Shown here: positions 1-32,063 of the stretch, one piece after another
Position numbering within the stretch: the stretch's first letter is position 1
How the letters are laid out: the number at the start of each line of letters is the position of its first letter
Assembly: GCA_003151985.1 (NCBI GenBank)
Contig: PLZC01000062.1
Span: forward strand, 1 to 32,063
From: Acidobacteriaceae bacterium
GTDB lineage: Bacteria > Acidobacteriota > Terriglobia > Terriglobales > Acidobacteriaceae
Length of the DNA: 32,063 nucleotides
Direction: 5' to 3'
Translations under genes and position numbers: made by a program
The notes under the pieces: generated by a model
Databases searched by the model: none
What the model saw: the letters and a program-made list of their open reading frames with translations, nothing else
What the model was told of the DNA's origin: nothing

Positions 1-964
1 TGCCCCACTCGTAGAAGGCGGCCTGGGCGCCGCGCCAGTTGTTGTAATCACTTTCATTGGAGTCAAAGAGAATGTTCTGGGACCGATTTCCTAGAAAACC
101 TATGCCGCCGTTGTAACTGGCAATGGAATTCTGCACCGTGACATTGCTGGAAGAGAAGATTCCCAAGCCGCCCCAGTTGTTCCAGACCGCTTCCACCGAA
201 TCGACAAGTACATTCGAACTACTGGATACAATCGCGCTGGCGGTGTTGATGCAGTTTTTCGCAAGGGCAAGCACCAGGCCGCGGAGAACAACATTGCTGC
301 GTCCCGACACATTCAAAGTTCGCGGGCGCATTGCAGCCTCTACAACTGCCGTCTGCATATTTGTGCCGGCTGCGGGCCGGACGTGAATCACGTAGGAGGC
401 TTCGTTCACCGAGAAAGTGCCTGGGCGCAAGTCAGTGTAGGCCATCACCTGTGTGAGCGGAATGCTGTTCACCATCACCATCTCGGTCCGCAAGGCAATG
501 GAGTTGAAGTTCGTCGGCCAGCCGGCGGGAATGGCGCATTGTCCGAAGTTGTGGGACCATGTGGTCGTGTAGATGGAGGGGTTTCCGGGGTCCGCGGTCC
601 AGTTTCCCAGAATGTCAGAACCGGTAATGACAGCCGTGCCCGCCGTTGCCGCCTCCACGGTCAAGGGAACCGTCGTCTGCCCCGAGATGCGCCCAATGTT
701 CACCGATTCGCGATAGACGCCTGGATTGATGACGACTTTTGTTCCGATCTTATTTAGATTTTCGGCATTGGCCTTGTTTACGGCGGCTTGGATCGTCTTC
801 AAGGGAGCAAGAATCGTACCGGAGGCAGTGTTGGAGCCCGTCTGGGCATCGACATAGATCGAGACGGTCTGATTCTCAATTACGTTTGACTGGGGGTGTG
901 CGCGTGCCCCGGCCATGGCCAGGATCGCAAGACAGGGAACAAGACAAGATTTCACCAGATGCAT
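1..964 (-). CDS. Secreted right-handed parallel beta-helix / DUF1565-like protein, C-terminally truncated by the window edge
   Basis: Reverse-strand open frame from ATG at 964 to the window edge (absent from the ORF track because no stop is in the window): MHLVKSCLVPCLAILAMAGARAHPQSNVIENQTVSIYVDAQTGSNTASGTILAPLKTIQAAVNKANAENLNKIGTKVVINPGVYRESVNI..., signal peptide followed by repeated 'SSNVLVDSVEAVWNNWGGLGIFSSSNVTVQNS'-type rungs. Confidence 0.8.
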   Translation of the reverse strand, partial: MHLVKSCLVPCLAILAMAGARAHPQSNVIENQTVSIYVDAQTGSNTASGTILAPLKTIQAAVNKANAENLNKIGTKVVINPGVYRESVNIGRISGQTTVPLTVEAATAGTAVITGSDILGNWTADPGNPSIYTTTWSHNFGQCAIPAGWPTNFNSIALRTEMVMVNSIPLTQVMAYTDLRPGTFSVNEASYVIHVRPAAGTNMQTAVVEAAMRPRTLNVSGRSNVVLRGLVLALAKNCINTASAIVSSSSNVLVDSVEAVWNNWGGLGIFSSSNVTVQNSIASYNGGIGFLGNRSQNILFDSNESDYNNWRGAQAAFYEWG

Positions 965-1071
965 AAAAAGGGCCTCTCTCTGAGAATTGAATGGATGAAT
1001 AAAACGGTTGCACGTTCAAGGTGGCCGATTAGAGCCATTGCGGGCCGGAATACCCAATACGGGCGTGGCTT

Positions 1072-1097
1072 TCAGAAAGTAAGTGCTTACTTTCTGA
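1072..1097. promoter_or_regulatory. Perfect 12+2+12 bp palindrome, candidate repressor operator
   Basis: TCAGAAAGTAAG TG CTTACTTTCTGA; lies about 110-135 bp upstream of the start of the reverse-strand beta-helix gene. Confidence 0.55.
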
Positions 1098-1333
1098 CTT
1101 TTGACGCAGCGCCCGGCCTCTTTAACATAATTCTGGCTAACTTAGCAATTCAAAATGAGACAATCTGACAAACAAAAAAAGAATAGGCCCCAGCCTAGGG
1201 CGTGATCCCGGCCTCGAACTTGACATTCGTCAATCTTGGGTTGGATTTCTTTCAACTGCTTGAAACCATCATGGGCAAAGGCAGTTCCAACACAGGTTCA
1301 CGGCAGCCTGAAGCAGGCTCGTGAAGGCACTCT

Positions 1334-1474
1334 CTTAGAGCATTTCTCATGTTGGTGTAGAGCGGCTTTGAAAGGGCACGGCTTCAGCCGTGCCGCAAGA
1401 TCCGGAAAATAAGCTTAGGGCTTTAGCCCCGGAGGGAATATTGCACTCTACACCATCAAGAGGGATGCTCTAAG
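1334..1474. repeat. MITE-like intergenic element with 29-bp imperfect terminal inverted repeats and two internal hairpins
   Basis: Left end CTTAGAGCATTTCTCATGTTGGTGTAGAG (1334-1362); right end CTCTACACCATCAAGAGGGATGCTCTAAG (1446-1474), reverse complement matches 25/29. Internal GGCACGGCTTCAGCCGTGCC and GGGCTTTAGCCC hairpins. Confidence 0.7.
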
Positions 1475-1568
1475 TGTTCCCATGTAGGCGCTATAGGAGA
1501 GATAGATGCAGATAGAACGGACCCTTGCGGTAAGGATTCACCGGGCGATTCCCTAATATCCACCTAAC

Positions 1569-2558
1569 TCATAGGGTGGACTCGCTAAGTACCTCGGCCA
1601 ATAGTTCGGGCGCAACGTTGCCGCCACTGACCACAGCCACAGCCTTCGTGTAAGCCGGCAACTGATCCGCATGGAAGAGCAACGCAGCCACTGACACCGC
1701 GCCGCTGGGCTCGGGGACAAGCCGCGCAGTTGCCACGATTGCCCGCATGGCAGCGCGAATCTCCGCTTCAGTGACAGTGATAATGCCGTCAACAAATGCC
1801 TGGATATGGGCAAAGTTGCGCTCGCCGACACTCTGCGTGCGCAGGCCATCGGCAATAGTCCGGCTGGTTAGCTCAGCCCCCCAGGTGACGATCTTGCCGG
1901 TGCGAAAGCTCTCCGCCGTGTCGCCGGCCAGTTCCGGCTCTACGCCGAAGACCTTGGCCTGGGGCCGCAACTGTTTTACAGCCGCAGCCACGCCGCTCAG
2001 CAGCCCGCCGCCGGAGACGGGCGAAAGCACCAGGTCCACATCCGGCAGGGCCTCGACAATCTCCAGACCGCAGGTTGCCTGTCCGGCGATGATCTGCTCG
2101 TCGTCATAAGGCGGAATCACGACGTAGCCATGCTCGCGAACAAGCTGCTCGGCCACGGCCAGCCGCTCACTGGAAGCCAGGCCCACGTCAACCACTTCGG
2201 CCCCCAGGGCCAGCGTAGCCGCGCGCTTGATTGCCGGAGCATTTGAAGGCATCACGATCACCGCCTTTGCCCCGACCACGCGAGCCGCGTAAGCCACGCC
2301 CTGGGCATGATTGCCGCTCGAATAGGTGATGACGCCGCTGGCGATTTCTTCCCGGGTGAGCTGGAGAATCTTGTTCGCCGCGCCGCGAATCTTGAAGGCG
2401 CCGATGGGCTGCAGGCTCTCGGCCTTGAGCCACACTTGGCCCGCGACGCCGGGAAATGGCGCGCGAACCAGCGGGGTCTTCACGGCGACATTGGCAATGC
2501 GCTCGGCCGCGGCGCGGATGGCTTCAAGGGTGACAAGCGGATAGGACTGTGTGCTCAT
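1569..2558 (-). CDS. PLP-dependent threonine/serine dehydratase (fold-type II)
   Basis: 'GAFKIRGAANKILQL' (PLP lysine), 'SSGNHAQGVAYAA', 'SPVSGGGLLSGVAAAVK'. Start at MSTQSYPL (2558) preferred over the 2606 start in the ORF track; ATGA overlap with the upstream gene. Confidence 0.88.
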   Translation of the reverse strand: MSTQSYPLVTLEAIRAAAERIANVAVKTPLVRAPFPGVAGQVWLKAESLQPIGAFKIRGAANKILQLTREEIASGVITYSSGNHAQGVAYAARVVGAKAVIVMPSNAPAIKRAATLALGAEVVDVGLASSERLAVAEQLVREHGYVVIPPYDDEQIIAGQATCGLEIVEALPDVDLVLSPVSGGGLLSGVAAAVKQLRPQAKVFGVEPELAGDTAESFRTGKIVTWGAELTSRTIADGLRTQSVGERNFAHIQAFVDGIITVTEAEIRAAMRAIVATARLVPEPSGAVSVAALLFHADQLPAYTKAVAVVSGGNVAPELLAEVLSESTL

Positions 2559-3049
2559 GGCAGGTACTTCTCCGGGATGGGTACTGCGGGGGTCTCCGCC
2601 TGCCAAAGCACTGCGAGGACGCGCCAGCTCTGCCCGTCAAAAATGGCCTGGATGCTGTTGATGCCTCGTGTGGTGGCCTTTCCATCGGCCGTGGGGCGGA
2701 TTTCGTAGGTGTTCCACAGATGTGCGATGCGGCCGAAGGTCTCGGTCTTAACTTTGACCTGGCGCTCAAACAGAACCGTGCCGCCGCGCTTGTTCATGGC
2801 GACGATCCAGTCGTCGAGGGTGAAGATGCGGCGCTCTTCACCAACCACGAGCACAAGCCGCACTTCGGGAATCATGAGATTTCGCAGGCACGTGCGGTCC
2901 TTGTCGCCCGGACCGCTGATGGCGTCGTCGAGCGCTGCGGGTAGCTGGTCCAGTGTGGCCGAGGGCAAGCAGGCGGGGGCGGTGGCCTTCGCTTGTGGAG
3001 TAAGCAGCAACAGCGCGGATAGAGCTAGAAAAACGATCGAGCGAGACAT
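2555..3049 (-). CDS. Small secreted protein of unknown function, possibly SnoaL/NTF2-like
   Basis: Signal peptide MSRSIVFLALSALLLLTPQAKA; 'DDWIVAMNKRGGTVLFERQVKVKTETFGRIAHLWNTYEIRPTADGKATTRGINSIQAIFDGQSWRVLAVLWQAE'; 4-bp overlap with the dehydratase gene. Confidence 0.65.
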   Translation of the reverse strand: MSRSIVFLALSALLLLTPQAKATAPACLPSATLDQLPAALDDAISGPGDKDRTCLRNLMIPEVRLVLVVGEERRIFTLDDWIVAMNKRGGTVLFERQVKVKTETFGRIAHLWNTYEIRPTADGKATTRGINSIQAIFDGQSWRVLAVLWQAETPAVPIPEKYLP

Positions 3050-3134
3050 AGGGGGATTCTACAGAATGGCGGCGGGTTCGCCTGCAAAATGAATAAGCGG
3101 CAGAATTAAATTCCTCTGATGGGCCTTTCATTCT

Positions 3135-3404
3135 CTATGAATACCTGATGCGGTCGTCTTCGTAGAAGCTCTCCCGCTCCGTTGCCTCTGCGGGAAGGAT
3201 CGGCAAACGCTCCGATCCCGAAGTCATGACCTTCATCATCCTTTCCACATCGCTGGGTGTTAATCTCCCCGAACCGGGTGCGTAGAGTGGGAGAACCTCA
3301 CGCAGAAACTCACTTGCGTATTGCTCTGGCGAAATGCTCTCACGGTCAGCCAGAGCCTTCAGGCGGGCTTCGGTCTCCGTGTCAAGCTCAACCAAAATCG
3401 TCAT
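3135..3404 (-). CDS. Small antitoxin-like (ribbon-helix-helix-like) protein, no adjacent toxin
   Basis: 89 aa: MTILVELDTETEARLKALADRESISPEQYASEFLREVL..., RHH-style N-terminus. Confidence 0.5.
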   Translation of the reverse strand: MTILVELDTETEARLKALADRESISPEQYASEFLREVLPLYAPGSGRLTPSDVERMMKVMTSGSERLPILPAEATERESFYEDDRIRYS

Positions 3405-3531
3405 GGCAACCTCCCAGTGCTTCTATCATCTCTTTAGAATTGCGGGAAATAGTAATCTTGGCTTGGAATCTGGCGCAAACATCGAGGGGAAAACGACATA
3501 AAGGGCCCAGCGACGACGAAAAGCAACCGCA

Positions 3532-3565
3532 GATCCTTCGACTCGCTGCGCTCGCTCAGGATGAC
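3532..3565. repeat. 'SERSESKDL'-type short dispersed palindromic repeat
   Basis: GATCCTTCGACTCGCTGCGCTCGCTCAGGATGAC; imperfect palindrome whose reverse frame reads VILSERSESKDL. Confidence 0.7.
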
Positions 3566-3669
3566 AACTCTTGGTTGAGTTGGAAGCATCACCGGGACAC
3601 GAAACAAGCGGCGAAAGTTAGGATACTCACACCGCTTGGCTTGATGAAATTGCTGCGTCCTGCAACCGC

Positions 3670-5325
3670 TCAAATCTCCAGAATAATCGGCATAATCATA
3701 GGCCGCCGCCCGGTAGTCTTTTGGATCAGGCGCTTCAACTCGACGCGCACCTTCTCCTTCACCATGCCGTAGTCTGTCTTTTCCTCGCCGCTCAACCCGT
3801 CCAGCGTTTTCAGGACAGCTTCGCGCGCCTGGTCGGTAATGTCCGCGCCGCCAAAGCCGCGCATCACCACCTCTGGCGAGCGCTCCACCTTGCCCGTGCG
3901 CTTGTTGATAGCCAGCACGGCCAGCACGATTCCGTCTTCCGAGAGGATGCGCCGGTCGCGGATGACCAGGTCTTCCACCACGTCGATCGACGAACCGGAA
4001 TCGATGAGAATGCGCCCTGCGGTTACCTTGTCTTTCTTGCGCGCGTCGTTCTTGTCGAGTTCCAGAACATCGCCGTCTTCAATCACAATCGAGTGCTCCA
4101 CAGCTCCGGTTTCCATCGCCAGTCCGGCGTGGCGAACCAGAAGGCGGTAGTCGCCGTGGACAGGAATGAAATATTTGGGCCGCACCAGGTTGATGAGCAA
4201 GCGCATCTCTTCCTGGCTGCCGTGGCCGCTTACGTGAATCAGGCCATTCGAGCCGTCGTCGCAGATGACGTTGGCGTCGCGGCGATAAAGGTGGTCGATC
4301 ACGCGGAAAATACTCTTTTCGTTGCCGGGAATGATGCGTGAACTGAGGATTACGGTGTCGCCGGGATCGATTTTGGCATGCTTGTGGTTGTCCACCGCGG
4401 CGCGGCTCAGCGCGCTCATCGGCTCGCCCTGGGTGCCGCTGATAAGGATGAGCAACTGCTCCGGCGAGAAGTCGCGCATCTGGCCGGGATTGATGACCAG
4501 CCCCTGTGGAATCTCGATGTAGCCCAGGTCCTGCGCGATCTCCGAACTCTCCATCATCGAGCGGCCGATAATGGCAACTTTGCGCGCGTGCTTGCGCGCC
4601 AGCTCCAGAGCAATCCGGATCCGGTAGATGGATGAAGAGAAGCAACTGAAGAACAGCTTCTTTTTCGCCTGCGAAAAAACCTCATCCAGGCGGGGAATTA
4701 CCGCCCGTTCGCCCGGCGTGTAGCCAGAGCGTTCAACATTGGTCGAATCCTGCAGCAAGGCCAGCACGCCGCGCTTGCCATATTCGGCAAATGTGTGCAG
4801 ATCGAAGGCCTTGTCATCGAGCGGCGCCAGGTCGATTTTGAAGTCGCCGGTATGGATGACGATTCCCACCGGGGTCTCAATGGCCAAAGCCACGCAGTCC
4901 ACCAGCGAGTGAGTCACGCGGATCGGCTCAATGGTGAACGGCCCGATAGTGAACTTCTGCTTGGGTGCGATTTCGATCAGGGTAGTTTCATCCAGCAGAT
5001 GATTCTCTTCCAGATTGCCCTCGACATAAGCCAGCGTGAACTCGGTGCCGTAGACCGGAACCTTGAGCTCGCTTAGGAACCAGGGCAGGCCGCCGATGTG
5101 GTCCTGGTGGCCGTGCGTGAGGATGATCGCCCGAACGTGGGCCTTGTTTTCGATCAGGTAGGTGATATCGGGAACTACGATATCTACGCCAAGTAACTCC
5201 GACTCGGGAAACATCAGCCCGGCGTCGATCACGATAATGTCGTCTTCCCAGCGCAGCGCAAGGCAGTTCATTCCAAACTCGCCCAACCCGCCGAGGGGGA
5301 TAATTTTCAGTTTTTTCGTTTGCAT
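3670..5325 (-). CDS. rnj: Ribonuclease J
   Basis: 551 aa: MQTKKLKIIPLGGLGEFGMNCLAL..., metallo-beta-lactamase motif 'LTHGHQDHIGGLPWF', beta-CASP 'HVSGHGSQEEMRLLINLVRPKYFIPVHGDYR'. Confidence 0.95.
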   Translation of the reverse strand: MQTKKLKIIPLGGLGEFGMNCLALRWEDDIIVIDAGLMFPESELLGVDIVVPDITYLIENKAHVRAIILTHGHQDHIGGLPWFLSELKVPVYGTEFTLAYVEGNLEENHLLDETTLIEIAPKQKFTIGPFTIEPIRVTHSLVDCVALAIETPVGIVIHTGDFKIDLAPLDDKAFDLHTFAEYGKRGVLALLQDSTNVERSGYTPGERAVIPRLDEVFSQAKKKLFFSCFSSSIYRIRIALELARKHARKVAIIGRSMMESSEIAQDLGYIEIPQGLVINPGQMRDFSPEQLLILISGTQGEPMSALSRAAVDNHKHAKIDPGDTVILSSRIIPGNEKSIFRVIDHLYRRDANVICDDGSNGLIHVSGHGSQEEMRLLINLVRPKYFIPVHGDYRLLVRHAGLAMETGAVEHSIVIEDGDVLELDKNDARKKDKVTAGRILIDSGSSIDVVEDLVIRDRRILSEDGIVLAVLAINKRTGKVERSPEVVMRGFGGADITDQAREAVLKTLDGLSGEEKTDYGMVKEKVRVELKRLIQKTTGRRPMIMPIILEI

Positions 5326-5489
5326 CGGTCAGTTCTGATGCTAACACCAGTGGGATGAGCCCTGATGCTCAGAATGAACCAGTGCATGAGCGTCCCAATT
5401 GCCGGAAGTGCTATAAAGGTCCATCGCAAAAACCGCAGCGCGGCCCAACGCCAAACGGGAAACCCCGGATTGGCGAAAGGTTGACGGTG

Positions 5490-5648
5490 CGCGTCGTTGT
5501 TTCAAAGAGTGAAACAGGCGGTTGCCTTGAGGCGAGCGCGGCTCGCGCGGCGAGTTATTCCATTCGCGAGTTCAGCCAACGCCGGGCAAGCCAAAAGAAC
5601 ATTGATTGTGATGCGGCCAATTCGCCCGAGGCGCGGCTGGCATTTTAA
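5490..5648 (+). pseudogene. Degenerate 3' remnant of a GH2-family gene related to the intact downstream gene
   Basis: DNA ATTGATTGTGATGCGGCCAATTCGCCCGAGGCGCGGCTGGCATTTTAA parallels the intact gene's end GTGATTGTGAATGCGGCCAATGCGCCGGAAACACAATTGGCATTCTGA; peptide (D/N)AANSPEARLAF* versus NAANAPETQLAF*, with a 1-nt deletion breaking the upstream frame. Left boundary uncertain. Confidence 0.65.
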
Positions 5649-5687
5649 GACAAGCGACAACTAACTGGGTCAAGTAAGGGAGAAGTT

Positions 5688-8600
5688 ATGCGGTATAGGA
5701 CACTGGTAATTCTGCTTGCGATCGTCACTCTCTGCTTTAGCGCGGGATTGACTGCGATTGGCGAAAAGCCCGCACGCGCGCTTGGATCGAAAGGCGGCGT
5801 CGCGGCGGCCGTCGATGTGCCACTCGACGGCAACGACTGGCGCATGGGTTCGTTTGAGTTTGATGCGGGCGTCAAAGCCGGGGCTGATTCGGAAAGCTTC
5901 AACGAAAGCGCATTCCGCACGGTGACGGTCCCCGGCGACACGCAAATGCAGGCCGGTTTCACCGGTGTCGAGCGATGGTTTGAGACCAAAGACCTGATCG
6001 CGGTAAACGCGCACGAATGGTGGTACAGAAAACATTTCCATGCCGGGCCGAAGGTCGCGGGTACGCTGACCCAACTCATCTTCGATGGATCGGATTACTT
6101 CACCACCGTGTGGCTTAATGGGCAGCTCCTGGGCACGCACGAAGGGACATACACTGGGTTCGCCTTCGACGTGAGCAAGCAACTGCGATTCGGCGCAGAC
6201 AACATACTTGCGGTTCAGATTACTCACCCCTGGGTGCCGAAAAACGGGCGCAGCCTGCTCGAGTACCTGAACGGCGACTTCACCATGGCATACCCGGGAA
6301 GCGATGTTGTGCTCAAAAAGCCGCCGTACTTTATCGACATGAGCTGGGATGCGCTGCCCGCCCAGGGCAATGCCGCATATGTAATGGGTATCTGGAGAAG
6401 CGTCCACTTGCGCACATCGAGCCCGGTGACCATCGACGATCTCTACGTAGAAACCAAATCCATCGCAGCGGACGGAAGCGCGACTCTGCACATTGGCGTC
6501 ACGCTCAAGAATGCCGGCCCGGACACCGCTTCAAAAACAGTAACGCTGCGCCTCAAGCCCGACAACTTTGATGGCGTCGCGCAAGACCTGCCCCCGCTTG
6601 TGCTCACCGCCGCTCCGGGAGAATCCAAGGCAGAGGCCGAGGTACATGTGCCGCAAGCCAAGCTATGGTGGAGCTGGGACAAGGGTCCGCAGAATCTCTA
6701 TCGACTTGAGGCCTCGACGGCTGCCGGTAAGGGCCAGTGGGGCGACCAGCGCTCGGTCGTCTTCGGCATTCGCACCATTACGCGCGACCCGGACATGGCC
6801 TATCGGCTGAACGGCAAAAAGATGTTCATGAAAGCCTCTTGGTTTTCGATGGAAGATTTCTATCGTTCCACGCCAACCGCCGAGAGCTACGAGCGGGATC
6901 TGCGGTTGTTTCGCGACGGCAACTTCAATATGCTGGTCAACTTTACGGTGGTTGAAAAGCCGGAATTCTACGATCTGTGCGACCGCCTGGGAATCCTGGA
7001 TGTAGTCGAGCTTCCCTTCGAGCAGTTCGGTCCACAACAGATTTTGGGAATGGACAACCCGCGCCGAGAACCCTACATGAAGCAGGCCACGTCGCAGGTC
7101 CGCCAAATCATCACCGCTCTGCGCAATCACCCCTCCGTCGTGGAGTGGGCGCCCCTGGCCGAGGCGCATGAAAAGGCCGGCGAGTGGAGCAACGGCGTTG
7201 ACCAGAAGGGCTATGACGATTTCATCGCGCAGATGAAAGCCATTGTTACCGAGCTTGCCCCGGACAGCGTCTTTCACCCCAGCCTGTGCGACCTGGGCGA
7301 GCAACACTTTTGGACCGCCGCAGCCGGAATGCTCTGGGCGGGAGAGAGCTATGCGGACCTCTTCGACGCAAAGACAGGCTTTGTTTCGGAGTATGGCGGC
7401 ATCTCTTTGTCTTCCTATGAAAATTTGGGCAAGTACCTGACTCCCGCGCAGCAGTGGGGAACAAACGCCGGTTTGCCGCAGTGGTTCAATCTGCCTGTGG
7501 ATACGGCGGCGTACGCATACCTCACCAGCTTCGATAGCAACGGCTTGTACAGCATGTTCTATCGCACCAAGCATTTTATCGATAGCGATCCGCGCTCCGC
7601 GGCAGAGCTTGTAAGCGATACGCAGCTTTACCAGGGGTTCGTGCTCAACTACGCTGCGCAGGCGTTTCGGCGCAAGAAATACGATCCGGTCAACGGCATT
7701 CGCTCATGGAATTTCATGGAACTCGGGCCGGGCTTCCGCTTCGGCGTTGTGGACTACGACCGTGTACCCAAGACGGCCTACTGGATGATGAAGCGGGCGC
7801 AGGCGCCGGTTGCGCTCAGCTTTGCTTACAAGGAATCGCTCGATTCTGAATTGGCGGGGAGCAAATGGTCCGCGCCCGTTTGGCTCATCAACGATACAGA
7901 CCTCGAGGTTCGCGGCACGGTGCATGCGTCGCTGATTGCGCTGGATGGCAAGAAGGTAGCCGCCGCCGATTTTCCCGCCTCAATCGCCGCCGATGGCAAG
8001 GGTTCGGTTGGGGACTTCTCCCTGACCTTGCCCGAGGCGACTGGCGTCTATGTGTTGCGGGCTTCGCTCAGCGGCGCGGACGGCGCAGAGTTGGCCTCGG
8101 AAACTTCCTTCATCAAGGTCGTGCCGTCCGCCTTCAAAGGCGCGCATCGTGTCTTGCTCATCGCGCAGTCCAAGTTCGGTTCGCCCATCGCCGCCATGTT
8201 GCGCGCCATGGGCCTGGACGTCGATGTGTACGACGAAAACTCGCTCGATGAAATGGGCCGCGAACTTGTCGACGGGCCAACGCTGCGAACCAAGTACGAC
8301 GTGATCTGGCTGGGATGCTTTGAGTCATTGGCGAAGGTGCTGCCGGCGGAGACCGGAAAAGCGATCGTGGACGCCGTGAAGGCCGGCTCCGGGTTCATTC
8401 ATACGGGCGGAGACGGCAGCTATCACGGCGGGCTTGGCCATGCAGCAGTGATCGAAGCCACCGCGCTGGACGCGCTTCTCCCAGTGGAAATTCAAGGCCA
8501 CGCGGACCTGATTTTTGGGCCGCACGGAATGGACGACTCCCTGCCGACTCAGAACATGATTCACGAGATTGCCGCGGGAAGCGATGCCGCAGCGTCCGGT

Positions 8601-9251
8601 GTTTCGGCGGAGGACCTTGAACTCCTTCGTCACTACGGACTGCTCGGCTTCAACCAGGTAGCCGCACGGTCAGGGTCGCATAACGTACTGACCATCGCCG
8701 GACAACCGCTTATGGTTACAGGCACAGCAGGCACAGGCAAGACAATTGCCTTTACCGGCTTCACACTGCCGGTGAGCGTCGCCAGCGCTATGCCGATCGA
8801 TCAATACCTGGTCGCCGAGCCCCAAGGGCGCGCCCTTTTCGTGCTGTACGCGGATATGCTCGCCAACGTGATGCCGGGCGGCCAGCAGCGTACTACTGAC
8901 CTGCTCTCAGTACACGAGAAGCCGCTCTTTCAGACTCTCAAGGAGCAGCCGAAGACGGAGCTTGCCGTTACCAAGGTGGAATCGGCGCCCGCCGCCGGGT
9001 CCGCCGCCCACACAAAGGTTCGCATCTCGAACAAGGGAAGTTACGCGCATCTGGTTCACATGAGATTCGAATGGCCGGGCGCCGGCATCAAGCCTTTCCT
9101 GGCAGAGCTGAGCGATAACGACTTCGAACTGTTGCCCAACGAGTCCAGAGAAATTGAACTCACCTGGCGGACCTCAACCACAACCGCGCACGCTAACGGA
9201 ACAGTGATTGTGAATGCGGCCAATGCGCCGGAAACACAATTGGCATTCTGA
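5688..9251 (+). CDS. Large secreted GH2-family glycosidase-like protein with a C-terminal GATase1/ThuA-like domain
   Basis: Signal peptide; GH2 sugar-binding, Ig-like and barrel regions ('YFTTVWLNGQLLGTHEGTYTGFAFDVS', 'RNHPSVVEWAPLAEAHE', 'GFVSEYGG'), then 'HRVLLIAQSKFGSPIAAMLRAMGLDVDVYDENSLDEMG...YDVIWLGCFESLAKVLPAETGKAIVDAVKAGSGFIHTGGDGSYHGG'. Confidence 0.85.
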   Translation: MRYRTLVILLAIVTLCFSAGLTAIGEKPARALGSKGGVAAAVDVPLDGNDWRMGSFEFDAGVKAGADSESFNESAFRTVTVPGDTQMQAGFTGVERWFETKDLIAVNAHEWWYRKHFHAGPKVAGTLTQLIFDGSDYFTTVWLNGQLLGTHEGTYTGFAFDVSKQLRFGADNILAVQITHPWVPKNGRSLLEYLNGDFTMAYPGSDVVLKKPPYFIDMSWDALPAQGNAAYVMGIWRSVHLRTSSPVTIDDLYVETKSIAADGSATLHIGVTLKNAGPDTASKTVTLRLKPDNFDGVAQDLPPLVLTAAPGESKAEAEVHVPQAKLWWSWDKGPQNLYRLEASTAAGKGQWGDQRSVVFGIRTITRDPDMAYRLNGKKMFMKASWFSMEDFYRSTPTAESYERDLRLFRDGNFNMLVNFTVVEKPEFYDLCDRLGILDVVELPFEQFGPQQILGMDNPRREPYMKQATSQVRQIITALRNHPSVVEWAPLAEAHEKAGEWSNGVDQKGYDDFIAQMKAIVTELAPDSVFHPSLCDLGEQHFWTAAAGMLWAGESYADLFDAKTGFVSEYGGISLSSYENLGKYLTPAQQWGTNAGLPQWFNLPVDTAAYAYLTSFDSNGLYSMFYRTKHFIDSDPRSAAELVSDTQLYQGFVLNYAAQAFRRKKYDPVNGIRSWNFMELGPGFRFGVVDYDRVPKTAYWMMKRAQAPVALSFAYKESLDSELAGSKWSAPVWLINDTDLEVRGTVHASLIALDGKKVAAADFPASIAADGKGSVGDFSLTLPEATGVYVLRASLSGADGAELASETSFIKVVPSAFKGAHRVLLIAQSKFGSPIAAMLRAMGLDVDVYDENSLDEMGRELVDGPTLRTKYDVIWLGCFESLAKVLPAETGKAIVDAVKAGSGFIHTGGDGSYHGGLGHAAVIEATALDALLPVEIQGHADLIFGPHGMDDSLPTQNMIHEIAAGSDAAASGVSAEDLELLRHYGLLGFNQVAARSGSHNVLTIAGQPLMVTGTAGTGKTIAFTGFTLPVSVASAMPIDQYLVAEPQGRALFVLYADMLANVMPGGQQRTTDLLSVHEKPLFQTLKEQPKTELAVTKVESAPAAGSAAHTKVRISNKGSYAHLVHMRFEWPGAGIKPFLAELSDNDFELLPNESREIELTWRTSTTTAHANGTVIVNAANAPETQLAF

Positions 9252-9270
9252 AGGCCTCGAAATTGATGCT

Positions 9271-9306
9271 GGGTGCCCCATCCTTGCCGCGCGGCAAGGG
9301 TGGGAT
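9271..9306 (+). repeat. GGGTGCCCCATCC...GGGTGGG hairpin repeat, copy 1
   Basis: GGGTGCCCCATCCTTGCCGCGCGGCAAGGGTGGG; perfect CCTTGCCGC/GCGGCAAGG arms. Confidence 0.8.
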
Positions 9307-9696
9307 ACCTCGAACCTCGATACGCCCCGTACATGAGGAGCGACCGAAACGAGTCGTTGACAGATTGAATGAGTTAAAGACGGCGCCCTTGCCTTTCCGC
9401 CAGCGAAACCAGAAGGTTAGTTACCATAACTCCTGGTAGTAACTTATGCAGGTTACCATTTCTCTATTTTATAAGTATCGCACGGTGTGGTCTCATAGTT
9501 TTTTGCTTCCACCTTTTCGCCATTGTTACCAAAGCTATCGGAAGCATAGCGTCTAATCAATCGTTCCATCTGTGCCGATGAAGAGTAAAATCTCGCGGGA
9601 GAGAAGCAACGTGAGTTAGGCAGGATCGGATGATTGGCCGGGCTGGGCAAAGAACAGCCGCAGCTTACAGCAAGCTCTCAGGTTTTGCTTGAGTAA

Positions 9697-10908
9697 GTGG
9701 AATGGAACCTTGAGATGAAGAACGATTTCGAGCACCCGGTGGCTGTTTTGGGATTGCCCCTGGATTGCCTCTCGACCGACGCCGCGGTTGAGGCCCTGGA
9801 ACGCTTGGTCCTTTCCGGCGGAACGCATCAAGTGCCTACCGTCAATCTCGACATCTGGCTCAATTCGCAAAACGATCCTCATTTGCATCGCATCATCGCC
9901 GGATGCAGCCTGGTGCTTGCGGATGGAATGCCGCTGGTGTGGGCTTCAGGATTGCTGGGGTGTTCTCTGCCGGAACGAGTCACCGGTGTGGATCTCGTCC
10001 CCAAACTGGCCGCGCTTTCCGCGCGCAAAGGATACGGGATCTTTTTGCTTGGCGGCCGGCAAGGAGTAGCCGAGCGGGCGGCGCGGATGTTGGAGCGCGA
10101 CAACCCGGGAGTTCGCATTGTGGGCACCTATGCGCCCCCCGAGGAAGACCTGATCCGGATGGATCACAGTGAAATTCTGAACCGGATTCACGCCGCCAAG
10201 CCCGATATTCTCCTGGTCGCTTTTGGAAATCCCAAGCAGGAAAAGTGGATCTGGATGCATCTCAAGCGGTTGGGCGTTCCGGTATCGATGGGCGTGGGCG
10301 GGAGCTTCGACATTCTGGTGGGCGACGTGCGCCGCGCGCCGCAGTGGATTCAACGATGCGGCTTCGAGTGGGCGATGCGTTGTGTGCAGGAGCCTGCGCG
10401 CCTGGCGCCGCGGTACTTGCGGGACTTTGTGGGGTTGGCCAGGCGGTTGCCCTTGGCGCTTTTGGCTGCCTGGAGTCAGCGGCCTTACTTGGGACAATCC
10501 ACTGTTACCTCCATTAGCACTCCCGGCGCAATCCACGTCTATGTGCATGGCAAACTCGGAAGCGAAGTTGCGCCTGCCCTGCAAGAGGCCGTATCTGCCG
10601 GCATTGGCAACGGGCTTGTAACGGTTGTCCATTTACAGGCCGTGAAACAAATCACCACGTCGGGTCTCGGGGTTTTGATGTCGTTGCGGCGCCAACTGCT
10701 GGAGTGCGGCCTGTCCCTGCAATTGGCCGGCCTGAATTTGCGGCAGCGTTTTTTGCTTCATGCTTGGTGCGCGCAACCGTTGTTTGACGATTGGTATCCG
10801 GTGAGCGCGCAGGGCCGGTCGCTGGCATTGGAAACCGAAGCCGCAGCGAGTATTGGCATGACCGCAGAGCAGGACGCGGCTTCCACGCAGACCCGCTCCC
10901 GTGGATAG
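9697..10908 (+). CDS. WecG/TagA/CpsF-family glycosyltransferase with a C-terminal STAS domain
   Basis: 'VPTVNLDIWLNSQNDPHLHRIIAGCSLVLADGMPLVWASGLLG...GYGIFLLGGRQGVAERAARMLERDNPGVRIVGTYAPP...LLVAFGNPKQEKWIW...GVGGSFDILVGDVRRAPQWIQRCGFEWAMR' is diagnostic of the GT family; C-terminus 'GAIHVYVHGKLGSEVAPALQEAVSAGIGNGLVTVVHLQAVKQITTSGLGVLMSLRRQLLECGLSLQLAGLNLRQRFLL' is STAS-like. GTG start at 9697; alternative ATG at 9715. Confidence 0.88.
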   Translation: MEWNLEMKNDFEHPVAVLGLPLDCLSTDAAVEALERLVLSGGTHQVPTVNLDIWLNSQNDPHLHRIIAGCSLVLADGMPLVWASGLLGCSLPERVTGVDLVPKLAALSARKGYGIFLLGGRQGVAERAARMLERDNPGVRIVGTYAPPEEDLIRMDHSEILNRIHAAKPDILLVAFGNPKQEKWIWMHLKRLGVPVSMGVGGSFDILVGDVRRAPQWIQRCGFEWAMRCVQEPARLAPRYLRDFVGLARRLPLALLAAWSQRPYLGQSTVTSISTPGAIHVYVHGKLGSEVAPALQEAVSAGIGNGLVTVVHLQAVKQITTSGLGVLMSLRRQLLECGLSLQLAGLNLRQRFLLHAWCAQPLFDDWYPVSAQGRSLALETEAAASIGMTAEQDAASTQTRSRG

Positions 10909-10941
10909 GGCCGCGCCGCCGCTGTCTCCGATGAGGACGCA

Positions 10942-12381
10942 ATGAACGTTATCATCCTCATCCCGGCTCTGGCCTGCTGGTTGGTGCTGGCCAGGGGATC
11001 GATTCGGCAGGCATTTATCTATGTCTACCTGCCGGCGGTTCTGTTGCTGCCCCATTACTATGTTTTCCGTCCCCCTCACATGCCGCCCCTCGCTTTCAGC
11101 GAAGCGGCCATTCTGCCTTTGGGCATAGCTATGTTTGCCACCGAACTGCGACGCTGGCGGCTGCAGTGGATGGACCTGTGGGTCCTCCTGTTTGCCTTGG
11201 CAGCCGCCGCTTCTGAAGGCTTGAGCGCCCAGTTGGCCTACGGGAATTGGGTACGGCTTTTTACGGCGGACTCGACGGCTTCCACAATACTCACATACAA
11301 CATCAACAACGGCATATTCCAGTTCTTTACCGGACTTACAACGATCATCCTGCCTTACATGGTGGGGAAGTTGCTGATAGAGGGTGGAGAGATCGGCGGT
11401 GTCCCGGTTAGAAAAGTGTTTGTCCGCCGTATGGTCATGATGTTGGCTGTTGTGGCAGCGATCAGTGTCTTCGACTTTCTCACCGGCACCAGCAGTTGGC
11501 AGCGTGTGTTCGGACATGTTTTCTCCGGCCAGGAGGTGGATTGGCCGCAGCAGGTTCGTTGGGGTTTCGGGCGCATCGCCGGACCCTTTGCCCATGCCAT
11601 TCTGGCCGGTATGGTTTTCCTCACAGGACTGTTCTATTGCCTGTGGCTGCGCATGGCGGACCCGAAGTGGGGCACGCGGAGAGTGCTGAGTGGCCTGCCG
11701 CTGACCCAGCGGGGGCTGGGACTGGCCGGGGTCTTTGCCGGTCTGCTGATGACACAGTCGCGCGGGCCGTGGCTGGGGGTTGCGCTATCGCTGCTCCTGG
11801 CGCTGCTGGTGCGTGTTTTCTCGGTGCGCAAGGCGGCGGTGGCATTTGTCGTGCTTCTGGCGGTATTGGGTTCCATGGCCTTTGTTGTTGGAGATAAGTA
11901 CACCATAGGATCGCGCGACGAGGCGACCAGCGAGGCACAGTCGAGCGCCATTTATCGAAGGCAATTGCTGCAGAGTTATACGCCGCTGGTGAAGGAGCGC
12001 ATGGCCTTCGGCTGGGGCATCAGCGACTACCCGGCGGCAAACGGACAAAGGTCAATCGACAACCAGTTCCTGATGCTGGCCGTGACCCAGGGCTTTGTAG
12101 GTATGGGGTTGTTTCTCATCATCGCCGTCGGTAGCGGCATCCGCCTCGTGCAAATGGCCGCGCGTCCCATGCTGCCTGAGGATCGCATGCTGGTTTATGC
12201 CCACATGGCGGTGCTGATAGGATTGATGACCACGCTCACAACTGTTTATATGGGAGAGCAAGTGGTCATGGTGTTTTTCCTTCTCATTGGCTGGGTGCAG
12301 GGCATGAATCCGGCGCGGGTCCAGGCGCGAGTCGCGGGTACGGTTGCACCCCAGTTCAGGTTCCGGCGGGTATTGAGTTAG
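10942..12381 (+). CDS. O-antigen ligase / polysaccharide polymerase-like membrane protein
   Basis: 479 aa, many TM segments; 'GLLMTQSRGPWLGVALSLLLAL' and 'WGISDYPAANGQRSIDNQFLMLAVTQGFVGMGLFL' typical of Wzy/WaaL-like proteins. Confidence 0.8.
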   Translation: MNVIILIPALACWLVLARGSIRQAFIYVYLPAVLLLPHYYVFRPPHMPPLAFSEAAILPLGIAMFATELRRWRLQWMDLWVLLFALAAAASEGLSAQLAYGNWVRLFTADSTASTILTYNINNGIFQFFTGLTTIILPYMVGKLLIEGGEIGGVPVRKVFVRRMVMMLAVVAAISVFDFLTGTSSWQRVFGHVFSGQEVDWPQQVRWGFGRIAGPFAHAILAGMVFLTGLFYCLWLRMADPKWGTRRVLSGLPLTQRGLGLAGVFAGLLMTQSRGPWLGVALSLLLALLVRVFSVRKAAVAFVVLLAVLGSMAFVVGDKYTIGSRDEATSEAQSSAIYRRQLLQSYTPLVKERMAFGWGISDYPAANGQRSIDNQFLMLAVTQGFVGMGLFLIIAVGSGIRLVQMAARPMLPEDRMLVYAHMAVLIGLMTTLTTVYMGEQVVMVFFLLIGWVQGMNPARVQARVAGTVAPQFRFRRVLS

Positions 12382-12408
12382 AACCTTTCCATAGTTAGAG
12401 AGACATTG

Positions 12409-13581
12409 ATGCAGCATTGGGCAATCACGGCGCTGGCTGTGGCGTTGGCGGTCTTTACCGCCCCGCTGTTTTTTGACCTTGCGCTGGCCATCGTGGGCAA
12501 CCTGTTTCCGGCCCGCGGGCCGCAAGCCGATGCAAAACTGAACATTCGCCTTGCCGTGGTGGTGCCGGCGCACGACGAAGAAGCGATGATTGCGCGGACA
12601 GTTGCGTCGATTCGCGCTGCGGATCTGGCCGTGCCGGTGTTTGTTGTGGCGCACAACTGCGCCGACGCCACAGGCGAGGTAGCGGCGAAGGCCGGCGCTC
12701 AGGTGCTGGAGTTGAATGACCCCGCGCTCCGAGGAAAAGCAGCAGCGTTGCGCGCGGGTTTTGCGGCTGCGCTCGAGGCAGGGGCCAGCGCATTGCTCGT
12801 CATCGATGCGGACTCGGTGGTGAGCGCGAATCTTATCGCGGCCACTCGCAAGGCCATGGAAGCGGGCGCCGAGGCCACGCAGTGCCGATATGAATTGGAG
12901 ATCTCCGCAGCAACCGGTGCGCGCGGCCGGCTGCGGGCGCTTGCATTTCGCGGCATGAACGTGTTGCGGGCGGCCGGAAGAGCGGGCCTAGGCTTCTCAG
13001 CCGGCGTCTTTGGAAACGGATTTGGTTTGACCGCATCGACCCTGAATAGCGTCCCGTTTGCCGCCGACAGTATTGCCGAAGACCTCGAGTACCACGTCCG
13101 GCTGGTCTCGAGCGGCCTGCGGGTCCATTGGCTTGAAGACGCCTTCGTCCACGCTCCCCTGGCGTCGGCGGGCCGTGCGCAGGCAGCACAGGAATCCCGC
13201 TGGGAAGGTGGGCGGCTGGGCGTAGCGAGACGCTCGACGGGACGATTGCTGGCCGCAATTTTGCGCGGCAACTGGCGCGCGCTGGAGACGCTGGCCGAGG
13301 TCTGGAGCCTGCCGCTGTCGCGCGGAATTCTGGCTTTGCTGTTGGCAGCCGCGGTGCCCGTGTTTTGGCTGCAAATGTATGCCGTGGCCTGCTTGGCTAT
13401 CGCGGTCATCTACGTGCTTGAAGCGGCCCTGCTGGGCCAAGAGCCTCTCCGCGACCTTGTAGCGCTGGCCGCTGCGCCGTGGCACATGGTTTGGAGGGTG
13501 GCCATCACGCCGCTGGTTCTACGCCAGTCACGGAGGCGCGCCGAGTGGGCCAGGACCAAGCGAGAGGCGCCCCGGCCATGA
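12409..13581 (+). CDS. Glycosyltransferase family 2 protein
   Basis: 'RLAVVVPAHDEEAMIARTVASIRAA...VFVVAHNCADATGEVAAKAGAQVLE...RGKAAALRAGFAAAL...LLVIDADSVVSANLI', C-terminal TM segments. ATG at 12409 preferred. Confidence 0.9.
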   Translation: MQHWAITALAVALAVFTAPLFFDLALAIVGNLFPARGPQADAKLNIRLAVVVPAHDEEAMIARTVASIRAADLAVPVFVVAHNCADATGEVAAKAGAQVLELNDPALRGKAAALRAGFAAALEAGASALLVIDADSVVSANLIAATRKAMEAGAEATQCRYELEISAATGARGRLRALAFRGMNVLRAAGRAGLGFSAGVFGNGFGLTASTLNSVPFAADSIAEDLEYHVRLVSSGLRVHWLEDAFVHAPLASAGRAQAAQESRWEGGRLGVARRSTGRLLAAILRGNWRALETLAEVWSLPLSRGILALLLAAAVPVFWLQMYAVACLAIAVIYVLEAALLGQEPLRDLVALAAAPWHMVWRVAITPLVLRQSRRRAEWARTKREAPRP

Positions 13582-15236
13582 ACGAAATCCAGTTGATTCC
13601 GGATTCGCCTGACCGGGAAACGGGCTGGATCCTCGACCCCCAGGCAGCAGAACCTCTGCACGACGTCAGCCGCCAGTTTGGGCGAAATGTAGCTGCAACC
13701 ATCGTCGCGCGCCTGGTGAACATGGCTCGAGGCGTTTGCCTGGTGCCCTTCCTGCTGGCGCACATCGGCCTCGAAGCCTATGGCATCTGGACCACCATCT
13801 TCATCCTGGTGACCTATGTGGGAGTTACCACGCTGGGTATCTCCAATGTGTATATCAAGTACGTTGCGGAGTTCCATGCGCGGCGCGAATACGACAAGGC
13901 AAATGCACTGCTCTCGACGGGACTGGCGGTAACCATCCCCTTGTGCGGCGCGGTCTTTCTCTGCTTTCTGCTGGGGTGGGACCGGTTTGCTCCCTGGCTG
14001 CGGCTGCCGGCTGAGCATGCCGGCGACGGCAAGGAAGCAGTGCTGATTGTGCTCGCCGTCTTCCTGTCCAGCATCGCGCTGAATGCTTTCGGCGACATGC
14101 TCACCGGGACGCAGCAGATTGCCTCGACGCAGATATTTCTCAGCATCGGCATTGTCACCGAGTTTGCATTGATCGTCTGGCTGGTCGTCGCCGGGCGCGG
14201 CATCCGCGGCCTGGCCGAGGCTTACCTGGTCCGGACCGTCATCAACGATGGACTTACTATCTGGTGGGCTCGGCGGCAACTCAAGTGGCTGCACTTGTCG
14301 CTCCGCCTGGTGCGGCGCGAATCGCTGAAATATGTAGTGCATTTCGGCGGGATGGTTCAGTTCCAGAGTATGCTGTCGACTTTTCTGAACTCCGTGGAAC
14401 GGGTGGCTGCGCTTGTGTTGATCAATGCATCGGCCGCCGGCCTGCTGGACGTAGCCAAGAAGTGGCCGGTTTCGCTTTCCTCCATCCCAACAGCGTTTTT
14501 TGCCGCGCTTTTGCCCGCCGCCTCCCACGTCGACGCCGCATCGGCGCGGGCCGCCAGAAAAGACAACCTGCGCGAGCTCTATCTCAGCGGAGCGCGCTAC
14601 TCCAACCTCTGCACCGCGGTCTTTGTGGCGGCCATGGTGTTCTGGAGTACCCCAATTCTGCACGTTTGGTTAGGTCCCGGGTTACCTATGAGGGACACGC
14701 TCATCCCCCTGTTCGTGGTATTTAGTTTGGCGATGCAATTTCATATGCTTACAGGTCCGGGAACTTCTATTTTGCGCGGTATTGGGCGCATTTATGAGGA
14801 GTTCACTTACTCGCTGCCAAACTTGCTGCTGCTGATGGTAACTTTACCCGCGGCCCGTTGGATCGAGGGACGTTGGACACCATTGGGGATTGGCTTGGCT
14901 GTTGCAGTGGCTACCGCAGGTTCAGCATGCGTTCTGATGGGACGTGTACTTTTTGTGCTGGATCTGCCGCTGACACGTTTCCTGCGGGTAGTGGTAGCGC
15001 CGGGATTGGCGCCCTATCTGGCTGCCGGATTGTTGGCATGGCCCACAGCACGGATGGTAGCGGCGGTGAACCGGTGGCAGGGGGCTGGAGTCCTGGTCGC
15101 TGTGGGTGCGGTTTACGGGGCAGCAGTTTTTGCATCGCTGCTGCAATGGGTTTTCACGGAGCAGGAGAAGCAAAAAGGGCGCGGAATAGTTCGCCGGGGA
15201 TTGGCATTTCTCCGCAAGGGCGAGGCAAAAGCATGA
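13578..15236 (+). CDS. Polysaccharide flippase / lipopolysaccharide exporter (MOP superfamily)
   Basis: Multi-TM protein 'QFGRNVAATIVARLVNMARGVCLVPFLLAHIGLEAYGIWTTIFILVTYVGVTTLGISNVYIKYVAEFHARREYDKANALLSTGLAV'; ATGA overlap with the upstream GT2 gene. Confidence 0.85.
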   Translation: MNEIQLIPDSPDRETGWILDPQAAEPLHDVSRQFGRNVAATIVARLVNMARGVCLVPFLLAHIGLEAYGIWTTIFILVTYVGVTTLGISNVYIKYVAEFHARREYDKANALLSTGLAVTIPLCGAVFLCFLLGWDRFAPWLRLPAEHAGDGKEAVLIVLAVFLSSIALNAFGDMLTGTQQIASTQIFLSIGIVTEFALIVWLVVAGRGIRGLAEAYLVRTVINDGLTIWWARRQLKWLHLSLRLVRRESLKYVVHFGGMVQFQSMLSTFLNSVERVAALVLINASAAGLLDVAKKWPVSLSSIPTAFFAALLPAASHVDAASARAARKDNLRELYLSGARYSNLCTAVFVAAMVFWSTPILHVWLGPGLPMRDTLIPLFVVFSLAMQFHMLTGPGTSILRGIGRIYEEFTYSLPNLLLLMVTLPAARWIEGRWTPLGIGLAVAVATAGSACVLMGRVLFVLDLPLTRFLRVVVAPGLAPYLAAGLLAWPTARMVAAVNRWQGAGVLVAVGAVYGAAVFASLLQWVFTEQEKQKGRGIVRRGLAFLRKGEAKA

Positions 15237-16228
15237 AGTACCGAATTGGCGTCGTTTGCATCCTTCTACTTCTCTCTGGAACCTCTCGGTTCTGGGGTCA
15301 GGACGGTGCCTCGGCCCAAAAGTCGGCGCAGGAACCGCCCGATCCGCAACTCAAGCAACATTCGCTCGATATTCTGCGCAACTTCGAACCCGCCGCCGAT
15401 GAAGAATATCGCCTTGGCAAAGGCGACGAGATTAACCTGGACTTTTCCGGGCGGCCCGAAATGCAGGCCAAGCTTGCTGTCGGACCGGACGGGCGCATTT
15501 CGCTTCCGTTGGTTGGCGATATCATGATGGCTGATCGCACCCGCGCTGAAGCGGCCAAGGCCATCGAGTCCGCGCTGGCGGAGTACTACTCCAACATGGC
15601 GGTCATGGTTACTGTAACCAAGTACACCGCCAACCGCATTATGGTCACCGGCGCGGTCGATCGCCCCGGCATGTATACATTCGAAGGCACGCCGACTTTG
15701 CTCGAGGCCCTCAGCCGGGGTCTCGAAACCGGCGCCAGCAAGATTGGGCAAATGCCCGAGCGCTGCGCCATCTACCGTGGTCGCGACCAGGTGGTGTGGG
15801 TCGAGCTCAAGACACTGCTCGATTCCGGGAACATCTCCGCGGATGTGCGCCTGCGCCGCGATGACGTGGTGTATGTGCCCAGCCTCTCCGAGCGCTTTGT
15901 CTCCGTTCTCGGCGAAGTGAATCGTCCCGGCGCCGTCACATTGACCAATACCTCGACCCTGGCCAGCGTGCTGGCCGCCGCGGGTGGATACACCAACAAG
16001 GCCGGCAACAAACCGCACATCCAGATCGTTGACCCGGCTAACGGAACCTCGCGCATTTTCTCGATGAACGATCTGCTGAACCCCGCCCGTTCACTGGAAG
16101 TAACCTTGCGGCCGGGCGAGATCGTCTTCGTACCCCAGAGCGGCTTCTATCGCGCCACCTATTTCCTTGAGCGGCTCAGCCCGCTTACCACGCTGGCCAC
16201 TTTAAGCGCAGTCACGGGGGCGCTATGA
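15233..16228 (+). CDS. Polysaccharide biosynthesis/export protein (Wza-like, SLBB domains)
   Basis: MKYRIGVVCILLLLSGTSRFWGQ signal; 'YRLGKGDEINLDFSGRPEMQAKLAVGPDGRISLPLVGDIMMADRTRAEAAKAIESALAEYY' and two SLBB-like segments. ATGA overlap with the flippase; the 14858 start in the track lies inside the upstream gene. Confidence 0.9.
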   Translation: MKYRIGVVCILLLLSGTSRFWGQDGASAQKSAQEPPDPQLKQHSLDILRNFEPAADEEYRLGKGDEINLDFSGRPEMQAKLAVGPDGRISLPLVGDIMMADRTRAEAAKAIESALAEYYSNMAVMVTVTKYTANRIMVTGAVDRPGMYTFEGTPTLLEALSRGLETGASKIGQMPERCAIYRGRDQVVWVELKTLLDSGNISADVRLRRDDVVYVPSLSERFVSVLGEVNRPGAVTLTNTSTLASVLAAAGGYTNKAGNKPHIQIVDPANGTSRIFSMNDLLNPARSLEVTLRPGEIVFVPQSGFYRATYFLERLSPLTTLATLSAVTGAL

Positions 16229-19200
16229 AGCAGCTTCGCGTGCATCCCGAACCTCAATACCAGCGCCGCGCCAGCGACAGAGCCCAAGCCGCTTCATCTA
16301 TCGAGGTCCGGCCGGATTCTTCAAGTGGCGAGCAGCCGATTTTCCGGCTGGATCTACTGCGCAGCCTGCAACTCCATCGCGGCCTGGCATTGGCAATCTT
16401 GCTGGCCGGCCTCGCGGGGGCGGCGGCTTATTTGCTGGCACTGTGGCCGCTCTATACTGCGCAGAGCCTGGTTTACATCCAGCCGGCTCCGCCACGGGTC
16501 ATGGACCTGGGCTACACAACACGATGGCCATTCGACACAAACACCTATGAGTCCTATATCGCGCAGCAGATGGTCCACGTCACCCGTTACGACGTGCTGA
16601 CCAATGCGCTGCGCAAACTGGAGCCCGGCGCCTGGCAGCATAAAAACGAAAGCGACCAGGAAGCCGCCGAGCGGCTTGCCCGGGCGGTCGAGGTCAAGCG
16701 TCTCGGCACCAGTTATGAGATGTCTATCGCCGCGCGTGCTTCCAGCGCGGCAATGGCCGCAAAGTTGTCCAACGCCGTCACTGCCAGTTATTTAGAGAGC
16801 GCTGCGCGGGAAGGGAAGTCAGGGAACACCGAGCGCATGGGCATGCTGCGCGAAGAGGAAGAGCGCGTTAAGGCAGCGCTGACCTCCGACCGCACCGAGC
16901 AGCATGAGTTGAACAAGAAGCTGGGCTTGGCTGGAGTGGGAACGAACGCCCCCGATCTCTATGACGAAGACCTGAGCCGGGTCCGCAACGAATTGGTCAA
17001 GGCGCGCTCGGCAAGCGACGAGGCAGCGGCCAGACTGGCTACATTGGATGGCAAAAATCCGCATTCATTGGCATCTCTGGACGCCGAGGCCGATCAGGTT
17101 CTCTCTGCCGATGCCGGCCTGGCGAGCATGAAGGTCACGCTCTTCCAGCGGCGGGCCACGCTCACTTCGCAAATGGCAAATCTGACGCCGAATCACCCTC
17201 AGTACAAGCAGGATGCGGAGGAGCTTTCGCAGATCGACAATACCCTCGAGTCAATGACCAGGGATCTGCGCTCCAAGGCATCCGTACGAATCCAGCAAAG
17301 GCTGCACACGGATTTGGAGCGAACCGCGGGGGAAGAATCGCGGTTGAACGCGCAATTGGGGCAAATGTCGGCGGCCGCGTCGGGTGTGACCCCGAAGATG
17401 CAGCGGGAAAACGATCTGGCAGCGGACATCGTCCGGTTGCAGAATCGTTACACTGCGGTAGACGACCAGTTGCACAACCTCATGCTTGAAGACGCAGCGC
17501 CCGCCTCCTCCTACATGGCAGCCGCGGCAGTGTCCCCGCTGCAGCCCGTCAAGTCCGGTGTGATGCGAAATACCCTCGCCATCGCGCTGGCCGGCCTGCT
17601 TCTGGGCATCATGGCCGCTGTCACTGCAAACAAGCTGGACCCGAAGGTTTACATTGCCTCCGACGTCGAACGGGTTCTGGGTTTTGCACCCATGGCCGTG
17701 CTGCCGGACTTTGCCCAGGTCTCAATAGGAGTGGCTGAAGAACACGTCTTGCGTCTCTCCTCCGGCATCGAGCATGCCCGCCAGCAGGGCAACTTGAAAA
17801 GCTGCATCTTTACCGGAACCGGACAGGGCACTGGCGTTACAACGGTGGTGACCCGGGTAAGGACGATGCTGGAGACGATGGGCAGAGCCACGGTGCTGGT
17901 AGATGCCTCTGGAACTCCGCCGCCGCCGGCACGCGCCAAAGGCGGGCTTGGCCTGAATGACGTCGCGAGCAATCTCGCAACCCACAGCGGCAGCCGGTCT
18001 ACGACACTGTTGCAGCAGTTGGCCGATGAGGCGGAAGCCGGAGAAGGGAGTCTGGTCCTCACGGATACAGCGCCGTTGGCAGTCTCCGCCGAAACCGAGT
18101 ACCTGGCTCGCTTCGTCGACGCCGCGATCGTAGTCATCGAATCCGGCGTCACCACCCGTGCAGAACTGCGGGAAGCGGCCGGCGCCTTGCAGCGGCTCGA
18201 AGTGGGCGCCGTGGGATTCGTGCTGAACCGGGTAGGACTGCAGAAGGCCGATGCGTCTTTTCGCAGTTCCGTTCGAGGCATCGAACTACATCTGCGTGCG
18301 CAGGGCCGCACCTATGCAAGGAGCACGGAAAGAAGCCGCCTTTCTGCCGCCGCTCCGCGGTCAACTAAGACCAACCGAAATTCAGAGGAGGCTAAGGCCG
18401 AGCCAAAGGTTGCGGAGCCCCCTGCCGGAAGCGAGACCGCCTCGTCGCAGTTCCGCCGCCGCTCCACTGACAGGCCCGCTCCTGAACTCTCAGCTCCTTC
18501 TCAAGCGCCGTCGCAGTTCCGGCGTCGCTCCACCGACAGGGCCGGCATCGGCATACCCCTTGCCGGGCCCCCCCCCCAGCCGGATTCCTCCGTTCCCCTG
18601 ATGCCACAAGAGGCCCCGGTCGAGGTCCGGCCGGCTAACCCGCCCCTCCCATTGGCGCCGCCACAACCACTTATCCGGGGCCGCGAGCCTGCCGTCGCGC
18701 CGCCACCCAGGACTACTGAGCCTCAAATTACCGTCGCCCCGCCGCCGGCCCCCAACGTGCCCTGGTATCGAGCCCAGGCAGCTCCGCAGCCAATTCCTGC
18801 GGCGCAACCTTCTCCGGCCCAGCCCGCTCCTGCCCAGCCCGCTCCAGCCCAAACCTGGGAGCGCATAGCCACCCGGTTCGATGACACACAGCCGGAGCCC
18901 GTCCCGGAAGAGTTGCCGCAGCCCGAACCCGCGGATACCCCGTTTGACTCGGCAACACGGATGACCGGCTTGAGAAATCTGATCTTTTCCCTGGGGATGA
19001 AGAATCCGAACATGCCCGCGGAAGAGCCCGAGCACGTTGCAGAGGTCCCGCCGCCTTTTCACCAGGCGCCGGAGCGGCCGGCATACGATCCCACTTATAC
19101 GCAGCAAAACTATACGCCCGCTCCACAGCCCTCTTCACAAAGGGAAACTGCCGCCCCTTCGAGGTTGGTTACTGCCCCGCCGGAATTCCTGCCGCCAAAG

Positions 19201-19332
19201 CCGGTTGTTGAGACATCGGACAAGGATCAGGAGTGGAACAATCCCACCAAAGGTCACCGCGACCGCCGTGATGCCTACGACGATGTAGAGATTTTGCCGT
19301 CATGGCGCGGTCAATACCGGAAGAAGAATTAG
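16225..19332 (+). CDS. Chain-length determinant (Wzz/GumC) / BY-kinase-like protein with degenerate P-loop and long Pro-rich tail
   Basis: Two TM segments flanking a coiled-coil region ('LAILLAGLAGAAAYLLALWPLYTAQSLVYIQP', 'TLAIALAGLLLGIMAAVTANKLDPKVY'); P-loop position 'CIFTGTGQGTGVTTVVTRVRTMLETMGRATVLVDASG'; Pro-rich tail with QFRRRSTDR x2 and PAQPAPAQPAPAQ. Confidence 0.85.
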   Translation: MKQLRVHPEPQYQRRASDRAQAASSIEVRPDSSSGEQPIFRLDLLRSLQLHRGLALAILLAGLAGAAAYLLALWPLYTAQSLVYIQPAPPRVMDLGYTTRWPFDTNTYESYIAQQMVHVTRYDVLTNALRKLEPGAWQHKNESDQEAAERLARAVEVKRLGTSYEMSIAARASSAAMAAKLSNAVTASYLESAAREGKSGNTERMGMLREEEERVKAALTSDRTEQHELNKKLGLAGVGTNAPDLYDEDLSRVRNELVKARSASDEAAARLATLDGKNPHSLASLDAEADQVLSADAGLASMKVTLFQRRATLTSQMANLTPNHPQYKQDAEELSQIDNTLESMTRDLRSKASVRIQQRLHTDLERTAGEESRLNAQLGQMSAAASGVTPKMQRENDLAADIVRLQNRYTAVDDQLHNLMLEDAAPASSYMAAAAVSPLQPVKSGVMRNTLAIALAGLLLGIMAAVTANKLDPKVYIASDVERVLGFAPMAVLPDFAQVSIGVAEEHVLRLSSGIEHARQQGNLKSCIFTGTGQGTGVTTVVTRVRTMLETMGRATVLVDASGTPPPPARAKGGLGLNDVASNLATHSGSRSTTLLQQLADEAEAGEGSLVLTDTAPLAVSAETEYLARFVDAAIVVIESGVTTRAELREAAGALQRLEVGAVGFVLNRVGLQKADASFRSSVRGIELHLRAQGRTYARSTERSRLSAAAPRSTKTNRNSEEAKAEPKVAEPPAGSETASSQFRRRSTDRPAPELSAPSQAPSQFRRRSTDRAGIGIPLAGPPPQPDSSVPLMPQEAPVEVRPANPPLPLAPPQPLIRGREPAVAPPPRTTEPQITVAPPPAPNVPWYRAQAAPQPIPAAQPSPAQPAPAQPAPAQTWERIATRFDDTQPEPVPEELPQPEPADTPFDSATRMTGLRNLIFSLGMKNPNMPAEEPEHVAEVPPPFHQAPERPAYDPTYTQQNYTPAPQPSSQRETAAPSRLVTAPPEFLPPKPVVETSDKDQEWNNPTKGHRDRRDAYDDVEILPSWRGQYRKKN

Positions 19333-19343
19333 CTTTCAAAAAG

Positions 19344-20006
19344 CTACTTTGGGCGGACTAATTCAATCCGATCCCGCGTGCGAACCCACGTATTCCCCGC
19401 CATGCGGCCCACAGCATCCAATCCGGCCGGATCGACTCGGAAATCCTCCATCAGGTCCTCGCGAAGATGAAAACGGACCACTTCGCCCAGCACGATCACG
19501 CCTCCACCCGGCGCGCGGTTGGTGTAGATAACCTGTAGCAGCCTGCACTCCATTTGAGCCGGGGACTCGCCCACGCGAGCCGGCCGCACCGCCTCGCTCG
19601 CCACCGGCGTAAGCCCGGCCAGCGTAAATTCGTCCACCTCCGGCGGAACCTCGGCAGAAGAGGCGTTGGCCGCCGCGGCGATGGCCTCGCTCACCACGTT
19701 GATCACAAATTCGCCGGTTTCCTCAACATTGCGCAAGGTGTCTTTCCGCATTTCAGGACGGCCAGGCGCGCCAATGGATGCCGCGCGAAGAGTGGGACAA
19801 AAGAGGACCGTCGGCGGATTCGAGCCCACCCCGGAAAAGAAGCTGAACGGCGCCAGGTTGGCCACTCCCTCCCGGCTCATCGTGGAGACCAGCGCTATGG
19901 GCCGCGGCACAATCATGCCCGTCATCAACTTGTAGATTTGCCGCGGTTCGCAGTTGGAGGGGTTGATGCTGAGCATCGGGACACCCGAGAGTCTTGCTGC
20001 TTCCAT
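19344..20006 (-). CDS. Flavin reductase-like FMN-binding split-barrel protein
   Basis: 'IYKLMTGMIVPRPIALVSTMSREGVANLAPFSFFSGVGSNPPTVLFCPTLR...KDTLRNVEETGEFVINVVSEA'. Internal start MLSINPS (19976) is possible. Confidence 0.85.
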   Translation of the reverse strand: MEAARLSGVPMLSINPSNCEPRQIYKLMTGMIVPRPIALVSTMSREGVANLAPFSFFSGVGSNPPTVLFCPTLRAASIGAPGRPEMRKDTLRNVEETGEFVINVVSEAIAAAANASSAEVPPEVDEFTLAGLTPVASEAVRPARVGESPAQMECRLLQVIYTNRAPGGGVIVLGEVVRFHLREDLMEDFRVDPAGLDAVGRMAGNTWVRTRDRIELVRPK

Positions 20007-20157
20007 GTTGATAGCCTAGAGCATTTTATCGGCCCATCGCGTCTAATCCACATCGGGACTGATCTGATATTGAATATGACAAATTTGATGCTGGTCCTGA
20101 AATTCGTCAGCCAGTAACATTCCATGATGCACAATCGTTAGTAAGGGAGAGTCTGTC

Positions 20158-20829
20158 GTGCCGCGTATTCACTTTCAACTACAACTCGCCGAACTCAAGG
20201 ACAAGCTCCTTGCCATGGCTGCGTTGTCGCAGCAGGCGGTTGAGTCCGCGGTCGACGCTTATCTGCAACGGGACAAGGGCCTGTGCAAGTACGTCAAGCA
20301 AAACGAGACCGCCATCAACACCGCGCAACGGGAATTGGACGAGATGGCCTACGAGTTGCTGGCCAAAGAGCAGCCCATGGCCATCGACCTGCGCTTCATC
20401 CTCGCGGTCATCAAGATCAACGGCGACCTGGAGCGGATCGGCGACCAGTCCATGGGCATCGCGCGCCGCACCAAGGAGATTCTCAATGCCGAGGAGATCG
20501 ACCTGCCGGTGGACTTTGCCGCGATGGGCGAATTTGCCGGACGCATGATCCGTTCCGCGGTGCAGGCGCTTCTCGACGGCGACGCACGGCTGGCTGACTC
20601 GGTTCGCGAGATGGACGACGAAATCGACCGCATGAACCGCCGCGCTCACGCCGACCTGCTCAAGCTCATCGAGGAAAAGCCGCGTTATACGCAGCAGGCG
20701 ATGAACGGAATCCTGGTAGCCAAGAACCTTGAACGGATCGCCGACCACGCCTCCAACATCGCCACCGACGTAATCTTCTGGATTCGCGGCGCCGATGTCC
20801 GGCACCAGCTAAGCATGGCGATGGATTGA
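20158..20829 (+). CDS. phoU: Phosphate transport system regulator PhoU
   Basis: GTG start; 'HFQLQLAELKDKLLAMAALSQQAVESAVDAYLQRD...AYELLAKEQPMAIDLRFILAVIKINGDLERIGDQSMGIARRT...NLERIADHASNIATDVIFWIRG'. Confidence 0.95.
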   Translation: MPRIHFQLQLAELKDKLLAMAALSQQAVESAVDAYLQRDKGLCKYVKQNETAINTAQRELDEMAYELLAKEQPMAIDLRFILAVIKINGDLERIGDQSMGIARRTKEILNAEEIDLPVDFAAMGEFAGRMIRSAVQALLDGDARLADSVREMDDEIDRMNRRAHADLLKLIEEKPRYTQQAMNGILVAKNLERIADHASNIATDVIFWIRGADVRHQLSMAMD

Positions 20830-20864
20830 CCAGCGGCCTCTGGCGACCCACTGCGCTTAAGCAG

Positions 20865-21040
20865 ACTGCGGAAAAACCCCATCTCTCAGGCTTTGTACGG
20901 GAAAAACTCCATCTCTTAAGGCTTTGTAACAGAGCACGACTTCAGTCGTGCCGATAAAGCCAATAAAATCAATGGGCTTTAGCCCCTGCTAATGCCCATT
21001 GGACCCAAATCTCTCGAAATCAATCCTTTTTCCGCAGCCT
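20865..21040. repeat. MITE-like element, GCTGCGGAAAAA-type ends, copy A1
   Basis: Left ACTGCGGAAAAA (20865), right TTTTTCCGCAGC (21027-21038); internal GCACGACTTCAGTCGTGC hairpin and GGGCTTTAGCCC; contains CCAATAAAATCAATGGGCTTTAGCCCCTG. Confidence 0.75.
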
Positions 21041-21049
21041 GTTAAGCAG

Positions 21050-21192
21050 GTTCGGAAGAACTCCATCTCTAAGGCTTTGTAACAGGGCACGACTTCAGTC
21101 GTGCCGATAAATCCAATAAAATCAATGGGCTTTAGCCCCTGCTAATGCCCCGTCAGGACAATTCGCGGATATATCCCTCTTTCCGGAGCCTA
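21050..21192. repeat. MITE-like element, copy A2, directly adjacent to A1, with degenerate ends
   Basis: GTTCGGAAGAACTCCATCTCTAAGGCTTTGTAACAGGGCACGACTTCAGTCGTGCCGATAAATCCAATAAAATCAATGGGCTTTAGCCCCTGCTAATGCCC...CTTTCCGGAGCC; near-identical core to A1. Confidence 0.75.
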
Positions 21193-21199
21193 TAAGAAC

Positions 21200-21228
21200 A
21201 AAAAAGACGCGGTTTTTTTTGCCGCGCC
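21200..21228 (-). terminator. Rho-independent terminator of the reverse-strand GH2 gene
   Basis: Reverse strand GGCGCGGC AAAAAAAA CCGCGTC TTTTTTT, just downstream of the stop at 21245. Confidence 0.8.
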
Positions 21229-21244
21229 CTTTCAAACGCACACC

Positions 21245-24094
21245 TTATCGGCCCGCCGGCACCGCCGTCTGTTGGAGCCCGGCATTCCAGGCGTCTACGG
21301 TCACCAACGCGCCACCCTTGGTCGCAGCATCCTTCCACTGGACATTGAAGTCAATCGTCTTCGTCTCCCCCGGCGTCAGCCAAAGGTCGTTGTCCGTCCC
21401 CCAGAAGGTCCGCTTCGTCCCTGCAATGTTCACATGCGTCTCGAACGCCGGATTCTTCCCGATATTCCGCACCTCAACCCGGACCACGCTTTCCGCATCG
21501 CTCACATCCTTGCGCGAGATCACTTTTAGACCAAGCGTTGTCGGTGTTGCCGCCACCTGAGGCCGGAGCCAGGGACCATTTTCGAACTTCAGCGAAGGCT
21601 GAGGCGAACCGCGATACTTGGTCCGGAAAGCCGAGTCGTTCATCAGCTTCAGGCACCGCGGCCAGTAAACCGACCGCGACAGCAGCTTGCCGTCCGCGCT
21701 CTTGGCCTCCGCCACCACAAAGAAGAACTTGTCTTCCAGGCCGTCGGGAATCGTAAACGCGCCCATCTCCATGCTCTTGGCAGACGGCCCCGCCGGTACG
21801 TTCATGGGCAATGTCTTGCTCCACAACGAGTGGAATTGCGGGTCCAGAATTTGCACCGATACAGAAACGCCGGCCAGCGCCGTCACCGGCGAATGCACCA
21901 CGCTCACCGAAATCGGAATCTTCTCGCCCTTTGCCCAAAGAAGTTCGGGAAGTTTCACCACCACGTGCGTCGGCTCGTAGGTCCGCTTGATGGTGTAATA
22001 CGACGACGTCGGTTGATTGAGCCCATCGACGAACATGAAGAACTCGATCGGCCACGGCACCGTAAACGACCACGGCATCAGCCCCGCCGTCACCGGATAA
22101 TTCGCCTGCGTCAGGTCGGAGAGTATCTGCGTAAACTCCGAGGCCGCCATCTGCGAATCCTCGCTGAATCCCTTCAAATCCACCTTCGCCACGTCGTCCA
22201 TCTGGTAAGCCCGGGCCCACATCAGCCGCGGCTCTCCGCCCACATATTCCAGGAAATGATGGATGAACTCCGGGTGTTGTTCCTGGTACCCTTTGTCGAA
22301 GATCGTCTGAAATTGACCCTGCAATTCTTTCGCATCCACCACTTCCAGAATCGAGTCGGCGTCAGGCATGTTATAGATTCCGGTCTCGCTGATAAACGGC
22401 ACCGACTTGTAGCGATGCCCATACCAGGTCGGATCCTGGTCGTAGTAGATATGCACATCTCCCGGGTCGGGCGTGGTGCGGATAAACATCCGGGTCCCGT
22501 CGAAATCGCGCACCGAGCGCTCCACGATTCCCACCACTGCCGAGTTGCCCGCGTCATAGGGATTGAATTCGTTTCCGCCGCACCACACTGCCAGCGAAGA
22601 GTGATTCCGCAGCCGGAAAATGGTATGCATCACCTGCGCTTCCCACACGTCCTGGGGCAAGATGGGCGCGTCCGCGTTGGCCAGCGGGAAGTCTTCCCAC
22701 ACCATGATGCCCAGCTTGTCGCACAGCGTGAAGAATTCGTCGGTCTCGGTATTCCCGCCGCCCCAGACGCGCAGCATCTGGATGTGCGCGGCTTGAGCTT
22801 GGGCCAGCACCAACTGGTATCTGTCCGCCGGCAGATGCAGCAGCACATCCAGCGGCCACGCCCAGTTCATGCCTTTCACAAACAGAGGCCGCCCGTTCAC
22901 TACGAACTGCCAATTCTCCCAGCGGTCCTGCGTCTTCGGCCCCGGTGTGGGCACGCGTTCGATGGTCCGAATGCCAAAGTCGAACTCCATCCGGTCAATC
23001 GCCTTTTGCTGCCGTAGCAATGTCAGGTGGACCCGGTAAAGATTCGGATCGCCCATGCCGTTCGGCCACCACAGCCGCGGATTCGGCACCTCGATCTTCT
23101 CTTCAACCCAATTCCGCCCCTGCACCGCCTTCACCGGCCACGCCCGCTTCAGCGCCACGCGCGAAGTGCCCTTCTCAACCAGTTCCACCTGCAGCGACAG
23201 GTCCTTTTGCTCCGCCAGCGCAACCGCCGAGTCGCGCAGGGCCCCGAATTCCTTCTGGATGTCGGTGTCCAGCGCCGTTGTCTCCGCCAGCACCTCCACC
23301 TTCAGTTTCAGCGACGCATTGGTCCCCGACGCCTTCTCCGTAACCAGAAACGGCCGCGCCAGGTGCACCTTCGGCGTCAACTCCAGCCGCACGCCTTGCC
23401 AAATCCCAAGCGGCTCAATCTCTTTGGGGTCGATGCCGCTGCCGCCGGTCACATATTTCTGTCCGCCGTTCACCCCCCAGGGCTCGGCGGTCTTTCCGTT
23501 GCCGTAGTTATCCGGGTCCCAGGTCTTTTCCCCGTAACTGCCCGCTTTCACCTCGACCACGATTTCGTTTTGCTTGCCCTGCTCGATCCACTTGCTCACT
23601 TCCACATGCGGCCCGCCAAACATGCCCTCGTGGCGCCCAACCAGCGTCCCGTTCAGCCAGATCTTCGTGTGATAGCCCGCGCCGTCGAAGCAGAGAAAAA
23701 CGTAATCGTCCTTCGCTCCTGCCGGAACCTCGAAGTGCCGCCGGAAGTACCACACCTTGTCCGGAACCCATTTGTACTTCTGCGTATTCATGTGCGCATA
23801 GGGATACGGCAACTCCCCGGCCTTGTAAAGCGCCCATTGCACGGAAGTAGGCACCTCGGCCTTGACCCATTTCTGCTGGCCCAGGTCTGCAACAGCGGCT
23901 ATTCCCGCATCCCGCGAGCCCAATTCCCAATCGCCGTCCAGCGAAAGATGTTGGTCTCCCTGCCGGGCGTCCACGTAAAAGGGTTGCCAAAGGGTTTTTT
24001 CGCTTGCCTGCTGCGCATTCACCAACTGGTGCCCCATGCTGAACAGCACAATTGCCATAACTGCCGCGCCACAAAATCTCGTTCTCATCTGCAC
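21245..24094 (-). CDS. Secreted GH2-family beta-mannosidase / exo-beta-D-glucosaminidase-like glycosidase
   Basis: 'YVFLCFDGAGYHTKIWLNGTLVGRHEGMFGG', 'VNGRPLFVKGMNWAWPLDVL', 'IQMLRVWGGGNTETDEFFTLCDKLGIMVWEDFPLANAD', 'RNHSSLAVWCGGNEFNPYD', signal peptide. Confidence 0.9.
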   Translation of the reverse strand: MQMRTRFCGAAVMAIVLFSMGHQLVNAQQASEKTLWQPFYVDARQGDQHLSLDGDWELGSRDAGIAAVADLGQQKWVKAEVPTSVQWALYKAGELPYPYAHMNTQKYKWVPDKVWYFRRHFEVPAGAKDDYVFLCFDGAGYHTKIWLNGTLVGRHEGMFGGPHVEVSKWIEQGKQNEIVVEVKAGSYGEKTWDPDNYGNGKTAEPWGVNGGQKYVTGGSGIDPKEIEPLGIWQGVRLELTPKVHLARPFLVTEKASGTNASLKLKVEVLAETTALDTDIQKEFGALRDSAVALAEQKDLSLQVELVEKGTSRVALKRAWPVKAVQGRNWVEEKIEVPNPRLWWPNGMGDPNLYRVHLTLLRQQKAIDRMEFDFGIRTIERVPTPGPKTQDRWENWQFVVNGRPLFVKGMNWAWPLDVLLHLPADRYQLVLAQAQAAHIQMLRVWGGGNTETDEFFTLCDKLGIMVWEDFPLANADAPILPQDVWEAQVMHTIFRLRNHSSLAVWCGGNEFNPYDAGNSAVVGIVERSVRDFDGTRMFIRTTPDPGDVHIYYDQDPTWYGHRYKSVPFISETGIYNMPDADSILEVVDAKELQGQFQTIFDKGYQEQHPEFIHHFLEYVGGEPRLMWARAYQMDDVAKVDLKGFSEDSQMAASEFTQILSDLTQANYPVTAGLMPWSFTVPWPIEFFMFVDGLNQPTSSYYTIKRTYEPTHVVVKLPELLWAKGEKIPISVSVVHSPVTALAGVSVSVQILDPQFHSLWSKTLPMNVPAGPSAKSMEMGAFTIPDGLEDKFFFVVAEAKSADGKLLSRSVYWPRCLKLMNDSAFRTKYRGSPQPSLKFENGPWLRPQVAATPTTLGLKVISRKDVSDAESVVRVEVRNIGKNPAFETHVNIAGTKRTFWGTDNDLWLTPGETKTIDFNVQWKDAATKGGALVTVDAWNAGLQQTAVPAGR

Positions 24095-24246
24095 TCTCCG
24101 ATACGCCCATGAACCCTTCCGCCGGCTTTAGAAGGGCGCCAAAGCCGCCGGCATTCCCGGGGGAAGCCGTGCACATCGTGGGCACCTGATCCGCTGGCCC
24201 ATCGAATCGCAAGCAACAAGATTCCCGAAAGAAGAATGCAACCATC

Positions 24247-24291
24247 TTACCCCAAACCCCTAATCCCTACCCCCTGGTCCCTGTTCCCTTG
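24247..24291. repeat. Degenerate CCCTAATCCCTACCCC...CCCTGTTCCCTT microrepeat
   Basis: CCCAAACCCCTAATCCCTACCCCCTGGTCCCTGTTCCCTT; reverse complement resembles the GGGAACA array at 25041. Confidence 0.5.
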
Positions 24292-24344
24292 TACGATGAA
24301 TATTGGGGTGTATTGCCGAAGACCCCCGGACAGGAGTCCCCTCA

Positions 24345-25040
24345 ATGACCAAGGAGCCAGACACTGTGCAAAATACCTTGATTCCCCAGAAGCCCATCCG
24401 GGCCGGCGCCGAAGCTTTTTCAAAGCAGGTACATGGCCTGCTCGACGGCCAGCCCAAGGACGAAGCGACTGTGACCAGGGCCTTGGCAGGCTTGGACGAC
24501 CTGTTCGAATTGATTGCCGCCGGGCTCTACAACATGGCTTCCATGCTGGTAGGTGAAGGCGAAGACGGCGTGCGGCTGGTGGAGACGGCGATCGCTACAG
24601 CCGAGGTTTCGGCCTGCCACGATCCTGCCGCGGCGCGCAAAAGCAGCCGCCAGGCACTCTGTACGGCAGCCCTCAAAATTATCGAACAGCGCAATCCCGG
24701 CAGCCTTGCCGCGCCCCAAGGGCTGGCCCATGCAACCACCTGCATCGAGGACGACGATCTCTCCTCGGCGGGCGTATCCAGCGAAGAACTGGAAAGCATG
24801 ATCGCCGGACCCGAGCGGGACCGCGTGCGCAGTTGGCTGGCCGGTTTGCCGCTTGCCCTGCGGGTCGTCTTCGTGTTGCGCGCCGTGGCCGGATTCACGG
24901 CGGCCGACACTGCCGCGCTGCTGGTCGCACACGGCGGGCCTGCTGCAGACGGATGGACCCCCGAAGCGGTGCGCGAGATCTTCCGCCAAGGCCTCTGCTC
25001 GCTCGCCTCGCAACTGATTCACGCGACAGCCGCGCGGTAG
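24345..25040 (+). CDS. Divergent ECF sigma factor-like protein
   Basis: Region-2-like 'LDDLFELIAAGLYNMASMLVGEGEDGVRLVETAI' and region-4-like 'DRVRSWLAGLPLALRVVFVLRAVAGFTAADTAALL...WTPEAVREIFRQGLCSLASQL'. Start MTKEPDTVQ (24345) preferred over 24303. Confidence 0.6.
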   Translation: MTKEPDTVQNTLIPQKPIRAGAEAFSKQVHGLLDGQPKDEATVTRALAGLDDLFELIAAGLYNMASMLVGEGEDGVRLVETAIATAEVSACHDPAAARKSSRQALCTAALKIIEQRNPGSLAAPQGLAHATTCIEDDDLSSAGVSSEELESMIAGPERDRVRSWLAGLPLALRVVFVLRAVAGFTAADTAALLVAHGGPAADGWTPEAVREIFRQGLCSLASQLIHATAAR

Positions 25041-25079
25041 CGGGAACAAGGGAACAAGGAACAAGGGAACAGGGAACAG
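25041..25079. repeat. GGGAACAA-type short tandem repeat
   Basis: CGGGAACAAGGGAACAAGGAACAAGGGAACAGGGAACAG, about 5 units of 7-8 bp immediately after the stop codon. Confidence 0.75.
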
Positions 25080-25087
25080 TCAGCGCT

Positions 25088-25128
25088 GGGTGCCCCATCC
25101 TATCCGCGTCTTTTGCGGATAGGGTGGG
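25088..25128 (+). repeat. GGGTGCCCCATCC...GGGTGGG hairpin repeat, copy 2
   Basis: GGGTGCCCCATCCTATCCGCGTCTTTTGCGGATAGGGTGGG; perfect CCTATCCGC/GCGGATAGG arms. Confidence 0.8.
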
Positions 25129-25296
25129 AAGCCACGAACCCCAATCACGCCGCTCCCAACAACCCCGATACCTCGACTGTCACGAAACAATCCCAACTTG
25201 TGCGTCGAACCACAGCGGGTCCGCGCTTTTGTTGGATACACTACATTGCAGAACCTTGCCGTCCTTTGCATGCATCTATTAGAGGCAATAACTTTT

Positions 25297-26748
25297 ATGC
25301 GAAAGCTCTTCATTTTGGGTCGAAAATACTTGATGCTCTCAGAATTCCAACGGGAACGTGTGGCTCATCCCGGCTTGTCAGTCCTGCTGCTGGCCCTGGC
25401 GATCCTTGCCTCGGCGTTGCTCCCGGGCAAGGCAATCGCGCAATCCGCGTCTTCCTTCCAGGGCAGCGTAGCCGTGGGCGAAGTCTCGGCGCAGCCCATC
25501 GATTTGTCCTTGGATGAAGCCATCCAGCGGGGAATCAAGAACAACCTGGGCGCCATCCTCAGCGGCACGCAGACGGATGCCTCGCGCGGGCAGCGGCTCA
25601 GCCAACTTCAATCGCTTCTGCCGTCGGTGGACTTCAACGCCAAGGAAAGCCTGATGCAGACGGATTTGGCCGCACAGGGCCTCCGCATTCCCGGCTTTCC
25701 CACCATCATCGGGCCTTTCGGATTTACCGACCTGCGGGTCTCGCTCAACTGGTCGCTGGTCAACATCTCTTCGCTGCGCAACTACCTGGCCGCCCGCCAC
25801 AACTTTGCCGCCGCGCAGCTCTCCGCCGAAGACGCGCGCGAACTCATAGTGCTCACGGTCGGCAACGCCTACCTGCTAGTGCTGGCCGATGAATCCCGCA
25901 TTGACAGCGTTGAAGCCCAGGTGGCCACAGCCAAAGTTTCACTGAACCAGGCAGTAGCCAGCCACCAGGCAGGAACAGCACCCTTGCTCGACGAACTGCG
26001 CGCCCGTGTGGACTTCCAATCCCTGGAACAGCAGTTGATCGTCTCCCGCAACGCTCTGGAAAAGGACAAGCTGGCGCTGGCCAGAACCATCGGCCTGCCC
26101 CTGGCGCAGAAATTCACCCTCGCGGACAAGGTGCCCTACGCCGCCTTTGACCAGTTGGACATAGAGGCCGCCGTTCGCCAGGCCCAGTTGGGCCGCAGAG
26201 ATCTCGCCGCCATGGCAGAACAGAACAAGGCGTCGGAAGAGCAGCGCAAGGCTGCAACAGCCGACCGGTTTCCCACCATGAAGATCGACGCCGACTACGG
26301 CGATATCGGCGTAAATGTGCGCCACTCGCACGGCACCGTGGATATAACCGGTACGTTGAGCGTTCCGCTTTTCAAGGAGTACGCGTTTCGCGGCGAGGCC
26401 CAGGTGGCCCAGTCGCAACTGGACGTGCTGCGGGCGCAATTGAGCGACATGAATGCCCAGGTCGACGCCGATGTGCGCGACGCACTGCTTGACATTGCTT
26501 CCGCGCAGCAACAGGTCGAGGTGGCCCGCTCCAGCGTTGAACTGGCCACGGAGGCCCTGAGTGAATCTCAGCAGCGTTACGCCAATGGCGTCAGCGACAA
26601 TCTTGCCGTCAGCCAGGCCGAGCAATCTGTCGCCCAGGCCAACGATCAATATGTCACCAGCCTCTACCGGCACAACGTGGCCAAGCTAAGCCTGGCCCGT
26701 GCCCTGGGAGCCGGAGAAAACTACAAGAGATATTTGGGAGGAAAGTAG
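25297..26748 (+). CDS. TolC-family outer-membrane efflux protein
   Basis: 'IDLSLDEAIQRGIKNNLGAILSGTQTDASRGQRLSQLQSLLPSVDF', 'AQPLL..R' style coiled coils, 'ESQQRYANGVSDNLAVSQAEQSVAQANDQYVTSLYRHNVAKLSLARALG'. Start uncertain (25198-25333). Confidence 0.9.
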   Translation: MRKLFILGRKYLMLSEFQRERVAHPGLSVLLLALAILASALLPGKAIAQSASSFQGSVAVGEVSAQPIDLSLDEAIQRGIKNNLGAILSGTQTDASRGQRLSQLQSLLPSVDFNAKESLMQTDLAAQGLRIPGFPTIIGPFGFTDLRVSLNWSLVNISSLRNYLAARHNFAAAQLSAEDARELIVLTVGNAYLLVLADESRIDSVEAQVATAKVSLNQAVASHQAGTAPLLDELRARVDFQSLEQQLIVSRNALEKDKLALARTIGLPLAQKFTLADKVPYAAFDQLDIEAAVRQAQLGRRDLAAMAEQNKASEEQRKAATADRFPTMKIDADYGDIGVNVRHSHGTVDITGTLSVPLFKEYAFRGEAQVAQSQLDVLRAQLSDMNAQVDADVRDALLDIASAQQQVEVARSSVELATEALSESQQRYANGVSDNLAVSQAEQSVAQANDQYVTSLYRHNVAKLSLARALGAGENYKRYLGGK

Positions 26749-26750
26749 AC

Positions 26751-27977
26751 GTGGCGGAATCAACACCAACCCAAACCGAGCTCGACGAGTCAACAGAGGT
26801 GGTGCAGCCGCAATCCCGGCGCAAAGGCATTCTAATTGTCGTGGTTGTCATTGTCGTGCTGGTCGCGTTAGGACTCTGGTGGCGCTCCACCTTTACCGAG
26901 GACACAGACGACGCCCAGATTAACGGCCACCTCATCCAGGTCAGCTCGCGCATCGGCGGCCAGGTTGCCCGCGTTGCGGTCGATGAGAACCAGGTCGTCC
27001 AAAAAGGCGACGTGATCGCCGAGCTTGACCCCAGGGACTACCAGGTTGCGGTAGACAATGCCAAGGCCGCTCTGGCCAGTGCGGAGGCCAACGCCGCCGC
27101 CGCCAACGTCAACGTGCCCATCATCGCCGCCAACACCGGCAGCAACCTCAGCGCGGCCGGAGCCGACGTAAGCGGCTCCCACGCCGGCGTCGAGCAGGCT
27201 CAGCAACAACTGGAAGCAGCGCACGCCCGCGTCGCGCAGGCCCAGGCCACCTTCACCAAGGCGTTGGCCGACCTCGATCGCTACAAGCCCCTGGTCGAAA
27301 AGGACGTCATCAGCAAGCAGCAGTATGACGCCGCCGTCGCCGCCGCCGATGCCGGCCGTGCCGCCGTCGCCGATGCACGCGCCACCGAGCAGGCCGCTTC
27401 CGGCGGTATAAGGGTAGCCCGCGAGCGCGAGGCTTCCGCCCAGGCATCGCTGAAATACGCCCAGACCGGCCCGCAACAGGTGGCCGCCCAAAACGCCCGC
27501 GCCAAGCAGGCATTGGCGCAAGCGGCCCAGGCCCAGGCCCAGCTTGACCAGGCCCAACTCAATCTGAGCTACTCTAAAATCGTGGCGCCCGTGGCGGGCA
27601 TCATCACCCGCAAAAGCGTCGAGATCAACCAGAACGTCGCCGCGGGCCAGAACCTTCTCACGCTGGTTTCACTTGAAGGCCTGTGGGTCACCGCCAACTT
27701 CAAGGAAACCCAATTACGCCACATGTTCAAGGGTCAGGCAGTCGAAATCGAGGTTGACGCCACCGGCAAAACCTACCACGGCAAAGTAACCGAAATCGGC
27801 GGCGCCACCGGCTCGGTGTTGTCTCTCTTCCCGCCGGAAAACGCGACCGGTAACTACGTCAAAGTAGTCCAGCGTGTCCCGGTGCGCATCGATTTTGACA
27901 ATTTGCAGAACGAAGACCCAAACCACCTGTTGCGGCCCGGTCTCTCCGTCGAGCCTAAAGTGCGGGTCAAGGGATGA
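26751..27977 (+). CDS. HlyD/EmrA-family periplasmic adaptor protein
   Basis: GTG start; 'TDDAQINGHLIQVSSRIGGQVARVAVDENQVVQKGDVIAELDPRDYQVAVDNAKAALASAEA...LNLSYSKIVAPVAGIITRKSVEINQNVAAGQNLLTLV'. Confidence 0.92.
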   Translation: MAESTPTQTELDESTEVVQPQSRRKGILIVVVVIVVLVALGLWWRSTFTEDTDDAQINGHLIQVSSRIGGQVARVAVDENQVVQKGDVIAELDPRDYQVAVDNAKAALASAEANAAAANVNVPIIAANTGSNLSAAGADVSGSHAGVEQAQQQLEAAHARVAQAQATFTKALADLDRYKPLVEKDVISKQQYDAAVAAADAGRAAVADARATEQAASGGIRVAREREASAQASLKYAQTGPQQVAAQNARAKQALAQAAQAQAQLDQAQLNLSYSKIVAPVAGIITRKSVEINQNVAAGQNLLTLVSLEGLWVTANFKETQLRHMFKGQAVEIEVDATGKTYHGKVTEIGGATGSVLSLFPPENATGNYVKVVQRVPVRIDFDNLQNEDPNHLLRPGLSVEPKVRVKG

Positions 27978-28004
27978 AATAGCCACACCGACGAGTGGCT
28001 TCAC

Positions 28005-28171
28005 GCTGCGGAAAAACTCCACCTCTGGGGGCTTTGTAACAGGGCACGACTTCTAGCCTGTCCTGAGCGCAGCCGAAGGATGCCGATAAAGCCAATAAAA
28101 TCAATGGGCTTTAGCCCCTGCGGGATGCCACTTGGAACCAATCCCTCTGAATTCAAGCCTTTTTCCGCAGC
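28005..28171. repeat. MITE-like element, copy A3, with a second repeat nested in its first hairpin
   Basis: Ends GCTGCGGAAAAA (28005-28016) and TTTTTCCGCAGC (28160-28171); shared core GATAAAGCCAATAAAATCAATGGGCTTTAGCCCCTG; loop replaced by CTAGCCTGTCCTGAGCGCAGCCGAAGGA (28053-28080). Confidence 0.8.
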
Positions 28172-28287
28172 CTGTTTAAGCCCGGGCTTTGGCCGGAAGT
28201 GCCTTCTTCCGCAGCCTGTAAATGTAAAGCCGAACTTCCCCTGGCTGCGGAAACCCCTCGACCGATTAGACTGAATCCTGTGCCCCG

Positions 28288-28959
28288 ATGAAAGACGCCA
28301 TCTACGTATCCAAAGAAAACTATTTGAAGGCCATTCTCGAGGCTGAGGCGGAAGGGAATCAGGTCATTCCCGCCACCCTTGCCCATTGGCTCGAGGTCTC
28401 CGCGCCGGCGGTCACCATGGCCCTCAAGCGCCTCAAGCGGGATGGGTACGTCGAAGTGCGCACGGACGGCATTGTGCGCCTCACCCCGGCCGGCCGCGAG
28501 ACCGCCTACCGCACCGCCCTCCGCCACCACCTCATCGAACGAATGTTGAGCGAGATCTTCGGCATGGAGTGGTACGAAATCCACGAAGAGGCCGAGCGCC
28601 TCGAGCACGCCGTCTCCCCAGCCTTCGAAACCAAGCTCAAGGACAAACTGGGTGCCGGCGGGGCCTGTCCGCACGGCAATTTTGTGCTGCCCGAGAGCCC
28701 GGCTGAGCGCAAAAGCCGTGGCGAAATTCCGCTCTCTGAGGCCAAGGCAGGAGAACGCTACACCGTCGTCAGCCTCCACGAACGCGACCCCAAGCTGCTG
28801 CTTTTTCTGCACGGCGCAGGCATCGGGCCCAACGAAACCCTCCGCGTCGTCAGCCAGAACTACGACCAGACCGTTTCGATTGAGCTACCTGCGGGCGCCT
28901 CCATCCTCGGCCGCCCCGCCGCCGAGGCCATCTGGTTGCGCTCCCAAAGCGCACGATAA
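28288..28959 (+). CDS. mntR: DtxR/MntR-family metal-dependent transcriptional regulator
   Basis: 'KENYLKAILEAEAEGNQVIPATLAHWLEVSAPAVTMALKRLKRDGYVEVRTDGIVRLTPAGRETA...HHLIERMLSEIFGMEWYEIHEEAERLEHAVS', FeoA-like C-terminus; adjacent to mntH. Confidence 0.88.
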   Translation: MKDAIYVSKENYLKAILEAEAEGNQVIPATLAHWLEVSAPAVTMALKRLKRDGYVEVRTDGIVRLTPAGRETAYRTALRHHLIERMLSEIFGMEWYEIHEEAERLEHAVSPAFETKLKDKLGAGGACPHGNFVLPESPAERKSRGEIPLSEAKAGERYTVVSLHERDPKLLLFLHGAGIGPNETLRVVSQNYDQTVSIELPAGASILGRPAAEAIWLRSQSAR

Positions 28960-28968
28960 ATAAACTTG

Positions 28969-28986
28969 TTAACCATAATTAACCAT
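28969..28986. promoter_or_regulatory. Candidate metalloregulator operator: TTAACCAT direct repeat
   Basis: TTAACCAT AA TTAACCAT with 10-bp period in the mntR-mntH intergenic gap. Confidence 0.45.
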
Positions 28987-29028
28987 GTGTGGCATACTGG
29001 TCTTGCGTACTTGCGACGACCTTCTCCT

Positions 29029-30351
29029 ATGGCTACCGGAATCGAAACAAACTTGGCGCTCATCGAGCCTTCTCTGCCGGAGGTGCATTCCAGCGTTCAT
29101 GTTTCCCGGTCGCCCAATTTCTGGCGGCGGCTGGCGGGCTTCATCGGTCCCGGCTTCCTTATCTCGGTCGGCTACATGGATCCCGGCAACTGGGCCACTG
29201 ACATCGCCGGCGGCTCGCGGTACGGCTACACGCTGCTGTTCGTCATCATGGCCTCCAACCTCATGGCGATTCTGCTGCAAAGCCTGAGCCTCAGGCTTGG
29301 CGTGGCTACAGAGCGGGATCTGGCGCAACTCTGTCACGAGCGATACGGCCCCAAGGTCAGCTTTGTCCTGTGGATCTTCGCAGAGGTGGCCATTGCCGCC
29401 TGCGACCTGGCCGAAGTCATCGGTTCGGCCATCGCCCTCCAGCTTCTCTTCCACATCCCGCTTTTTTACGGCGTCCTGATCACCGGCCTCGATGTGCTGC
29501 TCATCCTGCTGTTGCAGCGCTGGGGCTTCCGCTACGTTGAGGCGTTGGTGATTGCGCTCATCGGCGCCATCGTGGCCCTTTTTGGCATTCAGATGTTCCT
29601 CTCCAAGCCCGAGTTCTGGCCCGCGTTCAAGCATCTCATCGTACCCTCGCCGCAGATCTTCACCAACCCCGGCATGATGTTCATCGCCATCGGAATGCTG
29701 GGCGCCACCGTCATGCCGCACAACCTTTACCTGCACTCTTCCATCGTGCAGAGCCGTCGCTACAAGCGCACGCCCGAGGGCAAGCGCGAAGCCATCTTCA
29801 TGGCCAGCCTGGATTCTCACCTGGCCCTGACCCTCGCCCTCTTCGTGAACGCGGCCATTCTCATCGTTGCCGCGGCGGTGTTTCATCGCAGCGGCCATTT
29901 CGAAGTCGCGGCGATTCAGGATGCCTACAAGCTGCTCAGCCCTCTGGTGGGCGCGGCCGGAGCCAGCACCCTGTTTGCCATCGCCCTGCTGGCCTCCGGA
30001 CAGAACTCTTCCATCACCGGCACCCTGGCCGGCCAGGTAGTCATGGAAGGATTCGTCCACCTCAAGGTCTCCGCCTGGCTGCGGCGCCTCATCACCCGCA
30101 CCATCGCCATCATCCCCACCATCATCGTGGTCGCCATCACCGGCGAGCGAGGCACCGAAAAGCTGTTGCTGCTGAGCCAGGTGATCCTCTCCTTGCAATT
30201 GAGTTTCGCCGTCATTCCACTGGTTCTGTTCACCAGCAGCCGCAAAACCATGGGCGAATTCGTGAACCCCCGCTGGTTGAAAGTGGCGGCTTGGTCCGTA
30301 GCCATCCTTATCGCGGTGCTGAACGGTTGGTTTTTGGTGCTGATGGTATAG
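29029..30351 (+). CDS. mntH: NRAMP-family divalent metal (Mn2+) transporter MntH
   Basis: 'GFLISVGYMDPGNWATDIAGGSRYGYTLLFVIMASNLMAILLQSLSLRLGVATERDLAQ', 'GATVMPHNLYLHSSIVQSR'. Start at MATGIETN (29029) rather than 28966. Confidence 0.95.
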   Translation: MATGIETNLALIEPSLPEVHSSVHVSRSPNFWRRLAGFIGPGFLISVGYMDPGNWATDIAGGSRYGYTLLFVIMASNLMAILLQSLSLRLGVATERDLAQLCHERYGPKVSFVLWIFAEVAIAACDLAEVIGSAIALQLLFHIPLFYGVLITGLDVLLILLLQRWGFRYVEALVIALIGAIVALFGIQMFLSKPEFWPAFKHLIVPSPQIFTNPGMMFIAIGMLGATVMPHNLYLHSSIVQSRRYKRTPEGKREAIFMASLDSHLALTLALFVNAAILIVAAAVFHRSGHFEVAAIQDAYKLLSPLVGAAGASTLFAIALLASGQNSSITGTLAGQVVMEGFVHLKVSAWLRRLITRTIAIIPTIIVVAITGERGTEKLLLLSQVILSLQLSFAVIPLVLFTSSRKTMGEFVNPRWLKVAAWSVAILIAVLNGWFLVLMV

Positions 30352-30567
30352 CGCGGAGTCCATTAGGCTGCGGCCGAAGCGTGCCGCCAATCAACGAATC
30401 GGATATTTATAGGCAAAATAGTCCACCCGTAACCCCATTATAATCAATGCGACTATAGCGTAAGTCACAGATTATAGGTAACTTATAGGTTCGCGCTTTT
30501 CTCGCCGATTTTGACCAAAAACGCGCCGTTTTTCGCAATTTCTCCTTCATTCAGGCCACTTTCCGCA

Positions 30568-30606
30568 GGGTGCCCCATCCTTGCGTTTTTTCTACGCAAG
30601 GGTGGG
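30568..30606 (+). repeat. GGGTGCCCCATCC...GGGTGGG hairpin repeat, copy 3
   Basis: GGGTGCCCCATCCTTGCGTTTTTTCTACGCAAGGGTGGG; CCTTGCGT/ACGCAAGG arms. Confidence 0.8.
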
Positions 30607-30653
30607 TGGCCTACAAACCCCGGGTGCCGGGTGCCTGGGAACCAACAAACCCC

Positions 30654-30684
30654 GGGTGCCCCAGGTCTCGATTCTGAGACCTGG
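30654..30684 (+). repeat. Related GGGTGCCCC hairpin, copy 4 (variant)
   Basis: GGGTGCCCCAGGTCTCGATTCTGAGACCTGG; perfect CCAGGTCTC/GAGACCTGG arms. Confidence 0.65.
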
Positions 30685-31134
30685 AACCAACAAACCTTGA
30701 CTTGAAATTTTGCAGAAAATTAGGCTCATCCGGCGCACACTATTCTTAGGAGACTCCACAATGGTCAAAACACGCCGCGAAACTCACTTTTCCGGGCGGA
30801 CCCCCACCCCCCCCCCACCTTTTTTTGCTACTTTTGCGGCCTGCATGTCGAATTAACTATCACGGAATGAATAAGTTGCAATTTTTACATATTAACCAAT
30901 CGGTAATCAATACCGCCAGATTTTGGCCTCTTTTGAGCCCAAAAGTACGCTTTTTTGCATGAATTATTGAAGATTTCACGCCCCGGATGCCTTCTCAAGC
31001 GAAGGGAACGAACTGCTGAGGGAACACGCAGGCAGGGAAGTGCTTTTAACACCTGTCGAACCATTACAAACGTGTTAATATCGAACGTCACGGAACGCGT
31101 CGGCCGCAGCAAGCCTCCCTCCGGACTCACTCGA

Positions 31135-31662
31135 ATGAATCTTTACCTCATGCGCCACGCCAATGCCGGATTGCCCAGGGGAAATCCGACTCTCGACGCC
31201 AAGCGTGCGCTCATCAAAGAAGGCAAAGACCAATGCATGCTGATGGCGCGCCTGTTGAGTGCGCTCAAGGTGCAGGTGGACGTAATCGTCTCCAGCCCCC
31301 TCAAGCGCGCCCTGCAGACCGCCCAGTTTGTGGGCACCGAACTGGGCTACGACGCCAAGGTGGAGATCAGCCCGGCCCTCGCGCCCGACGCGGATTTCGC
31401 CGACTTCCAGCACATGCTGTCCTCTTACGCCGATTTCGAGGGAGTGCTGGCCGTCGGCCACAATCCCAACCTCTTCCAGTTTCTCGGCCGGGTGATTACC
31501 GGCAACGGCGGCGCCGGGGTTCGCATGCGGAAGGGCTGCGTGGCCCGCGTCGATATGACCAAGCATCCACCGCTTTTGCAATGGCTTATCGATCCGCGCA
31601 TGGCCCGGTCAATCTATGCCAGCGTGGCAAAAAGCTCGCGCCCAAAGACCTCGCGGAAGTAA
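31135..31662 (+). CDS. sixA: Phosphohistidine phosphatase SixA-like (histidine phosphatase superfamily)
   Basis: 'MNLYLMRHANAGLPRGNPTLDAKRALIKEGKDQCMLMARLLSALKVQVDVIVSSPLKRALQTAQFVGTELG...GVLAVGHNPNLFQFLGRVITG'. Start at 31135 rather than 30955. Confidence 0.9.
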   Translation: MNLYLMRHANAGLPRGNPTLDAKRALIKEGKDQCMLMARLLSALKVQVDVIVSSPLKRALQTAQFVGTELGYDAKVEISPALAPDADFADFQHMLSSYADFEGVLAVGHNPNLFQFLGRVITGNGGAGVRMRKGCVARVDMTKHPPLLQWLIDPRMARSIYASVAKSSRPKTSRK

Positions 31663-32063
31663 TCCGCCTCTTTGCGTAGCGACCACAGCTCGAGCTCAGC
31701 CCCGGTCCGCCCCGGCTTGATCTCAAGGTAAATCCGCTTCGGATACACCTTCGCCGCCACGCGCAACACGTCGCTGGCGCGGTCCTGGTTGAGCGCAACG
31801 GCCAAGCGAAGCAGCACTACCGCCCGATGCACATGCTGGTGCTCCTCGGCGGGAATATTGCGCATGGCGCGGTCCCCCGGCTGCGGCCGGCTCTTGCCCA
31901 GGTAGCGCGCGATGGCCGAAACCACCGTCCGCTGTAGTTGCGTATAGCCGTAGATTTCGGAACTCGAAACGATGTATTGCGCGTGCCGGTGGTGCCCTTG
32001 GTGGTTGATGTATTTGCCCGTGTCGCGCAGGATGGCCGCGGCGGCCAGCCAGCTTTCGTACTC
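31614..32063 (-). CDS. Exopolyphosphatase Ppx/GppA family, C-terminal part, N-terminally truncated by the window edge
   Basis: Reverse frame open to the window edge: EYESWLAAAAILRDTGKYINHQGHHRHAQYIVSSSEIYGYTQLQRTVVSAIARYLGKSRPQPGDRAMRNIPAEEHQHVHRAVVLLRLAVALNQDRASDV..., typical of the Ppx/GppA HD-like C-terminus. Confidence 0.85.
   Translation of the reverse strand, partial: EYESWLAAAAILRDTGKYINHQGHHRHAQYIVSSSEIYGYTQLQRTVVSAIARYLGKSRPQPGDRAMRNIPAEEHQHVHRAVVLLRLAVALNQDRASDVLRVAAKVYPKRIYLEIKPGRTGAELELWSLRKEADYFREVFGRELFATLA

Follow-up and report, generated by a model that had tools for sequence, protein, structure and literature searches.

A GT26 glycosyltransferase gene with a fused RsbV-like STAS domain at the head of an exopolysaccharide operon in Acidobacteriaceae

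A complete WecG/TagA/CpsF-type (GT26) glycosyltransferase and a genuine STAS domain are joined in a single gene of an Acidobacteriaceae bacterium (GCA_003151985.1, contig PLZC01000062.1, positions 1 to 32,063, forward strand; this whole stretch of 32,063 nucleotides is called the window). By sequence comparison, the fusion is conserved through part of the Acidobacteriaceae. The enzyme is plausibly controlled by phosphorylation in relatives from Chloroflexota and phospho-blind in this acidobacterium.

The gene forms one open frame, and the following features were assigned to it.

9697 to 10908, plus strand: WecG-STAS fusion gene of 403 aa; either GTG 9697 or ATG 9715 may be the start codon
9907 to 10416, plus strand: WecG/TagA/CpsF (GT26) domain, residues 71-240 by Pfam
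10393 to 10476, plus strand: long C-terminal helix, residues 233-260, by AlphaFold
10501 to 10818, plus strand: STAS domain with RsbV-like fold, residues 269-374, by Pfam, genome scan, AlphaFold and Foldseek
10654 to 10665, plus strand: TTSG in place of the SpoIIAA motif DSSG, residues 320-323, with T321 at the Ser58 position
10819 to 10905, plus strand: C-terminal tail, residues 375-403, predicted disordered and poorly conserved

The Pfam family WecG (PF03808) was matched on residues 71-240 with an E-value of 5e-60, and the match covered profile positions 2-168 of 168, i.e. the full length of the family. The NCBIfam model TIGR00696 was matched as well. For the STAS domain, the Pfam scores of the single sequence were marginal: STAS_2 was found on residues 283-355 at 3e-6 (27.7 bits versus a cut-off of 29.2) and STAS on residues 275-351 at 1.1e-4 (22.4 bits versus a cut-off of 22.6). 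The NCBIfam model ant_ant_sig was matched at 2.9e-5, under its cut-off, and a phmmer search against the PDB returned a Haliangium STAS protein at 0.0097. STAS scored 24.9 bits, above its cut-off, in a six-frame scan of the whole genome, and STAS_2 was matched by 31 of 35 single-STAS relatives, the family being PF01740/PF13466 in profile terms. Despite the sub-cut-off scores, the assignment is settled by these relatives together with the AlphaFold model and the Foldseek comparison. Chance similarity to STAS was ruled out by the family-wide profile match and the fold, and a frameshift or assembly chimera by the identical fusion architecture in many independently assembled genomes. The initial annotation had read a WecG domain followed by STAS features in one uninterrupted frame; this reading holds, and neither a missing STAS fold nor a frameshift between two genes was found.

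Both domain folds were confidently modelled by AlphaFold from 35 relatives (mean pLDDT 87.4, pTM 0.83); only residues 1-10 and 371-403 were disordered. In Foldseek comparisons, the N-terminal half matched TagA (7mpk) with a TM score of 0.93, which identifies the GT26 fold. Residues 269-374 were modelled as beta-beta-alpha-beta-alpha-beta-alpha, with a pLDDT of about 95 across most of the domain, and the best structural match of the C-terminal part was RsbV from the RsbV/RsbW complex (TM 0.86). In a phmmer alignment, T48, D76, R228 and R235 corresponded to T37, D65, R214 and R221 of TagA; D76, R228, R235 and R239 are kept in 35/35 relatives and T48 in 31/35. Soluble TagA forms an inactive dimer; activation occurs when the C-terminal appendage takes up its fold at the membrane and contributes Arg221 (PMC6493773). 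The window protein resembles TagA/TarA (WecB/TagA/CpsF family, GT26; PDB 7mpk, 5wb4) in its fold, in the catalytic Asp and Thr, and in the C-terminal arginines of the appendage. However, in TagA the appendage is the last element and the enzyme works in wall teichoic acid synthesis, whereas the window protein continues into a STAS domain and is encoded in a Wzx/Wzy exopolysaccharide (EPS) operon. Helix 233-260, the first half of which is strongly amphipathic (moment 0.81), begins in the TagA-type appendage and heads toward the STAS domain in the model, a single unrefined one from which the relative placement of both domains is taken.

Strong matches to the fusion protein were found in 47 of 398 genomes of a sample of Acidobacteriaceae, and orthologues in the same genus showed 62-71% identity spanning both domains. 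Among 396 sampled genomes of the phylum, matches spanning both domains were confined to one family (f1). The gene heads a conserved operon in Acidobacteriaceae, and the genes following it in the window are listed below.

10942 to 12381, plus strand: Wzy_C/O-antigen ligase-like polymerase
12406 to 13581, plus strand: GT2 glycosyltransferase, EpsU-like
13479 to 15236, plus strand: candidate flippase of the Wzx type with a weak match to the family; translation probably starts after 13479
14858 to 16228, plus strand: Wza-like polysaccharide export protein, true start likely downstream of 14858
16225 to 19332, plus strand: Wzc-like chain-length/tyrosine autokinase protein, 1035 aa

Wzy, GT2, Wzx, Wza and Wzc follow WecG-STAS in this order at most of the acidobacterial loci that extend far enough; exceptions are few (e.g. 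L115, L116 and L122). L116, from the culturable Acidicapsa dinghuensis, has WecG-STAS with a different operon order. The EPS context of the gene was assigned correctly in the initial annotation. The operon is flanked by two large GH2-type glycoside hydrolase genes (5688-9251 and 21245-24094), the first of which encodes a glutamine-amidotransferase-like domain in the C-terminal half of the product. Farther along the window (28288-30351), a gene for an iron-dependent repressor (DtxR/MntR-like with FeoA domain) precedes one for an Nramp manganese transporter.

The spread of the fusion was assessed by scanning one genome per species. Among the best 80 loci, which set a lower bound, fused relatives occurred in no fewer than six phyla other than Acidobacteriota; the matches listed belong to Chloroflexota, Verrucomicrobiota, Armatimonadota, Myxococcota (the NCBI rank of records titled Deltaproteobacteria), Lentisphaerota and one gammaproteobacterial MAG. 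Resemblance to the query decided which rows were included, so the list cannot serve as an unbiased census. At E<=1e-60, 16 of 201 Chloroflexota genomes were matched; of these, only about six showed the high-identity fused type, which therefore does not characterise the phylum as a whole. Most of the non-acidobacterial members listed, including those of Chloroflexota, carry two STAS domains, and those of Armatimonadota and the gammaproteobacterium carry one; WecG and STAS were matched by all 42 double-STAS members. A verrucomicrobial protein of 734 aa (L169:235-2436) consists of WecG, a degenerate STAS-like stretch and an apparent further glycosyltransferase.

In a tree of the glycosyltransferase part, the fused proteins formed one clade with an SH-aLRT support of 89, or 97.8 after removal of long-branch rows; the two exceptions both lack a recognised STAS domain. 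The Acidobacteriaceae formed one group (support 99), and unfused WecG proteins of acidobacterial genomes were placed elsewhere. The genome of the fusion gene also encodes an unfused WecG paralogue with 34% identity (G000:C461:34669-35361). The simplest reading of this tree is that the fusion arose once and then spread. The initial annotation had called the architecture unusual; an oddity confined to Acidobacteria is ruled out by the fused relatives in several other phyla. The parts belong to known families, and their combination is a conserved multi-phylum architecture; no description of a WecG-, TagA- or CpsF-STAS protein was found in the open-licence literature. One earlier mention of a glycosyltransferase with a STAS domain concerns all4160 of Anabaena, needed for heterocyst envelope polysaccharide (PMC8256260). 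The STAS domain of all4160 is reported as N-terminal, unlike that of the window protein.

The motif T320-T321-S322-G323 was read correctly in the initial annotation and aligns with DSSG of SpoIIAA; the window protein is without the phospho-site serine of the D-S-S/T-G motif of RsbV/SpoIIAA-type antagonists. At the Ser58 position, none of 40 acidobacterial STAS domains has Ser and three have Thr, and most close orthologues carry Ala; the preceding Asp was kept in one of the 40, and TAAG is the commonest acidobacterial motif. Thr321 is therefore not a conserved phospho-acceptor. It had been proposed that either Thr/Ser accepts the phosphate or the site is degenerate, and the second alternative stands. 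Genes for RsbW and for SpoIIE/RsbU were found neither in the window nor at any acidobacterial locus, i.e. the linked cognate kinase and PP2C phosphatase of a partner-switching system are absent at the acidobacterial WecG-STAS loci. The window STAS domain thus shares the fold of the anti-sigma-factor antagonists RsbV and SpoIIAA but differs in its fusion to an enzyme, its replaced phospho-serine and its locus.

In Chloroflexota, the Asp-Ser pair is kept in the first STAS domain of 35/35 proteins, and Ser in the second of 34/35. The pair is also kept in the members from Myxococcota and Armatimonadota and in most of those from Verrucomicrobiota. Where at least 4.6 kb of downstream sequence was available, an RsbW gene followed in 25 of 27 Chloroflexota loci, both exceptions being Chloroploca. 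Ahead of it, in the same orientation, nearly always lie a PP2C (RsbU) gene and a gene for a free STAS protein (RsbV). Chloroflexota genomes contain many RsbW-like genes (about ten strong ones in Chloroflexus islandicus); chance adjacency was estimated near 1% per locus, the loci being related rather than independent. In C. islandicus (L135:9050-18629), the RsbV-RsbU-RsbW set lies inside an EPS operon in the order sugar-phosphate transferase, WecG-STAS-STAS, nucleotidyltransferase/sugar transferase, RsbV, GAF-SpoIIE phosphatase, RsbW, GT2 and flippase, all with clear Pfam matches. WecG-STAS-STAS is encoded at L135:10007-11527 and RsbW at L135:15181-15612. About 24 other Chloroflexota loci likewise have the complete set within an EPS operon, directly downstream of the fusion gene. 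Another Chloroflexota locus (L163:5607-6725) encodes, between the RsbU and RsbW genes, an apparent PHP-type phosphoesterase domain with a DSAG-bearing STAS domain. In two Chloroflexota genomes (L198:7164-11090 and L199:5765-9816), a second, unfused WecG gene is found close to a pair of adjacent RsbW genes and a STAS gene; this unfused Chloroflexus WecG was discounted as support because an acyl-CoA carboxylase gene lies between. The kept serine and the adjoining RsbV-RsbU-RsbW genes make partner switching a good hypothesis for the Chloroflexota homologues. The idea of phospho-gating is well motivated for these relatives and is not supported for the acidobacterial protein.

The reading to which we give about an even chance is that of an EPS glycosyltransferase with an RsbV-like STAS docking module, phospho-independent in Acidobacteriaceae and set by RsbW/RsbU in Chloroflexota. 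The GT26 enzyme is predicted to add a sugar to a polyprenyl-linked intermediate of a Wzx/Wzy-type pathway. Its TagA-type active-site appendage would continue as a helix into the STAS domain, and a partner bound there would set the membrane or oligomeric state of the enzyme. As the appendage helix runs toward the STAS domain, a bound protein would be well placed to help or hinder the membrane switch. This partner would be RsbW in Chloroflexota, where it is co-encoded, and its effect would be relieved by the RsbU phosphatase. In Acidobacteriaceae, where phospho-serine and local kinase and phosphatase are absent, docking should be phospho-independent, with the STAS domain locked like one with a Ser-to-Ala exchange. 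A precedent is SypA, a STAS protein of the syp polysaccharide locus of Vibrio fischeri, which is inactivated by phosphorylation of Ser56 and controlled by SypE; the S56A variant is independent of the kinase SypE (PMC4517449). By analogy, the acidobacterial STAS domains would be phospho-blind. SypA is likewise encoded with polysaccharide genes and controls biofilm formation, but is a free single-domain STAS protein with a phosphorylated serine and no fused glycosyltransferase. The HmpU-HmpV-HmpW partner-switching set for hormogonium development in Nostoc punctiforme (PMC8256260) is comparable to the Chloroflexota neighbourhood, although HmpV is a free STAS protein. Docking in the acidobacterial protein has against it that no cognate kinase is encoded nearby and that the STAS domain evolves faster than the glycosyltransferase domain.

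Less probable, though the strongest of the alternatives, is an action of the STAS domain within the protein or between its copies (autoinhibition, dimer control or scaffolding of an EPS complex), with no partner of the RsbW type involved. In TagA, the C-terminal appendage mediates control through a transition between dimer and monomer (PMC6493773). The STAS domain is attached to this element in the AlphaFold model, and the acidobacterial proteins have lost the serine while keeping the domain. The Chloroflexota proteins, however, with their retained serine and co-encoded RsbW, point to an external partner there.

That the STAS domain is a remnant of an enzyme formerly regulated by phosphorylation, functionless now in Acidobacteriaceae, is somewhat less likely still. 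The absence of the phospho-site and of a local kinase and phosphatase, and the marginal Pfam scores, fit this explanation, as does the faster evolution of the domain: close orthologues share about 50-61% identity with the window protein in the STAS domain and 69-78% in the glycosyltransferase domain. Yet all 40 acidobacterial fusions examined have the STAS domain, and the model of the window protein shows it well folded. Its dN/dS was about 0.1-0.24 between close orthologues where calculable, many dS values being saturated; such values, well below 1, indicate that the domain is constrained.

The initial annotation had considered control of EPS synthesis by a partner-switching kinase; for this organism, phosphorylation of T321 or S322 by a genome-encoded RsbW-like kinase is an improbable explanation. 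The genome does encode RsbW-like kinases (among them those on C91 and C329) and an RsbU-RsbW-RsbV module, Thr and Ser are both present at the site of this single protein, and the mechanism is plausible in Chloroflexota. But these kinase genes lie on contigs other than that of the fusion gene, and the module has its own serine-bearing RsbV (NSSG); free STAS proteins of the genome, encoded on C91 and C316, keep NSSG and DSSG. The residue counts at position 321 (Ser 0/40, Thr 3/40, mostly Ala in close orthologues) and at the preceding Asp (1/40) also argue against it. Sensing of a small ligand, nucleotide or lipid, by the STAS domain is very improbable: related copies are weakly similar to MlaB and SulP STAS models and MlaB is among the lower-ranked Foldseek matches, but the best structural match is RsbV.

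More tentatively than the docking of a partner itself, it is proposed that STAS-fused GT26 proteins may be direct enzymatic outputs of partner switching in several phyla. RsbW and RsbU would then act on an EPS glycosyltransferase instead of a sigma factor, via its membrane-switching C-terminus, and the Acidobacteriaceae would hold a phospho-blind derivative. The direct target of SypA was unknown to the authors of PMC4517449, and that of HmpV is given as unknown in PMC8256260; for such STAS proteins of polysaccharide loci, the fusion names a candidate target, a GT26 enzyme. The operon of the culturable Chloroflexus, with its complete RsbV-RsbU-RsbW set, would offer a self-contained system for partner switching at the enzyme level, and the acidobacterial fusion a natural phospho-dead comparison to the Chloroflexota version.
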